From: Alistipes sp. | Lineage (GTDB): Bacteria; Bacteroidota; Bacteroidia; Bacteroidales; Rikenellaceae | Direction of reading: 5' to 3' | DNA length: 56,678 nt | Assembly: GCA_017403125.1 (NCBI GenBank) | Contig: JAFQOR010000003.1 | Coordinates: 1 to 56,678 of the forward strand | In this document: one piece after another, positions 1 through 56,678 of the stretch | How the letters are laid out: each line of letters starts with the position of its first letter | How positions within the stretch are numbered: the stretch's first letter is position 1 | The notes under the pieces: generated by a model | The model's input: only the letters and a program-made list of their open reading frames with translations | Database searches by the model: none | What the model was told of the DNA's origin: nothing | Program-made: the position numbers and the translations under genes

Positions 1-925
1 AATATCCCCCCCCCTCGACATTGTGCGGGTATTATTTTTAGTACCCGTGCAGTTGCGGGGTGCGTGTGTAGTGTGCAGTGTGTGCGGGGGCTCTTTTGTT
101 GTGGGTTTACTTTTTTCTACCCGCATCGGAGTAGGAGTTTTTGTGGTGTGGAAAGAGGTGTCTTCCCCTTTTCGCGGGTAGATTTTTTCCTACCCGTGTT
201 GTGAGTGGGGTAGCAGTGTCGGTGTCGAGCGTGTCTGCGATTTTTTTTTGTGCGGGTATTATTTTTAATACCCGTGCAGTTGTGTTGTTTGGTAAAGTGC
301 GTGGCGTGGACTGAAATGTAAGCATGCTTTCGTTGTGGGATTACTTTTGCCTACCCGCATTGGAGAGGGAGCGTTTGTGGTGTGGGAAGTGGTGTCTTCC
401 CCTTTTCGCGGGTAGATTTTTTTCTACCTATGTCGTGACGCGGGAGCTGCGCTTGGGGCGAGGTGTATCTGCGACTTTTGTATGCGGGTATTATTTTTAG
501 TACCCGTGTGGTTGTGGGAAGTGCATGTGTGATGTAGGGATGCGTGGTAAGCATGCTTTTGTTGCAGGTTTACTTTTTTCTACCCGCATCGGAGAGTGGG
601 TGTTTTTGCGTGGGAGTGGTGCCCTCTACCCCATTTTGCAGGTAGATTTTTTTCTACCCGTGTCATGGGTGGGGTAGTGGCGCTTGGTGAGGACATGATT
701 AAGGAATTTAGAGAGGTTAAGGAGGTTAGGGGGGAGTAGCTGTTATCGTCTTTAAGTATCTCCTTAACTTTCTTAAACTCTTTAATTTCATTAAATCCCC
801 CACACTCTCTAATATCCCCCCCCCGACATTGTGCGGGTATTATTTCTAATACCCGTGTGGTTGTGGGGTGCGTGTTTTGTGTGGTGTAGGAATGCGTGGT
901 AAGCATGCTTTTGTTGTGGCTTTAC
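1..925. repeat. Array of ~230 bp hairpin-rich intergenic repeats
   Basis: No convincing gene lies here. A unit recurs with two hairpin types. The first is CGGGTA, a 10-base A/T-rich loop, then TACCCG, at 26-47, 253-274, 485-506 and 834-855. The second is CGGGTAG, ATTTTTTC, then CTACCCG, at 175-196, with variants near 409-430 and 640-660. Each unit also carries a CTACCCGC run facing the second hairpin (near 117, 350, 580), and most have the palindrome AAGCATGCTT (322, 550, 901). The first three copies are spaced 227 and 232 bases. The third interval is 349 because an extra purine/pyrimidine element sits at 698-826. The string AATATCC plus a C run precedes both the first and the fourth copy, so the array probably continues to the left. 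Function is unknown. Confidence 0.85.
698..826. repeat. Purine-then-pyrimidine short-repeat element, copy 1
   Basis: The left half is built of irregular 7-8 base steps such as GGAATTTAGAGAGG and GAGGTTAGGGG. The right half is their approximate inverse (CTCCTTAACTTTCTTAAAC, then CTCTTTAATTTC). Transcribed either way it could fold into a loose long hairpin. Similar elements occur near 7715, 21105 and 31415, always between genes. Confidence 0.6.
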
Positions 926-975
926 AATACCTCTACCACGTTTTTTGAAATTTGTTCTCGGATTACCGGCGGCTC

Positions 976-1025
976 TTAAAAAGTAATTCGGCTTATGCGC
1001 TCACTCCATGTCGCATAAGCCGAAT
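976..1025 (-). terminator. Intrinsic terminator of the small lipoprotein gene
   Basis: A perfect 14-bp stem (986-999 with 1012-1025) has a 12-base loop. On the minus strand it is followed by TACTTTTTAAG. It begins 28 bases after the stop codon of the minus-strand lipoprotein gene. Confidence 0.85.
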
Positions 1026-1052
1026 ATCTACTCGCAAAGCAAATCTCGCTAA

Positions 1053-1442
1053 TTAGTCCTTCTCGAATTCGAACTCGTCACCCCATATTTCGAGAACTAA
1101 TTTTCTATCTGTAAGTGTCTTAATTTCGCAATCTTCGTCGCCTTCAAGCCAATCAGAGTCAATATTCAATATGTCGTCATTGCCATCTTTGAAGTACTCC
1201 CATTCGAGTTTGAATTCATATTCATAGTCCCAATCTTCGGAACATTCTATTACGCTGCCTTTTCCGTTGCTCTTTAACTCTAACTCGATGTATGAATCCC
1301 AATCGTTATCGTAGTCTGATATCCATGTTCCGATAAGTAGATTCTGCATGTTTTGTTGAGCGCTTGGTGCATCATCCTTCGAGCAAGATGAGATGGTCAC
1401 ACACAACATGGCGACAGCCAAGGTGTACATAATTTTCTTCAT
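1053..1442 (-). CDS. Small acidic lipoprotein, lipocalin-like size
   Basis: A 129-residue protein with an SPII signal: a hydrophobic N-terminus, lipobox ISSC with the lipidated Cys at position 20, then SKDD, a sequence typical of exported Bacteroidetes lipoproteins. The mature part is rich in Asp, Glu and Trp and contains the phrase LIGTWISDYDNDWDSY. The spacing of aromatic and acidic residues suggests a small beta-barrel of the lipocalin-like (DUF4923/5004-type) kind, but this is a fold guess. It ends in an acidic tail (DEFEFEKD). The gene is monocistronic, with a strong terminator downstream and a long upstream region holding a structured element and a promoter-like site. Substrate and role are unknown. 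Confidence 0.8.
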   Translation of the reverse strand: MKKIMYTLAVAMLCVTISSCSKDDAPSAQQNMQNLLIGTWISDYDNDWDSYIELELKSNGKGSVIECSEDWDYEYEFKLEWEYFKDGNDDILNIDSDWLEGDEDCEIKTLTDRKLVLEIWGDEFEFEKD

Positions 1443-1523
1443 AGTTTTGTTTTTGTTTTATAGGTGTCTCGACCCCGGAAGGCACCAATGTCTATAAACA
1501 AGAAAGTGTGGAGTCGATTAGTC

Positions 1524-1685
1524 TATCAGGATGGAGGCTCTGGTAAACCTAGCACAAATAGACAATACCCCACACTCGTATTGAGTACGGGGTACGACAC
1601 ACCCCTTATACTATGCAATACGGAGTGACGAGTGTGGTTGCCATCCTTGTGCTTTTGAAATTTACCAGATTTCCATCCAAGGATA
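1524..1685 (-). ncRNA. Long nested hairpin, probable structured leader or small RNA
   Basis: Six paired blocks nest in order: TATC/GATA at the ends, GGATGGA (1529-1535) with TCCATCC (1672-1678), CTGGTAAA (1540-1547) with TTTACCAG (1661-1668), GCACAA (1552-1557) with TTGTGC (1647-1652), CCACACTCGT (1570-1579) with ACGAGTGTGG (1628-1637), and GGGGT (1589-1593) with ACCCC (1601-1605). GTATTG (1578-1583) with CAATAC (1616-1621) gives a further, slightly overlapping pairing. A minus-strand promoter-like site at 1747-1777 would transcribe it as part of the lipoprotein mRNA leader. A MITE-like palindromic element is the alternative. Strand and function are inferred. Confidence 0.55.
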
Positions 1686-1746
1686 AAAGCTAATACACTT
1701 TCATCAATAATATGTCATCGCATAGACATATGCCCACACGACGCAA

Positions 1747-1777
1747 CAAAGGTAGGTAAAAAAATCTAACAACACAA
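1747..1777 (-). promoter_or_regulatory. Bacteroidetes-type promoter for the lipoprotein transcript
   Basis: On the minus strand the -7 box TACCTTTG lies at 1754-1747, and TTG at 1777-1775 lies 20 bases upstream of it. The predicted transcript starts near 1740, giving a leader of about 300 bases that spans the long hairpin. Confidence 0.55.
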
Positions 1778-1841
1778 CCCGTGGCGCGATATTTATGTTC
1801 AAAAAAACAGTGAGGTAGGGTAGTATCTTCGGAAAATTTAG

Positions 1842-1849
1842 TAACTTTG
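1842..1849 (+). promoter_or_regulatory. -7 box upstream of apt
   Basis: TAACTTTG fits the Bacteroidetes TAnnTTTG box and lies 29 bases before the apt start. No clear -33 TTTG is visible at the right distance. Confidence 0.5.
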
Positions 1850-1878
1850 CGAAGTTATATATCAACGAACTATCAATA

Positions 1879-2439
1879 ATGAAAGAGGTTCTCAAATTCT
1901 ACAAAGATTTTCCGAAGGAGGGTATCAACTTTATAGATATCATCCCCTATTTGCAAAACAAGGGTGTATTCAAGGAGCTCGTGGCACGCATCGACGAGAG
2001 CTGCACAACGCCCAACATCGTTACGCCCGAGGCGCGTGGATTCCTGTTTGCGGCGCCTCTTCTGGCGGTAAGCCGCGGCGTGGAGAACATCGTGCCGGTG
2101 CGTAAGAGTGGCAAGCTCCCCTTCAAGGAGGGCGACCTGCATGAGGTGCTTATCGAGAAGGAGTATGGCTGCGACAAGCTATATTACCGTTTGAGCGATA
2201 TCGCTGCGGGCAAGCCTTCGGGTGATGTGTTCGAGGTGACGATTCTGGACGATGTGCTTGCTACGGGAGGCACTGCCGAGGGTCTGGCGCAGTCGTTGGA
2301 GTCGATGAAGATTGAGGTCGAGGGCAAGAGCTACGGCATCAAGGTTAGAGAGTTTGTCTTTATTGTTGAGTTGGCAGAGCTGGGTGGCGCTGCGCGCTTG
2401 GAGAAGATTGCTCCCGTGCGCTCGATAAGCGTAATCTAA
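1879..2439 (+). CDS. apt: Adenine phosphoribosyltransferase
   Basis: A cytosolic purine-salvage enzyme that makes AMP and pyrophosphate from adenine and PRPP. The 186-residue product has the typical start (FYKDFPKEGINFIDI) and the substrate-loop phrase PEARGFLFAAPLL. It also has the PRPP-binding signature VTILDDVLATGGTA near residues 118-131, where the two Asp and the TGGTA loop bind ribose phosphate. Length fits the family (170-190). It starts with ATG 29 bases after a TAACTTTG box. recG follows in the same direction after 45 bases, so the two may be co-transcribed. No unusual residues were seen. Confidence 0.95.
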   Translation: MKEVLKFYKDFPKEGINFIDIIPYLQNKGVFKELVARIDESCTTPNIVTPEARGFLFAAPLLAVSRGVENIVPVRKSGKLPFKEGDLHEVLIEKEYGCDKLYYRLSDIAAGKPSGDVFEVTILDDVLATGGTAEGLAQSLESMKIEVEGKSYGIKVREFVFIVELAELGGAARLEKIAPVRSISVI

Positions 2440-2484
2440 CGGCGTAGAACACTCTTATCCAACCACGTGCGGGAGGCAGGAGCG

Positions 2485-4608
2485 ATGTCGGACATACTAT
2501 CCCGAGATATAAAATTTGTGAGTGGCGTGGGCGAGGTACGCGCACGTCTGTTGGGTCGCGAGGTGGGTGTACATACCATTGGCGACCTGCTCTATCGTTT
2601 CCCCTATCGCTATATCGACCGCACGCGAATGTGGCAGATATGTGAGGTGGATGAGTCGATGGAGTCCACCTACATACAGCTTCGCTGTCGCGTGTCGGGC
2701 ATATCGTTCGTGGGCGAGGGCGCCAAGCAGCGCTTCATCGTCGAGATTACGGATGGCACAGGCAGTGGCGAGATGGTGTGGTTTCGCGGTATCAAGTGGA
2801 TAGAGAAGTCTATCGAGGTAGGCAGGGAGTATATCGTCTTTGGTCGTCCCACGCTCTATCGTTCGCGTCTGCAACTCGTCCATCCCGATGTCGAACTTGT
2901 GGAGCAGGCGTTGTCGCGACGTCGCGAGAGCGGCTTGCAGGGTATCTACTCCACCACCGAGAAACTTGCACAGGCGATAAGTGCCAAGAGCATGTACAAC
3001 ATCGTCTGCAACGCTTGGAAGTTGGTTGCTGCCGACGAGCACGCCTTTCGAGAGGTGCTCCCCGAGGCGTTGCGTACGCGCAATGGGCTTATCACACTGC
3101 GCGAGGCGATATACAACATCCACTTCCCGCAGTCTGCCGAGAGGCTGCGAGCTGCGGAGTATCGACTCAAATACGAGGAGCTTTTGGGCGTGCAGCTGAC
3201 CATTCAGGCGCGACGCTCGGTGCGCTATGCCCGCAACGATGGATTCATCTTCCCGCGTGTGGGCGCGCTTTTCAATAAGTTTTACAGGGAGAACCTCCCC
3301 TTTATGCTCACCGGGGCGCAACAACGTGTGATAAAGGAGATACGTGCCGACATGGTGTCGGGGCGTCAGATGAATCGTCTGTTACAGGGCGACGTGGGTA
3401 GTGGCAAGACCATGGTGGCGTTTATGTCGATGTTGCTCGCCGTAGATAATGGCTATCAGGCGTGCATCATGGCGCCGACCGAGATTCTTGCACGCCAGCA
3501 CTACGCCTCGATGACGCGCTTTGCCCAAGGACTTAACGTGCGCATAGCCATACTTACCGGCGCCTCGAAGGCGAAGGAGCGACGCGAAGCCTTGGAGGGT
3601 ATAGCTTCGGGAGAGGTGGATATACTTATCGGCACGCATGCGCTTATTGAGGATAGGGTGAAGTTCTCGAATCTCGCCTATGTTGTCATCGACGAGCAGC
3701 ACCGCTTTGGCGTGGAGCAGCGAGCTAAACTATGGACGAAGAATTTGCAGCCCCCACACATCCTTGTCATGACCGCGACACCCATACCGCGCACGTTGGC
3801 GATGAGTCTCTATGGCGACTTGGAGGTTTCGGTCATCGACGAGCTGCCACCGGGACGTAAGCCCATAGCCACGTATCACTATCACGACTCGGCGCGTCTG
3901 CGCATGTTTGGTTTCCTGCGCAAGGAGATAGCCAAGGGGCGTCAGGTATATATCGTCTATCCGCTTATCAAGGGGTCGGAGAAGATGGACTACAAAGATC
4001 TCTACGATGGCTTCGACTCCATATCGCGCGACTTCCCTCTGCCCGAGTATCGTATCACGGTGTGTCATGGTAAGATGAAGAACGACGACAAGGAGGCTGC
4101 CATGGCGCAGTTCAAGCGTGGCGAGGCGGACATTCTCATAGCTACGTCGGTCATAGAGGTGGGTGTGGATGTGCCCAACGCTACGGTCATGGTAATCGAG
4201 TCGGCAGAGCGCTTCGGGTTGTCGCAGTTGCACCAGCTCCGTGGACGTGTGGGGCGCGGTGGCGAGCAGTCATACTGCATATTGATGACGGGTGATAAGC
4301 TGTCGAAGGAGGGGCGTGCAAGGTTAGAGGCTATGTGTGCTACGAACGATGGCTTCCGTCTCTCGGAGCTCGACCTTAAATTGCGTGGCGCGGGCGACAT
4401 TCATGGCACGCAACAGAGCGGCGAGGCTTTTGAGTTGAATATAGCAAATCTGGCTACCGACACACAGATAATGCAGATAACGCGCGATGAGGCGATAGCC
4501 ATCCTCGAAGGCGATCCGCAACTCGAACTGCCGCATAACAGGATGTGGGCAGAGTTGCGCGATAGGTATCGTAGGCGCGAGAGGGTCGATTTTTCGAATA
4601 TATCGTAA
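2485..4608 (+). CDS. recG: ATP-dependent DNA helicase RecG
   Basis: Remodels stalled replication forks and Holliday junctions. The 707-residue protein has the N-terminal wedge/OB part (about 1-200), with the helix-hairpin-helix-like phrase FVSGVGEVRARLLG near the start. The superfamily 2 helicase core follows: Walker A GDVGSGKT, motif II DEQH within VVIDEQHRFGVEQR, motif III MTATPIPRT, and motif VI QLRGRVGRG with its arginine finger. The C-terminal phrase DLKLRGAGDIHGTQQSG is also typical. An in-frame GTG 18 bases upstream is possible. I chose the ATG at 2485 because MSDILSRDI aligns with the family start and AGGAG precedes it. Confidence 0.95.
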   Translation: MSDILSRDIKFVSGVGEVRARLLGREVGVHTIGDLLYRFPYRYIDRTRMWQICEVDESMESTYIQLRCRVSGISFVGEGAKQRFIVEITDGTGSGEMVWFRGIKWIEKSIEVGREYIVFGRPTLYRSRLQLVHPDVELVEQALSRRRESGLQGIYSTTEKLAQAISAKSMYNIVCNAWKLVAADEHAFREVLPEALRTRNGLITLREAIYNIHFPQSAERLRAAEYRLKYEELLGVQLTIQARRSVRYARNDGFIFPRVGALFNKFYRENLPFMLTGAQQRVIKEIRADMVSGRQMNRLLQGDVGSGKTMVAFMSMLLAVDNGYQACIMAPTEILARQHYASMTRFAQGLNVRIAILTGASKAKERREALEGIASGEVDILIGTHALIEDRVKFSNLAYVVIDEQHRFGVEQRAKLWTKNLQPPHILVMTATPIPRTLAMSLYGDLEVSVIDELPPGRKPIATYHYHDSARLRMFGFLRKEIAKGRQVYIVYPLIKGSEKMDYKDLYDGFDSISRDFPLPEYRITVCHGKMKNDDKEAAMAQFKRGEADILIATSVIEVGVDVPNATVMVIESAERFGLSQLHQLRGRVGRGGEQSYCILMTGDKLSKEGRARLEAMCATNDGFRLSELDLKLRGAGDIHGTQQSGEAFELNIANLATDTQIMQITRDEAIAILEGDPQLELPHNRMWAELRDRYRRRERVDFSNIS

Positions 4609-4629
4609 TAAGAGTTAATGAAATTGCGT

Positions 4630-4637
4630 TATCTTTG
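4630..4637 (+). promoter_or_regulatory. -7 box upstream of the zinc-ribbon membrane protein
   Basis: TATCTTTG matches the Bacteroidetes -7 consensus and lies 52 bases before the ATG, just after the end of recG. This suggests an independent transcript for the next gene. Confidence 0.55.
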
Positions 4638-4689
4638 CAACCGAGAACAACATTAAACAACAGATTGATTACAAAACAACGATATCATC

Positions 4690-6096
4690 ATGGCACTTAT
4701 AAGATGTAAGAAGTGTAATAACCCAATGTCGAGCCGATCGAAGGCGTGCCCCATTTGTGGCGAGCCGACCATAGGTGAGAGCGTGGCCACACCTGCGGAG
4801 AGCGTAGCGCAGGAGAGTAGTACCCCTACATCCGCACCTACACCCACACCGGCACCCACGCCTACGCCTACGCCCACGCCGTCACCCACACCTATTTCTG
4901 CCCCATCGGAGCCGAACACGCCTGTGGCCTCCAAGGCGGAGAAGCCGCGCACGCTGCACGATATTCTTGCGGAGCGTAATGCTGCCCAACAATCGACGCT
5001 CAACGACAGCTTTGGTGCTGCCGACGAGGCGAAGAGTGGCGAGACAGCCGCGTCGCAGAGCAATGAGGAGGGTGCGCGTCGTGCGACAGAGACGATAGTG
5101 CCCACCGCGATGGGCATCATGGCAGATAGCGCGAAGAGCGATGCGGAGGCGACGAACGAGAGGTATGAGCGTCTAATCGAGGATTATGAGTATGAAGCAC
5201 ATCGCGCCCATCGTGCCAAGAAGGGGCTTACGGCGCTGATTGTCGTGTTGCTCTTGGCCCTCTGTGTGGCGGGCTATTTCTCGTATCGCTACATCGAGCT
5301 AAATAGCCGATACCCCAACTTGGAGCAGGAGTTGCAGATAGCCAACGAGGCACGCAAGCTCTTCGAGGACGAGAACTCGATGCTGATGCAGAATGCCGAG
5401 AAGCTGGTCGAGGAGCTCGAAGGCTTGAAGGATATGAACGACACCATAGGCAAGAAGTACGAGGAGGCTGTGGTGATGCTCGAACAGTTGCAGAGGGAGA
5501 AGACCTACAACTACGAGCAGTTAAACAAGTATAAGCGCGAGGTGGAGACCTTGAAGGGCATTATGAAGGGTTATGTCAAGCAAATCGACTCGCTAAATAC
5601 CATAAACAAGGATCTCGTAGCCGACAATGCCAGCATGCGTCGTGAGATATCGTCGGCGCAGTTGCGTGCCGATGTTGCCGAGGAGAAGGCGCAGGAGGCG
5701 GAGACCAAGGTGCGCATAGGCTCTGTGATTCAGACCGGTGGCGTGCGCATGGTGCCTATCAACGATAAGGATAGGGAGGTTCGAATCAAGCGTGCTACAC
5801 GTCTGCGTACCGACTTCGAACTTACGGCAAACGAGCTTGCCGAGCCGGGCGAGAAGGAGATATATCTCTGCGTCTATGGCCCCGATGGCTATGTGCTGGC
5901 ATCCGACCCGATGATACTCTTTATGTTCGAGGGCGACGAGATGATGGCGTCGGCAATGCGTAAGGTCGATTACGAAAACCGTTCGGTGCCCGTAAGTATC
6001 TACTATAACAGCGGAGGTCTCGACAGTGGTACCTATAAGGTCGAGATATATGTCGATGGACGTTTGAGTGGCGTGCAGGAGACCTATATCGAGTAA
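4690..6096 (+). CDS. Zinc-ribbon, Pro-rich, coiled-coil membrane protein
   Basis: I do not recognise a named family. The 468-residue protein has a clear domain order. An N-terminal zinc ribbon uses Cys6, Cys9, Cys20 and Cys23. A low-complexity Thr-Pro tract follows at about 50-75. A disordered acidic/Ala-rich linker leads to one membrane helix at about 180-200 (LIVVLLLALCVAGYF). A long heptad coiled coil runs from about 207 to 345 and contains MLEQLQREKTYNYEQLNKYK. A predicted beta-rich C-terminal domain (about 347-468) carries VYGPDGYVLASDP and a final GTYKVEIYVDGRLSG. The topology suggests a cytosolic zinc ribbon and a periplasmic coiled coil with a C-terminal sensor or anchor domain. Function is unknown; an envelope scaffold or sensor is only a guess. 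Confidence 0.8.
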   Translation: MALIRCKKCNNPMSSRSKACPICGEPTIGESVATPAESVAQESSTPTSAPTPTPAPTPTPTPTPSPTPISAPSEPNTPVASKAEKPRTLHDILAERNAAQQSTLNDSFGAADEAKSGETAASQSNEEGARRATETIVPTAMGIMADSAKSDAEATNERYERLIEDYEYEAHRAHRAKKGLTALIVVLLLALCVAGYFSYRYIELNSRYPNLEQELQIANEARKLFEDENSMLMQNAEKLVEELEGLKDMNDTIGKKYEEAVVMLEQLQREKTYNYEQLNKYKREVETLKGIMKGYVKQIDSLNTINKDLVADNASMRREISSAQLRADVAEEKAQEAETKVRIGSVIQTGGVRMVPINDKDREVRIKRATRLRTDFELTANELAEPGEKEIYLCVYGPDGYVLASDPMILFMFEGDEMMASAMRKVDYENRSVPVSIYYNSGGLDSGTYKVEIYVDGRLSGVQETYIE

Positions 6097-6152
6097 TAGA
6101 CATAGACGACAAACAACGAAATAGTTACTAACAAAATAGCAAAACTCAAACC

Positions 6153-6590
6153 ATGAAATACGCACTTATCTCTACCGAAAAGGGTGATATGAAGGCGGAG
6201 CTCTACGACAAGGAGACCCCCATCACCGTAGATAACTTTGTGAAGCTTGCCGAGAGCCACTTCTACGACGCCCTAACATTCCACCGCGTCATCCCCGACT
6301 TTGTTATTCAAGGTGGTTGCCCCAAGGGCGATGGTACGGGAGGTCCGGGCTACACTATCCCCTGTGAGACACGTGCCGAGCGTCAGTACCACGACCGTGG
6401 AGTCCTCTCTATGGCACACCGAGGCCCCAACACAGGAGGCTCGCAGTTCTTCATCTGCCATAACCGTCGAAATACCCAGCACCTCGATGGCGTGCATACA
6501 TGCTTTGGTCGTGTGGTTGAGGGACTCGATGTTATCGACGATATTCGCCCCGGCGACCTTATCCTCTCGATTACAATTGTCGAGGAGTAG
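6153..6590 (+). CDS. Cyclophilin-type peptidyl-prolyl cis-trans isomerase
   Basis: Catalyses proline cis-trans isomerisation during protein folding. The 145-residue single-domain protein has the cyclophilin core [13 protein letters not shown] with the catalytic Arg, the loop [14 protein letters not shown], the phrase [15 protein letters not shown], and [14 protein letters not shown]. No signal peptide is present, so it is cytosolic, like E. coli PpiB. The Trp of the cyclosporin pocket appears as His (QHLDGVH), which is common in bacteria. It precedes the interrupted DAHP synthase gene by 27 bases. Confidence 0.93.
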
Positions 6591-6617
6591 TTTCATAAGC
6601 GATTAAATAGGGGTGTT

Positions 6618-7688
6618 GTGACCGATTTCGAACCAATCTTTGGACAGGGTAGTACGTTGCCACTATATGTTGCAGGCCCATGCAGCGCCGAGAGTCGTGA
6701 ACAGATTCTCGCTGCTGCACGCGGCGTTGCGCGTGCCGGTGTCAAGGTCTTTCGTGCCGGGGGATGGTAGCCGCGTACCAAGCCCGGGTGCTTCGAGGGT
6801 GTGGGCATAGAGGCGTTGGAGTGGTTGCGTGAGGCAAAGGCGGAGTATGGAGTGTCGGTCATCACGGAGGTTGCGACGCCAGAGCATCTCGAACATGTGT
6901 TGCGTGCCGGCTTGGATGGTGTGTGGATTGGTGCGCGTACCACGACAAACCCCTTTGCCGTGCAGGACATCGCCGACGCACTGCGCGGTGTGGATACGGC
7001 GGTGCTGGTGAAGAATCCGGTGAGCCCCGATGTAGATTTGTGGATAGGCTCCATCGAGCGAATATATAACAGTGGCATACGCCGTCTGGGGGCTGTGCAT
7101 CGAGGTTTTACACCGTACGAGAGTTCGATATACCGCAATGCTCCACACTGGTCTGTGGCTATCGAGTTGCGTCGCCGCATACCCGATATGGTGCTCCTTT
7201 CTGACCCGAGCCATATTGGTGGCCGTCGTGAGTTTGTGCCCTCGTTGGCGCAGGAGGCGCTCGATAGAGGTTTCGATGGCGTCATGGTGGAGTGCCATCC
7301 CACGCCTGATTGTGCGTTGAGCGACGCGGCACAGCAGATTGTGCCCGAGGAGTTAGCAACTATGCTCCACTCACTCGTGTGGCGTCGTACGCACGTAGCT
7401 GCCAATGATCTGCGCGACTATCGCATGCATATCGATGCCGTGGATAATCGCATCCTTGAACTCCTGACCGAGCGTATGGATATCGCCCGCGAGATAGGAC
7501 GTTTCAAGCGAGAGCACAACATGGCGGTAGTGCAGCGCGAGCGTTTCAACGAACTATTACTTGCTGCCGAGGCGCGTGCCGAGGCGACAGGTCTTTCCAA
7601 GCGCTTTATACACCGCATGTTCAGTGCAATACACGAGGAGTCGGTGAGGCAGCAGTTGGAGGATGCAAACCTCTCCGAACGATTATAA
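6618..7688 (+). pseudogene. DAHP synthase-chorismate mutase, interrupted by an in-frame TAG
   Basis: The bifunctional enzyme would make DAHP from PEP and erythrose-4-phosphate, and prephenate from chorismate, at the entry and branch of aromatic amino acid synthesis. Reading from GTG 6618 gives a 356-codon frame that begins like the KDO8PS-related (type I-beta) DAHP synthases (LYVAGPCSAES). Codon 51, TAG at 6768-6770, then interrupts it in the phrase RAGGW*PRTKPGCFEG. The family normally has a PEP-binding Lys there (KPRT), so AAG to TAG is the simplest change. The preceding Gly-Gly-Trp also differs from the usual Gly-Val/Ile/Ala. Downstream the frame is intact: VLVKNPVSPDVDLWIG, LLSDPSHIGGRREFV, VECHPTP, then a C-terminal AroQ-type mutase (about 255-350). 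The downstream part alone lacks the PEP site. A sequence error is possible. Confidence 0.85.
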
Positions 7689-7714
7689 AGGTGAATTGCT
7701 GCGTTATGCCACTC

Positions 7715-7805
7715 TATTAGAGAGTTTAATGAGTTTAGGGAGATTAGGGAATTTAGCGAGAAAATTAACTATCTCTGAACTCTATCTTCTCTAATCTCTC
7801 TTCCT
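7715..7805. repeat. Purine-then-pyrimidine short-repeat element, copy 2
   Basis: The + strand reads TTAGAGAGTTTAATGAG, then TTTAGGGAGATTAGGGAA, followed by a pyrimidine-rich half with CTCTATCTTCTCTAATC. The design is the same as the element at 698-826. It lies between convergent genes, so it could act in a 3' region. No function is established. Confidence 0.6.
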
Positions 7806-7824
7806 CTGCTACGACGCTCCAAAC

Positions 7825-7862
7825 AAAAATATGCCCGTCCGACAAACCTGTCAGACGGGCAT
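7825..7862 (-). terminator. obgE: Intrinsic terminator of obgE
   Basis: ATGCCCGTC (7831-7839) pairs with GACGGGCAT (7854-7862) around a smaller inner GAC/GTC pair. On the minus strand the stem is followed by ATTTTTGTTT. It lies 25 bases beyond the obgE stop codon. Confidence 0.8.
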
Positions 7863-7887
7863 GCTCATTTCTCGATTCCTACCTCTA

Positions 7888-8904
7888 CTACTCCTGTAAG
7901 GCGCGCCAGAGCATATCTTTGAGCTGGGTGATATTCATGTTTGCAACCGACGATATAAATATCGACTCTATGCCTTCGGGGAGGTGTGACCGCATCTGGT
8001 CGATAAGCTCGTCGTCGAGCATATCACACTTCGTAATTGCCAACAAACGCTGCTTATCCAAAAGCTCGGGATTGTATTGCGTGAGCTCGCCAAGCAGCAC
8101 CTCGTAGTCGGCGCATATATCGTCGCTATCGGCGGGTATCATGAAGAGCAGCACCGAGTTACGTTCGATATGGCGAAGGAAGCGCGTGCCTAATCCACGA
8201 CCCTCGTGCGCACCCTCGATAATGCCCGGAATATCCGCCATGACGAACGAGTGGTCGTCGCGTACCGAGACGATGCCAAGGTTGGGTTCGAGCGTGGTAA
8301 AGGCGTAGTTCGCAATCTTGGGTTTGGCTGCCGAGACCACCGACAATAGGGTGCTCTTGCCGGCATTTGGGAAGCCCACCAGCCCCACATCGGCAAGCAC
8401 CTTCAATTCGAGGATAAAGGCGCCCTCAGCACCCTCCTCGCCGGGCTGTGCATAGCGTGGAGCCTGATTCGTAGGGGTCTTGAAGTGCCAATTACCCAAG
8501 CCTCCGCGACCGCCCTTCAACAGCACGAGTTGCTCGCCATGCTCGGTGACCTCGCCTACAACCTCGGTGTAGGTCTCGCCGCTCTCCTCGTCGGTAAAGA
8601 CCTGCTTGGCAACAGTGCCCAGTGGCACGGGGATGATGATATCCTTGGCATCGGCACCCGTAGAGCGCGCGCCATGTCCGTTTTCGCCATCCTCGGCAAA
8701 TTGGTGTCGCTTGTATTTCAGGTGGATAAGGGTCCAATACTGCTTGTCGCCCTGCAAGATGATGCTGCCACCCTTGCCGCCGTCACCGCCATCGGGGCCG
8801 CCAAAGGCTACGAACTTCTCGCGACGGAAGTGTGACGAGCCTGCACCACCATGTCCCGAGCGAGCAAATATCTTTACGTAATCAACAAAATTTGAACCTG
8901 CCAT
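7888..8904 (-). CDS. obgE: GTPase Obg/CgtA
   Basis: An essential GTPase tied to 50S ribosome assembly and stress signalling. The 338-residue protein starts [20 protein letters not shown]. It has the Gly-rich Obg fold (about 1-158), with [13 protein letters not shown] and [13 protein letters not shown]. The G domain follows with G1 GFPNAGKS, G3 DIPGIIEGA, and G4 TKCD. It lacks the C-terminal OCT domain found in some Gram-positive Obg proteins, which is usual for Bacteroidetes. The gene is monocistronic, with a good minus-strand promoter and a terminator. Confidence 0.96.
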
Positions 8905-8978
8905 ATCTATCTCTTTACTACCAATGTTGCGGTTAATATCATCCTTGCAGACTTAATGCTCAAAAACCATCTGCGCTG

Positions 8979-9008
8979 CAAAGGTAGGGATAATTTTTTA
9001 ATTGACAA
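8979..9008 (-). promoter_or_regulatory. obgE: Promoter of obgE
   Basis: On the minus strand TTG at 9008-9006 and TACCTTTG at 8986-8979 are separated by 19 bases, close to the Bacteroidetes consensus. The -7 box lies about 75 bases before the obgE start. Confidence 0.75.
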
Positions 9009-9086
9009 CATGCCCTCTGCAATTACCTTGCAAGAGGGTTTTGTGGGTGGTGCGATGTGGTGTGGCGAAAACTTTGCGTAGTAGGC

Positions 9087-9117
9087 TTTGAGCTTTACTC
9101 TTTTTTTTATATCTTTG
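9087..9117 (+). promoter_or_regulatory. Promoter of the glycosyltransferase-sigma factor transcript
   Basis: TTTG (9087-9090), 19 bases, then TATCTTTG (9110-9117): a near-perfect Bacteroidetes promoter. The leader is about 20-25 bases. Confidence 0.8.
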
Positions 9118-9145
9118 CACGAATATATATATTTAACTGAATGTG

Positions 9146-10300
9146 ATGTCACTCTTGGATAACATACTTGCTTGCTACTCATGGCAGGGCGTGGCACTTA
9201 TTGGTGTGTTGTTGCTGCTCTTCATGGTGCAACTATACTACTATGTGATTGTCTATGGTCGCATATCGCGCTATCGTATGATGCGCCGTAAGAGGCGTGC
9301 TTCGCAGCCTCCCGTGTCGATTATAGTTGTGGTGCGTGGCGAGAATGAGCACTTCCTTACCGAGCAGCTGCCGGCGCTCTTGGCACAGCAATATCAGCTA
9401 TTCGAGGTTGTGGTGGTGTATGTAGGCAGCGATTTGGAGTACTATGCCGAGTTGCAGAGCATACGCGAGCAATACTCCTACATGCGCCTATCGCGCATGG
9501 GTGGTAACGAGCGTTTGAATATTACCGACAAGCAGGCGATGAACGTCGGCATAAAGTCGGCGCAATATGACAACTTGGTATTTACGACGACCTATGCCAT
9601 GCCACGCAGCGAACGTTGGATAGAGTTTCTTGCCCTCGGCTTCGAGTATGGCACGGTGGTCATGGCGCCTATGGTCCCCTGTTTCGATAAGAGAGGAGTA
9701 GGGAGCTATCTTATGCGTATGACCGAGTTTCACGATGCCCGCAACTATGTGAGTTCGGCTGTGGGAGGGCACTTCTACTACGCTCCGCGCTCGAATTACG
9801 GCTTCACGCGCCGACTCTACGAGACATCGCGTGGCTTCAACCACCTGAACAAGCAGATTGGCGATAATGACCTCTATATGCAGCTTATAGCAACAAGCAA
9901 GCGCACGGTGGCTGTGATGTCACCGCACTCGGTAGTCGAGGAGCCACGCAGTGGAAGTTGGCGCGAGTGGATGGATATGATGCGCTACTTTACCTCGACG
10001 CGCTGCTGCTATACGTCGCGTGACATACGATTCAAGCGTTGGGAGCTCGTAAGCCGCGTCTTGTTCTTCTTGGTGGCGGTGGTGGCTATTGTGATTATGC
10101 CTTTGGAGGTTAAGCTGGGCGTGGCGCTTGTGCTGCTGTTGCGCTATATGGCGGTGTTGCTCTCAACACGTCGCACGTCGCGAAAGTTGGGCGTAAAGGG
10201 CGTTTTGTTGGGTTATTGGATATACGATATTGTTGGTCCTGTAGTCGAACTATTCATTGCAATGGGTCGTAGCGTAGATAGAACGTTGATATGGAGATAG
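9146..10300 (+). CDS. Membrane-anchored family 2 glycosyltransferase
   Basis: The 384-residue protein has an N-terminal membrane helix (VALIGVLLLLFMVQLYYYV) and then a basic patch. A GT-A type domain (about 55-270) follows, with VSIIVVVRGENEHFL, LLAQQYQLFEVVVVYVGSD, the substitution-prone TTTYAMPRSERW in place of a classical DxD strand, and the acceptor-loop phrase GDNDLYMQL. Two further helices lie near the C-terminus (VLFFLVAVVAIVIMPL and VALVLLLRYMAVLL). It probably adds a sugar to a lipid-linked or surface glycan at the inner membrane. Acceptor and donor cannot be told. I took ATG 9146, since the GTG just before it only adds one residue. Its last 10 bases overlap the sigma factor gene. 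Confidence 0.85.
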   Translation: MSLLDNILACYSWQGVALIGVLLLLFMVQLYYYVIVYGRISRYRMMRRKRRASQPPVSIIVVVRGENEHFLTEQLPALLAQQYQLFEVVVVYVGSDLEYYAELQSIREQYSYMRLSRMGGNERLNITDKQAMNVGIKSAQYDNLVFTTTYAMPRSERWIEFLALGFEYGTVVMAPMVPCFDKRGVGSYLMRMTEFHDARNYVSSAVGGHFYYAPRSNYGFTRRLYETSRGFNHLNKQIGDNDLYMQLIATSKRTVAVMSPHSVVEEPRSGSWREWMDMMRYFTSTRCCYTSRDIRFKRWELVSRVLFFLVAVVAIVIMPLEVKLGVALVLLLRYMAVLLSTRRTSRKLGVKGVLLGYWIYDIVGPVVELFIAMGRSVDRTLIWR

Positions 10301-10848
10301 CCGACTATATCGTAGCTACGGATGCAGAGCTTGTGACACTCTCGGCAAAGGGTGACCATCAGGCGTTTGAGTACCTCTTTGCGCGCTATAAGGAGTCGAT
10401 ATTGCGACTCTTTGAGCATCGCTTGGGGAGCAGAGATTCGGCGGATGACCTGTTGCAAGAGACCTTCATCAAGGTCTATATCCACCTCTCGGACTATTCG
10501 CCACGCTACACCTTTGGACAGTGGGTATATACCATTGCGCGCAACACGCTTATAGACCATGTGCGTCGTCGTGTGGACGATGTCTCGATAGACGAGGGTT
10601 TTCGTTCGCCTGCGTCCTCGACGCCCACACCCGAGGAGAGTGTGATAATTGGGCAGACGCGTGCACACTTCGAGGCGTCGCTCGAAGCCTTGTCGGATGA
10701 CTATCGCCGAATTGTGGAGATGCGCTTTTTGGACGAGTACTCCTACGAGGAGATTGCCGAGAAGCTCGGTTGCCCGATAAACACCGTCAAGACGCGCATA
10801 CGTCGTGCCAAGGCTGCGGTGTGTAAGATGATTTTGGAGCAGGAGTAG
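10291..10848 (+). CDS. ECF-type RNA polymerase sigma factor
   Basis: The 185-residue protein has region 2 (about 20-90), with ADDLLQETFIKVYIHL and FGQWVYTIARNTLIDHVRRR. A short linker leads to region 4 (about 125-182), with the helix-turn-helix YSYEEIAEKLGCPINTVKTR. It starts inside the end of the glycosyltransferase gene, so the two are translationally coupled and share the promoter near 9087. No anti-sigma gene follows; rsmG comes next after 42 bases. The target regulon is unknown. It is probably a constitutive or SigW-like general ECF factor rather than a SusC/FecR-type one. Confidence 0.92.
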   Translation: MEIADYIVATDAELVTLSAKGDHQAFEYLFARYKESILRLFEHRLGSRDSADDLLQETFIKVYIHLSDYSPRYTFGQWVYTIARNTLIDHVRRRVDDVSIDEGFRSPASSTPTPEESVIIGQTRAHFEASLEALSDDYRRIVEMRFLDEYSYEEIAEKLGCPINTVKTRIRRAKAAVCKMILEQE

Positions 10849-10890
10849 GTTACTTGCAGACAGAACAATATAGAGACGAATTTTAGCGTT

Positions 10891-11520
10891 ATGAAGAGCG
10901 ACATTATAAAAGCGTATTTCCCACATATCAGCCAGCGGCAGCAGGAGCAGTTCGAGGCTCTCGGTGCACTCTACGACGAGTGGAATAGCCGCATAAATGT
11001 GGTCTCGCGCAAGGATATGGAGCACCTCTACGTGCGCCACATTCTTCACTCGCTGGCCATAGCCAAGGTGTGTCAGTTCGATGCGGGAGCCAAGGTTGTG
11101 GATATTGGTTGTGGTGGCGGATTCCCGTCGGTGCCGTTGGCAATTATGTTCCCGGAGGTGGAGTTCGTAGGTGTGGACTCCATAGGCAAGAAGATACGTG
11201 TTGTCGAGGGCGTTACGAAGGGGGCAGGCATCGAGAATCTGCGTGCCGTGAACTGTCGCGCCGAGGAGTTGGGCGAGAGGGCGGACTATGTGGTGTCGCG
11301 TGCCGTGACCGAGATGTCGCGCTTCTTGCCGTGGGCGTGGGCGCTGCTGCGCAAGGGCGAGCGAGGTACGTTGGCGAACGGAATACTCTATTTGAAGGGT
11401 GGCGACTTGGCAGAGGAGCTTGCCATGACGCGCCGCCATTGGGATGTTTACGATATCGGCACGATGTTCGATGACGAGTTCTTCGAAACCAAGCGTGTGG
11501 TATATACCAAAAAGGATTAA
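10891..11520 (+). CDS. rsmG: 16S rRNA (guanine-527-N7) methyltransferase RsmG
   Basis: Uses SAM to methylate G527 of 16S rRNA; its loss gives low-level streptomycin resistance in other bacteria. The 209-residue protein has the family N-terminus FPHISQRQQEQFEALGALY and YDEWNSRINVVSRKD. The SAM-binding motif I is VVDIGCGGGFPSVPLAI, followed by FVGVDSIGKKI and DYVVSRAV. Length is normal. It lies in a same-strand run of genes, with 3 bases between its stop and the DUF4954 start. Confidence 0.95.
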   Translation: MKSDIIKAYFPHISQRQQEQFEALGALYDEWNSRINVVSRKDMEHLYVRHILHSLAIAKVCQFDAGAKVVDIGCGGGFPSVPLAIMFPEVEFVGVDSIGKKIRVVEGVTKGAGIENLRAVNCRAEELGERADYVVSRAVTEMSRFLPWAWALLRKGERGTLANGILYLKGGDLAEELAMTRRHWDVYDIGTMFDDEFFETKRVVYTKKD

Positions 11521-11523
11521 ACT

Positions 11524-13245
11524 ATGAGTCAGATGCGACGATTGACTGCCGAGGAGCGTGTGGAGCTTCAGCAGCGTGGGTGTAGAGCAGAGAGTTGGGA
11601 TGGTGTGTTGGTGTCGGAGGACTTTGCTGTGGAGCAGGTGTCGAACGTGCGCTTTAGCGGTAGCGTATCGATAGGCAGCAGGTCTATCATTCGCGATGTC
11701 TCGATACGCAACTATGCGATAGCCACGGATTGCCATATCGAGGCGGTGATGTGCATGGAGTGTCGCCACGCTTCGAGCTTTGGCGAGGGTGTCGAGGTTG
11801 CGGCGGTGAACGAGAATGGTGGGCGCAGCGTGACGCTCTATCGTGAGATTACATCGCAGACAGCATACCTTATGGCGATGATGCGTAATCGCAAGGAGGC
11901 TACCGATAGGCTTATTGCATTGGCGCGTGAGCGTGCCGAGAGTCATCGCTCCGACGTCGGAGAGGTTGGTGCCGGTACGCGCATCTTTGGTGTGAGGTTC
12001 ATCCGCGAAGTGCGTATCGAGGAGGGTGCTACAATCGAGGGTGTGTCGCTTTTGGAGAATGGTACGGTGGGTAAGGGATGTTTTGTTGGCGTCGATGTCC
12101 GTGCACACGACTTTGTGTTCTCGGACGAGGCAACCATCGAGGGTGGCGTGAGCATCGAGCGATGCTATGTGGGCGAGAGGTGTAAACTTGCGAATGGCTT
12201 TACGGCTATCGACACACTCTTCTTTGCCAACTGCCACTGCGAGAATGGTGAGTCTGCGGCGGTCTTTGCCGGACCATTTACGGTGTCGCACCATAAGTCG
12301 TCGCTGCTTATTGCCGGCATCTTCTCGTTCTTCAACGCCGGAAGTGGTACGAATCAGTCGAACCACCTTTTCAAGAGTGGTGCTATACATCAGGCTGTGC
12401 ATCAACGCGGTACGAAGTTCGGAAGTAGCGCCTATGTCATGGCTCCTTCGATCGAGGGCGCCTTTACGGTGGTTTTGGGTCGTCACACCCGTCACCACGA
12501 TACGCAGGATATGCCCTACTCCTACCTTATCGAGGAGGAGGGACGTTCATCGCTTATGCCCGGCATGTCGCTCACGAGCTATGGTACGGTGCGCGATGTG
12601 GAGAAGTGGCGCCAGAGAGATAAGCGCACGTTGAAACGCGATAATATCAACTTCGAGGAGTTCAACCCATTCCTTACGGGGCGTATGTTGCGAGGCGTGG
12701 ATGCTCTTACGCGCATGCAGGAGCGCGACCCCGAGGCCAAAAGCTATACCTACAACCGTACGACGATACGTGCCACGATGCTCGTACGCGGTATTAAGCT
12801 CTACAACAGTGCCATAGCCGCCTCGTTGGGCATGATGTTGCGCGAGGGTAACTACCTCGCGGAGCGCCGTACCGACGGCGAGTGGATCGACGTTGCAGGT
12901 CAGTATGTGCCATTCGAACTTGTTGAGGAGCTGTTGCAACGTATTGCCCGCGGCGAATGTGACTTGGAGCAGGCAGCCCGCTTTTTCGATGATGTGGCAG
13001 AGCAGTATAGCGATATGGCGGCAGTATATGCCTATGGCATACTTGCTCACCTCATAGGTCACACCCCCACGCAGGAGGATGTGGAGCAGGCGATAGCTGC
13101 GTCGGACAACATCCTGCAACGCATGCGTGCTATTACGGATGCCGACCGAAACCGTGACATGGGTACGGATATGATGGTGGGCTATGGCTATGACTTCCGC
13201 GACGAGGTGGAGCATGAGGCAGACTTTGTGAATACGCATAGTTAG
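11524..13245 (+). CDS. DUF4954 family left-handed beta-helix protein
   Basis: A 573-residue protein that I assign, from memory of the family, to the Bacteroidetes-conserved DUF4954 group. The N-terminal 270 residues show hexapeptide-like turns (VSIGSRSIIRDVSIRNYAIA, ATIEGVSLLENGTVGKGCF, ATIEGGVSIERCYVGERCKL) expected of a left-handed beta-helix. Such helices occur in acyl- and nucleotidyl-transferases. A His-rich middle (AVHQRGTKFGSSAYVM, LGRHTRHHDTQDMPY) may form an active site or metal site. The C-terminal part (about 380-573) is helical. No signal peptide is present. It resembles sugar-phosphate nucleotidyl/acyl transferase architecture, but no activity is known to me. Confidence 0.8.
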   Translation: MSQMRRLTAEERVELQQRGCRAESWDGVLVSEDFAVEQVSNVRFSGSVSIGSRSIIRDVSIRNYAIATDCHIEAVMCMECRHASSFGEGVEVAAVNENGGRSVTLYREITSQTAYLMAMMRNRKEATDRLIALARERAESHRSDVGEVGAGTRIFGVRFIREVRIEEGATIEGVSLLENGTVGKGCFVGVDVRAHDFVFSDEATIEGGVSIERCYVGERCKLANGFTAIDTLFFANCHCENGESAAVFAGPFTVSHHKSSLLIAGIFSFFNAGSGTNQSNHLFKSGAIHQAVHQRGTKFGSSAYVMAPSIEGAFTVVLGRHTRHHDTQDMPYSYLIEEEGRSSLMPGMSLTSYGTVRDVEKWRQRDKRTLKRDNINFEEFNPFLTGRMLRGVDALTRMQERDPEAKSYTYNRTTIRATMLVRGIKLYNSAIAASLGMMLREGNYLAERRTDGEWIDVAGQYVPFELVEELLQRIARGECDLEQAARFFDDVAEQYSDMAAVYAYGILAHLIGHTPTQEDVEQAIAASDNILQRMRAITDADRNRDMGTDMMVGYGYDFRDEVEHEADFVNTHS

Positions 13246-13327
13246 TAGCGATGGAGGGCATGTGTATCGATAAAAGAGAGTCGAATTTTTAGGACATAAC
13301 TATAATAAACTCAAAAAACCTGAAACT

Positions 13328-14251
13328 ATGGAGAAGATTAAAGTTTTGATTATTGGTAGTGGACCTGCCGGCTTCACATCGGCAATCTACACCTCGCGCG
13401 CCAACCTTTCGCCCGTACTCTATGAGGGTATCGAGCCCGGCGGACAGCTTACAACTACAACCGAGATTGAGAACTTCCCCGGCTACCCCGAGGGTATTAC
13501 GGGCTCGGCAATGATGGAGGATTTGCGCAAGCAGGCATTGCGTTTTGGTACGGATGTTCGTCGCGGTATCATCACCGATATCGACCTCTCGAAGCGCCCC
13601 TTCAAGGTTGTCGTAGATCACGAGCACGAGATTGAGGCAGAGTCGGTTATCGTTTGCACGGGAGCTACTGCAAAGTATCTTGGATTGGAGTCGGAGGCAA
13701 AGTATCGTGGCATGGGTGTCAGCGCATGTGCAACGTGCGACGGCTTCTTCTACCGCAAGCAGGATGTAGCCGTTGTGGGTGGTGGTGACACTGCATGCGA
13801 GGAGGCTACATATTTGGCATCTATCTGCCGCAAGGTATATCTTATCGTTCGCAAGAACTATCTTCGTGCTTCAAAGGCTATGCAGGAGCGCGTGTTCAAC
13901 ACCCCCAACATCGAGGTGTTGTTCGAGCACAATACTGCCGAGGTTTTGGGTGACGACGAGGGTGTAACAGGCGTACGTGTGGTCAGCACCGCAGGTGAGG
14001 AGCGCACAATTCCTATCATGGGCTTCTTCCTCGCTATCGGTCACCACCCCAACACCGAGGTGTTCAAGGGACAGTTGGAGCTCGACGAGCAGGGTTACAT
14101 TAAGGTTGTTCCCGGCACATCAAAGACCTCGGTTGAGGGTGTATTTGCCGCTGGTGACGTTAAGGACCCCCACTACCGTCAGGCTATCACGGCTGCCGGC
14201 TCGGGCTGTATTGCAGCTCTCGACTGCGAGCGATTCCTTCTTGCACAGTAG
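13328..14251 (+). CDS. trxB: Thioredoxin-disulfide reductase
   Basis: A flavoenzyme that passes electrons from NADPH to thioredoxin. The 307-residue protein has the FAD dinucleotide motif IIGSGPAGFTSAIY at the N-terminus, then GGQLTTTTEIENFPGYP. The redox pair CATC is near residue 135, the NADPH motif VVGGGDTACEEATYLA follows, and the C-terminal FAD phrase is VFAAGDVKDPHYRQAITAAGSGCIAAL. All expected elements are present. It is followed 9 bases later by rnz. Confidence 0.96.
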   Translation: MEKIKVLIIGSGPAGFTSAIYTSRANLSPVLYEGIEPGGQLTTTTEIENFPGYPEGITGSAMMEDLRKQALRFGTDVRRGIITDIDLSKRPFKVVVDHEHEIEAESVIVCTGATAKYLGLESEAKYRGMGVSACATCDGFFYRKQDVAVVGGGDTACEEATYLASICRKVYLIVRKNYLRASKAMQERVFNTPNIEVLFEHNTAEVLGDDEGVTGVRVVSTAGEERTIPIMGFFLAIGHHPNTEVFKGQLELDEQGYIKVVPGTSKTSVEGVFAAGDVKDPHYRQAITAAGSGCIAALDCERFLLAQ

Positions 14252-14260
14252 TATGTCGAA

Positions 14261-15184
14261 ATGTCGTTTAGTGTTACTATATTAGGTAATGCATCGGCAA
14301 TACCCACGGCATCCCGACACCCCTCCTCGCAGGTCGTAAACCTAAACGAGCAGTACTATTTGGTCGATGCCGGTGAGGGTGTTCAACAGCAGCTCATAAG
14401 GCGTGGCATAAATCCGCTACGCCTTCGAGCTGTTTTCATTTCGCATCTGCATGGTGACCACTGCTTCGGATTGTTTCCGCTGATATCGACGCTCGGTCTC
14501 TATGGCAAACATACGCCGTTGGATGTGTATGCTCCTGCGCCTATGGGCGAAATCTTGGAGTCGCATCTGCGCTACTTCGATAGTGAGCTGCCGTTTGCAG
14601 TGCAGTGGCATGAGGTGCGTACTACGCAGCACGAGCTGCTCATGGAGAACTCGACGTTGGAGGTGTGGAGCATACCGCTGCGCCACCGAGTACCTACGGC
14701 GGGCTTTCTGTTTAGGGAGAAGCAGCCGGGGTTGAATGTCGATAAGTGGAAGATCGAAAAGTTCCGATTGAGTTTAGCGCAGATTGTGGCAGCAAAGCGT
14801 GGCGAGGATGTGGAACTCGATTCGGGAGAGGTGATATCGAATGACGAGCTTACCTACACTCCATATAGTGCGCGCTCGTATGCCTATCTCTCGGACACGA
14901 ACTACTCTGCCAAGGCGGCGGGTTTGGTCAAGGGTGTCGATTTGCTCTACCACGAGGCTACCTACGCTGCCGACATGCAGAACGATGCCAAGCAACGTGG
15001 CCACTCCACGACGGTGGATGCCGCAAAGGTGGCAAAGTTGGCGGAGGCACGAAGGCTTATCATAGGTCACTTTTCGTCGCGCTATAAGGAGCACGATATG
15101 CTGGTTGAGGAGTGTCGCGAGATATTCCCCGCTACGGATATTGCTGTTGAGGGCGAAACATTTGTAATTGAGAGATATAGATGA
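14261..15184 (+). CDS. rnz: Ribonuclease Z
   Basis: Zinc-dependent endonuclease that trims tRNA 3' trailers. The 307-residue metallo-beta-lactamase fold protein has the metal motif HLHGDH at residues 62-67, an earlier Asp in YLVDAGEGVQQQ, and the later ligands in YLSDTNYSAKAAG, HEATYAADM and LIIGHFSSRY. RNase Z hallmarks (FISHLHGDHCFGLFPLI and the PxKxxG-like flexible-arm region) fit. Its stop codon overlaps the next start (ATGA at 15181-15184), so it is coupled to the SpoU gene. Confidence 0.95.
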   Translation: MSFSVTILGNASAIPTASRHPSSQVVNLNEQYYLVDAGEGVQQQLIRRGINPLRLRAVFISHLHGDHCFGLFPLISTLGLYGKHTPLDVYAPAPMGEILESHLRYFDSELPFAVQWHEVRTTQHELLMENSTLEVWSIPLRHRVPTAGFLFREKQPGLNVDKWKIEKFRLSLAQIVAAKRGEDVELDSGEVISNDELTYTPYSARSYAYLSDTNYSAKAAGLVKGVDLLYHEATYAADMQNDAKQRGHSTTVDAAKVAKLAEARRLIIGHFSSRYKEHDMLVEECREIFPATDIAVEGETFVIERYR

Positions 15185-15921
15185 CAAAGGCTGATATACA
15201 GTTTGTGCGCTCGCTGGCTGACAAGAGGGTGCGCGATGCCGAGCGATTGTTCGTTGCCGAGGGGGCAAAACTCGTTGAGGAGATTGTGGCTTCGACGATG
15301 AAGGTGCGCCGCATATACACCACGAGCGATGACGTCGAGGGACAGAGTGTTGAACGCATTGAGCGACGCGATATGGAGCGTATCTCGCAGCTCAAAACCC
15401 CTACCGACACACTCGCTGTTGTCTGTCAGCCACGCCATGAACTCAATCTCGATAGGGTGTTTGGTGGCTTGGTGTTGGCATTGGATGGGGTGCAGAACCC
15501 TGGTAATATGGGCACCATACTTCGTCTTGCCGATTGGTTTGGTGTCGAGGATGTGGTGTGCTCGGCAGAGTGTGCCGACTGCTACAACTCGAAGGTCGTG
15601 CAGGCTATGATGGGTGCCATACTGCGTGTCAGAGTGCACTATGTCGAGTCGCTCCCGCAGTTTCTCGATGAGGCGTTGAGGCGCGATGTGCCGGTCTATG
15701 GCACGCTCCTCGACGGCAAGAATATCTACAACGAACGCCTCTCGGAGCGAGGCGTTGTGGTCATGGGTAACGAGGGGCGAGGTGTGAGCGATGCCTGTCG
15801 CAGTCGCCTAACCCATGCACTGCTTATCCCTCCCTATCCGCAGGATGCTCCGACCTCCGAATCGCTTAACGTAGCAATGGCTACGGGCATCGTGCTTGCC
15901 GAGTTTAGGCGCCGTATGTAG
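15181..15921 (+). CDS. TrmH/SpoU-type RNA 2'-O-methyltransferase
   Basis: The 246-residue protein has an N-terminal substrate-binding domain (about 1-95, RLFVAEGAKLVEEIV). A SPOUT methyltransferase domain follows with motif 1 ALDGVQNPGNMGTILRLADW, motif 2 VVVMGNEGRGVSD and motif 3 IPPYPQDAPTSESLNVAMA. These are the knot residues of 2'-O-ribose methylases acting on tRNA or 23S rRNA. The exact nucleotide cannot be told. It overlaps rnz by four bases, so a joint role in RNA maturation is likely. It ends 7 bases before the convergent FabH-like gene. Confidence 0.92.
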   Translation: MTKADIQFVRSLADKRVRDAERLFVAEGAKLVEEIVASTMKVRRIYTTSDDVEGQSVERIERRDMERISQLKTPTDTLAVVCQPRHELNLDRVFGGLVLALDGVQNPGNMGTILRLADWFGVEDVVCSAECADCYNSKVVQAMMGAILRVRVHYVESLPQFLDEALRRDVPVYGTLLDGKNIYNERLSERGVVVMGNEGRGVSDACRSRLTHALLIPPYPQDAPTSESLNVAMATGIVLAEFRRRM

Positions 15922-15928
15922 CGCAGAG

Positions 15929-16873
15929 CTATGCTCTGATAAGACATCCGCCGGTGGAGTAACCACCGCCAAATACGGTCATCACGATAATATCGCCACG
16001 TCGAAAGTGCTCTGCATTTTGGGCATATACCAGTGCCGACGATGCCGAGCCCGTATTTCCCAACTCAACAATATTTTGAAGCACCTGTTCGGGGCGTAGT
16101 TTCATGTCCGAAGCTACGTTGTTCAGTATGCGCAGGTTTGCTTGGTGTGCAACAAGGTAGTCCATGTCGTCGAGCGTCAAGCCATTTCTTTCGAGCAAGC
16201 CTCTTACGTTACGGGGCATTGTCATACATGCCTTTATGAACACATCTTTGCCGTTGGTCATCGATATGCCGCCGGCATAGGGGCGCATGTTTATGGCTGT
16301 TGTGCAACCCTCCATATAGCCTAACGACTCGGTTGTGAGTTCCAATATCTCGGCATCGTTGGGTGATAGGCGTTCGTCGGATAGGAAGAATGCTGCCGCA
16401 GCATCGCCCCATAGGTGCCCGCTCTTGGGGTCCTCGGGGTGGTAGTATGCGCTGTTCTTGTCGCCACCTACGACCAACGCGCGGTGCGCTTTGCCTGCTC
16501 GGAAGTAGCACTCCACAATCTCCAAGGCATTCATGAACGATGAGCATGCCGAGGAGATGTACACGGCACGCGCATTGCGTATGGCGTATCTGTTCTGTAT
16601 GGTGTGTGCGGGTGTGGCTACGGTGTCGTGAGGCGAGTAGGATGCGGCAACGATAAGATCCACATCGCCAATATCGTAGGGTAGTCGCTTCATGGCGTCC
16701 TCGACGGCGAGCTCGCACATGGTGTTTACGTTCTCGTCGGCGCCGGCACGTGAGCGTGTTACGATTCCTGTGCGCTGGCGTATCCATTCGTCGGTCTTGC
16801 CGTTGATGTTGAGGAAAAAGTCATTCGTGATGCGCTCCGAAGGAACGTAGTAGCCTGTTGCGTTGATATACAT
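15929..16873 (-). CDS. Beta-ketoacyl-ACP synthase III (FabH-like)
   Basis: A thiolase-fold condensing enzyme that starts fatty-acid or related acyl chains from acyl-CoA and malonyl-ACP. The start MYINATGYYVPSERI fits the family; the frame is open further upstream, but that part does not resemble FabH and overlaps the promoter. The 314 residues carry the catalytic triad Cys110 (YISSACSSFMNALE), His243 (AHQANLRIL) and Asn273 (ELGNTGSASS), and WGDAAAAFFL. A second FabH-type paralogue involved in special acyl groups is possible, because no other fab genes are nearby. Confidence 0.93.
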   Translation of the reverse strand: MYINATGYYVPSERITNDFFLNINGKTDEWIRQRTGIVTRSRAGADENVNTMCELAVEDAMKRLPYDIGDVDLIVAASYSPHDTVATPAHTIQNRYAIRNARAVYISSACSSFMNALEIVECYFRAGKAHRALVVGGDKNSAYYHPEDPKSGHLWGDAAAAFFLSDERLSPNDAEILELTTESLGYMEGCTTAINMRPYAGGISMTNGKDVFIKACMTMPRNVRGLLERNGLTLDDMDYLVAHQANLRILNNVASDMKLRPEQVLQNIVELGNTGSASSALVYAQNAEHFRRGDIIVMTVFGGGYSTGGCLIRA

Positions 16874-16942
16874 ATACGAATCTAATATGTTACGGTACAA
16901 ATTTGGATTATTTTGCCAATAGTAGGTCTGTTGGCTGCGCTG

Positions 16943-16971
16943 CAAATATAGTGTAAATCGGTTAAATACAA
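16943..16971 (-). promoter_or_regulatory. Promoter of the FabH-like gene
   Basis: On the minus strand TTG (16971-16969), 18 bases, then TATATTTG (16950-16943). The -7 box lies about 70 bases before the start at 16873. It also shows that the upstream extension of the open frame is not translated from this promoter. Confidence 0.7.
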
Positions 16972-17113
16972 TAATTGTGGCGGCGTAAAAATTGGTCAAT
17001 ATTTCTGCTATCAAGAGATTTGATGATGCTAATATATTGAGGGCCAAAGCGTACGTGCGGAGTAATAAAATTGGAAATTATGGGGTGTTTTGAAAAATTA
17101 GCGCTCCGGATGG

Positions 17114-17143
17114 TTGTTTTATGCCCAACTTTTTGTATATTTG
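17114..17143 (+). promoter_or_regulatory. pdxA: Promoter of pdxA
   Basis: TTG (17114-17116), 19 bases, then TATATTTG (17136-17143), 20 bases before the pdxA start. It is divergent from the FabH-like promoter about 150 bases away. Confidence 0.75.
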
Positions 17144-17163
17144 TAGGTTGAAATAGTGTTGAT

Positions 17164-18261
17164 ATGGGCAAAAAAATGATAATAGGCATAACCCAAGGCG
17201 ATACCAACGGTATCGGTTGGGAGGTGATACTTAAAATATTCTCGGATAGCCGTATTGTGGAGTTGTTTACCCCCGTTGTGTATGGCTCTTCGGCAGCTGC
17301 GGCATACTATCAAAAGGTGCTTAAAGAGCTTGAATATGAGGTTGTTCGCTTTAATGTATGTGACGATATACGAGGCATACAGCATGGCAGGGTAAACCTC
17401 GTGGAGTGTGGTCCGAAGGAGTTGAATATCACGCCGGGAAGGCCCTCGAAGGCGGGTGGCGAGGCCGCCGCTTTGGCGTTGCGCAAGGCGTGTGACGATT
17501 TGAAAATGGGCGAGATAGATGCTGTTGTTACGGCACCTATCGACAAGGAGATGATACAGTCCGAGAGTTTTAGCTATACGGGGCATACGGAGTTCTTTGC
17601 CAAGGAGTTCGATGGTGAGCCTCTGATGATGATGATATCGGAGCTCATGCGCGTAGGTCTGGTCACGATTCATCTCCCGGTGTCGAGTGTTGCCGGAGCC
17701 TTGTCAAAGGAGATTATCGTTGAGCGTTTGACGCAGATTAACCACTCTTTGAGGCAGGATTTTGGTGTTGTGCGCCCGCGCATCGCAGTTATGTCGCTCA
17801 ATCCGCATGCCGGTGACGGAGGACTGCTTGGCGAGGAGGAGCAGAGTATCATCAAGCCCGCTATTGTCGAGGCATACGAGATGGGTATCTTGTCGTTCGG
17901 CCCCTTTGCCGCCGATGGATTCTTTGCCGCAGGTCAGTACAAGAATTACGATGCGGTGTTGGCAATGTATCACGACCAGGGTTTGGCGCCCTTCAAGACG
18001 CTGTCGCCCGATGGCGTGAACTTTACGGCTTCGTTGGATGCGGTGCGCACGTCGCCCGACCATGGCGTAGCTTATGACATTGCGGGCAAGGGTGTTGCCA
18101 ACGAGCAGTCTATGCGAAACGCTATCTACGACGCTATGGATATAGTGCGCCGCAGAGAGGCGTGGCAAGAGTGGAACGAAAATCCGTTGGAGCACTTCGA
18201 GCGAGAGAAGGGCCGCGATATATCGGTTAAGGACTTGCCCGATGCAGAGCACGAGGATTAG
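17164..18261 (+). CDS. pdxA: 4-hydroxythreonine-4-phosphate dehydrogenase
   Basis: NAD-dependent step of the DXP-dependent pyridoxal-phosphate pathway. The 365-residue protein has GITQGDTNGIGWEVI, TAPIDKEMIQSESFSYTGHT with the metal-binding His, the second metal region MSLNPHAGDGGLLGEEE, and the third in AMYHDQGLAPFKTL. DGVNFTASLDAVRTSPDHG completes the substrate site. It is slightly longer than E. coli PdxA because of a charged C-terminal tail (HFEREKGRDISVKD). It is about 110 bases upstream of thrS. Confidence 0.96.
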   Translation: MGKKMIIGITQGDTNGIGWEVILKIFSDSRIVELFTPVVYGSSAAAAYYQKVLKELEYEVVRFNVCDDIRGIQHGRVNLVECGPKELNITPGRPSKAGGEAAALALRKACDDLKMGEIDAVVTAPIDKEMIQSESFSYTGHTEFFAKEFDGEPLMMMISELMRVGLVTIHLPVSSVAGALSKEIIVERLTQINHSLRQDFGVVRPRIAVMSLNPHAGDGGLLGEEEQSIIKPAIVEAYEMGILSFGPFAADGFFAAGQYKNYDAVLAMYHDQGLAPFKTLSPDGVNFTASLDAVRTSPDHGVAYDIAGKGVANEQSMRNAIYDAMDIVRRREAWQEWNENPLEHFEREKGRDISVKDLPDAEHED

Positions 18262-18370
18262 GCACGATAGCCGTTGAATAGGAGAGAATAAGGGGTGTAA
18301 TTGAGTAGTAATCCGTCTCGTTATTGTGGAGCTACGAAGGCGCCCGAAACATACTAAAACAATAAAAACT

Positions 18371-20311
18371 ATGATTAAAGTAACTTTTCCCGATGGCTCG
18401 GTAAGAGAGTATGCCAAAGGGACAACTGCCTTTCAGGTAGCAGAGAGCATCAGCCCTCGTTTAGCTGCTGACTCACTTGCCGCCGAGGTAAATGGCGCAA
18501 CGGTGGATATGATGCGCCCGGTAAATGAGGATTGTACAATCAAATTCTTTAAGTGGGATGATGCCGAGGGTAAACACGCCTTTTGGCATACATCGTCACA
18601 CCTTCTCGCCGAGGCTCTCGAAGCTCTCTATCCCGGCATTAAGTTTGGTATAGGTCCGGCAATTGAGAATGGTTTCTACTACGACGTGGATTCGCCCGTA
18701 GCTATTACGGAGGCAGACCTTGCAGTCATCGAGCAGAAGATGGTTGAGCTGTCGCGTAATAAGGAGGCGCTGGTGCGTACCGAGGTGTCGAAGGCCGATG
18801 CCTTGAAGACCTTTACGGAGAAGGGCGATCAATATAAGGTGGAGCTTATCACAGACTTGGAGGATGGCACCATCTCGTTCTATACAAATGGTTCGTTCAC
18901 GGATCTCTGTCGTGGTCCGCATATCCCCAACACGGGCTATATCAAGGCTATTAAGCTTACGTCGGTAGCAGGTGCCTATTGGCGTGGTAACGAGAAGAAC
19001 AAGATGCTTACGCGTATCTATGGCGTGTCGTTCCCCAAGAAGTCGATGCTTGATGAGCACCTCGCACTCTTGGAGGAGGCAAAGAAGCGCGACCACCGTA
19101 AGCTCGGCAAGGAGCTCGAGCTCTTCACCTTCTCGCAGCGTGTAGGTCAGGGTCTTCCGTTGTGGTTGCCCAAGGGAGCCGACCTTCGCGACCGCCTCGA
19201 ACGCTTCCTTCGCCAGATCCAGAAGGAGGGTGGTTATCAGCAGGTTATCACTCCTCATATCGGTAATATCGAGCTCTATAAGACCTCGGGACACTTTGCG
19301 AAGTATGGCAAGGATTCGTTCCAGCCTATCAATACGCCTATCGAGGGCGAGCAGTATCTGTTGAAGCCCATGAACTGTCCGCACCACTGCGAGATATATC
19401 GTTCGAAGCCTCGCTCTTATAAGGATCTGCCTGTGCGCCTTGCCGAGTTTGGTACGGTATATCGCTACGAGCAGTCGGGTGAGCTTCATGGCTTGACACG
19501 TGTGCGCTCGTTTACGCAGGACGATGCCCACCTCTTTGTGCGTCCCGACCAGTTGTTGGAGGAGTTCGAGAAGGTTATTGACATCGTATTGTATATCTTC
19601 CGCACGTTGAAGTTCGATAGGTTTACGGCGCAAGTTTCGTTGCGCGACCCGAATAATACGGAGAAGTATATCGGCTCGGACGAGAACTGGGAGAAGGCCG
19701 AGAGTGCTATCATCGAGGCTGCGAAGAACAAGGGTCTTAACACCATCGTAGAGTATGGCGAGGCTGCGTTCTATGGTCCGAAGCTCGACTTCATGGTTAA
19801 GGATGCTATCGGTCGTAGCTGGCAGCTGGGTACAATTCAGGTGGACTACAACCTTCCCGAGCGTTTCGACCTTACGTATAAGGGTTCGGATGATAAGTTG
19901 CACCGTCCTATAATGATTCACCGTGCACCGTTTGGCTCTATGGAGCGTTTCGTGGCGGTGTTGTTGGAGCATACGGGAGGTAAGTTCCCGTTGTGGCTCA
20001 CTCCCGACCAGGTTGTCGTGCTTCCCATCTCGGAGAAGTATAACGACTATGCCGAGGAGGTTGCACGCGAGCTTGGCTTGAAGGATGTGCGTACACAGGT
20101 TGATGACCGCAACGAGAAGATTGGTCGTAAGATTCGCGATAACGAGTTGAAGCGTATCCCCTATCTGCTCATCGTAGGTGAGAAGGAGGCTGCCGAGCGT
20201 AAGGTTTCGGTACGTGCGCAGGGTGAGGGCGACAAGGGTCAGATGACCATCGACGAGTTTGCAGCATTCATGCAGGATCTCGTAGCAAAGGAGATAGAAG
20301 CTAATAAATAA
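18371..20311 (+). CDS. thrS: Threonyl-tRNA synthetase
   Basis: Charges tRNA-Thr. From ATG 18371 the product is 646 residues. It has an N-terminal TGS domain ([20 protein letters not shown]), an editing domain with [11 protein letters not shown] (HxxxH), and the class II core. The core has motif 2 [19 protein letters not shown], the zinc ligands in [13 protein letters not shown], and motif 3 [16 protein letters not shown]. The C-terminal anticodon-binding domain ends with [17 protein letters not shown]. The frame is open 45 bases further upstream through a GTG, but the TGS domain begins at this ATG. infC follows after 28 bases. Confidence 0.97.
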
Positions 20312-20339
20312 ACATAAGTCTAACTAACAATTAACCAAT

Positions 20340-20963
20340 TTGGCAGGACAATTTCCATTCCGACCTCGCCCGCAGGCGCAGGGGAATAACCAGAACAACC
20401 AACAACAACAGCCGCAGCAGCGCGATGCCCGTGGACGCCGTCCCCAGCAGGAGAATCCTCATCGCATCAACGATGAGATTACGGCTCCCACAGTGCGTGT
20501 CGTTGGCGAGAACGTAGAGCCCAACCTCGTACTCTCGATACGCGAGGCTATACGTTTGGCCGACGAGATGGAACTCGACCTTATCGAGATCTCTCCCAAG
20601 GCCGATCCTCCCGTATGTCGCATTGCCGACTACCAGAAGTTCCTCTACCAGCAGAAAAAGAAGGCGAAGGAGATTAAGGCAAAGCAGGTTAAGGTCGTTA
20701 TCAAGGAGATTCGTTTTGGTCCACAGACCGACGATCACGACTATAACTTCAAACTTAAACATGCCGAGAACTTCTTGAAGGAGGGTGCCAAGGTCAAGGC
20801 TTATGTCTTCTTCCGCGGACGTTCTATCGTCTTCAAGGAGCAGGGTGAGATTCTACTGTTGCGCTTCGCCAATGACTTGGAGGAGTTTGCACGTGTGGAG
20901 CTTATGCCCAAGCTCGATGGCAAGAAGATGAACATGATTCTCGCTCCAAAGAGCAAGAAGTAG
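20340..20963 (+). CDS. infC: Translation initiation factor IF-3, TTG start
   Basis: Binds the 30S subunit and rejects wrong start codons. The 207-residue product has a Gln/Asn-rich N-terminal extension (about 1-38, [13 protein letters not shown]), then the IF-3 N-domain ([20 protein letters not shown]), a Lys-rich linker ([20 protein letters not shown]) and the C-domain ([24 protein letters not shown]). The frame has an upstream stop at 20325 and no ATG before the IF-3 N-domain, so TTG 20340 is the only reasonable start. Rare start codons are used elsewhere by infC for self-regulation. The usual rpmI and rplT do not follow. Confidence 0.93.
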
Positions 20964-21002
20964 TTGTTGCAGGATGGTGAAATGCCGTCCGCTGTTTAGA
21001 GT

Positions 21003-21054
21003 ATCGACCCGAACGGGGGTGCAACGCGCCCTCGGTTTGGGTCGATGTTTTTTT
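21003..21054 (+). terminator. Intrinsic terminator of thrS-infC
   Basis: ATCGACCCGAAC (21003-21014) pairs with GTTTGGGTCGAT (21034-21045), with a G/C-rich inner stem, followed by a run of seven T at 21048-21054. Confidence 0.9.
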
Positions 21055-21104
21055 GGGGAGACGGTGTGGTGGTGATTGAGGATGGGTTACGAAGAGTAGG
21101 GACG

Positions 21105-21215
21105 ATAGTGAAATAAGAGAGTTTAGTGGTGGTTTCAAGGTAATCCCCTTTTTTTCGAACCGCCTTAATTCCCTTAAACTTCCCCTCCCCCCTCCACCTC
21201 TCTATACCCTCGTTG
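21105..21215. repeat. Purine-then-pyrimidine short-repeat element, copy 3
   Basis: A purine-rich start (AAGAGAGTTTAGTGGTGG) is followed by a pyrimidine-rich half (CCTTAATTCCCTTAAACTTC, then runs of C and CTCTCTATACCCTC). It is the same kind of element as at 698 and 7715 and lies in the infC-iorA gap. The rest of the 21055-21360 gap shows nothing else recognisable. Confidence 0.5.
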
Positions 21216-21361
21216 CATCGAGGAGATGCGTTTTGCTTGACGCGTAGGTCGAGGCTATGATTCAGCTCTTTTTTCGTGGTCAAATATGTAAAATATGGGG
21301 CGCTAATGTGGTGCGGAGTAAAAAACTTGCAAAAATATTTCGATGTATAGAAAATTATTTG

Positions 21362-21369
21362 TAACTTTG
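21362..21369 (+). promoter_or_regulatory. -7 box upstream of iorA
   Basis: TAACTTTG, 52 bases before the iorA start. The -33 region at the right distance (ATTTCG) is only a weak match. Confidence 0.5.
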
Positions 21370-21421
21370 ACAAGATGTTAAAATAGCAAACATTTGACAA
21401 CAAACCTAAAACGTATAAGAT

Positions 21422-23038
21422 ATGAGAAAACTACTTCTCGGTGATGAAGCTATCGCACAGGCTGCCATTGATTCCGGCTTGTCGGGAGTCTATGCCTATC
21501 CCGGTACTCCATCTACCGAAATTACCGAATTTATTCAGTTGCGCGAGGAGAAGCGCGGCGATGCCCAGGATAAGATTTTCTGTCGTTGGGCAACTAACGA
21601 GAAGACCGCTATGGAGGGTGCTCTCGGTATGTCGTATATGGGCAAGCGTGCCCTTGTTTGTATGAAGCACGTGGGTATGAACGTTGCTGCCGATCCGTTT
21701 GTGAACTCGGCAATGACGGGCGTAAACGGAGGTTTGGTGGTTGTTGCTGCCGACGACCCCTCGATGCACTCGTCACAGAACGAGCAGGACTCGCGCTTCT
21801 ATGGTAAGTTCGCCCTTGTGCCCATCTTCGAGCCCTCGTCACAGCAGGAGGCCTACGACATGACTCGTGCAGCGTTCGAGCTCTCGGAGGCGGTTAAGCT
21901 TCCGGTGTTGATGCGCGTAACTACACGTATGGCACACTCGCGTGCCGTTGTAAATCTCACGGATGAGCCTCGTCGTCAGAACGACATCAAGCGTCCGGAG
22001 GATGTTCGCACATGGATTTTGCTCCCTGCATTTGCAAAGAAACGCTATGTTCAGCTCCTTGCACAGCAGGATGACTTGCAGAAGGCTTCGGTTGAGTCGA
22101 AGTATAACTGGTACAAGAAGGGTACTAATCCCGAGCGTGGTGTTATCACCACGGGTATCGCCTATAACTACTTCAAGGAGAATTATGGCGATTCAGAGGA
22201 GCGTAGCGTCTTGAAGGTTTCGCAGTATCCGTTGCCCGTGGCTCTTGTCGAGCGTATGGTCGAGGATGGCGCCAAGGAGATCTTGGTAATGGAGGAGGGT
22301 CAGCCCGTTGTTGAGGAGATGATTCGTGCCATTGTGCCTTCGACGGTCGAGGTTAAGGGTCGTCTTACGGGTGATCTGCCCCGTGTAGGTGAGCTTACTC
22401 CCGACTCGGTACGTCTGTCGTTGGGCATGGAGGCTTTGGAGAACTTGGAGGCTGATGACTTGGTTGTAGCACGTCCTCCCGCCTTGTGTCAGGGTTGCGG
22501 TCACCGCGATATGTACAAGGCTTTGAACGAGGTTGCTGCCGAGTATGAGAATCCTCGCATCTTTGGCGACATCGGCTGCTACACTCTTGGTGCATTGCCC
22601 CCCTTCCAGGCACTTCACGCATGCGTTGAGATGGGTGCTTCGATTACCATGGCAAAGGGAGCTTCGGATGCAGGTCAGTTCCCCGCATTTGCAGTTATTG
22701 GTGACTCAACATTCACACACTCGGGTATGACGGGTCTTTTGGACTGCGTGAACTCGAATGCAAATGTTGTTGTCGTTATCTCGGATAACCTCACTACGGG
22801 TATGACCGGCGGTCAGGACTCGGCGGGTACGGGTAAGTTGGAGGATATATGTCGTGGCTTGGGTGTTCACCCCGACCATGTACGCGTTGTTGTGCCTCTG
22901 CCCAAGAATATGGAGCAGATCAAGCAGATGTTGCGCGAGGAGATTGAGTATCGTGGCGTATCGGTTATCATACCTCGTCGCGAGTGTATCCAGACCGCAA
23001 AGCGTCATGCCAAGGCACGTGCCGCACAGAAGAAGTAG
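21422..23038 (+). CDS. iorA: Indolepyruvate ferredoxin oxidoreductase, alpha subunit
   Basis: A TPP enzyme that converts aryl-2-oxoacids (indolepyruvate, phenylpyruvate) with CoA to aryl-acetyl-CoA, CO2 and reduced ferredoxin, or the reverse. The 538-residue protein has the N-terminal pyrimidine-binding part (YAYPGTPSTEITEFI, CMKHVGMNVAADP). The TPP-binding part (about 350-490) has LCQGCGHRDMY, FAVIGDSTFTHSGM and ISDNLTTGMTGGQDS. The C-terminal two-cluster ferredoxin domain of archaeal IorA is missing: the protein ends IIPRRECIQTAKRHAKAR with no CxxCxxC. It is first in a run with iorB and an aminotransferase. Confidence 0.92.
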   Translation: MRKLLLGDEAIAQAAIDSGLSGVYAYPGTPSTEITEFIQLREEKRGDAQDKIFCRWATNEKTAMEGALGMSYMGKRALVCMKHVGMNVAADPFVNSAMTGVNGGLVVVAADDPSMHSSQNEQDSRFYGKFALVPIFEPSSQQEAYDMTRAAFELSEAVKLPVLMRVTTRMAHSRAVVNLTDEPRRQNDIKRPEDVRTWILLPAFAKKRYVQLLAQQDDLQKASVESKYNWYKKGTNPERGVITTGIAYNYFKENYGDSEERSVLKVSQYPLPVALVERMVEDGAKEILVMEEGQPVVEEMIRAIVPSTVEVKGRLTGDLPRVGELTPDSVRLSLGMEALENLEADDLVVARPPALCQGCGHRDMYKALNEVAAEYENPRIFGDIGCYTLGALPPFQALHACVEMGASITMAKGASDAGQFPAFAVIGDSTFTHSGMTGLLDCVNSNANVVVVISDNLTTGMTGGQDSAGTGKLEDICRGLGVHPDHVRVVVPLPKNMEQIKQMLREEIEYRGVSVIIPRRECIQTAKRHAKARAAQKK

Positions 23039-23065
23039 TCCGCTAACACAAAGAAGTAAAGAGTC

Positions 23066-23647
23066 ATGAAGAAAGATATTATTTTGGCAGGCGTCGGCGG
23101 ACAGGGTATTCTGTCGATTGCTACGGTTATCGGCGAGGCAGCTATGGCCGAGGGTTGGAACATCAAGCAGGCAGAGGTTCACGGTATGAGCCAGCGTGGT
23201 GGCGATGTTCAGAGTAACTTGCGTCTTTCGACCGAGCCTATTGCCTCGGATCTTATTGCCAAGGGTGGTGCCGACATCATCATCTCGTTGGAGCCTATGG
23301 AGGCTCTCCGCTACCTATCGTACTTGAAGAAGGATGGCTGGGTTGTTACCAGCAATGTTCCCTTCGTAAATATTCCCAACTATCCCGAGCAGGAGCAGCT
23401 CGATAAGCATCTTTCGGCGTTGCCCAACTGTGTGGCGTTGAACGTTGAGCAGTTGGCAAAGGAGGCTGGTGCCCCCTTGCAGGCGGCCAACATGGTGCTT
23501 TTGGGCGCAGCTATCCCCATGCTCGACATCGAGTTAGAGAAGATTGAGGCAGGTATTCGTCGTATCTTTGCTCGCAAGGGTGAGGAGGTTATCGAGAAGA
23601 ACCTTGCCGCAGTACATGCGGGTTATGAAAACAGCATTAAAAAGTAG
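23066..23647 (+). CDS. iorB: Indolepyruvate oxidoreductase, beta (gamma-domain) subunit
   Basis: The 193-residue partner of IorA, homologous to the gamma domain of 2-oxoacid:ferredoxin oxidoreductases, which binds CoA. Seen: the start ILAGVGGQGILSIATVIGEA, the strongly conserved VHGMSQRGGDVQSNLRLS, and ISLEPMEALRYL. It lies 27 bases after iorA, and the aminotransferase starts 4 bases after its stop, so the three are one transcript. Confidence 0.93.
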   Translation: MKKDIILAGVGGQGILSIATVIGEAAMAEGWNIKQAEVHGMSQRGGDVQSNLRLSTEPIASDLIAKGGADIIISLEPMEALRYLSYLKKDGWVVTSNVPFVNIPNYPEQEQLDKHLSALPNCVALNVEQLAKEAGAPLQAANMVLLGAAIPMLDIELEKIEAGIRRIFARKGEEVIEKNLAAVHAGYENSIKK

Positions 23648-23651
23648 GAGT

Positions 23652-24968
23652 ATGGATCGTCCATTAGATAAACAAACGGTCGATAACATCTGTATCGCCA
23701 ATGGCCTGCGCAACGCCAAGGAGCTTGGAGCTGCGTCTATCCGCCAGTTCGTAAGCGTGGTTAAGGATATCGAGGCAAAGACAGGTGTGGAGTATATCCG
23801 CATGGAGATTGGCGAGCCGGGTCTTCCCGCCGAGCAGATAGGTATCGAGGCGGAGCATGAGGCTCTGTTGGCAGGCGTAGGTTCGAAGTATCCGCTTATA
23901 ACGGGTATCGAGCCCTTGACCAAGGAGGCATCGCGCTTTGTTAAGGCGTTCATCAATCTCGACATCCCGGCGCAGTGCTTCGTGCCTACGGTAGGCTCTA
24001 TGCAGGGTGCTTTTGCATCGTTCATGGCGCTCACACAGATGCGCGAGGACCGCGACACGATACTCTTCATCGACCCCGGTTTCCCGGTGCAGAAGGCGCA
24101 GTGCCGTGTTCAGGGCGTACGCTTCGAGTCGTTCGACGTTATCGACTATCGTGGCAAGAAGCTTGAAGAGAAGTTGGAGGAGGTGCTCTCAACGGGTCGT
24201 ATCAGTGGTATGATCTACTCTAACCCCAACAACCCCACGTGGATGTGTCTTAACGAGGAGGAGTTGGAGATTATCGGACGCATGGCCACCAAGTATGACG
24301 TTATCGTCATCGAGGATTTGGCATACCTCAATATGGACTTCCGCGAGGATCGCTCGAAGCCGTTTGAGCCTCCCTACCAGCCTTCGGTAGCACGCTATAC
24401 CGATAACTGCTTGCACCTGTTGTCGGGCTCGAAGATGTTCTCATATGCCGGTCAGCGTATCGCTGTCGTAGCAATGAATCCCAAGTTGGCAGACCGCTGC
24501 TACGAGGGCTTTGCCAAGCGCTATGGCAACGATGGACAGTTCCGTCGCAACTTCATCTTCAATATCCTTTATGTGCTCTCGTCGGGTGTGCCCCACTCGG
24601 CACAGTATGCCTTGGCGGCTATGTTCCGTGCGGCGTCGGATGGTCGTCTGAACTACGTTGAGCATACGCGCGAGTATGCACGTCGTGCTGCGCGTGTTAA
24701 GGAGATTATGGTCAAGAATGGCTTCCATATCGTATATGATAAGGATTGCGATAAGGAGGTTAGTGATGGCTTCTTCTTCACGTTCGGCTATAAGGATATG
24801 ACGGGTGAGCAGCTTATCAACAAGCTTATCTACTACGGTATTTCGGCAATCACGTTGGCACCTACGGGTAGCTCTCGCGAGGGTTTGCGTGGCTGTGTGT
24901 CGATGATTTCGGATTACCAATACGACGAGCTTGACAAGCGCCTGCGCCTGTTCAGCCAGGATTATTAG
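23652..24968 (+). CDS. PLP-dependent class I/II aminotransferase, probably aromatic
   Basis: The 438-residue fold-type I enzyme has the substrate loop SNPNNPTW, the PLP-ring Asp and following Tyr in VIVIEDLAYLNMDF, and the Schiff-base Lys in LHLLSGSKMFSYAGQRIAV. The Arg that binds the substrate carboxylate is probably in SSREGLRGCVSM. I chose ATG 23652 because MDRPLDKQTVDN starts just after the iorB stop. From its position with iorAB I infer that it interconverts aromatic amino acids and aryl-pyruvates, but the sequence alone does not fix the substrate. Confidence 0.88.
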   Translation: MDRPLDKQTVDNICIANGLRNAKELGAASIRQFVSVVKDIEAKTGVEYIRMEIGEPGLPAEQIGIEAEHEALLAGVGSKYPLITGIEPLTKEASRFVKAFINLDIPAQCFVPTVGSMQGAFASFMALTQMREDRDTILFIDPGFPVQKAQCRVQGVRFESFDVIDYRGKKLEEKLEEVLSTGRISGMIYSNPNNPTWMCLNEEELEIIGRMATKYDVIVIEDLAYLNMDFREDRSKPFEPPYQPSVARYTDNCLHLLSGSKMFSYAGQRIAVVAMNPKLADRCYEGFAKRYGNDGQFRRNFIFNILYVLSSGVPHSAQYALAAMFRAASDGRLNYVEHTREYARRAARVKEIMVKNGFHIVYDKDCDKEVSDGFFFTFGYKDMTGEQLINKLIYYGISAITLAPTGSSREGLRGCVSMISDYQYDELDKRLRLFSQDY

Positions 24969-25063
24969 TGGGAGAGTGCGGGCGTTTAGCGACTTATGCT
25001 ATGAGCAGTGGTCGTCGCGCTTGACAACCCCGGATTTCGGGATTGGGCACCTATGTGTGTCGT

Positions 25064-25110
25064 CCCCAAAGTAGTAATAAATGGGGCTGCCCGCGAGGAC
25101 AGCCCTTCTT
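25064..25110 (+). terminator. Terminator or attenuator-like hairpin before the CoA-transferase gene
   Basis: GGGCTG (25084-25089) pairs with CAGCCC (25100-25105), followed by TTCTT. CCCCA (25064-25068) could instead pair with TGGGG (25082-25086) and block it. It lies 15-40 bases before the next ATG, so it may end the ior transcript or act as a leader switch. Confidence 0.5.
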
Positions 25111-25124
25111 AAACAAGATAACGT

Positions 25125-26420
25125 ATGAATTTAGTTAGTGCGGCGGAGGCCGTCAAACTTATTAAGTCGGGTGACTCGGTCTTTATTCAGGGTTCTACCT
25201 CTATCCCCGAGGTCTTGGTTCAGGCTATGACCGACCGTGCGCCGGAGCTGCGCGATGTAAAGGTATATTCGGCATTCGCTATCGGACGCTTCGATGCGCC
25301 TTATGCCAAGCGTGAGTTGCGCGACTCTTTCGAGCCGTTGAGCTTCTTTGTTGCCAACAACCTGCGTAATGCTATCAAGGAGGGTGTGGCACAGACCATT
25401 CCGGCATTCTTGGGCGAGATACCGTTCCTCTTCCGTAGCGGTCAGGTACCCTTGGATGTAACGTTGCTTAATGTCTCGGAGCCCGACGAGGAGGGCTACT
25501 GCTCGTATGGTGTCTCTGCCGACTTGGCATTCTCGGCGGCGGAGTGTTCGAAGACTATCATCGCACAGGTGAACAAGTATATGCCTCGCACGTTTGGTGA
25601 CCCTGTTATCCATGTGTCGAAGATTGACGCTATGGTGCGTGGTGACGAGCCTCTGGTCGAGGTTCCTACGGTCATCCCGAACGATGTGGAGAGAGCTATT
25701 GGTAACTATATCGCATCGGAGATTCCCGATGGTGCAACGTTGCAGATTGGCGTGGGTGGTATTCCGAATGCTGTGCTCGATGCGTTGCACGACCATAAGC
25801 ACCTTGGTCTGCACACCGAGGCTATGACCGATGGTGTTGTGCCTCTTATACAGAAGGGTATCATCGACAACTCGCTTAAAAAGATCTATCCGGGTCAGTC
25901 TGTGGCATGCTTGTGCCTTGGTAGCCAGCGTCTGTATGACTATCTGGATAACAATCGCGACGTTGTAATCCGCGATGTGGCATGGACCAACGATCCGCAG
26001 AACATTCGTCAGAATCCCCGAGTTATGGCGGTGAACTCGGCTATCGAGATCGACCTCACGGGTCAGATTTGTGCCGACTCTATCGGCGAGCGCATCTTCT
26101 CGGGCGTGGGTGGTCAGCACGACTTTATGTATGGTGGTGCTTTGTCCGAGGGTGGCAAGTGCTTCATTGCGTTGCCTTCGATTACGAACAAGGGTATCTC
26201 GAAGATTGTTCCTACGCTTACGAAGGGCGCAGGTGTTGTAACCACACGCTTCCAGGCGCAGTATATCGCTACGGAGCATGGTATTGTCTATCTGCGTAAT
26301 AAGTCGTTGGCGCAGCGTGCCAAGTTGCTTATCTCTATTGCGGATCCTTCGGTACGCGAGGATTTGGAGCGAGCAGCTGTCGAGCGCTTCGGCATAGGTT
26401 TCTTGCGTTGCAAGTGCTAA
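25125..26420 (+). CDS. Acetyl-CoA hydrolase/transferase family protein
   Basis: Moves CoA between acids or hydrolyses acyl-CoA. The 431-residue protein resembles 4-hydroxybutyrate CoA-transferase and acetyl-CoA hydrolase: GDSVFIQGSTSIPEVLVQAM at the start, the middle domain LQIGVGGIPNAVLDAL, the catalytic Glu232 in GLHTEAMTDGVV, the CoA-loop GVGGQHDFMYGG, and VTTRFQAQYIATEHG. Its place behind iorAB suggests it recovers CoA from aryl-acetyl-CoA, giving an aryl-acetate and acetyl- or succinyl-CoA. That substrate is inferred. Confidence 0.9.
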   Translation: MNLVSAAEAVKLIKSGDSVFIQGSTSIPEVLVQAMTDRAPELRDVKVYSAFAIGRFDAPYAKRELRDSFEPLSFFVANNLRNAIKEGVAQTIPAFLGEIPFLFRSGQVPLDVTLLNVSEPDEEGYCSYGVSADLAFSAAECSKTIIAQVNKYMPRTFGDPVIHVSKIDAMVRGDEPLVEVPTVIPNDVERAIGNYIASEIPDGATLQIGVGGIPNAVLDALHDHKHLGLHTEAMTDGVVPLIQKGIIDNSLKKIYPGQSVACLCLGSQRLYDYLDNNRDVVIRDVAWTNDPQNIRQNPRVMAVNSAIEIDLTGQICADSIGERIFSGVGGQHDFMYGGALSEGGKCFIALPSITNKGISKIVPTLTKGAGVVTTRFQAQYIATEHGIVYLRNKSLAQRAKLLISIADPSVREDLERAAVERFGIGFLRCKC

Positions 26421-26463
26421 ACTTTGCGTGTGCATGAACTAAAACGGGATTATCACCAATAGA

Positions 26464-26505
26464 AATAGGTGTCGGCATATTTTGGTGCCGACACCTATTC
26501 GTTTT
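26464..26505 (+). terminator. Intrinsic terminator between convergent CoA-transferase and polA
   Basis: A perfect 14-bp stem (26464-26477 with 26486-26499) has an 8-base loop, followed by CGTTTTG. It mainly serves the + strand gene. Confidence 0.85.
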
Positions 26506-26568
26506 GTGGGTTTTGCACAGCAAGTGTGCTTTTACGTAGTCAATTTTGCAGCCCCCCACTTCGTCTGT

Positions 26569-29460
26569 TTAGTGCGCTGCAAGCCAATTATCGGCACTAT
26601 TTACCTCGGCAATAAGCGGTACGCGCAATGTTGCTACGCTCTCCATAGCCTCGCGTACGATGCGCTTCACGGCGTCAATCTCCGAGAGCAGCGTGTCAAT
26701 GACAACCTCGTCGTGTACCTGCAATATCATGCGCGAACGTATGCCCTCCGCCTTGAAGCGACGTGCAATCTCTGCCATCGCCAACTTCATGATGTCGGCA
26801 GCAGAGCCCTGAATGGGTGCGTTTATGGCGTTGCGCTCGGCAAGACCGCGCACCGTGCGGTTGCTCGACGTGATGTCGTGAAGGCGACGGCGGCGACCGA
26901 ACATCGTACTCACGTAACCCTCCTCCGTAGCCTTGCTAACAGCCTCATCCATATATCGTTTGACATCGGGATAGGTGGCGAAGTAGCTCTCTATAAGTTC
27001 TTTTGCCTCGCGGTTCGGGATGTCGAGGCGCTGTGCAAGACCAAATGCCGATATGCCATAGATGATGCCGAAGTTGGCTGTCTTGGCGCGTCGGCGTTCG
27101 TCGCTATTAACCTCCGTCACACCCTTGTGAAAGAGGCGCGCTGCGGTGGCAGAGTGGATGTCTTCACCCGCCTTGAAGGCTTCGATGAGGGCCTCGTCGC
27201 CGCTCAAATGAGCCATGAGACGAAGCTCTATCTGCGAATAGTCGGCTGCAACAAGCGTGTGCTCCTCGTCCGAGGCAATGAAGGCTGCGCGTATGGGCTT
27301 GCCCAAGTCGTCGCGAATGGGGATGTTTTGTAGGTTGGGATTTGTGGATGATAGTCGCCCTGTGGCAGTAACAGCTTGGTTATATGATGTATGGATATGC
27401 CCCGTGCGGCTATTTACGAGCTGTGGCAATGCCTCGACATAGGTCGATAGTAGCTTCTTCACGCCTCTGTACTCCAACACCTTGCCAACGATAGGGTAGT
27501 CGTGGGCGAAGCCTTGAAGATACTCCTCTTCGGTAGAGAACTGCTTGGTGCGTGTCATCTTGGGTTTGTCGCTGATACGCAACTTGCCAAAGAGTACCTC
27601 GCCAAGTTGGCGTGACGAGTTGATGTTCATCTCCGGCTCGTCTGCAAGCTCGCGCACCTCGCTTTCGAGACGTGCAAGCAGAGCGCGAAGCTCTATTGCA
27701 TAGCTCTCCAACGCTGCCACATCGATGCGTACTCCCGCAAGCTCCATGTCGGCAAGAACATCTATCATAGGCTCTTCGATGTGGTGATATAGTTCCGTCA
27801 TGCCGAGCGTCAGAAGCTCCTTGTAGAGCACATGTTTCAGTTGAAGTGTGATGTCTGCATCCTCGGCAGCATACTCTGCAATGCGCTCTACGCCAACCAT
27901 ATCCATTGTGAGCTGCTTTGACCCCTTGCCAATGAGAGATTCGATGGCAATAGGCGTATAGTTCAGGTAGCGCTCGGCGAGGAAGTTCATGTTGTGGCGT
28001 GATTCGGCATCGATGAGGTAGTGCAGAAGCATGGTGTCTATCTTTGTGCCACGTACCTCGATGTTTAGCTGGCGTAGCACCATGATGTCGAACTTCATGT
28101 TCTGACCAATCTTGGTGATATGCTCGGCCTCGAAAAGGGGGCGCAGAATATCGCTATATTGCTCTTGGCACTCCTTGTTAAAAGGTACGTACCACGCCTT
28201 GTGTGGCTCTACGGCAAACGACATGCCCACAATCGAACTTGTTATGGGGTCGAGTCCCGTAGTCTCGGTGTCGAAGCATAACTCGTTGTAGGTGAGTAGC
28301 TCGCGACATAGCGTAGTGAGCTCCTCTGCATCGTGTATCGTTCGGTAGTCGTGTGCTACGGTCGAGGCGTTGCGAAGCTCCGTGCTATCGCTTGCGACCT
28401 CCATTAGCTCGGTATCTGTCGCGACAACTGTTTCGGTTGTGGGTGCTGCACATGGTGCGTCGAATATGGCAAAGAGGTCGCCCTGTCCTTCGAGCTTTGC
28501 ACGACGTCGCTGCTCCGACTTGGCACGTGCAACCTCCTGAAGCTGTATCTGTGGCTCCTGCTTCGGTCCGGGTGTTGATGGCTCGTCGGGAGTTACGTTC
28601 TCCAAGTCGCGGAGGAACGACGAGAAGTTGAGCTCGGCGTATAGCGCGCGTAGCTCGGTGTAGTTCGGACAGCACATCGTAAGTGCCTCGACATCAAATG
28701 CTATGGGTACGTCAAGACATATTGTCGTAAGTCTTTTGGCAAGCAGCAACTTCTCGCCCCACTCGGCGATATTGCGTCCCGTCTTGCCTCCTATGCTGTC
28801 GGTATTGGCAAGGATGTTTTCCACCGTGCCCCACTCTCTGACAAGTTTCGAGGCTCCCTTCTCGCCAATGCCCGGAACGCCCGGAATATTGTCCGATGCG
28901 TCGCCCCATAGAGCCAACATGTCGCGCACGAGCTGTGGGTCGCTAAACCCATATTTTGCAGTGATGTCCTTGGTGCGTAGAATCTCGATGTCGTCGCCCT
29001 TCTGCTTGTAAATCGAGCAGTGGTCGCCCACGAGCTGTCCATAGTCCTTATCGGGGGTTACCATATAGACATTGTAGCCCGCTTCGACGCCGAGCTTCGA
29101 CAGGGTGCCTATAACGTCGTCAGCCTCGTAGCCCTCGACCTCCAACACAGGTATGCACATGGCATTGACAAGACGCTTGACGTAGGGTACCGAGAGCTTT
29201 ATATCTTCGGGTGTAGGTGGGCGGTTAGCCTTGTATTCGGGGAAGATGTCGCGACGAAACGAGCCTCCGGGAGGGTCGAACGCTACGCCTATGAGGTCGG
29301 GTTTCTCGCGTCGCAGAATGTCGCGCAGAAACTTCGTGAAGCCAAAGACGACCGATGTGTTAAGCCCGTCACGATTTCGCATAGGACGCCCCATGAAGGC
29401 ATAGTAGTATCTGAAAATCAACGCATAGGCGTCGATGAGGAATAGTTTTTTTCTCTCCAT
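26569..29460 (-). CDS. polA: DNA polymerase I
   Basis: Fills gaps and removes RNA primers. The 963-residue protein has the 5'-3' flap nuclease (about 1-300, FLIDAYALIFRYYYAF, EGYEADDVIGTLS, GDASDNIPGVPGIGEKGA). A proofreading 3'-5' exonuclease (about 380-570) follows with intact Exo I CFDTETTGLD, Exo II KIGQNMKFDIM and Exo III YAAEDADIT. The polymerase has motif A DYSQIELRLMAHLSG, motif B RRAKTANFGIIYG and motif C VHDEVVID. ATG 29460 was preferred to a GTG 6 bases upstream. It lies 9 bases downstream of queD on the same strand. Confidence 0.97.
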   Translation of the reverse strand: MERKKLFLIDAYALIFRYYYAFMGRPMRNRDGLNTSVVFGFTKFLRDILRREKPDLIGVAFDPPGGSFRRDIFPEYKANRPPTPEDIKLSVPYVKRLVNAMCIPVLEVEGYEADDVIGTLSKLGVEAGYNVYMVTPDKDYGQLVGDHCSIYKQKGDDIEILRTKDITAKYGFSDPQLVRDMLALWGDASDNIPGVPGIGEKGASKLVREWGTVENILANTDSIGGKTGRNIAEWGEKLLLAKRLTTICLDVPIAFDVEALTMCCPNYTELRALYAELNFSSFLRDLENVTPDEPSTPGPKQEPQIQLQEVARAKSEQRRRAKLEGQGDLFAIFDAPCAAPTTETVVATDTELMEVASDSTELRNASTVAHDYRTIHDAEELTTLCRELLTYNELCFDTETTGLDPITSSIVGMSFAVEPHKAWYVPFNKECQEQYSDILRPLFEAEHITKIGQNMKFDIMVLRQLNIEVRGTKIDTMLLHYLIDAESRHNMNFLAERYLNYTPIAIESLIGKGSKQLTMDMVGVERIAEYAAEDADITLQLKHVLYKELLTLGMTELYHHIEEPMIDVLADMELAGVRIDVAALESYAIELRALLARLESEVRELADEPEMNINSSRQLGEVLFGKLRISDKPKMTRTKQFSTEEEYLQGFAHDYPIVGKVLEYRGVKKLLSTYVEALPQLVNSRTGHIHTSYNQAVTATGRLSSTNPNLQNIPIRDDLGKPIRAAFIASDEEHTLVAADYSQIELRLMAHLSGDEALIEAFKAGEDIHSATAARLFHKGVTEVNSDERRRAKTANFGIIYGISAFGLAQRLDIPNREAKELIESYFATYPDVKRYMDEAVSKATEEGYVSTMFGRRRRLHDITSSNRTVRGLAERNAINAPIQGSAADIMKLAMAEIARRFKAEGIRSRMILQVHDEVVIDTLLSEIDAVKRIVREAMESVATLRVPLIAEVNSADNWLAAH

Positions 29461-29469
29461 GACCACCGT

Positions 29470-29922
29470 TTAGAAGTTATCCGAGGCGTGCCACTCGGCA
29501 TATGACGATGCCGTCTCGTGCAGACGCAACGAGCATAGCTCGATGTTTTCGGGTAGTGCCCCTAACAAGCGCTCGGCAAAGTCCGAGAGCATATTTTCGC
29601 ACGTAGGCTGATAATCGGTAAGCACAATCTTCGCGAAACGGTATGACAACTGATTGAGAATATCCTCCGCAGCGAGCGTATTACGCATCATGAACGAGTG
29701 GTCGAGGCGACCTACAATCTGCTCATTGACAATGCGTTTTAGATCTCCGAAGTCCATGACCATGCCCAGCTTGGGCGATGATGAGTCGCTCTCGGGTTCG
29801 CCCTTAACGGTTACGAAAAGCTTATACGAGTGACCATGAATTTCGCGGCATAGCCCATCATATCCTTCGAGCATGTGAGCAGCCTCGAATGTGAACTCTT
29901 TGGTAAGTCTGATAATTGACAT
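29470..29922 (-). CDS. queD: 6-carboxytetrahydropterin synthase QueD-like
   Basis: Makes 6-carboxytetrahydropterin from dihydroneopterin triphosphate for queuosine. The 150-residue protein has the zinc His residues in FEAAHMLEG and IHGHSYKLFV, the catalytic Cys in LCREIHGH, then MVMDFGDLK, LDHSFMM, PTCENMLS and the terminal LHETASSYAEW. These are PTPS/QueD signatures. No other queuosine genes are near. It is directly upstream of polA and has no clear own promoter, so it may be read through from kbl. Confidence 0.92.
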   Translation of the reverse strand: MSIIRLTKEFTFEAAHMLEGYDGLCREIHGHSYKLFVTVKGEPESDSSSPKLGMVMDFGDLKRIVNEQIVGRLDHSFMMRNTLAAEDILNQLSYRFAKIVLTDYQPTCENMLSDFAERLLGALPENIELCSLRLHETASSYAEWHASDNF

Positions 29923-29962
29923 AGCGATATTTAGGTTGATGTTACCTACTCCATATTATAGT

Positions 29963-29992
29963 GCATAGCGAGGCGGTCAAGCCTCGCTATGC
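29963..29992 (-). terminator. Perfect hairpin between kbl and queD
   Basis: GCATAGCGAGGC (29963-29974) pairs perfectly with 29981-29992 around a 6-base loop. No T run follows on either strand, so it may be a pausing or mRNA-protecting hairpin rather than a full terminator. Confidence 0.55.
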
Positions 29993-30045
29993 TATGTGTG
30001 TGGCGGGCAGAGGGTGCCACAAATGCCACCTTGTGGGTTGCTCTA

Positions 30046-31233
30046 TTACTTCAAGACGCCGAGCTTCTTACCCACCTTAACAAACGCCTCCACGCAGCGG
30101 TCGAGCTGGTCGATAGTGTGACCTGCCGATACCTGAACGCGGATACGTGCCTGTCCCTTGGGAACAACGGGGTAGTAGAAACCGGTTACGAATACACCCT
30201 CCTGTTGCAACTCTGCTGCGAAGTCTTGTGAGAGTTTAGCATCGTAGAGCATAACTGCGCAGATAGCCGACTGTGTAGGCTTGATGTCGAAGCCTGCGGC
30301 AACCATCTTGTTGCGGAAGTGCTCAACGTTGGCAACGAGCTTGTCGTGGAGTGCGTCGCTCTCCTCCAACATCTTGAACATCTCGATGCTTGCGCCAACA
30401 ACGGCAGGGGGCAACGAGTTAGAGAAGAGGTAGGGACGTGAACGCTGACGAAGCATGTCGATAATCTCCTTGCGACCTGTGGTGAAACCACCAACAGCAC
30501 CACCAAATGCCTTGCCAAGAGTACCTGTGAGAATATCTACCTTGCCACGGAGGTCATAAAGCTCGGTAATACCGCGACCGGTCTTACCCAATACGCCTGC
30601 CGAGTGGCACTCATCAACCATTACGAGGGCGTCGTACTTCTCTGCCAACTCGCAAATCTTATCCAACGGAGCAGCATTACCATCCATCGAGAATACACCA
30701 TCGGTAACGATGATGCGGAAGCGCTGTGCCTGTGCCTGCTTCAAGCACTCCTCCAACTCTGCCATGTCGGCGTTGGCGTAGCGATAGCGCTGTGCCTTGC
30801 AAAGACGTACGCCGTCGATGATTGATGCGTGGTTCAAGGCGTCAGAGATGATAGCATCCTCGGCAGTGAAGAGAGGCTCGAAGACACCACCGTTAGCGTC
30901 GAAACATGCAGCGTAGAGGATGGTATCCTCGGTGCCAAAGTAGTCGGCGATGGCCTTCTCCAACTGCTTGTGAATATCCTGGCAACCGCAGATGAAGCGT
31001 ACAGATGACATGCCGAAGCCACGTTCGTCGAGAGCCTGCTTGGCAGCATCGATAAGACGCTGGTTGTCCGAAAGACCAAGGTAGTTGTTAGCGCAGAAGT
31101 TCAATACGGGGCGGTTAGCCACGTCGATTTCGGCGCGCTGGGGAGACTCGATGATACGCTCGGTCTTGTACAAGCCGGCAGCCTTAATCTCTGCCAACTC
31201 ATTCTGCAAATACTGCTGAAATTTTCCGTACAT
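30046..31233 (-). CDS. kbl: Glycine C-acetyltransferase (2-amino-3-ketobutyrate CoA ligase)
   Basis: A PLP enzyme that splits 2-amino-3-oxobutyrate with CoA into glycine and acetyl-CoA. The 395-residue alpha-oxoamine synthase has LNFCANNYLGLSDN, RGFGMSSVRFICG, the PLP-stacking His in DALNHASIIDG, DGVFSMDGNAAPL, VDECHSAGVLGKTGRG and the Schiff-base Lys in ILTGTLGKAFGGAVGGF. RSRPYLFSNSLPP also matches Kbl. The usual partner tdh is not in this window. It has a strong promoter upstream. Confidence 0.95.
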   Translation of the reverse strand: MYGKFQQYLQNELAEIKAAGLYKTERIIESPQRAEIDVANRPVLNFCANNYLGLSDNQRLIDAAKQALDERGFGMSSVRFICGCQDIHKQLEKAIADYFGTEDTILYAACFDANGGVFEPLFTAEDAIISDALNHASIIDGVRLCKAQRYRYANADMAELEECLKQAQAQRFRIIVTDGVFSMDGNAAPLDKICELAEKYDALVMVDECHSAGVLGKTGRGITELYDLRGKVDILTGTLGKAFGGAVGGFTTGRKEIIDMLRQRSRPYLFSNSLPPAVVGASIEMFKMLEESDALHDKLVANVEHFRNKMVAAGFDIKPTQSAICAVMLYDAKLSQDFAAELQQEGVFVTGFYYPVVPKGQARIRVQVSAGHTIDQLDRCVEAFVKVGKKLGVLK

Positions 31234-31338
31234 TGTAGTTAGTTTTTAGTGATGTTTATGTAATTGCGATAAATCTGCATTTCAGTCCTGTTGCAGGCTG
31301 TCACACCATGCCACATGCCAACGGCATACAAACTCCTA

Positions 31339-31368
31339 CAAAGATACATTTTTTTGGTGTAACATCAA
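31339..31368 (-). promoter_or_regulatory. kbl: Promoter of kbl
   Basis: On the minus strand TTG (31368-31366), 19 bases, then TATCTTTG (31346-31339). The leader is about 100 bases. Confidence 0.75.
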
Positions 31369-31414
31369 ATAGTTTTGGCTACAATATTTCACAAAACATA
31401 CTTTTTGCTACTCT

Positions 31415-31505
31415 TTAATTTCTCTCTCGCACTCTCTTGCCACTCTATTTGCGCTTTTTCTCCGCTCTCTCATCACCATTTCACCCTCCTCTTGCCTCTT
31501 ATTCG
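31415..31505. repeat. Pyrimidine-rich short-repeat stretch, related element
   Basis: CTCTTTAATTTCTCTCTC followed by irregular CACTCT/TTTCTC steps. It resembles the pyrimidine half of the elements at 698, 7715 and 21105, without a clear purine half. The rest of the 31234-31554 gap holds the kbl promoter. Confidence 0.4.
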
Positions 31506-31554
31506 ACCCTTTTGTTTGACGGGACTATGTGCGATTTGATATTTTCGCTATGCG

Positions 31555-32184
31555 CTAAAACGAGATTCCCAAGCCGATGAATATCGATTGGTTGAACTCT
31601 TTGAGATTGACGTCGCGCTTATCAAACGAGAAGCTACCTTCGATTTTGGGACGCGGGTTAGTGAGCAGTGCCTGATAGCCTAACATGATATCGAATTTGT
31701 GGCGTGCTGTGGGCGACTGGATGCGGTAGCCAACGCCACCGGCACATGTTGAGCCAAAGCGCAAACCTTTGTCGAAGAGTATGTTAGTACCCAGATTTAC
31801 GAAGTTGAAGAGGCAGTTTTTGCGCTTGCCATAGTAGTAGTGTACCGAGGCATAGAGTGGTACCACGGTGTGGTTGTACTGTATTTGTGCGCCAAGCTCG
31901 GCTCCTATTTTCCAGTGGTTGTTCAAAAAGTAGCCCACATTGACCATTGCGCTACCGCCAAACTTGCTCTGCGTCTTGTAGGCTCTCACGGCATCTTCGC
32001 CCACGATTTTCGAGCGCTCCAACTCATAAAATATGAAGTTGGCACGTGCCGAGACGCTCCACTCCCAGCCGGCATAGTGGCGTGTCTTTTGCTCAATCTC
32101 CTCGGGTGTTTCACGACGCTTTGCCTCGGCGTTCGATGGTAGTATCATTGTGGCTGCAACTATCAGCAGTAGAAATCGTTTCAT
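31555..32184 (-). CDS. Probable small outer-membrane beta-barrel protein
   Basis: I do not recognise a named family. The 209-residue protein has an SPI signal peptide (MKRFLLLIVAATMILPSNAEA). The mature chain has alternating aromatic/polar strands (ANFIFYELER, GGSAMVNVGYFLNNHWKIG, PLYASVHYYYGKR) and ends in Phe (IFIGLGISF), the usual signal for outer-membrane barrel insertion. About eight strands are plausible, as in OmpX/OmpA-type barrels. It starts 87 bases downstream of galE on the same strand and may be co-transcribed with it. Function is unknown. Confidence 0.8.
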   Translation of the reverse strand: MKRFLLLIVAATMILPSNAEAKRRETPEEIEQKTRHYAGWEWSVSARANFIFYELERSKIVGEDAVRAYKTQSKFGGSAMVNVGYFLNNHWKIGAELGAQIQYNHTVVPLYASVHYYYGKRKNCLFNFVNLGTNILFDKGLRFGSTCAGGVGYRIQSPTARHKFDIMLGYQALLTNPRPKIEGSFSFDKRDVNLKEFNQSIFIGLGISF

Positions 32185-32271
32185 TGTTGATTAGGATATT
32201 TTTATGTCGTTTACTATGGGGTGCCTTCGCAACTAACGTCGAAAGGCCTGCGTTATTGTCTTTGCGGAGTG

Positions 32272-33297
32272 TTATTCAATGCCCCTTACACTCTTCTCCC
32301 ACTGCCATGCTGCACGCAACGTGTCGGCAAGTTCGCGTTCGGCATGCCACCCAAGAGTGTTGTTAGCAAGGGTTGTATCTGCCCATACTGCCGTTACGTC
32401 CCCGGCGCGGCGTGGAGCTACGGCGTAGTTGAGTTTAAGGTTATTTGCCTCCTCAAAGCAGTGAACAAGTTCGAATACCGATACGGGCTTGCCTGTGCCT
32501 ACGTTGAATACCTCATAGCGCTTCTGGTTGCGATGCTCTATCATGCGCTCTATGGCAACAACATGGGCGCGAGCCAAGTCCACGATGTCGATGTAATCGC
32601 GCAGACACGAGCCATCTGCCGTGGGGTAGTCGTCGCCAAAGATACTCAAACGCTCGCGTATGCCTGCGGCCGTCTGTGTGATGTAGGGCACGAGGTTGTT
32701 GGGTACGCCGCGCGGCAATTCGCCTATAAGCGCCGAGGGGTGTGCGCCTATGGGGTTGAAGTAGCGTAGTGCGATACTTGCAAAGCCATCGCAGGCTGCT
32801 GCCGTATCGCGCAATACGTCCTCTGACATCTGCTTGGTATTGCCATAGGGCGAGGTGGCGGGCTTGCGCGGTGTAAGTTCGGTTACGGGGAGTGTGTCGG
32901 CATCGCCATATACCGTTGCCGACGACGAGAAGACTATGTTGCGACGCTTGTATTCGACCATCAACTCCACAACGTTGAGTAGCGATACAAGGTTGTTGCG
33001 ATAGTATTTCAAGGGCTCGGCAACCGACTCGCCTACGGCCTTGAAGGCGGCGAAGTGTATTACCGATTGGAAGTCATGCTCCTCGAAGATGCGGCGCATA
33101 GCCTCTCTGTCGCAGCAGTCCGCCTCGATAAAGCGCGGGGAGATGCCCGTAATCTGCTCGATACCCTTCATAACGGCGCGGTCGCTATTCGATAGGTTAT
33201 CCACGACTATCACCTCATAGCCTGCCTTGATAAGCTCGACCGTAGTGTGCGAACCTATGTAGCCGGCACCACCGGTAACAAGAACCCTTTTGTTCAT
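32272..33297 (-). CDS. galE: UDP-glucose 4-epimerase
   Basis: Interconverts UDP-glucose and UDP-galactose. The 341-residue short-chain dehydrogenase fold protein has the NAD motif VTGGAGYIGSHT, VVDNLSNS, VIHFAAFKAVGES, the catalytic Ser in FSSSATVYG, and the YxxxK motif in TSPYGNTKQM. The sugar-binding phrase ALRYFNPIGAHPSALIGE and DYIDIVDLARAHV follow. It is full length. The promoter-like box TATCTTTG lies about 30 bases upstream on the minus strand. Confidence 0.96.
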   Translation of the reverse strand: MNKRVLVTGGAGYIGSHTTVELIKAGYEVIVVDNLSNSDRAVMKGIEQITGISPRFIEADCCDREAMRRIFEEHDFQSVIHFAAFKAVGESVAEPLKYYRNNLVSLLNVVELMVEYKRRNIVFSSSATVYGDADTLPVTELTPRKPATSPYGNTKQMSEDVLRDTAAACDGFASIALRYFNPIGAHPSALIGELPRGVPNNLVPYITQTAAGIRERLSIFGDDYPTADGSCLRDYIDIVDLARAHVVAIERMIEHRNQKRYEVFNVGTGKPVSVFELVHCFEEANNLKLNYAVAPRRAGDVTAVWADTTLANNTLGWHAERELADTLRAAWQWEKSVRGIE

Positions 33298-33324
33298 AAT
33301 TCTCTTTTGGTTTTTTTATCAGCA

Positions 33325-33357
33325 CAAAGATAAAAATTTATCTCGACATACTTGCAA
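33325..33357 (-). promoter_or_regulatory. galE: Promoter of galE
   Basis: On the minus strand TTG (33357-33355), 22 bases, then TATCTTTG (33332-33325). The spacing is slightly long. Confidence 0.5.
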
Positions 33358-33407
33358 TAAGTGGACATTTTTCTGCTTTGCAGAGGCGAAAACGGCTGTC
33401 ATAACAC

Positions 33408-33478
33408 AAAAAAATAGGGGTGCGGCAGCCTATGCCGGCGCTCCGTTTCCGGAAATCGTGGTTAGGCTTGCAGCACCC
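33408..33478 (-). terminator. Terminator at the end of the phage-derived operon
   Basis: GGGTGCGGCAGCCT (33418-33431) pairs with AGGCTTGCAGCACCC (33464-33478) with one bulge or mismatch region. On the minus strand it is followed by TATTTTTTTGTG. It lies 20 bases after the last phage gene. Confidence 0.75.
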
Positions 33479-33498
33479 GCTGTTGAGGCGAGGGTATG

Positions 33499-33906
33499 TT
33501 ACCATGTTGTTTGAAAGAGTCTCCACCCCTCCTCTATCTCCTCCATCTTTGCTGCCACGCCATTCTCGATACGCGACATGGCGGCGACGATGGCTACCAT
33601 ATCGCGCTCGTTGCATGTGTCGATGCTCTGGTCGGCAGCGATGCCCGTCTGTTGCACAATATAGCGCACGTAGCCATCGGTGAAGTTCTCGTTGGGTGGG
33701 GCGTAGCGCGTGATGAGCTGTCGTATGGTCGATAGGCCGTAGCGACGGCGATAGCTATCCAGAAGCACGAAGATAGCGCGGTAGCCATAAGCCATCGAGC
33801 AGAACTCCTTGAACTCCGCGTCGCGGCTGGGGCGCACCTCGCCCTTGTATTTGGTCTTCGAGCGACGAATGTTGCCCGGATTGCAGTTCCTTAAACCCCT
33901 ACTCAT
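33499..33906 (-). CDS. Phage lysozyme-like protein (NPGNIR family)
   Basis: The 135-residue protein starts RGLRNCNPGNIRRSKTKYKG, the signature of small phage muralytic proteins often labelled structural protein P5. AYGYRAIFVLLDSYRRRYGL and ITRYAPPNENFTDGYVRYI fit the lysozyme-like fold seen in those proteins. No signal peptide is present, so export would depend on the holin encoded just upstream, whose gene overlaps it by 8 bases. It probably cuts peptidoglycan at the end of the particle cycle. The catalytic residue assignment is not certain. Confidence 0.85.
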   Translation of the reverse strand: MSRGLRNCNPGNIRRSKTKYKGEVRPSRDAEFKEFCSMAYGYRAIFVLLDSYRRRYGLSTIRQLITRYAPPNENFTDGYVRYIVQQTGIAADQSIDTCNERDMVAIVAAMSRIENGVAAKMEEIEEGWRLFQTTW

Positions 33907-34324
33907 CGCTCACCTCCTCTCCTATGCGACGTTTCACCCAGCGCCCCAGCCACTCGAAGATTGGCGCACGACTTATTGTTGCAGCATTCTCCAAGAAGGA
34001 CCACAGCTCCACGCCGCATACAAAGCCCGTGAAGATGTGGGCAAGGTTGAGGTGCATGAAGGCTATGACCTCGCTGTCGATGACCCATGTCATGACGATA
34101 GCTATAAGCACAAATCCGAGTTTTAGTACCGTGCGCCACGCCCTGTGGCTCTCGAACCACCACTGTCTGCCTTCGCGTCGGGCAACGGCGCGCGAGGCTA
34201 TGATGCCCGTAACGAAATCGATGAAGATGAAGAGGGTGGCGCAGATTATCAGTGGCGCTATGGGGCAGATTATGGCGGCTGTGGCAGAGCATAGCCCGCT
34301 ACCATACTTGAATAATGTATCCAT
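33899..34324 (-). CDS. Phage holin family protein
   Basis: The 141-residue membrane protein has hydrophobic segments at about 13-45 (IICPIAPLIICATLFIFIDF) and 70-88 (FVLIAIVMTWVIDS), and a weaker third at about 95-115. The turn FVTGIIASRAVARREG is typical of the phi-29/Cph1-type holin family, where TG follows the first helix and a basic loop follows that. It overlaps the lysozyme gene by 8 bases, a classical lysis pair. It presumably forms lesions in the inner membrane for release. Confidence 0.88.
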   Translation of the reverse strand: MDTLFKYGSGLCSATAAIICPIAPLIICATLFIFIDFVTGIIASRAVARREGRQWWFESHRAWRTVLKLGFVLIAIVMTWVIDSEVIAFMHLNLAHIFTGFVCGVELWSFLENAATISRAPIFEWLGRWVKRRIGEEVSDE

Positions 34325-34763
34325 CTATTGAGCAGCGATTTAGTTGATTGTGTTCGGGAGCATATTCCGGATATTCGTCGCTGTGGGAGTTGAGGTGGCG
34401 TGAGAGGCGACGTGAGAGGGTTACGGCCTTGCGGTGCAGCGTGCGTATCATAAGTTCGTTGTGCTTGCTCTGCGCATAGGTGTTTTGGTGGCGGCTCTTG
34501 TCGTGTGTCGAGCTGCGAATTTCGAAGAGGGGATGTGATACGTAGCGTGTCCACTGTGCGAGTGCGGGGGCAACATACTCCGAAAGAAGCGTGGGGTAGC
34601 TGCCGTTGTGCAGGGCGGCGATAAGCTCATCGCCCAATATCGGGCGCAGGAATCGCTCCTCGGCTTCGAGAATATCGGTGAGGGTGACGACCTCGGTGTT
34701 GATAAGTTCGTCGGCGGAGAAGGCTAACTGCGTAACCTCCATGCAGCTTATAAGTGTCTTCAT
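34299..34763 (-). CDS. Phage protein, connector/adaptor-like (DUF6712-type)
   Basis: The 154-residue protein starts MKTLISCMEVTQLAFSADE, followed by the helix ITDILEAEERFLRPILGDEL-like pattern that I associate with DUF6712 head-tail connector candidates of Bacteroidetes phages. The rest is helical and His/Arg-rich (TLHRKAVTLSRRLSRHLNSH). ATG 34763 was chosen because the frame upstream runs into the portal gene. It overlaps the holin start by 26 bases. The role as a head-completion protein is inferred from its place after the portal. Confidence 0.65.
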   Translation of the reverse strand: MKTLISCMEVTQLAFSADELINTEVVTLTDILEAEERFLRPILGDELIAALHNGSYPTLLSEYVAPALAQWTRYVSHPLFEIRSSTHDKSRHQNTYAQSKHNELMIRTLHRKAVTLSRRLSRHLNSHSDEYPEYAPEHNQLNRCSIDGYIIQVW

Positions 34764-34773
34764 AGTTAGTGCT

Positions 34774-36006
34774 TTATGCCTGCTCTGTCGAGCCGGGGTT
34801 ATACTTCGATAGGTTTGCCAGCAGTAGTTGCTGGTTGGGGTCGTTCTCGTCGTAATCCAAGCCATCGGCCTTGCGGGCCTCCCACACCTTCATATAGGGC
34901 GACTTGGTGTGTGTTGGCGGGCGGTTGATAATCTCCAACGACGAGGCGTCGATGAGTAGCGTGTTGCGAAGTGCGGCGCGTATGGGCTCCAATAGTTGCT
35001 CCTGCTCGGAGAGTATTATGGTGTTCAGTGCTACCTCATACTCATGTAGTATGCGCTCGGTGGAGAACCCTGATGAGTAGTCCAAACCGCTCAACGAACG
35101 AAACCACGAGTGGGCGATTACAAGGTCCGACTCGGCTTGTGTGTGTAGCTTGTGCCAATCGCCATCCGACGAGGTGTTTATGGGTATGAAGCGCGAGTTG
35201 TCGTTCTCGTCGCCGTCGCGCAGCACGAAGAGCACCTGACCGGGTGTTCCGGCAAACTTCTCCTCGGCGAGGCGTACGATTCTGTCTGCCTCCTCCTCGT
35301 TATCCACGGTGTTGTCGAGCATCATCACTCCCGATAGCTGAAACGAGTTGTCGATGCGCGTTATGTTCCACCTGTCGGTCTTATAGACTATGGCTGCGGC
35401 ATTCAGACCGGCGATGTAGGGCGCAACGCCATAGTGCGAGAACATCGGCTCGTAATCCTTGTAGTGAATCATCGAGCGCAGTGTGCCATCGCCAACCTCC
35501 TCGAATGTGGGGAAGAGGGGGAGCTGGCGGGCGTCGGTCGGCGTGAACGAGCTCCAATTGTGGTGCATGATTACGTGGCGCGAGTTGCGTGCAAGGCGGC
35601 ATGTCGAGGCGTCGTGTTGATAGAACGATAGGAACGAGTGGTTGCTGTCGGTTACGACCTCTAAGAAGGCGTTGCCAAAGAGTGCCTCATCCAGCGCAAG
35701 GCGAGCAACGATGCTGTGTAGCGTCTCTGCCGAGCCGTTGGCATGCGCGACTATCTCTCCAAGCATGGGCACGTTGTCGGCATAACTTATGCCCTTGCCG
35801 GCGATGTAGTCTGCCTTGTCGTTGATTATGCGGCGGTGTGCTGCCGAGCGGCGGGCTATGAGGGCGAGGGCATACGGGAGCATGTTGTCGTCGCCCCATC
35901 TCCAAACCCTTTCGGTGGCGCCTGACGCCCCCGCTACCGAGCCAAAGAGTGGCTCGGTGCGGTTCTGGACGGAGGCTATGCGCGTTGAATGCTTTTTATC
36001 GGACAT
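34774..36006 (-). CDS. Phage portal protein
   Basis: The 410-residue protein has VWRWGDDNMLPYALALIA at the N-terminus and KADYIAGKGISYADN. NAFLEVVTDSNHSFLSFYQH follows, and the C-terminal half contains GYSSGFS-like SGLDYSSGFSTERIL and LSEQEQLLEPIRAALRN. These fit the HK97/SPP1-type portal family that forms the dodecameric DNA gate of the capsid. Length is at the short end of the family. It is downstream of the capsid gene in transcription order, the reverse of the usual phage order. Confidence 0.8.
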   Translation of the reverse strand: MSDKKHSTRIASVQNRTEPLFGSVAGASGATERVWRWGDDNMLPYALALIARRSAAHRRIINDKADYIAGKGISYADNVPMLGEIVAHANGSAETLHSIVARLALDEALFGNAFLEVVTDSNHSFLSFYQHDASTCRLARNSRHVIMHHNWSSFTPTDARQLPLFPTFEEVGDGTLRSMIHYKDYEPMFSHYGVAPYIAGLNAAAIVYKTDRWNITRIDNSFQLSGVMMLDNTVDNEEEADRIVRLAEEKFAGTPGQVLFVLRDGDENDNSRFIPINTSSDGDWHKLHTQAESDLVIAHSWFRSLSGLDYSSGFSTERILHEYEVALNTIILSEQEQLLEPIRAALRNTLLIDASSLEIINRPPTHTKSPYMKVWEARKADGLDYDENDPNQQLLLANLSKYNPGSTEQA

Positions 36007-36044
36007 AGCTGATGTTGTTTAGGTTGGTGTAAGCAATTGGTGGT

Positions 36045-37016
36045 TTAGGAGAAGTCGCCTCTTACGACGAGCTCCTCGTCGAGAATCTCACATCCTGCCA
36101 TGAAGATTGCACGCTGACGATTCTCCATCTCATCGGGGTTGTACCACATGCGAATCTCGGAGCCGGGATAGTCGGCAGTATTCACCGCCAACGCAAGGTT
36201 GCGACGGTCGGTAAGCATGCAGTAGGTCGTAGGACCACCGTCCAACATCGGCAGATAGTGTGAGATGCCCATGTCGATAAGCTTGATGCCGTGGTAGTAG
36301 AGCTCACGACGCCCCGTGGTAAGGTCGCTATATGCGGCGTCGGTACCAAAGTTGTCGAGATAGTTCTCGTAGGCCTCGTAGATGTCCGATGTCACAAAGA
36401 AGGCGAGCATATCTTCGCTTTTGAGCGATTTGAGGCGTGCCGGAGCCTGGTCCCAAATGCCTTTGAGAATCGAGATAATGTTGTCTGCCGAGGGCTTTGT
36501 CGAGGCGAAGTTTACGGTGGTTACAGCGCCCTCATTGGCATAGTTGTTCAACGTCGTGATGAAGCCATTGAAGCGGTTGAACTTCTCGGCATCGACATTG
36601 CCAATCCACATCATCACGCGCAGGCTTTCGGCAATGGCTGCGCGGAACATCTCGGTCTCTGCCTGTTCGAGTTCGCTGCCGGTGAGGTCGTCGAGATTGA
36701 CATCTGCACGTGCGGTGATAAGCTCATAGACCTGATTTGCGTAGTCCGAAGCCGAGAAACCCACCTCTGCCTTTATCTTCGTTAGTTCGATGCGTTTCTG
36801 CTTGCGCTCGGCGCTGTTTCCGCCACTCCACCCGGAGGTGTACTCTTGCAGAATATCGGACTGCGGACTCCACATCTGAATTGTTGTGGGTACGGGCATG
36901 TTGTAGAGTACGCGGATGCCGAGGGCTGTGGCGTCATCGCCTTTGAGCATGGGTCGGAAGAAGATTGTTTCAAGGTCGCGACCTGTGTAGGTCTTGGGGT
37001 TTTCGATAAGTCCCAT
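36045..37016 (-). CDS. Probable major capsid protein, HK97-like
   Basis: The 323-residue protein follows the ClpP-type protease gene, as capsid genes do. Seen: VLYNMPVPTTIQMWSPQ, the helical segment SGSELEQAETEM-like region (about 110-130), the P-domain-like SLKSEDMLAFFVTSDIYEAY, and the C-terminal strand region AVNTADYPGSEIRMWYNPDE. I rely on order, length and alpha/beta pattern for the assignment, not on an unambiguous motif. There is no obvious N-terminal scaffold (delta) domain. Confidence 0.65.
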   Translation of the reverse strand: MGLIENPKTYTGRDLETIFFRPMLKGDDATALGIRVLYNMPVPTTIQMWSPQSDILQEYTSGWSGGNSAERKQKRIELTKIKAEVGFSASDYANQVYELITARADVNLDDLTGSELEQAETEMFRAAIAESLRVMMWIGNVDAEKFNRFNGFITTLNNYANEGAVTTVNFASTKPSADNIISILKGIWDQAPARLKSLKSEDMLAFFVTSDIYEAYENYLDNFGTDAAYSDLTTGRRELYYHGIKLIDMGISHYLPMLDGGPTTYCMLTDRRNLALAVNTADYPGSEIRMWYNPDEMENRQRAIFMAGCEILDEELVVRGDFS

Positions 37017-37087
37017 AGTTTTTTGATGTTTTAAGTTGTTAATAAAAAAGGGTGGTTGATGGTCTGTCTGTTGGTGTGTGGTTGTGG

Positions 37088-38275
37088 CTAACGCTTGCTG
37101 CGCATGGCGCGGGCATCATCCTCGTATGCTTTCAGACGCGGTGTCATGTGCATGTCGCCTATCGCAGGGTCGTCGCACTCCTTTGTTGTGGTAGGTTCGA
37201 TGTTGCGCTGACGCTCCTTGAAGTCGATGTGTGCTGCCGTGGTGACGTTTGAGGGCGTTTTAGGCGCCTCGCGCGGTATGAAGTTGATATCGTCGGCAGG
37301 ATCGGGCTGTGCAGGCTCTTTGTCGCCAAGGCCTATGGCGTGCAAGAGTCGTTTCAGGCTGCGCTCGGCACGCACTGTTAGCGTGTCGCCCCTTTCGGAT
37401 GTCGGTTGCGATGTCGCCATGTCGGGTACAAGCGTGTCGGCAAGTCCCTGTGCTATGGTCTCGGCAGGCGAGAGCCAGCGTCCACGACCTCCGTTCTCGG
37501 ACATGAGGGCTATGATAGTGTCGATACTCTGCCCCGAGTGCTTGGCATAAATCTCGGCAAGGCGGTTGTCGGTCAGGTTAAGCATCTCGACCTCGTTTTG
37601 CAACTCCTCGGCATTTCCCTCGGTCGAGCATATCGACTTGTGGATGAGATAGAGCGACGATGGTGCTATCTGGCGACACCCCTCGGTGGCGGCCTGTGCC
37701 ACGATTGTTGCTGCCGAGGCGGTGTAGCCGAAGCAGCGTGTGGTGATGTGAGCGCCGGTCGAGCGCAGTGCCTCGTAGATTAGCAGGGCGTCGTTCACGT
37801 CGCCACCTGTCGAGCGTATGTTTACCACGATGTGCGTGTTGCGTATGTCGGCAATCTGCGAAACGCGTTCGCGGAAACGCTCGTAGGTTGCAACCCTCTC
37901 TTCGGGATTGTCGAACTGCCACTGCTCCGAGATGCCTATCGTGCCCTCGATGTCGATTGTTGTACAGTCCGACTCGTTGCGGATTTTGATTGTGTGATTC
38001 ATGGTGTTAGGTTGTGTTTGTTGTTTGTCGATGTCGTAGATTATGGTGCGCACCTTCTCGTATGAGCATCGAAACTCTTCGGCTGTGAGGACCATGGCAT
38101 GGCAACGTCCATAGCCGCGGGCATAGAGGCTCGCTACGTGGTTGTAGATGGCTCTCCGCTGGCACCTTGTGACGTCGAGCAGGTCGTTGTTTAGTAGGTA
38201 TCCGATGAGGCGTTCATATCGACGCGAGGGGCGTGGCAGAGTGGCTGTTGCCATCGGCATGTCATGGTTGTTCAT
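37088..38275 (-). CDS. ClpP-type prohead protease with N-terminal extension
   Basis: The frame codes for 395 residues. The ClpP/S14 domain begins at the internal Met (38002, MNHTIKIRNESD), which would give a 304-residue protein of usual length. It has the oxyanion region VVNIRSTGGDVNDALLIYEA, the catalytic Ser in GYTASAATIVAQA and the His in SLYLIHKSI. Such enzymes cut scaffold and capsid tails during head maturation. The upstream 91 codons (RRYERLIGYLLNNDLLDV, ARGYGRCHAMVLTAEEF) are open in the same frame and look like a helical DNA-binding or small-terminase-like domain. Whether they are fused or begin as a separate start is uncertain. The C-terminus is disordered. Confidence 0.82.
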   Translation of the reverse strand: MNNHDMPMATATLPRPSRRYERLIGYLLNNDLLDVTRCQRRAIYNHVASLYARGYGRCHAMVLTAEEFRCSYEKVRTIIYDIDKQQTQPNTMNHTIKIRNESDCTTIDIEGTIGISEQWQFDNPEERVATYERFRERVSQIADIRNTHIVVNIRSTGGDVNDALLIYEALRSTGAHITTRCFGYTASAATIVAQAATEGCRQIAPSSLYLIHKSICSTEGNAEELQNEVEMLNLTDNRLAEIYAKHSGQSIDTIIALMSENGGRGRWLSPAETIAQGLADTLVPDMATSQPTSERGDTLTVRAERSLKRLLHAIGLGDKEPAQPDPADDINFIPREAPKTPSNVTTAAHIDFKERQRNIEPTTTKECDDPAIGDMHMTPRLKAYEDDARAMRSKR

Positions 38276-38350
38276 TGCAAAAGAGAGTTTTATGTACTAT
38301 GTTGGTTTGTAGAGATATACTCTTCGGTAGCGGGGGTGGTGAGGAGAGGG

Positions 38351-40678
38351 CTAATCGTGCAACGTGCGACGGAAGGTGCATGTGGCGATGCCCGTTGCGG
38401 GGTTGTAATCGGCAATCTCTTCGAGCTTGAAGAGTGACGATGCGCCCTGCATGTCGAGACGGAAGCGAGAAAAAATGGTTGCTCCTGCGGAGTTGGGGTC
38501 GAATAGTGCGGCGTATTCGGTGGCGTCGAGCAGAATGTTGCAACATAGTAGTTCGCGTCGTTCTCTCTCTCGCAACTCGTTAAGGTAGTAGCTGTTGAGT
38601 CCTTGGCATCCGTCGCGGTCCTCGAAGCAAAGGCTTGTTTGCGTGTCGGGGTCGTGGAACGTAGCAAGCGGATAGCCCAAGTTTTTGTCGAACGACTCCC
38701 ATCGTTGGCCTGCCGGTAGCGCTACAACACCCTGATATACCACCACGCGGGGCTCGATATAGTCGCTATTGCAGATGACATCGCGGTCGCCTATGGTAAG
38801 TACCTTTGCCGAGGGTGCCGAATTTGAATACCCCGTGAGTGATATTGTTGGCATGAAGAGCGGGTTGATAATGCTCTCTTTGCCCTGCTTTGCAGCGTAG
38901 CTCGCGACATGGAAATTCCACTCGCCAAAGATTTGCTTGTCGTTTACGTTGCGTTGGGCAACGCCATCGGGTGGCATATAGCCTATGCGCGTATGCTCGA
39001 AGCACTCCGTGGCACGACTCATAAGGCTCTGGCTGCCTGCAACCTGTCGCGAGCGCCAATCTACGACTTTCCCATCGTCCATATCGTCGTAAGGTTCGAT
39101 GTAGAGCGTCTTTGTTGGCTCGTGGGTGAAGAAGCGCAGGTTAAACATCTGTTTCACGGCATTCATAAGTTCGATGACTCTGATGTCGTGGTTGGCAACA
39201 TCTTCGTACTTTACGACCTCGCCATAGCCAACCGCTCCGCTAAATATGGGTCTTATGCTGCATCCGCTGCATAGCGTAGCCTGCTGTCCCGGCAGGGCGC
39301 CGCCGATGAACATGTCGTTGAAGTGTTTGGGCGATGTTGGTGTGTAGCGCTTGAACGGAGTGCGTATATCGACCTCAACGTAGCACTTGCCGGTGGTCTC
39401 AACATGGCCGGGATAGAGTGCCCACTCTCCCATGTAGGGCTGGTAGAATTGGCTTGTCGATGTAGAGTAGTAGAGACGGAGTGATGACCTGACATCGGCG
39501 GGGGTTAGAACATCGGTCTCTCTCTCGGTGGTGGTGACAATGGCGGGACTCCCCAACCTAAAGGTATATCCCTCTGTTTCGCCAAATATGAGCAGCTTGT
39601 AGCTGGTGTTGGGCATCACATTTTCTCTGCAATCTTGGTAGGGATTGCGCAGTTTGAGTTTCACTGTGCATCCTGCACATGGAGTGATGGTGTCGAAGCC
39701 CTGCAATGCGCTGCGCGATGTGATGTTGTAGTCGCTGATATATTTCAGGTGTATGTCGAAGGCAACATCTATTTCGCGCGTCGGGATGAACGAGGGATAG
39801 AGAGTGTTGAGGTGCATGACGCCGTTGTTGTTATAGGCGTTGCCGAATGTGTTGCCCTCTTCGTCGCTTGCGGTGGGAGATGTTGTATCAACTATCGCTC
39901 CGCATGAGTATGTCCCCTGCGGGCCTCTGATGTTTATTCTTCCCAGCGAGTTGGCTGTGGCGGTTGTGGAGCTTGTGCGGTAGGCCATGAAGCCCATGGT
40001 CTGCTCTGCCAATGCCGTATCTACGGAGCGGTAGGCGCCACTCATCATCAGACGGTCGAAGATGGGCGAGGAGAGAAAGTTGCTTTGGATTTTGTAGCCG
40101 CTGTCGTTGATTATGCGCTCGAATATGTGGCGAATCGATAGAAAGGGGTGGTAGTTGTGTGGCATGATGCTGCGTTGAGGCTCGTAGAGGCTGGTGTTGG
40201 CACTCTTTGGGTAGCTGTCACGCCACAAGGGTAGGAATCGCAGGGCGCTCTCCTCGCTCCATGATGCCTCGATGTCGGGAAGTGTCATCATCATCGTGGT
40301 GTCGAGTCCCACTTCGTTCAGGCGTGTGGTGGCTGCTCGCTCTGCCCACTCCGAGCCACCGGTGCGGATGCGTAGGTTGTATAGTTTGTCGCCACCGACT
40401 TCGCTATATCCGAGGAGCGTTACGATGCCCGTAACAAGTTGGGTGCCATCGTATTCGAGTGTTGCTCGATGATAGCTGTCGTTGAACTCAACGCTACGGT
40501 GCATATCGCAAAAGTAGCCAAATAGTTTGTCGGTTGTGGGTGTCGAGGCTATCGAGAGCGTAAGGTTGTCGCCCTCGCGCCATGCCTCGCACGATTCGAG
40601 GCGCGATGCTCGGTAGATGGGTAGTGTGACGTTGCCCACTACGGGACACTCCACATCGTCGATTCTGATGGTCAGCAT
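38351..40678 (-). CDS. Large phage virion/tail protein
   Basis: The 775-residue protein starts MLTIRIDDVECPVVGNVTLP, overlapping the end of the preceding gene by 7 bases. It is beta-rich, with Cys pairs (CSGCSIRPIF, PCAGCTVKL) and many Tyr/Asn-rich strands (YNNNGVMHLNTLYPSF). YGEVVKYEDVANHDIRVIELMNAVKQMFNLRFFTHEP followed by YIEPYDD recalls tail-hub (gp27/gp44-like) modules. I infer a tail tip or baseplate hub. No peptidase or glycosidase motif was seen. Confidence 0.7.
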   Translation of the reverse strand: MLTIRIDDVECPVVGNVTLPIYRASRLESCEAWREGDNLTLSIASTPTTDKLFGYFCDMHRSVEFNDSYHRATLEYDGTQLVTGIVTLLGYSEVGGDKLYNLRIRTGGSEWAERAATTRLNEVGLDTTMMMTLPDIEASWSEESALRFLPLWRDSYPKSANTSLYEPQRSIMPHNYHPFLSIRHIFERIINDSGYKIQSNFLSSPIFDRLMMSGAYRSVDTALAEQTMGFMAYRTSSTTATANSLGRINIRGPQGTYSCGAIVDTTSPTASDEEGNTFGNAYNNNGVMHLNTLYPSFIPTREIDVAFDIHLKYISDYNITSRSALQGFDTITPCAGCTVKLKLRNPYQDCRENVMPNTSYKLLIFGETEGYTFRLGSPAIVTTTERETDVLTPADVRSSLRLYYSTSTSQFYQPYMGEWALYPGHVETTGKCYVEVDIRTPFKRYTPTSPKHFNDMFIGGALPGQQATLCSGCSIRPIFSGAVGYGEVVKYEDVANHDIRVIELMNAVKQMFNLRFFTHEPTKTLYIEPYDDMDDGKVVDWRSRQVAGSQSLMSRATECFEHTRIGYMPPDGVAQRNVNDKQIFGEWNFHVASYAAKQGKESIINPLFMPTISLTGYSNSAPSAKVLTIGDRDVICNSDYIEPRVVVYQGVVALPAGQRWESFDKNLGYPLATFHDPDTQTSLCFEDRDGCQGLNSYYLNELRERERRELLCCNILLDATEYAALFDPNSAGATIFSRFRLDMQGASSLFKLEEIADYNPATGIATCTFRRTLHD

Positions 40679-41643
40679 CTTATGCCTCCTTTCTGCTCCT
40701 CTTCGATTGCTACGATAAGTTGTCGTGTGAGATGTTGTGTGTCGAACGTGAGTTTGTGTTCGTGTATCGTGACGGGCATAAGGTCGCATCCGTCAATCAT
40801 ATAGACATAGGGCGAGCAGACTATCTCCGACAGGCGTTCACACTCCTTTTCGCTCTCTATTGCCGAGCATAGTTCGCGTATTTTCAAAGCCTTGTGCAGG
40901 CGGTTATGTTTGTTGTTGCCACATGATGTCTGCGATATCGAGGCCTCGATACTTCGTATGCGACTCTTTGGAAAGGTGTAGCACTCCAACCCTCCGATGC
41001 TGTTGAACCACAATAGGCGGCGTGCGCTCTCGTCGCGCTTTACGATAATGTAGCGTAGGCTCTTTATTGGCGTTGAATCTGTCGATAACTCAATATCGAG
41101 CATCGTTGCATTTTTGTTGAACGACGCGGTGGGTATCACAACATCCATAATCTTGTTGTTGGAGCGTTGTGTACTCTTGTACTTAATGATGTCGTCGGGA
41201 GTGGTGATTTTGCAATCTATCAGTGAGGATGTGGGGGTGTAGAGCGTTAGGATTATATGCTCGCCGAGTGATATTTGTTGCACGCTGTCGATTAGGCTGA
41301 AATCGCGTGTTACACCCTCTTCGAATGGGGTGCGCGACAGGATTCGTGGCTCGGACTCGACACCATTTGCCACCACCTTTACTTCGAGTGATGGGCGTGA
41401 TACGTTCAAGATGCCGATTTTCGAGATGTAGGGCTTAATGTCGCTGCTGTTCAGTAGATAGGGGGCGATGTTGAACATGGCAGTGGTGACGCCATAGAGG
41501 CGCATCGTTCCGTACTCCACGTTGCCCGATGTCGATTGTATCGAGATTTCGACATCGGTCGGCTCCGAGAGCTCGGTGTCGATGCCGTAGATCAGCTGGT
41601 CATACCACGATGATCCATTTTTTGGGAGGGTAGTGAATTTCAT
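40672..41643 (-). CDS. Phage virion-associated protein, first gene of the operon
   Basis: The 323-residue beta-rich protein starts MKFTTLPKNGSSWYDQLIYG and contains IDTELSEPTDVEISIQST and LRLYG-like TMRLYGVTTAMFNIAPYLL. That pattern is frequent in Bacteroidetes phage tail genes just upstream of a large hub protein. A C-terminal region with Cys residues (ELCSAIESEKECERL) ends in a basic tail. No catalytic motif was found. It is the promoter-proximal gene and looks lower in GC than its neighbours. Confidence 0.6.
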   Translation of the reverse strand: MKFTTLPKNGSSWYDQLIYGIDTELSEPTDVEISIQSTSGNVEYGTMRLYGVTTAMFNIAPYLLNSSDIKPYISKIGILNVSRPSLEVKVVANGVESEPRILSRTPFEEGVTRDFSLIDSVQQISLGEHIILTLYTPTSSLIDCKITTPDDIIKYKSTQRSNNKIMDVVIPTASFNKNATMLDIELSTDSTPIKSLRYIIVKRDESARRLLWFNSIGGLECYTFPKSRIRSIEASISQTSCGNNKHNRLHKALKIRELCSAIESEKECERLSEIVCSPYVYMIDGCDLMPVTIHEHKLTFDTQHLTRQLIVAIEEEQKGGIRC

Positions 41644-41780
41644 AAAGTAAATATTTTAATATGTAGAGACTATGCTCGAAGATGTGACGCGCACAGCCGG
41701 CCTCGGAGGGTTGTGGCTGATTGTTGAAATAGTTGTTGAAGAAGTGTTACCGAATGTTTATAATATCGATAACATGCGTA

Positions 41781-41837
41781 TTATCAGTGGGTATATGGTG
41801 TTGATAAGTGGAGTGAATCCCTGTTGATTACTGATAA
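41781..41837. promoter_or_regulatory. Inverted repeat in the leader of the phage-derived operon
   Basis: TTATCAGT (41781-41788) and ACTGATAA (41830-41837) are perfect inverses, with the related GTTGATAAGT and GTTGATTA between them. It could be an operator or an mRNA structure. The binding factor is unknown. Confidence 0.35.
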
Positions 41838-41878
41838 CTCCCGCAAGGATATGTCTGAATCAGGAGCGATTTCTGGTG

Positions 41879-41909
41879 CAAATATACAACAGAAAATATG
41901 GCTTGTCAA
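41879..41909 (-). promoter_or_regulatory. Promoter of the phage-derived operon
   Basis: On the minus strand TTG (41909-41907), 20 bases, then TATATTTG (41886-41879): a host-type promoter. The leader before the first gene is about 230 bases. Confidence 0.65.
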
Positions 41910-42021
41910 TAGTTGAGGGTTAAAATTTTTTATATAAATTTTGGAAACAATGTAAAATTATTTGACCTTCAAATATTTGTCTTGCATATCACGAGAGTTA
42001 GGATAATTCAAAAAAAAAACT

Positions 42022-42029
42022 TATATTTG
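42022..42029 (+). promoter_or_regulatory. prfA: -7 box upstream of prfA
   Basis: TATATTTG, 62 bases before the prfA start. The -33 element is not clear. Confidence 0.55.
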
Positions 42030-42091
42030 CGCGGATAAATAATAGATATGTGGCGAGTGTCACAAAACAGCAAAAATTTTAGAGATAAAAA

Positions 42092-43177
42092 ATGGCAGAC
42101 AATTCGATATTGATACGCCTCGATGGCTTGAAGTTGAAGTACGAGGAGATAGGTCAGAAACTCACCGACCCGGAGGTCATTGCCGACGTAAAGCAGTTTA
42201 TTCAGCTCACCAAGGAGTACAAGGAGTTGGAGCCCATCATCGAGACTTCGGAGCGCTTCCGCACGGCTATTGCCAATCTTGCCGAGGCAAAGGATGTGCT
42301 TGCTAACGAGAAGGATGAGGAGTTCCGCGAGATTGCCCGTGAGGAGATTGCAACGTTGGAGCCCGCTATCGTGAAGATGGAGGAGGAGATAAAGCTCTTG
42401 CTTATCCCTAAGGACCCGCAGGACGACAAGAATGCTATTGTCGAGATTCGTGGTGGTACGGGTGGCGACGAGGCGGCAATCTTTGCCGGTGACCTGTTGC
42501 GCATGTACACCAAGTATATCGAGTCGAAGGGTTGGCGCTACGAGATTACATCGTCGTCGGAGGGTGCCGTAGGCGGCTACAAGGAGGTTGTTATGAAGGT
42601 TACGGGGCAGAGCGTCTATGGTACGTTGAAGTACGAGTCGGGTGTTCACCGTGTGCAGCGTGTGCCGCAAACCGAGACGCAGGGCCGTGTTCACACCTCG
42701 GCAGCGTCGGTTGCAGTGTTGCCCGAGGCAGAGGAGTTCGATATCGAGATTTCGATGAACGATATACGCAAGGATATCTTCTGTGCATCGGGTCCCGGAG
42801 GTCAGTCCGTTAATACAACCTATTCGGCAATTCGCCTTACGCACATCCCCACGGGTATCGTGGTGCAGTGTCAGGACCAGAAGTCGCAGTTGAAGAACTT
42901 CGATAAGGCGTTCGAGGAGTTGCGTACCCGTGTGTTCAACCTCGAATACTCGAAGTATCTCGACGAGATTGCCTCGAAGCGTAAGACTATGGTATCGACG
43001 GGTGACCGTTCGGCAAAGATTCGCACCTACAACTATCCGCAGGGTCGTATTACCGATCACCGCATAAACTACACTATCTACAACCTCTCGGCATTTATGG
43101 ATGGCGATATTCAGGATGTCATCGACCAACTTATCGTTGCCGAGAATGCCGAGCGTCTCAAAGAGAGTGAGTTGTAG
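42092..43177 (+). CDS. prfA: Peptide chain release factor 1
   Basis: Releases proteins at UAA and UAG. The 361-residue protein has the N-terminal helical domain, ASCII-typical EIRGGTGGDEAAIFAGDL, then HRVQRVPQTETQGRVHTS. The last phrase holds the PxT codon-recognition tripeptide, here Pro-Gln-Thr where E. coli has Pro-Ala-Thr. The peptidyl-release GGQ loop is in SGPGGQSVNTTYSAIR. The RF1-type C-terminal segment RIRTYNYPQGR appears as KIRTYNYPQGRITDHRI. Length and order are normal, and RF1 rather than RF2 is clear from these phrases. Confidence 0.95.
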   Translation: MADNSILIRLDGLKLKYEEIGQKLTDPEVIADVKQFIQLTKEYKELEPIIETSERFRTAIANLAEAKDVLANEKDEEFREIAREEIATLEPAIVKMEEEIKLLLIPKDPQDDKNAIVEIRGGTGGDEAAIFAGDLLRMYTKYIESKGWRYEITSSSEGAVGGYKEVVMKVTGQSVYGTLKYESGVHRVQRVPQTETQGRVHTSAASVAVLPEAEEFDIEISMNDIRKDIFCASGPGGQSVNTTYSAIRLTHIPTGIVVQCQDQKSQLKNFDKAFEELRTRVFNLEYSKYLDEIASKRKTMVSTGDRSAKIRTYNYPQGRITDHRINYTIYNLSAFMDGDIQDVIDQLIVAENAERLKESEL

Positions 43178-43250
43178 GGGAGAGGGTAAGAGTCGCAGAG
43201 TTTCAGTAGATATTTCGTGCACTTCGATTTTTTTGAAGTTGCTAAATATG

Positions 43251-43290
43251 GACGACCGACCCTCTCGGGGGTGCGGTCGTCATTCTTATT
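43251..43290 (+). terminator. Hairpin after prfA
   Basis: GACGACCG (43251-43258) pairs with CGGTCGTC (43274-43281), with an inner ACCC/GGGT pair, followed by a weak ATTCTTATT. It may stop or slow transcription before the next gene. Confidence 0.6.
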
Positions 43291-43296
43291 AGGACT

Positions 43297-43731
43297 ATGA
43301 TTAGGATGAGGTTTTTAGGATTCATATTTGCCATCATGGCGCTTGGTCTGGCTACGGATGCTGTGGCGAGTTTTCCCGAGCGCTCGCGACTTGCAAGAGA
43401 GAGCGGTCGCCGCTTGAAGGTTCAGGAGTGGAAGACTACGCCCGACGGACGCAAAAAGTGGGTGGACCATGTCGAGATTTACGATGCCGAGGGGCGTCTT
43501 GTTGAGGAGGCGGAGTATAGCGACTTTGGTACGCGCCTCACGTGGCGTTCGGAGCTTGTCTATGACGAACTCGGAAGGCTCGCTGCGGAGTATGTCTATA
43601 ACGAGCGCAACAAACTGTCGAAGGTGCGTAAGTTCGAGTACGACGACAAGGGTGTCTGTGTGCGCCGCATGAACTACAATGCCAATGGAGTGTTGAACTC
43701 CTATCGACAGTTCGAGTTTATCTACGAGTGA
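43297..43731 (+). CDS. Exported protein with antiparallel YD-like repeats
   Basis: I do not recognise a named family. The 144-residue protein has a signal peptide (MRFLGFIFAIMALGLATDAVA). The mature part contains short repeats such as EIYDAEGRLVEEAEYSDFG, LVYDELGRLAAEYVYNERN and FEYDDKGVCVRRMNYNANG. These resemble YD/RHS or YwqK-type beta-hairpin repeats. It may be a periplasmic binding or scaffold protein. Two starts are possible (Met1 or Met4); the second gives a better signal peptide. It lies 4 bases before the VTC-domain gene, so it may belong to the polyphosphate module. Confidence 0.72.
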   Translation: MIRMRFLGFIFAIMALGLATDAVASFPERSRLARESGRRLKVQEWKTTPDGRKKWVDHVEIYDAEGRLVEEAEYSDFGTRLTWRSELVYDELGRLAAEYVYNERNKLSKVRKFEYDDKGVCVRRMNYNANGVLNSYRQFEFIYE

Positions 43732-43735
43732 GGCT

Positions 43736-44539
43736 ATGGGCACTGCGTCAATGACATACGAGCAGCTAAATACTCTTGATGTGTGGCGGCGTTTTGCGAC
43801 TATCACGCTCGATAAGATGCGTGGCGTGAAACTCATGAACCGCATCGATACGAAGTATCTGCTCACCGAGCGCGAGGTGTTGCAACTCTTGGAGCGCGCT
43901 GCTGCGATGCACTATCGGGTGCAGGTTGTCGAGGATAATCGTGCCTGTCGTTACGACACGCTCTACTACGACACTGCCGGGCGCGACATGTATGTCGTGC
44001 ATCACAATCAGCAGCTTTCGCGCCAGAAGATACGCACGCGTCGCTATGTCGAGAGTGGTGTTGTTTTTCTCGAAATCAAGAACAAGAGCAACCGTGGCAG
44101 GACGCGCAAGAGGCGTGTCGAGATTTGCGATAAAGAGTTCGGGGACTTTGCTGCCAACTCTTCGGCGATGGCTCTCTTTGGCGAGTTGTCGCGCTATCGT
44201 ATCGAGCTGTTGAGCCCTGCGCTTGCAACCCGTTTTGTGCGTATCACACTCGTAAACGAGGCGTTGAGCGAGCGCCTTACCATCGATTTGAATCTGCACT
44301 ATGAGGATGTGCGTTCGGGTGTTCGGGGTGCTATCGAACGTATGGCTATCGTCGAGTTGAAGCAGGATGGACGCACCGATTCGCAGATGAAAATAGTGTT
44401 GCGCGATATGCGCATCGCGCCGTTTAAGGTCAGCAAGTACTGTTTGGGCACGGCTCTCACGGTCGATGGAGTCAAGAAAAATAGATATAAGTCCAAGATA
44501 CGCGACATACGTAAGCGTGTAGAAGCCGATGAAAATTAG
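43736..44539 (+). CDS. VTC-domain polyphosphate polymerase-like protein
   Basis: The 267-residue CYTH/VTC-tunnel protein is related to the yeast Vtc4 catalytic domain, which makes polyphosphate from ATP. Basic and acidic tunnel residues appear in order: LMNRIDTKYLL, YDTLYYDT, RQKIRTRRY, VFLEIKNKSNRGRTRKRR, AIVELKQDG and FKVSKYCLG. No signal peptide is present, so it acts on the cytosolic side and probably works with the DUF4956 membrane protein encoded 45 bases downstream. The enzymatic activity in bacteria of this type is inferred from the fold. Confidence 0.88.
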   Translation: MGTASMTYEQLNTLDVWRRFATITLDKMRGVKLMNRIDTKYLLTEREVLQLLERAAAMHYRVQVVEDNRACRYDTLYYDTAGRDMYVVHHNQQLSRQKIRTRRYVESGVVFLEIKNKSNRGRTRKRRVEICDKEFGDFAANSSAMALFGELSRYRIELLSPALATRFVRITLVNEALSERLTIDLNLHYEDVRSGVRGAIERMAIVELKQDGRTDSQMKIVLRDMRIAPFKVSKYCLGTALTVDGVKKNRYKSKIRDIRKRVEADEN

Positions 44540-44584
44540 ATTGTTGTAACTAAACATTAAAACATAGAAAAAATAGATTTCACT

Positions 44585-45310
44585 ATGGCAGAGTTTGATG
44601 ATTTGACAATACCGCCCACCATGGCAGATGGCGAGATTGAGATGTTAGCAAGTGCCGATAATAGTTGGTTCGACCTCTCGCAGTTCGACCTCTCGCCCGC
44701 AATGGCGCTGTGCGTTCAGTTCCTCTTTAATATGCTGTTGTGCAGCCTTGTGGTGTGGCTATTCTACTATCCGAAGAGTCGCCGTAAGGACTTCTCCGTG
44801 ACCTTTATGTTCTTCTCGGCAGCGGTCTTTATGCTTCTCTACTTCATGGGTGGCGTGAGCATCGACATTACGGTGGGCTTGGGTCTGTTCATGATATTTG
44901 GCATCATGCGCTATCGTACCGAGATGGTGCCCATTCGCGAGATGACCTACCTGTTTATCTCTATTGCCATGGCGGTAATCAATGGTATAAACGTCATCAA
45001 TGACAGGCTGATACTTGCCAACATATTGCTGTTGGTGTTGATGTATGTCGTGGAGTATATCCTCACTCGCCGCCGCATAGCGTCGAAGCTCATCTGCTAC
45101 GAGCGCATCGAGCTCATACATGCCGAGCGTCGTAGTGAGCTTGTTGCCGATTTGGAGGCTCGTCTGGGTATCAAGATTAGTCGTGTCGAGGTCGGCAATG
45201 TCGATTTCTTGCGCGATGTAGCGTACTTGCGTATCTACTATAAGCCGGGCAAGGATGATGTGTTGAGTGTGGACAATACGATGAAGATTAATGAGAAAAA
45301 CGCCTTCTAA
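44585..45310 (+). CDS. DUF4956 integral membrane protein
   Basis: The 241-residue protein has an acidic N-terminus, then about four membrane helices: ALCVQFLFNMLLCSLVVWLF, VTFMFFSAAVFMLLYFMGGV, FISIAMAVINGINVI and LILANILLLVLMYVV. GLGLFMIFGIMRYRTEMVPI is the DUF4956 signature loop. A cytosolic C-terminal domain (about 160-241) follows. In many genomes such genes accompany VTC-domain genes. It may be the export channel or membrane anchor of the polyphosphate polymerase, an inference from gene pairing. Confidence 0.85.
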   Translation: MAEFDDLTIPPTMADGEIEMLASADNSWFDLSQFDLSPAMALCVQFLFNMLLCSLVVWLFYYPKSRRKDFSVTFMFFSAAVFMLLYFMGGVSIDITVGLGLFMIFGIMRYRTEMVPIREMTYLFISIAMAVINGINVINDRLILANILLLVLMYVVEYILTRRRIASKLICYERIELIHAERRSELVADLEARLGIKISRVEVGNVDFLRDVAYLRIYYKPGKDDVLSVDNTMKINEKNAF

Positions 45311-45326
45311 ATTATATTTTAACACC

Positions 45327-46127
45327 ATGAAAAACAGTATCATAAAGCGTTGTGCGATGCTCGTCGTAGCGCTTGCATGCTACGCTTCGGCGGGTGCGCA
45401 GGATGTTGCGGAGGCCTACGACACCACGTCGAATGACTTCTGTGCGCGTGTCGATGGAGCCTTCGAGTGGGAACCGGTCAAGAACCTCTCGTTAGAGGCG
45501 GAGTTGCAGTTGCGTTTGAAGGATGATTTGTCGTCGGTGGATCGTTTCCAGACGACCTTCGGTCTTAACTACGAGGTGTGTGACTATGTTGCCATAGGTG
45601 CCGACTATGTGCTTATCAACAACCACGATAGCGTGGATAAGATGTGGGAGAAACCCCGCCATCGCCTCAATGTCAATGTCGAGGGTAGCGTGCGCCTCGG
45701 TCGTGTCGAACTCTCGTTGAGAGAGAGGGTGCAGACGACCTTTCGCACCGACTCGGTAAATCGCTTCGAGAAGCCCGACCCCGAGATGATTCTGCGCTCG
45801 AAGTTGCAGGCCGAGTATAGCATACGCCATTCGCGATGGACGCCCTATGTGATGTTTGAGCTGCACAATACGCTTAATGCCCCCGCTGTGGTTGCCAACT
45901 ACAAGACGGCGGAGCTCACGCGCGACAACTACATAACGCGCTATCGTGCCGGTGTTGGTGCCAAGTATCGCCTTTCGCGCAACCACCGTTTGGAGTTCTA
46001 CTATATCTTCGACTACGACCGCTCCTACGACATCGATTACAAGGGGAACAAGGGCGATTTGAAGGGTTATGTGCGCGAGAACGAGTTTCGCCATATCTTC
46101 GGTATATCCTATAAATTCAAGTTGTAG
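45327..46127 (+). CDS. DUF2490-like outer-membrane barrel protein
   Basis: The 266-residue protein has a signal peptide (MKNSIIKRCAMLVVALACYA, then SAGAQD). Many amphipathic strands follow, such as LSLEAELQLRLKDD, RHRLNVNVEGSVRLG and HRLEFYYIFDYDRSYDID, and it ends FGISYKFKL. This fits the DUF2490 barrel pattern, in which a conserved Trp/Arg-containing segment near the middle (SIRHSRWTPYVMFELHN) is typical. I chose ATG 45327 because the preceding in-frame codons lie within the end of the DUF4956 gene. It is the outer-membrane member of the VTC/DUF4956 group. Confidence 0.82.
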   Translation: MKNSIIKRCAMLVVALACYASAGAQDVAEAYDTTSNDFCARVDGAFEWEPVKNLSLEAELQLRLKDDLSSVDRFQTTFGLNYEVCDYVAIGADYVLINNHDSVDKMWEKPRHRLNVNVEGSVRLGRVELSLRERVQTTFRTDSVNRFEKPDPEMILRSKLQAEYSIRHSRWTPYVMFELHNTLNAPAVVANYKTAELTRDNYITRYRAGVGAKYRLSRNHRLEFYYIFDYDRSYDIDYKGNKGDLKGYVRENEFRHIFGISYKFKL

Positions 46128-46129
46128 CC

Positions 46130-46672
46130 ATGCGTAGGTTGTTATTGGTCCTCGCTATGGTGGCCATGGCTTTCGGTGTCGAGGCGCGAGGGCCTATGTA
46201 TGTGGTTAATGGCATGGTTGTGGAGAGTATCGACCATATCCAGCATGAGGATATCGAGAGTATCGATGTGCTGCCTGCCGACGACGAGACTATTGCTCTG
46301 TGGGGCGATGCCGCTATGGAGGGCGTCATTGTGGTGCGCCTGCGCTACGACACCCCGGCAAGCTTTGTGGCAGAGGGGTGCGACAACTTTACCGACTATT
46401 TGGCAAAACATGTACGCTGGAAGGATAGTATGCCGTGCGAACGAGTATCGCTGCGCATAAGGGTCGATGCGGAGGGTCGTGCGACAATCGGCGAGATTCT
46501 CGAATCCACGTCGCGCCAATTCTTGAAGCGTGTCGAGCAGGCTATTGCCGAGGCGCCGTTGTGGCAGTCGGCTATGCGCGATGGTAAGCCTGTCGATAGC
46601 ATACATCTTGTTAATCTGCAACTTCCCGAGGGTGCCACTATGCCCGTCGAGCGAGTCATTATAATGTTATAG
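46130..46672 (+). CDS. Small exported protein: plug-like segment plus TonB-C-like domain
   Basis: The 180-residue protein has a signal peptide (MRRLLLVLAMVAMAFGVEA). Residues about 22-70 resemble the plug region of TonB-dependent receptors (PMYVVNGMVVESID, ESIDVLPADDETIALWGDAA, EGVIVVRL). Residues about 90-180 resemble the TonB C-terminal domain (VSLRIRVDAEGRATIGEI, RVEQAIAEAPLWQ). No barrel or membrane anchor follows. It may be a periplasmic adaptor or a competitor of energised receptors. It starts 2 bases after the barrel gene stop, so it is part of that transcript. Confidence 0.72.
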   Translation: MRRLLLVLAMVAMAFGVEARGPMYVVNGMVVESIDHIQHEDIESIDVLPADDETIALWGDAAMEGVIVVRLRYDTPASFVAEGCDNFTDYLAKHVRWKDSMPCERVSLRIRVDAEGRATIGEILESTSRQFLKRVEQAIAEAPLWQSAMRDGKPVDSIHLVNLQLPEGATMPVERVIIML

Positions 46673-46685
46673 AAGGAGGCAAGGC

Positions 46686-47996
46686 ATGGCTATTCAACCC
46701 CTCGATATTGCTACTACGGCTGCCGAGAGCCTTACGCTCCTCGATTTGCAGCGTATGGTGCGCTTTACGCTTGAAGAGCGCTTCAACGTGCCATTGTGGG
46801 TAGGTGCCGATATCTCGGAGCTGAAACTGAATCGTTCGGGCCACTGCTATCTGAACCTCGTCGAAAAGGGTGCGGGAGAGGGAACACCTCTTGCCGAGGC
46901 GCGTGCCGTCATCTGGCGTTCGGCATATGCCACGCTTGCTAAGCGTTTTGCCGAGGCTACGGGAAGTGAGCTTCGGGCTGGTATGCGTATCATGGCGCGT
47001 GTTGTTGTAACCTATCACGAGGTCTATGGCTTCTCGTTGCAAATCATCGACATCGACCCCACATATACGTTGGGTGAGGTGGAGCGTCGCCGTCGCGAGA
47101 CCATTGCACGCTTGCAGTCCGACGGAGTGTGGGATATGAATCGTGAGGTGGAGCTACCGTGCCCCGTGCTGCGTATCGCTGTGGTGTCGAGTGCTACGGC
47201 TGCCGGTTACGAGGATTTTGTTCGCGAGTTGGGGCGTTCGCCCTTTGCGTTTCGTGTGACGCTCTTCGAGGCGGGCATGCAGGGCGATGCTGCCGAGCAG
47301 AGTATTGTCGATGCTCTGGCGCGCATTGCCGAGTCGATGGACGATTTCGATGTGGTTGCCATGTTGCGTGGCGGAGGCTCGACAAGCGATTTGGCGCTCT
47401 TCGACTCCTATCGTCTTGCCTCACATGTGGCGCAGTTTCCGTTGCCGGTGTTTACGGGTATAGGTCACGACAGGGATGTGAGCGTGGTGGATATGGTTGC
47501 GCACACTATGTGTAAGACGCCTACGGCTGTTGCAACTCATATTGTGGAGTTGGCTATGGAGCAGTGGGCATTGCTCGACAGCGTGGCGCAGCAGGTGCGC
47601 GATATGGCTGTTTCGCGCCTTGCCACCGAACGTCTTGCGTTGGAGCGTAATGCTGCGGAGCTGGGGCGTTCGGCGGTGGTGTTGCTCAACAACGCGAACC
47701 ACCGTCTCGACGTTGCCGAGCGTGGCGTTATTGAGGGTGCACGACGGCTTGTGCAGGATGAGTGGCATAGAGTCGAGCGTGCGCAAGATGTCATCGACAG
47801 CCGTTCGGTGGAGAGCATCCTGCGTTGTGGCTTTGCTGTTGTGCGCGATAAGGATGGCGGGCTTCTTCATATCGACGATGTAGGGTTGGGCTCGACGTTG
47901 AGCATCGAGCTTTATGGCGGAAGTATCGAGGCGGAGGCACGCCGCATAGATCGCAATGATACGAGGAGTAAGAGTAGTAAACGGAGTAAAACATAG
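46686..47996 (+). CDS. xseA: Exodeoxyribonuclease VII, large subunit
   Basis: Cuts single-stranded DNA to short oligonucleotides together with XseB. The 436-residue protein has an N-terminal OB fold (VGADISELKLNRSGHCYLNL), the catalytic region RIAVVSSATAAGYEDFV, VAMLRGGGSTSDLALFDSY, VFTGIGHDRDVSVVDMVAH and KTPTAVATHI, then a long coiled coil. RCGFAVVRDKDGGLL near the end is typical. The C-terminus is a short basic tail. xseB starts 6 bases after its stop. Confidence 0.94.
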   Translation: MAIQPLDIATTAAESLTLLDLQRMVRFTLEERFNVPLWVGADISELKLNRSGHCYLNLVEKGAGEGTPLAEARAVIWRSAYATLAKRFAEATGSELRAGMRIMARVVVTYHEVYGFSLQIIDIDPTYTLGEVERRRRETIARLQSDGVWDMNREVELPCPVLRIAVVSSATAAGYEDFVRELGRSPFAFRVTLFEAGMQGDAAEQSIVDALARIAESMDDFDVVAMLRGGGSTSDLALFDSYRLASHVAQFPLPVFTGIGHDRDVSVVDMVAHTMCKTPTAVATHIVELAMEQWALLDSVAQQVRDMAVSRLATERLALERNAAELGRSAVVLLNNANHRLDVAERGVIEGARRLVQDEWHRVERAQDVIDSRSVESILRCGFAVVRDKDGGLLHIDDVGLGSTLSIELYGGSIEAEARRIDRNDTRSKSSKRSKT

Positions 47997-48002
47997 AAAG
48001 TT

Positions 48003-48203
48003 ATGGCAAACATAGACAAACAGACCTCCTATGCCGAGGCTATGGCGGAGGTGGAGCAGATTGTGGCACGTCTGCGCTCGTCGGAGTTGGGTATAGATGA
48101 GTTGTCGGGTGCGGTGCGTCGCGCCAACGAGCTTATAGCAGAGTGTCGCAAGCGTCTTGTGACCACCGAGGAGGAGGTCGAGCGTCTGATAAAGGGGGAG
48201 TAG
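48003..48203 (+). CDS. xseB: Exodeoxyribonuclease VII, small subunit
   Basis: The 66-residue helical protein has the family pattern SYAEAMAEVEQIVARLRSSE, then LGIDELSGAVRRANELIAEC and KRLVTTEEEVERLI. It forms the small-subunit helices around XseA. Length and place directly behind xseA confirm the call. The zinc-ribbon methyltransferase gene follows 8 bases later. Confidence 0.93.
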   Translation: MANIDKQTSYAEAMAEVEQIVARLRSSELGIDELSGAVRRANELIAECRKRLVTTEEEVERLIKGE

Positions 48204-48211
48204 CAAAGATT

Positions 48212-48985
48212 ATGAAGTCGTTGATACGCTGGTCACTTAACCACATACCTCGACGTTGGCTGCAACGTCTTGCCGGCTTTGTGGTTCCCGTTATGGGTGT
48301 CGCCTACGTGGGTCGTGGGCGTCGTTGTCCGGTGTGCGGCAAGCGGTGTCGTAAGTTTCTGCCCTATGGCTACACCACTTCGCGCGAAGATGCCCTCTGT
48401 CCGCGCTGCTTGTCGTTGGAGCGCCATCGTATGATATGGCTGTGGTTGGAGCGCCATAGCAACCTTATGCAGAGTCGTCCCAAGATGTTACATATAGCTC
48501 CGGAGGTGTCGCTCATGCGACATTTCAAGCGGTTGTATCGGGGTACGGAGAGCTATATTACCGCCGATTTGGAGTCACCTTTGGCCGATATGCACTTCGA
48601 CGTACAAGAAATTCCGTTGGCTGATCGTTCTGTGGATGTGGTGATATGCAACCACCTCTTCGAGCATGTCGAGGATGATAGGCGCGCCATGAGCGAGTTG
48701 TATCGTGTGATGCGCTATGGGGGTTGGGGCATAATGCTTGTGCCGGAGGATAGGGGGCGAGAGAGCACCTTTGAGGATGAAACGATAACCGACGCCAAGG
48801 AGCGAACGCGCCTGTTTGGTCAGTATGACCATCGTCGCGTCTATGGCAGAGACTACGACGAGCGTCTGCGCGAGGCGGGCTTCGAAGTAGAACGCATAGC
48901 ATATGCCGCACTGTTGAGCGACGACGAACGAAGGATGTATAGCATAGGTCACGACGATTTGGTTGTCGTGCGCAAGCCACAATAA
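48212..48985 (+). CDS. Zinc-ribbon SAM-dependent methyltransferase
   Basis: The 257-residue protein has an N-terminal Cys cluster (Cys39, Cys42, Cys46, Cys63, Cys66 in CPVCGKRC and LCPRCLSLERHR). A class I methyltransferase domain follows with YITADLESPLADMHFDVQE, CNHLFEHVEDDRRAMSEL and YGGWGIMLVPEDRG, typical of the Methyltransf_11 fold with a weak motif I (LHIAPEVSLMRHF). ATG 48212 was chosen after the xseB stop. Its stop overlaps the RSH start by one base. The substrate is unknown; a sugar, lipid or rRNA target is possible. Confidence 0.85.
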   Translation: MKSLIRWSLNHIPRRWLQRLAGFVVPVMGVAYVGRGRRCPVCGKRCRKFLPYGYTTSREDALCPRCLSLERHRMIWLWLERHSNLMQSRPKMLHIAPEVSLMRHFKRLYRGTESYITADLESPLADMHFDVQEIPLADRSVDVVICNHLFEHVEDDRRAMSELYRVMRYGGWGIMLVPEDRGRESTFEDETITDAKERTRLFGQYDHRRVYGRDYDERLREAGFEVERIAYAALLSDDERRMYSIGHDDLVVVRKPQ

Positions 48986-51219
48986 TGAGTCAGGCAAAAT
49001 TAGTAGTGATGATAGATACGAAGAGTAGATATGCCGATTTCGAGGCGCTTGTAGCCTCGCAGTTTTCCGAGCTTACGCAGCAGATGGTAGCCTCGGCGCT
49101 CGACTATGCCGCCGAGCATCTCTCGGCAGAGCAACGCTACGACGGACGTCCCATGCTCGACCATGGCGTTGGCGTGGCACGTATTGTTGTCGAGCAGATA
49201 GGCCTTGGTCGCAACTCGACCATCGCTGCCATACTGCACGACGTGGTGCGTATCGCCTTGCAGCAGCAGAGCGATTCGGTAGCCTCGATTATGGCGGATG
49301 TCGAGAGGCTCTATGGCAAGGAGGTGTTGGGCATCGTCCTCGCCTTGTGCAAGATATCGGATATAAGGATGAAGATTTCGCAGGAGCAGGCGTCGGACTT
49401 TCGCGACATGATTGTCTCCTATTCGGAGGATCCGCGTGTCATCCTCATCAAGCTTGCCGACAGATTGGAGGTCATGCGTTCGCTCGATATCTTCCCGCCG
49501 TCGAAGCGACGCACGAAGAGCTGGGAGAGCCTAAATCTCTATGCGCAGATAGCCCACAAGCTCGGCCTTTATGGTATCAAGAGCGAGTTGGAGGATTTGT
49601 CGTTGAAGTACCTCGAACCCGAGGCGTACAACGATATAGTGCACAAGTTGGAGGTTGGTGAGGCGGAGCGCATGAGTTTCATCGAGCAGTTTTTGGCTCC
49701 GGTGCGTGAGCTTTTGGATAGGGATGGCATAAAATACCACATAAAGAGCCGCACGAAGTCGGTTTACAGCATCTTTCAGAAGATGCGTAAGCAGAGGGTT
49801 GAGTTTGAGGGGGTCTTCGATATCTTTGCTCTGCGCATCATCATCGACTCTCCGTTGGAGCGTGAGAAGAGCCTCTGCTGGACGGTATATTCGCACGTTA
49901 CGAGCCTCTATATTCCTAACCCCGAGCGCATGCGCGACTGGATAACTATCCCCAAATCCAATGGTTATGAGTCGTTGCATACGACCGTAGTCACCAAGGA
50001 GGGTCGCTGGGTCGAGGTGCAGATTCGCACCGAGCGCATGGACGAGGTCGCCGAGCGCGGCATCGCGGCACATTGGCGCTATAAGGGGGTGCGTCAGGGC
50101 GGCATGGGGGCGGAGCAGTGGTTGCAACGCCTACGTGAGTTGTTGGAGGATGCTACGTCGGAGTCGATAGCTCGACGTTTCGATACGAAGAGTACTACGG
50201 GCGAGATCTTCGTCTTTACGCCGTCGGGCGATATACGCAAGCTGCCCGAGGGTGCTACGGTGCTCGACTTCGCCTTCGACATCCACACCTCGTTGGGCTC
50301 GATTTGTGTAGGAGCGAAGATTGGAGGCAAGGTTGTACCTATCAAGGAGCGACTCTCGAATGGTGATATATGCGAGGTCCTCACGCGCAAGGACCAGACG
50401 CCCAAGGCTGATTGGCTATCGATATGTGTTACGAGCAAGGCGCGTTCGCGCATACGTGCCTACCTTCGTGAGCAGGAGGCGAAGCATGCTCGCTTGGGTC
50501 GCGAGGAGTTGGAGCGCAAGCTGAAAAATTGGAAGATGGAGGTGCAGATAGACGAGGCTGTTGCCTATCTGTGCAAATCCTATAAGTTGCGTCGTGGCAA
50601 TGAGTTATATACTCTTATTGCCGACCAACGTGTCGATTTGATGGAGGTTAAGGAGCGCCTTACGAAGTGGCTCTCGGGCGAGGCGGATGAGCAGCGACGC
50701 TTGGCGGCTGCCGAGGTCGAGGAGGAGAAGCGTCGCAAGCAGGAGCAGCGCGAGGCGCCGCGTAGCGCCGATGCTTTGGTTATCGACGATAGCATAAACA
50801 ACATCGAGTATAAGTTGGCGCGTTGTTGCAACCCCGTCAAGGGTGATGACATCTTTGGCTTTGTGACAATCAATAGCGGCATAACGATTCATCGTGGCGA
50901 TTGTCCGAATGCTCGTCGCATGAGGGAGCGTTACCCCTATCGTGTGCTCGATGCGCGTTGGCGTGACGATGTGCAGGGGGCATTCCGCATCACCGTAGCC
51001 ATCACGGCTGCCGACCTTCCGGGGCTGGCGACATCAATTATGGATGTGGCGTCCAAGGAGCTTGGTCTTGCGGTGCGCTCCATCAACTTCGAACCTCGTG
51101 GCGACGGCATGGCGTCGGCACGCCTTACGGTTGAGGTCCCGGGTTCGGGTGTGGTAGATACGTTGTTGCACTCGTTGCGCCGTATTCGAGGCGTAAGGAG
51201 TGCCCATCGCGCAAACTAA
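48985..51219 (+). CDS. RelA/SpoT (RSH) family (p)ppGpp enzyme with degenerate HD site
   Basis: The 744-residue protein has the order HD domain (about 40-180), synthetase (about 235-360), TGS (about 405-470), a zinc/Cys region (CCNPVKGDDIFGF, about 610) and ACT (about 665-744). The synthetase has RTKSVYSIFQKM, FDIFALRIII and NGYESLHTTV. TGS has IFVFTPSGDIRKLPEG. In the HD domain His60, His85, Asp86 and Asp159 remain. The following pair is Arg89-Ile90 (HDVVRI), where hydrolase-active enzymes have Glu-Asp (HDxxED). This predicts weak or no (p)ppGpp hydrolysis, so it is probably a RelA-like synthetase. Confidence 0.9.
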   Translation: MSQAKLVVMIDTKSRYADFEALVASQFSELTQQMVASALDYAAEHLSAEQRYDGRPMLDHGVGVARIVVEQIGLGRNSTIAAILHDVVRIALQQQSDSVASIMADVERLYGKEVLGIVLALCKISDIRMKISQEQASDFRDMIVSYSEDPRVILIKLADRLEVMRSLDIFPPSKRRTKSWESLNLYAQIAHKLGLYGIKSELEDLSLKYLEPEAYNDIVHKLEVGEAERMSFIEQFLAPVRELLDRDGIKYHIKSRTKSVYSIFQKMRKQRVEFEGVFDIFALRIIIDSPLEREKSLCWTVYSHVTSLYIPNPERMRDWITIPKSNGYESLHTTVVTKEGRWVEVQIRTERMDEVAERGIAAHWRYKGVRQGGMGAEQWLQRLRELLEDATSESIARRFDTKSTTGEIFVFTPSGDIRKLPEGATVLDFAFDIHTSLGSICVGAKIGGKVVPIKERLSNGDICEVLTRKDQTPKADWLSICVTSKARSRIRAYLREQEAKHARLGREELERKLKNWKMEVQIDEAVAYLCKSYKLRRGNELYTLIADQRVDLMEVKERLTKWLSGEADEQRRLAAAEVEEEKRRKQEQREAPRSADALVIDDSINNIEYKLARCCNPVKGDDIFGFVTINSGITIHRGDCPNARRMRERYPYRVLDARWRDDVQGAFRITVAITAADLPGLATSIMDVASKELGLAVRSINFEPRGDGMASARLTVEVPGSGVVDTLLHSLRRIRGVRSAHRAN

Positions 51220-51262
51220 ACAGATGACAAGCTGATTACTAACTGAAAAAACTACTATAACT

Positions 51263-51607
51263 ATGAATGTTGAAGCTATGGCACACTGCCCGTGGGGCGA
51301 TAATCTTGCGACGTGTGCAATCACCGTATGTGACCGCGAGGGTGTGGTCCTCTACCAGAACAATCGCTCTGTTGCCGTCAATGGCGATGTGCGAGGCAAG
51401 TCGATGATTCCCTGCCACTCGGAGCGCTCGCGACAGATTATCGAGCGGCTTATTAGCAATGGCGAGAATAACGCCTACACCATTCAGAAGCGCGGTTTGC
51501 GCAAACTTATCTACCAGACGCCGTGGTATGCCGAAGGAGAGGTTGCAGGCTTGGTGGAGTTTTCGTTGGAGATTCCGGAGGATATGCCGCACTACGTTCG
51601 CGAATAA
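51263..51607 (+). CDS. Single PAS-domain protein
   Basis: The 114-residue cytosolic protein has one PAS fold: AMAHCPWGDNLATCAITVCD, GVVLYQNNRSVAVNG, a middle helix with HSERSRQIIERLISNGENN, and the ending strand AGLVEFSLEIPEDMPHYVRE. Two Cys residues and the CPWG phrase are worth noting. No kinase, cyclase or DNA-binding domain is attached, so it must signal by contact with a partner. It lies 44 bases after the RSH gene and may be co-transcribed with it. Confidence 0.8.
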   Translation: MNVEAMAHCPWGDNLATCAITVCDREGVVLYQNNRSVAVNGDVRGKSMIPCHSERSRQIIERLISNGENNAYTIQKRGLRKLIYQTPWYAEGEVAGLVEFSLEIPEDMPHYVRE

Positions 51608-51671
51608 CTATTTTCGGCGGATAGTAAGATAAAAAATGGCATTTTCTTGACTGCTATTACGGAAATATTTG

Positions 51672-51679
51672 TAACTTTG
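51672..51679 (+). promoter_or_regulatory. -7 box upstream of the NagB-like fusion gene
   Basis: TAACTTTG, 59 bases before the start, with a TTG 22 bases upstream. Moderate match. Confidence 0.5.
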
Positions 51680-51737
51680 ACACTCGGAATAGTGTTTAAA
51701 TTATTGATGAGATAATATAATAAAAAATAGTAGATAT

Positions 51738-53687
51738 ATGAACGACAGGTATCAACTTCCAAAGGATGGTGGGCTTATCGAGGAGTTGGCTCCGAAGGAT
51801 ATTGTGCAGCGCTACGAGAAGGTGCCTACGCGGGTCTTCGACAGTGAGTATCAGGGTGTACAGTATGTTGCCGATATAGTGTGCCGCCTTATAAACAACC
51901 ATCGCCAGAATGCCTCGGCACGCGATATATACGAGGAGGTGCCACCCTTTGCTCTCGGTCTTACGACGGGCCGTACGCCGCTGGGACTCTATCGCGAGTT
52001 GGTGCGGCGCTATCGTGCCGGCGAGGTTAGCTTTGCCAAGGTCGAGGTCTTCTCGTTGGATGAGTTCTATCCGATACGCAGCGACGAACATCAGAGTCGT
52101 AACTATCGCATACGTGACGAGTTTCTCAAACACGTAGATATACTCCCCGAGAATATCCACGTCCCCGACGGCACTGTGCCGCAGAGCGAGATTTCGGACT
52201 ACTGTGCCGCCTTCGACAAGTCTATTTCGAAGATAGACCTTATGATTACGGGCATGGGTGAGCAGGGGCAGATTGGCTTCAACGAGTCGGGCTCCTACTT
52301 CAAGTCGCCTACGCGTCTTGTCGAGTTGTCGCACAACTCGCGCAAGGTGCAGTCGGCGCAGTTCTTTGGTCTTGCAAATACGCCCAAGATGGCTATCACC
52401 ATGGGCTTGGGCACGATTATGCGTGCAGACCGCATAATACTCATGGCGTGGGGCGAGGATAAGGCAGATGCAGTGCATAGCGTTGTCGAGGGGGCTGTCA
52501 ATGATTTGGTCCCGGCAAGCCATTTGCAGGCACACCATAATGTCGAGGTCGTTATCGACGAGAATGCGGCACAGGACCTTACACGCTTGCAGACACCTTG
52601 GTTGGTAGGTCCGTGTAATTGGACCCCGAAGTTTGTTCGCAAGGCGGTAGTGTGGCTGTGTGGTGTTGTAAATAAGCCCATTCTTAAACTCACCTACAAG
52701 GATTACATCGAAAACTCGTTGGGTGAGTTGTTGGAGAAGTGTGGCACCTACGATAAGATTAACATTGGGGTTTTCAACGACTTGCAGCACACCATTACGG
52801 GTTGGCCCGGTGGTAAGCCCAATGCCGATGATTCAACACGTCCGGCACCCTCGTTGCCCTATCCCAAGCGTGTGCTTATCTTCTCGCCGCACCCCGACGA
52901 CGACGTTATCTCGATGGGTGGCACGTTCATTCGCCTTGTCGAGCAGCAGCACGATGTGCATGTCGTATATCAGACGTCGGGCAATGTTGCAGTTCACGAC
53001 GACGTTGTGTTGCAGAATATCGATACGGCACGAGAGCTCGGTTTGGGTGATACGTTCGACGAGGTGAACGAGATTATCAAGAGCAAGCGTCGTGGTGAGG
53101 TTGAGCCTCGCCGCCTACTCGATATCAAGGCGTCGATACGTCGTGCCGAGGCGAAGGCTGCCGTACGCTCGTTCGGACTTAATCCCGAGACCAATGCCCA
53201 CTTCCTGAACATGCCATTTTACGAGACGGGAGGTATCAAGAAGGGCTCGCTCAGTGAGCGTGACATTGAGCTCATAGTCGATATACTACGCGAGATACGA
53301 CCTCATCAGATTTATGCTGCTGGCGACCTTGCCGATCCCCATGGCACGCACCGCACATGTATCGAAGCTGTGTTGCAGGCCTTGGAGCGTACCAAGGATG
53401 ATGATTGGCGCGAGGAGTGCCACCTGTGGCTCTATCGTGGTGCATGGATGGAGTGGAATCTGGGCTTGGTGGATATGGCAGTGCCTCTCTCGCCCGACGA
53501 GATGCTCAAAAAGCGCCATGCAATATACCGTCACCTCTCGCAGAAGGATATTGTCCCCTTCCCCGGAAGCGATACTCGCGAGTTCTGGCAGCGTGCCGAG
53601 GCGCGTACGCAGAATACTGCACAGCTCTACGACAAGTTGGGTATGGCGGAGTATCAGGCGTTGGAGGTCTTTGTCAAGATGTTTTAA
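51738..53687 (+). CDS. NagB-like domain fused to LmbE/PIG-L deacetylase-like domain
   Basis: The 649-residue protein joins two domains. Residues about 30-330 are a NagB/RpiA sugar-phosphate fold (LGLTTGRTPLGLYRELVRRY, FSLDEFYPI). Residues about 375-640 are an LmbE-like zinc deacetylase (VLIFSPHPDDDVISMGGTFI, YAAGDLADPHGTHRTC). In the NagB motif GMGEQGQIGFNE, Gln176 and Gln178 replace the catalytic Asp and His of [12 protein letters not shown], while Glu183 remains. Normal deaminase activity is therefore doubtful. It may be a GlcNAc-6-P deacetylase-type or a regulatory enzyme. A canonical nagB follows 23 bases later. Confidence 0.88.
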   Translation: MNDRYQLPKDGGLIEELAPKDIVQRYEKVPTRVFDSEYQGVQYVADIVCRLINNHRQNASARDIYEEVPPFALGLTTGRTPLGLYRELVRRYRAGEVSFAKVEVFSLDEFYPIRSDEHQSRNYRIRDEFLKHVDILPENIHVPDGTVPQSEISDYCAAFDKSISKIDLMITGMGEQGQIGFNESGSYFKSPTRLVELSHNSRKVQSAQFFGLANTPKMAITMGLGTIMRADRIILMAWGEDKADAVHSVVEGAVNDLVPASHLQAHHNVEVVIDENAAQDLTRLQTPWLVGPCNWTPKFVRKAVVWLCGVVNKPILKLTYKDYIENSLGELLEKCGTYDKINIGVFNDLQHTITGWPGGKPNADDSTRPAPSLPYPKRVLIFSPHPDDDVISMGGTFIRLVEQQHDVHVVYQTSGNVAVHDDVVLQNIDTARELGLGDTFDEVNEIIKSKRRGEVEPRRLLDIKASIRRAEAKAAVRSFGLNPETNAHFLNMPFYETGGIKKGSLSERDIELIVDILREIRPHQIYAAGDLADPHGTHRTCIEAVLQALERTKDDDWREECHLWLYRGAWMEWNLGLVDMAVPLSPDEMLKKRHAIYRHLSQKDIVPFPGSDTREFWQRAEARTQNTAQLYDKLGMAEYQALEVFVKMF

Positions 53688-53710
53688 CTTAAACCAAAAT
53701 ATTTGCATTT

Positions 53711-54493
53711 ATGAGAGTAATTATCAGAGAGCGAGATATTGACGTTGCAGCATGGACTGCCGACTATATTGTTGATGCTATACGTCGTAAGGCGCAACAT
53801 ACCGACCGTCCGTTTGTGTTGGGTCTGCCTACGGGCTCTACGCCGTTGGCAACATACAAGCGCCTTGTGGAGTTGCATCGTGCCGGTGAGGTGTCGTTTC
53901 GTAATGTCGTGACGTTCAATATGGACGAGTATGTAGGTCTGGCAGAGGAGCACCCCGAAAGCTACCACTCGTTCATGTGGCAGAACTTCTTCCAGCATAT
54001 CGATATCGACCCGAAGAATGTCCATATCCTTAATGGCAATGCCGAGGATTTGGATGCCGAGTGCGAGGCGTACGAGGCAGCTATCGAGGCCGCTGGCGGT
54101 ATCGACCTTTTCCTTGGTGGTGTTGGTGAGGATGGACATATAGCCTTCAACGAGCCCTTCTCGTCGCTTACGTCGCGTACGCGCATCAAGACGCTTACGG
54201 CAGATACCATTGCCGTAAATTCGCGCTTCTTTGGCGGTGACATTTCGCTGGTTCCTACGCAGGCATTGACGGTGGGTGTTGCCACTATTCTCTCGGCGAA
54301 GACGGTTATTATCCTTGCCACAGGGCGCAAGAAGGCGCGTGCCGTGCGACATGCTATCGAGGGTGGCTACAACCATCAGTGGACCGTCTCGGCATTGCAG
54401 ACGCATCCACGCGGCATCATCGTTTGCGACGACGCTGCTGTTGAGGAGTTGCGTGTGGCAACCTATCGCTATTTCAAGGATATAGAGGGTTAG
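53711..54493 (+). CDS. nagB: Glucosamine-6-phosphate deaminase
   Basis: Converts glucosamine-6-phosphate to fructose-6-phosphate and ammonia. The 260-residue protein has [46 protein letters not shown] with the complete Asp-Gly-His and Glu set, and [11 protein letters not shown]. Length is normal. It lacks the C-terminal allosteric lid extension of E. coli NagB. It follows the NagB-like/LmbE fusion gene and ends in a good terminator. Confidence 0.95.
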
Positions 54494-54520
54494 CCCACGA
54501 CAAGAGCTACGTTGCATAGA

Positions 54521-54580
54521 GAGGTGTTGCGCCCAATGCTCCTATTGCGGAGTTTGAGGGTTGCAACACCTTTTGTTTTG
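54521..54580 (+). terminator. Intrinsic terminator of the nagB operon
   Basis: GGTGTTGC (54523-54530) pairs with GCAACACC (54563-54570), followed by TTTTGTTTTG. A smaller inner hairpin is possible. Confidence 0.8.
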
Positions 54581-54632
54581 TTGTGTAAAATTAGCCCTTT
54601 GTTGTAAAATGCAAAAAAAAATTATCTATGTT

Positions 54633-54663
54633 TTTGATAATTGAAAATGACGATTTATATTTG
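54633..54663 (+). promoter_or_regulatory. Promoter of the small peptide-lipoprotein unit
   Basis: TTTG (54633-54636), 19 bases, then TATATTTG (54656-54663): a near-consensus Bacteroidetes promoter. The leader before the small gene is about 70 bases. Confidence 0.75.
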
Positions 54664-54738
54664 CCGTGTTAATGTTATTCATTGACATAACTGCATAAAA
54701 ATGCAACAGTTAGGTAATAATAATTATAGGTCAGATAG

Positions 54739-54870
54739 ATGAATAAAATGGTTTATATGGCGCCTGACGTCTATGTTTTCGACGTTGAGGTTGAGGGAGG
54801 ATACCTCCTGTCGGGAGTTGTCGATGGCGGCGATTATGGCGATGGTGGCGAAGGTGTCCCCATGGAGTAG
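54739..54870 (+). CDS. 43-residue Gly-rich small protein upstream of a fimbrillin-like lipoprotein
   Basis: The frame from ATG 54739 encodes 43 residues: MNKMVYMAPDVYVFDVEVEG, then a turn with LLSG, and a tail rich in Gly and Asp. The pattern (Met-rich start, APxVxVFDVEVExG, an SG step, then a Gly-rich end) recalls short proteins I have seen encoded ahead of surface lipoproteins in Bacteroidales. No signal peptide is present. It has a strong promoter of its own and lies 54 bases before the lipoprotein gene. It could be a leader peptide, a chaperone-like cofactor or a precursor peptide. Function is unknown. Confidence 0.65.
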   Translation: MNKMVYMAPDVYVFDVEVEGGYLLSGVVDGGDYGDGGEGVPME

Positions 54871-54924
54871 TGTCGCAAGGCTCTTGCGATAGCGTTTTGA
54901 AGTTATATTTTTCAAGGATTAGGT

Positions 54925-56511
54925 ATGAAAAGATTTTCAATAATATTGGCAGCAGTGGCTGCATTGGTGGGATGTTCGCGCAACGAGGAGTTGGTTGTTG
55001 ATGCTCCAAGGTCGCAGATGTCACTCGTGGGTTCAATTACGGATGATGCTACGCGAGTTACGGTCGATGGCGAGAAGTTTAATGAGGTTAGCTGGGTTGC
55101 TGGCGACATGATACGCTTGGCCTCGGAGGCAGGTATCGAAGAGACCACGTTGCGTGCTGCGGCATCGGGCAAGAAGGGTATTCTCTTCGAGGGTGAGGGT
55201 GCTCCTGTTGCCGACACAGACACCTATTATGCCATATATCCTGCTACGGTGTTCGATGGCAGTCGTGTTTCGTTCGACTATGCCAATCAGTCGGGTGAGG
55301 ATGTAGCAGCTCTTGCTGGTAAGGTCGAGGATGTAGCAGCCGACGATATAGCCATGTCGTTCAAGCCCGTAAATGCGTTGTTGCACGTTACGATTTCGGG
55401 TGTTACGATGCTCTCTTCGGCAGAGCTTATGAGCTACTCGGGCGAGGCTTTGGCTTCGGGTTTCAGCTACGACTTCGCTACCGACACTACGACGTTGAGC
55501 GACACCACCACTGCTTCGTATGTTATCGATAGCCCCAACCCTGCGGGCTTCTTCTTTCAGCTCCCTGCCGATTTGGATTTGAGCGAGGGCTATATCATTC
55601 GTTTTACGGATGCAACCATGCAGCGCAACAGCTATATGGTTGCCTACCACGGCAAGGTCTTCGAGCGTGGTACAACTACGCGAGTATCTGCAACGTGGGC
55701 TATACCTTCGGTCACTCTTGGTGCCAAGACCTCGTATAGCTACCATGTCAATGGCGACTCGGCGAGTGCCGATAAGTGTGGCAACACCACCATCTACTTC
55801 ACTACGGGTGTCAATGGCGAGGATTGCTCGTCGTCGTATGCCAATATTCAGGATGCCCTGATTTCGGACCTTGGCTACAAGGTGGGTAATACTACCTATA
55901 CCTACTCGGCAGGTCAGGTGTCGTGGAACAAGGAGAACAATACCTTCTGCATAAAGACAGCTCCTGCCTACGATACGTCGTGGGGTAAGTGCGATGTTAC
56001 GGCGTTTGTCGAAGTCAATGGCGAGAGGCTGTATGCCAAGGAGGAGTTGTGGCTTACGGGTCTTCCTTATCACGCCGATTGGCGTAGCAGCGACTACCCG
56101 GATTGGATATATACGAAGATTGCTGATAAGGGAAGCTATCTTCGTGTCGATAATGCAAGTTGGTTTAGCAGTGTGCTTGGTTGTATTATCTCTCCGGAGT
56201 TTAAGATGCCCTCATCGTTGAGCGTCTATTCCGCTATCGCTGCCAGCACGGGAGCTACCTCTGCCGGAGACTACGACCGTAGCTACTGCTATGCGGGTGC
56301 TCGTAGTGCAACACCGTCGGAGAGTGGAACATATGTTACCATTGCGTTTATGGCTGCTGACTCAAATAATCCGGATACAGGTTTAGTATGTATTGATAGC
56401 CCCATAACGCTCACTACCTCTGCTCCCTGCGTAGTGCACACAGCAAAGGACTTTTCACCTACCACAAGTACCAACATCTATCAGGTGAAGATTACCTACT
56501 CGAAGCAGTAG
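54925..56511 (+). CDS. Fimbrillin-like surface lipoprotein
   Basis: The 528-residue lipoprotein has the lipobox LVGC with Cys17, then SRNEE. The N-terminal ~250 residues match the fimbrillin (Mfa-like) pattern: DDATRVTVDGEKFNEVSWVA, GDMIRLASEAG, YYAIYPATVFDG, and MSFKPVNALLHVTISG with the typical strand order. The C-terminal half (about 260-528) is Cys/Ser/Thr-rich, with YSYHVNGDSAS and a Trp-rich segment (TGLPYHADWRSSDYPDWIY). It may be a carbohydrate- or protein-binding module. It is probably a pilus-related or surface adhesin. Expression is likely coupled to the small Gly-rich gene upstream. Confidence 0.82.
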   Translation: MKRFSIILAAVAALVGCSRNEELVVDAPRSQMSLVGSITDDATRVTVDGEKFNEVSWVAGDMIRLASEAGIEETTLRAAASGKKGILFEGEGAPVADTDTYYAIYPATVFDGSRVSFDYANQSGEDVAALAGKVEDVAADDIAMSFKPVNALLHVTISGVTMLSSAELMSYSGEALASGFSYDFATDTTTLSDTTTASYVIDSPNPAGFFFQLPADLDLSEGYIIRFTDATMQRNSYMVAYHGKVFERGTTTRVSATWAIPSVTLGAKTSYSYHVNGDSASADKCGNTTIYFTTGVNGEDCSSSYANIQDALISDLGYKVGNTTYTYSAGQVSWNKENNTFCIKTAPAYDTSWGKCDVTAFVEVNGERLYAKEELWLTGLPYHADWRSSDYPDWIYTKIADKGSYLRVDNASWFSSVLGCIISPEFKMPSSLSVYSAIAASTGATSAGDYDRSYCYAGARSATPSESGTYVTIAFMAADSNNPDTGLVCIDSPITLTTSAPCVVHTAKDFSPTTSTNIYQVKITYSKQ

Positions 56512-56537
56512 TCGAGGTCTAAGGCGCAAAAAAGATT

Positions 56538-56579
56538 GGTGGATGCCCCGAATAAATGGAGCATCCACCTCTCTTTTTA
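56538..56579 (+). terminator. Intrinsic terminator after the lipoprotein gene
   Basis: GGTGGATGC (56538-56546) pairs with GCATCCACC (56561-56569), followed by TCTCTTTTTA. It also separates this gene from the convergent partial gene. Confidence 0.85.
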
Positions 56580-56600
56580 TACATACACCCATTATTCGCT

Positions 56601-56678
56601 CTACTCATCATCCTCGACGGGGTTGAGAGCTTGCTGGTGTATATAAGCACCTATCAAACCCTTTGATTTGCATAGATC
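56601..56678 (-). CDS. C-terminal end of an unknown gene cut by the window edge
   Basis: On the minus strand a frame enters from the right edge and ends at TAG (56603-56601). The visible 25 residues end SKGLIGAYIHQQALNPVEDDE. This is too short for a family call. The acidic end and the convergent terminator make a real gene likely. Confidence 0.5.
   Translation of the reverse strand, partial: DLCKSKGLIGAYIHQQALNPVEDDE

Follow-up and report, generated by a model that had tools for sequence, protein, structure and literature searches.

The window analysed here, the whole stretch of 56,678 nt, carries on its minus strand a block of eight open, collinear virion and lysis frames between positions 33499 and 41643 (Table 1). 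Frame inspection bears out an earlier note on this DNA, which had described eight intact genes: all frames are open, and no terminase, integrase or tape measure gene is seen among them. No tRNA was found within the window. A simple codon model trained on the window scores all eight genes as coding, the holin partly and g1 with a low score. The GC content of the cassette is 0.544 versus 0.524 in the remaining window, and the third-position GC of its genes (0.63-0.73) compares with 0.64-0.68 for four host genes. The assembly itself is Alistipes-like (Rikenellaceae) and comprises 1.84 Mb in 31 contigs, with an estimated completeness of 88%.

Table 1. Features of the cassette and its leader, with the median dN/dS (number of pairs) and the number of loci, among 121, in which a gene is missing
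Feature	Position	Strand	Remarks	dN/dS (pairs)	Missing
Promoter TTGACA-17-TATATT	41881..41909	-	precedes g1		
TTATNNACA repeats (two) of leader array	41799-41807, 41755-41763 (span 41755..41807)	-	motif matches		
g1	40672..41643	-	323 aa; aligns with 320-aa gene of G087 prophage	0.271 (31)	11
g2	38351..40678	-	775 aa; longest frame 812 aa, reaching 40789; weak likeness to 1071-aa G087 prophage gene	0.229 (36)	5
ClpP-type head maturation protease	37088..38275	-	Pfam 2e-27; PHROG 94, 4e-32	0.185 (39)	2
N-terminal part of protease (F12)	38003-38275	-	~90 aa; separate small gene in many relatives		
Major capsid protein	36045..37016	-	own protein matches weakly, PHROG 1623, 1e-4	0.173 (41)	
Portal protein	34774..36006	-	PHROG 1e-16; Pfam 1e-7, under curated cut-off; slowest-evolving of the eight	0.121 (41)	
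Connector, DUF6712-like	34299..34865	-	0.0017, under cut-off; codon-model start 34742	0.231 (41)	1
Holin	33899..34324	-	Pfam 4e-11	0.151 (37)	14
Endolysin-family protein	33499..33906	-	PHROG 873, 3e-41	0.160 (32)	25

Profile searches of Pfam and PHROG return no family match for g1 or g2, and PHROGs offer nothing convincing for g2 or for F11, a tube-like candidate found upstream of g1 in some relatives. Of 34 relatives of the capsid protein, 29 gave hits to PHROG 1623 ('virion structural protein') and 6 to PHROG 212 ('major head protein'); a Pfam search with the capsid gave nothing relevant. PDB sequence searches with profiles of the capsid, g2, portal and g1, and with the terminase TerL described below, yielded nothing useful, the best TerL match (0.13) being to a terminase. 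The Ser, His and Asp of the protease are kept in 115 of 115 sequences (fraction 1.00); the roles of these residues, as of the catalytic-type residues of TerL and the repressor below, are presumed. The join of F12 and protease is read as a fusion in this clade. A small gene with a conserved C-terminal motif, F28, lies between g2 and the protease in L053, L055, L060, L063, L072 and L073.

The promoter reported previously is confirmed at its position before g1, and a related pattern occurs in 43 of the 48 leaders without F10, a second gene found upstream of g1 in some loci (relatives and window together). The leader also holds a repeat array. Across the 48 loci without F10, TTATNNACA is matched 94 times, whereas 100 shuffles gave 8.8 matches on average and never more than 17; of the 94, 92 are oriented with transcription and 2 against. 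Measured over 57 distinct leaders, 82 spacings lie at multiples of ~11.1 bp (coherence 0.90; 0 of 2000 random sets), a statistic that reflects leaders which are kin and share spacings by descent. Where F10 is present, the repeats precede it in 18 of 19 loci. The 9-mer resembles TTATCCACA, the DnaA box, and to name DnaA as the binder would be a guess. With one mismatch allowed, six genomes contain 16 doublets spaced at 11 bp, versus 3 for a reversed control pattern. A TTTTCGACA-TTATCCACA doublet also stands before a ribonucleotide-reductase-like gene, named by eye (L285, ~4958; contig 5 of G000), and a similar one is present in G095. Rfam gave no match to the cassette leader, and a literature search linking DnaA boxes with gene transfer agents (GTAs) gave nothing relevant among the matches listed. 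The single terminator proposed in the earlier note gained no support: there are 9 terminator-like sites versus 8.2 expected, none of them on the minus strand just after the endolysin.

A profile search for the portal indicates that the cassette belongs to most sampled members of the family Rikenellaceae and is rare in the rest of the order. Of 200 family genomes, 181 have the portal, among them 105 of the 109 high-quality ones, and it reaches 17 of 22 genera; it is present as one copy in all but six of the 181, which show two matches (a few matches are partial). Across the order, 14 of 393 genomes match: five Rikenellaceae score >700 bits, and of the rest four reach 275-315 bits and five 52-69 bits. 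Named genome contigs yielded 257 relatives; the titles of the 80 kept read Alistipes or Rikenellaceae, save one Tidjanibacter and two 'Bacteroidales bacterium', and A. montrealensis kh20 (L152) is a carrier with a strain name. In 121 of 121 cassette loci (111 distinct portal sequences), selected for holding the portal and with genes recognised by profile searches, the recognised genes are collinear on one strand. The complete set of eight is recognised in 87, and missing genes are partly due to contig ends. Of the core-gene flanks described in the earlier note, prfA adjoins the cassette solely in close relatives, 5 of 40 loci.

A dN/dS near 1 and frequent frameshifts in relatives had been named in the earlier note as refuting its reading. 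The dN/dS medians of the eight genes lie far below 1, at 0.12-0.27 with 31-41 pairs per gene (Nei-Gojobori, 41 greedily chosen non-overlapping pairs; dropped per gene at alignments <40 codons, frames <150 bases or dS outside 0.02-3), with single pairs reaching 0.4-1.0 and synonymous sites often near saturation. The portal frames listed are free of stops save in four rows.

The own genome holds one Terminase_6N (PF03237) place, on contig 30, apart from the cassette contig, and this is the lone terminase for which a search had been advised; it is conserved across the family. In a set of 16 genomes, PF03237 finds at least one place in 15 and the control model TerL_ATPase (PF03354) in 4. The TerL of 476 aa (PHROG 38, 8e-94) is preceded by a 95-aa gene with no family match and no recognised fold, an unproven candidate for the small terminase. 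Opposite TerL lies a divergent gene whose 226-aa product combines an HTH domain with an S24 peptidase domain, a LexA/cI-type repressor. Across the 37 TerL loci read (three further terminase places of G087, L103, L104 and L106, were left out), the repressor is matched in 37 and the 95-aa gene in 34, those 34 sharing one divergent layout. The GKS, Asp-Asp and nuclease-type Asp of TerL are kept in at least 95% of the 37. The repressor keeps Ala109 in 34, Gly110 in 36, Ser145 in 33 and Lys188 in 33 of 37 loci; this LexA-like Ala-Gly site and Ser/Lys pair hint at SOS control. Operator-like repeats of the repressor were not seen by eye upstream of the cassette. The nearest phage relatives of TerL are Bacteroides fragilis siphoviruses (48%), and relatives occur at 25 loci in viral contigs.

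TerL is present in 180 of the same 200 family genomes. Portal and TerL occur together in 174, the portal only in 7, TerL only in 6 and neither in 13 (Fisher p 2e-11, a value that ignores relatedness and incomplete genomes). Eight of these 13 are all the sampled members of genera g2, g10, g12 and g22, in which the gene called g2 is absent as well; the other five genomes are <71% complete. In one genome of another genus, G013 of g14, clpP, capsid, portal and connector come directly after repressor and TerL at a single site, and this linkage is the main tie between the two loci; the g2 gene was not found in the four g14 genomes searched, G013 included. In four genomes, G072, G165, G041 and G069, the TerL sequence falls into two separate matches. 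In G072 (L100), it is broken though the genome is 99% complete and the portal is kept. G046, also 99% complete, has TerL and lacks portal and g2.

Protein distances of polA over 28 genomes correlate with those of TerL (0.78), portal (0.75) and capsid (0.62), and beyond polA, TerL and portal distances show no correlation (partial r -0.13; 28 genomes). FastTree trees of 27 genomes, with G072 left out, share with polA 16 of 24 splits for the portal, 10 for TerL and 11 for the capsid, where 1000 label shuffles reach at most 3.

Intact relatives of the cassette bear on the origin of its shell. One is a prophage (L106, L215) in G087, an Alistipes genome that also carries the cassette. Its genes run in the order 167-aa gene, 320-aa g1-like gene, g2, 734-aa tape measure, protease-like gene, capsid, F11, portal, with matches for g2 (3e-9), tape measure PHROG (2e-7), capsid (2e-5), F11 (1e-5) and portal (4e-25; E-values for a small set); the F11-like gene is the one next after the capsid. 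The annotation of the other, Bacteroides phage BU2-2 (PQ571282), shows this layout as well, with a tape measure between g2 and protease, plus portal, holin and endolysin. The protease-capsid-portal order is that of both intact phages, and the earlier note was wrong to argue from it as unusual. For six of ten cassette profiles the top match in BU2-2 is the corresponding gene, with E-values of 3e-10 for the capsid, 0.001 for g1 and 0.005 for the portal and no significance for g2, protease and holin; the corresponding gene is not ranked first for F10, F11, connector and endolysin, and F12 best matches gp17 (0.002), at a different position. Profile comparisons with BU2-2 are weak for g1 (3%) and portal (9%) and negative for g2 (2%), F11 (0.5%) and F10 (0.2%). 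Clear homology to BU2-2 is limited to the capsid. The TerL profile does not match the terminase of BU2-2 or of the G087 prophage, which is of a different type in both. The shell may therefore derive from one phage and the motor from another.

The gap between g2 and protease is at most 908 bases over 116 cassette loci, and hence no tape measure of the size found in the G087 prophage fits there. Among 16 genomes, a tape measure of this type was found in G087 itself (plus one weak match there) and is absent from the 15 others. Of 105 loci with room upstream of g1, 37 carry F10 together with F11, 5 carry F10 without F11 and 63 have neither. In 22 genomes searched, F11 occurs in 3 and F10 in 4, always at the cassette; neither was found in the own genome or in any of 16 others in which the cassette is likewise devoid of both. 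A tail tube or tape measure elsewhere in the own genome, as the earlier note had considered, thus did not turn up in the form of F11 or of the G087-type gene.

Related elements also occur outside the family. Four other Bacteroidales genomes carry terminase-protease-capsid-portal-connector elements (L205-L209) with no evident tail genes in the stretch read; G370 has two copies, and those of G544 and G507 are near-identical although these genomes belong to different families. Some IMG/VR 'viral' contigs contain the cassette (L032-L036, L289-L291) and are probably host chromosome. Fragments of it are also contained in two GenBank 'Bacteriophage sp.' records from human faeces, of which the MT838736 scaffold (L319) includes a flanking frame on the other strand. 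The available text of PMC8361208 describes a study of DNase-treated particles from children, to which no tie of the MT838736 record is established.

We consider it probable that the cassette and the TerL module together represent a vertically inherited, tail-reduced, GTA-like viriform. The domesticated particle with packaging supplied elsewhere, which the earlier note had put forward as an inference, gains support from the family-conserved unlinked terminase and the low dN/dS, and a complete prophage at this very site, which that note held to be incompatible with it, was not seen in the relatives fetched. An old tailed-phage structural and lysis operon would have been domesticated by an ancestor of most Rikenellaceae, with loss of the tape measure relative to the intact relatives and loss of F10 and F11 in many lineages, the present one included. 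The packaging motor would consist of TerL and its small partner gene at the unlinked locus beside the repressor. Upon DNA damage, active RecA might induce self-cleavage of the repressor, allowing TerL and its partner to be made, while the cassette promoter, modulated by the repeat array of the leader, would drive protease, capsid, portal and connector. TerL would then load chromosomal DNA into tail-less or short-tailed capsids, holin and endolysin would lyse the producer, and g1 and g2 might have a role in attachment. The analysis establishes gene content, open frames, family-wide conservation, purifying selection, the host-congruent portal tree and the co-occurring second locus; the service of TerL to this capsid, the SOS control, the particles, the packaging of host DNA and its transfer are inferred. 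Several observations speak against this reading, namely the different terminase type of the nearest intact phages, the conflicts of TerL and capsid trees with polA and the uncorrelated TerL and portal distances beyond the host, as well as the four split TerL, the stops in four portal rows, the G046 TerL with neither portal nor g2 and the g14 genomes with no g2. To these come the failure to find a tube or tape measure through which DNA might enter a cell, and the repressor's operator-like repeats not being seen before the cassette.

A more specific form, which we regard as possible and on balance unlikely, assumes tail-less transfer under two controls. The SOS-type repressor would free the motor, and the 11-bp-phased array of DnaA-box-like repeats would sense the replication state for the shell and lysis operon, such that DNA-filled particles arise only when damage and replication stress coincide. 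The system would then be a viriform of a new phylum, its shell taken from one phage and its motor perhaps from a second, and loss of the tape measure would be a domestication step.

Other explanations have to be weighed against the GTA-like viriform. Capsid-forming PICI satellites encode their own capsid and packaging functions, lack a complete tail and are mobile islands that need a helper phage. A domesticated or fixed satellite of this kind, with its own head, packaging DNA and borrowing tails from helper phages, would agree with the presence of head, portal, connector and terminase with no tail tube or tape measure, and the Bacteroidales elements with no evident tail genes, near-identical in two genomes of different families, point the same way. 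The Rikenellaceae system is instead fixed, split and vertical, with no integrase frame in the cassette, nearly always one copy, an unlinked motor and its own lysis genes, and we therefore find this origin improbable. We give slightly less credence still to a capsid retained for some different purpose, such as lysis or the carriage of protein in a shell free of DNA, with TerL co-conserved independently. The other terminase type of the nearest intact phages and the apparently different control of TerL and cassette leaders would suit such a shell, yet the portal is the slowest-evolving gene of the eight, TerL adjoins capsid and portal genes in G013, and portal and TerL are absent together from four genera.

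A defective prophage or remnant drifting to loss would explain a locus with no tape measure, terminase or tail genes, and also the TerL splits or portal stops of some genomes. It is very hard to reconcile with family-wide presence, collinearity, the range of dN/dS and the host-congruent portal tree, and we hold it to be most improbable. Long-term purifying selection excludes simple decay for practical purposes, and decay was rejected on dN/dS and conservation. A recent or active prophage would place a whole gene set at one site and occur sporadically; the system has eight genes here, an unlinked terminase and a family-wide distribution.

Alistipes inhabits animal and human guts. If working, the system would provide a major gut family with an unrecognised, inherited vehicle of gene exchange. 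Since G087 holds both the cassette and an intact relative, the path from a tailed phage to a split-locus machine with no tape measure can be read within one genus. In a literature search outside subscription papers and preprints, no GTA of Bacteroidota or Alistipes appeared among the matches listed, as far as their accessible text goes.

In the accessible text of PMC9662315, GTAs are defined by six features. Of the first, caudoviricete-derived proteins that form particles, the proteins are present in the cassette. Full endogenisation over several loci is found, with cassette and TerL, which are presumed to work together, on different contigs and both conserved in the family, and so is vertical inheritance with host co-diversification: of 15 supported polA splits over 27 genomes, the portal conflicts with 0, TerL with 2 and the capsid with 3. 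The further features are encapsidation of mostly random host DNA, a head too small for its own genes and delivery to other cells. With the two features of endogenisation and vertical inheritance out of six, we speak of a GTA-like candidate viriform and not of a GTA.

Among known systems, FpGTA I and II of Faecalibacterium, like the present host a gut anaerobe, distribute structural and lysis genes over two operons, ~125 kb apart in one strain, and form particles with no identifiable tails, according to the available part of PMC12946183. In these Bacillota, the same part states, TerL lies alongside portal and capsid, with the lysis genes in the second operon, whereas the TerL of Rikenellaceae has a locus of its own beside a LexA-type repressor. 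For FpGTA, that text demonstrates particles and packaged DNA, while the Rikenellaceae system is known from genes alone. The same source describes abundant Rikenellaceae in the faecal DNA of three donors and attributes 23 of the 25 GTA-like events to three families of Bacillota; the accessible text names no Rikenellaceae event, indicating that the system, if active at all, is probably so rarely or on induction. Alphaproteobacterial GTAs such as RcGTA are, in the text seen of PMC9662315 and PMC11841831, likewise caudoviricete-derived, vertical and spread over several loci. They belong to a different phylum and ancestor, in contrast to the Rikenellaceae system, which is known from genes with no tube or tape measure found. 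Closest in layout are the G087 prophage and BU2-2, which have in common with the cassette the order g1, g2, protease, capsid, portal, connector and, unlike it, encode a tape measure and, close to the virion genes, a terminase of their own that differs from the TerL described here.
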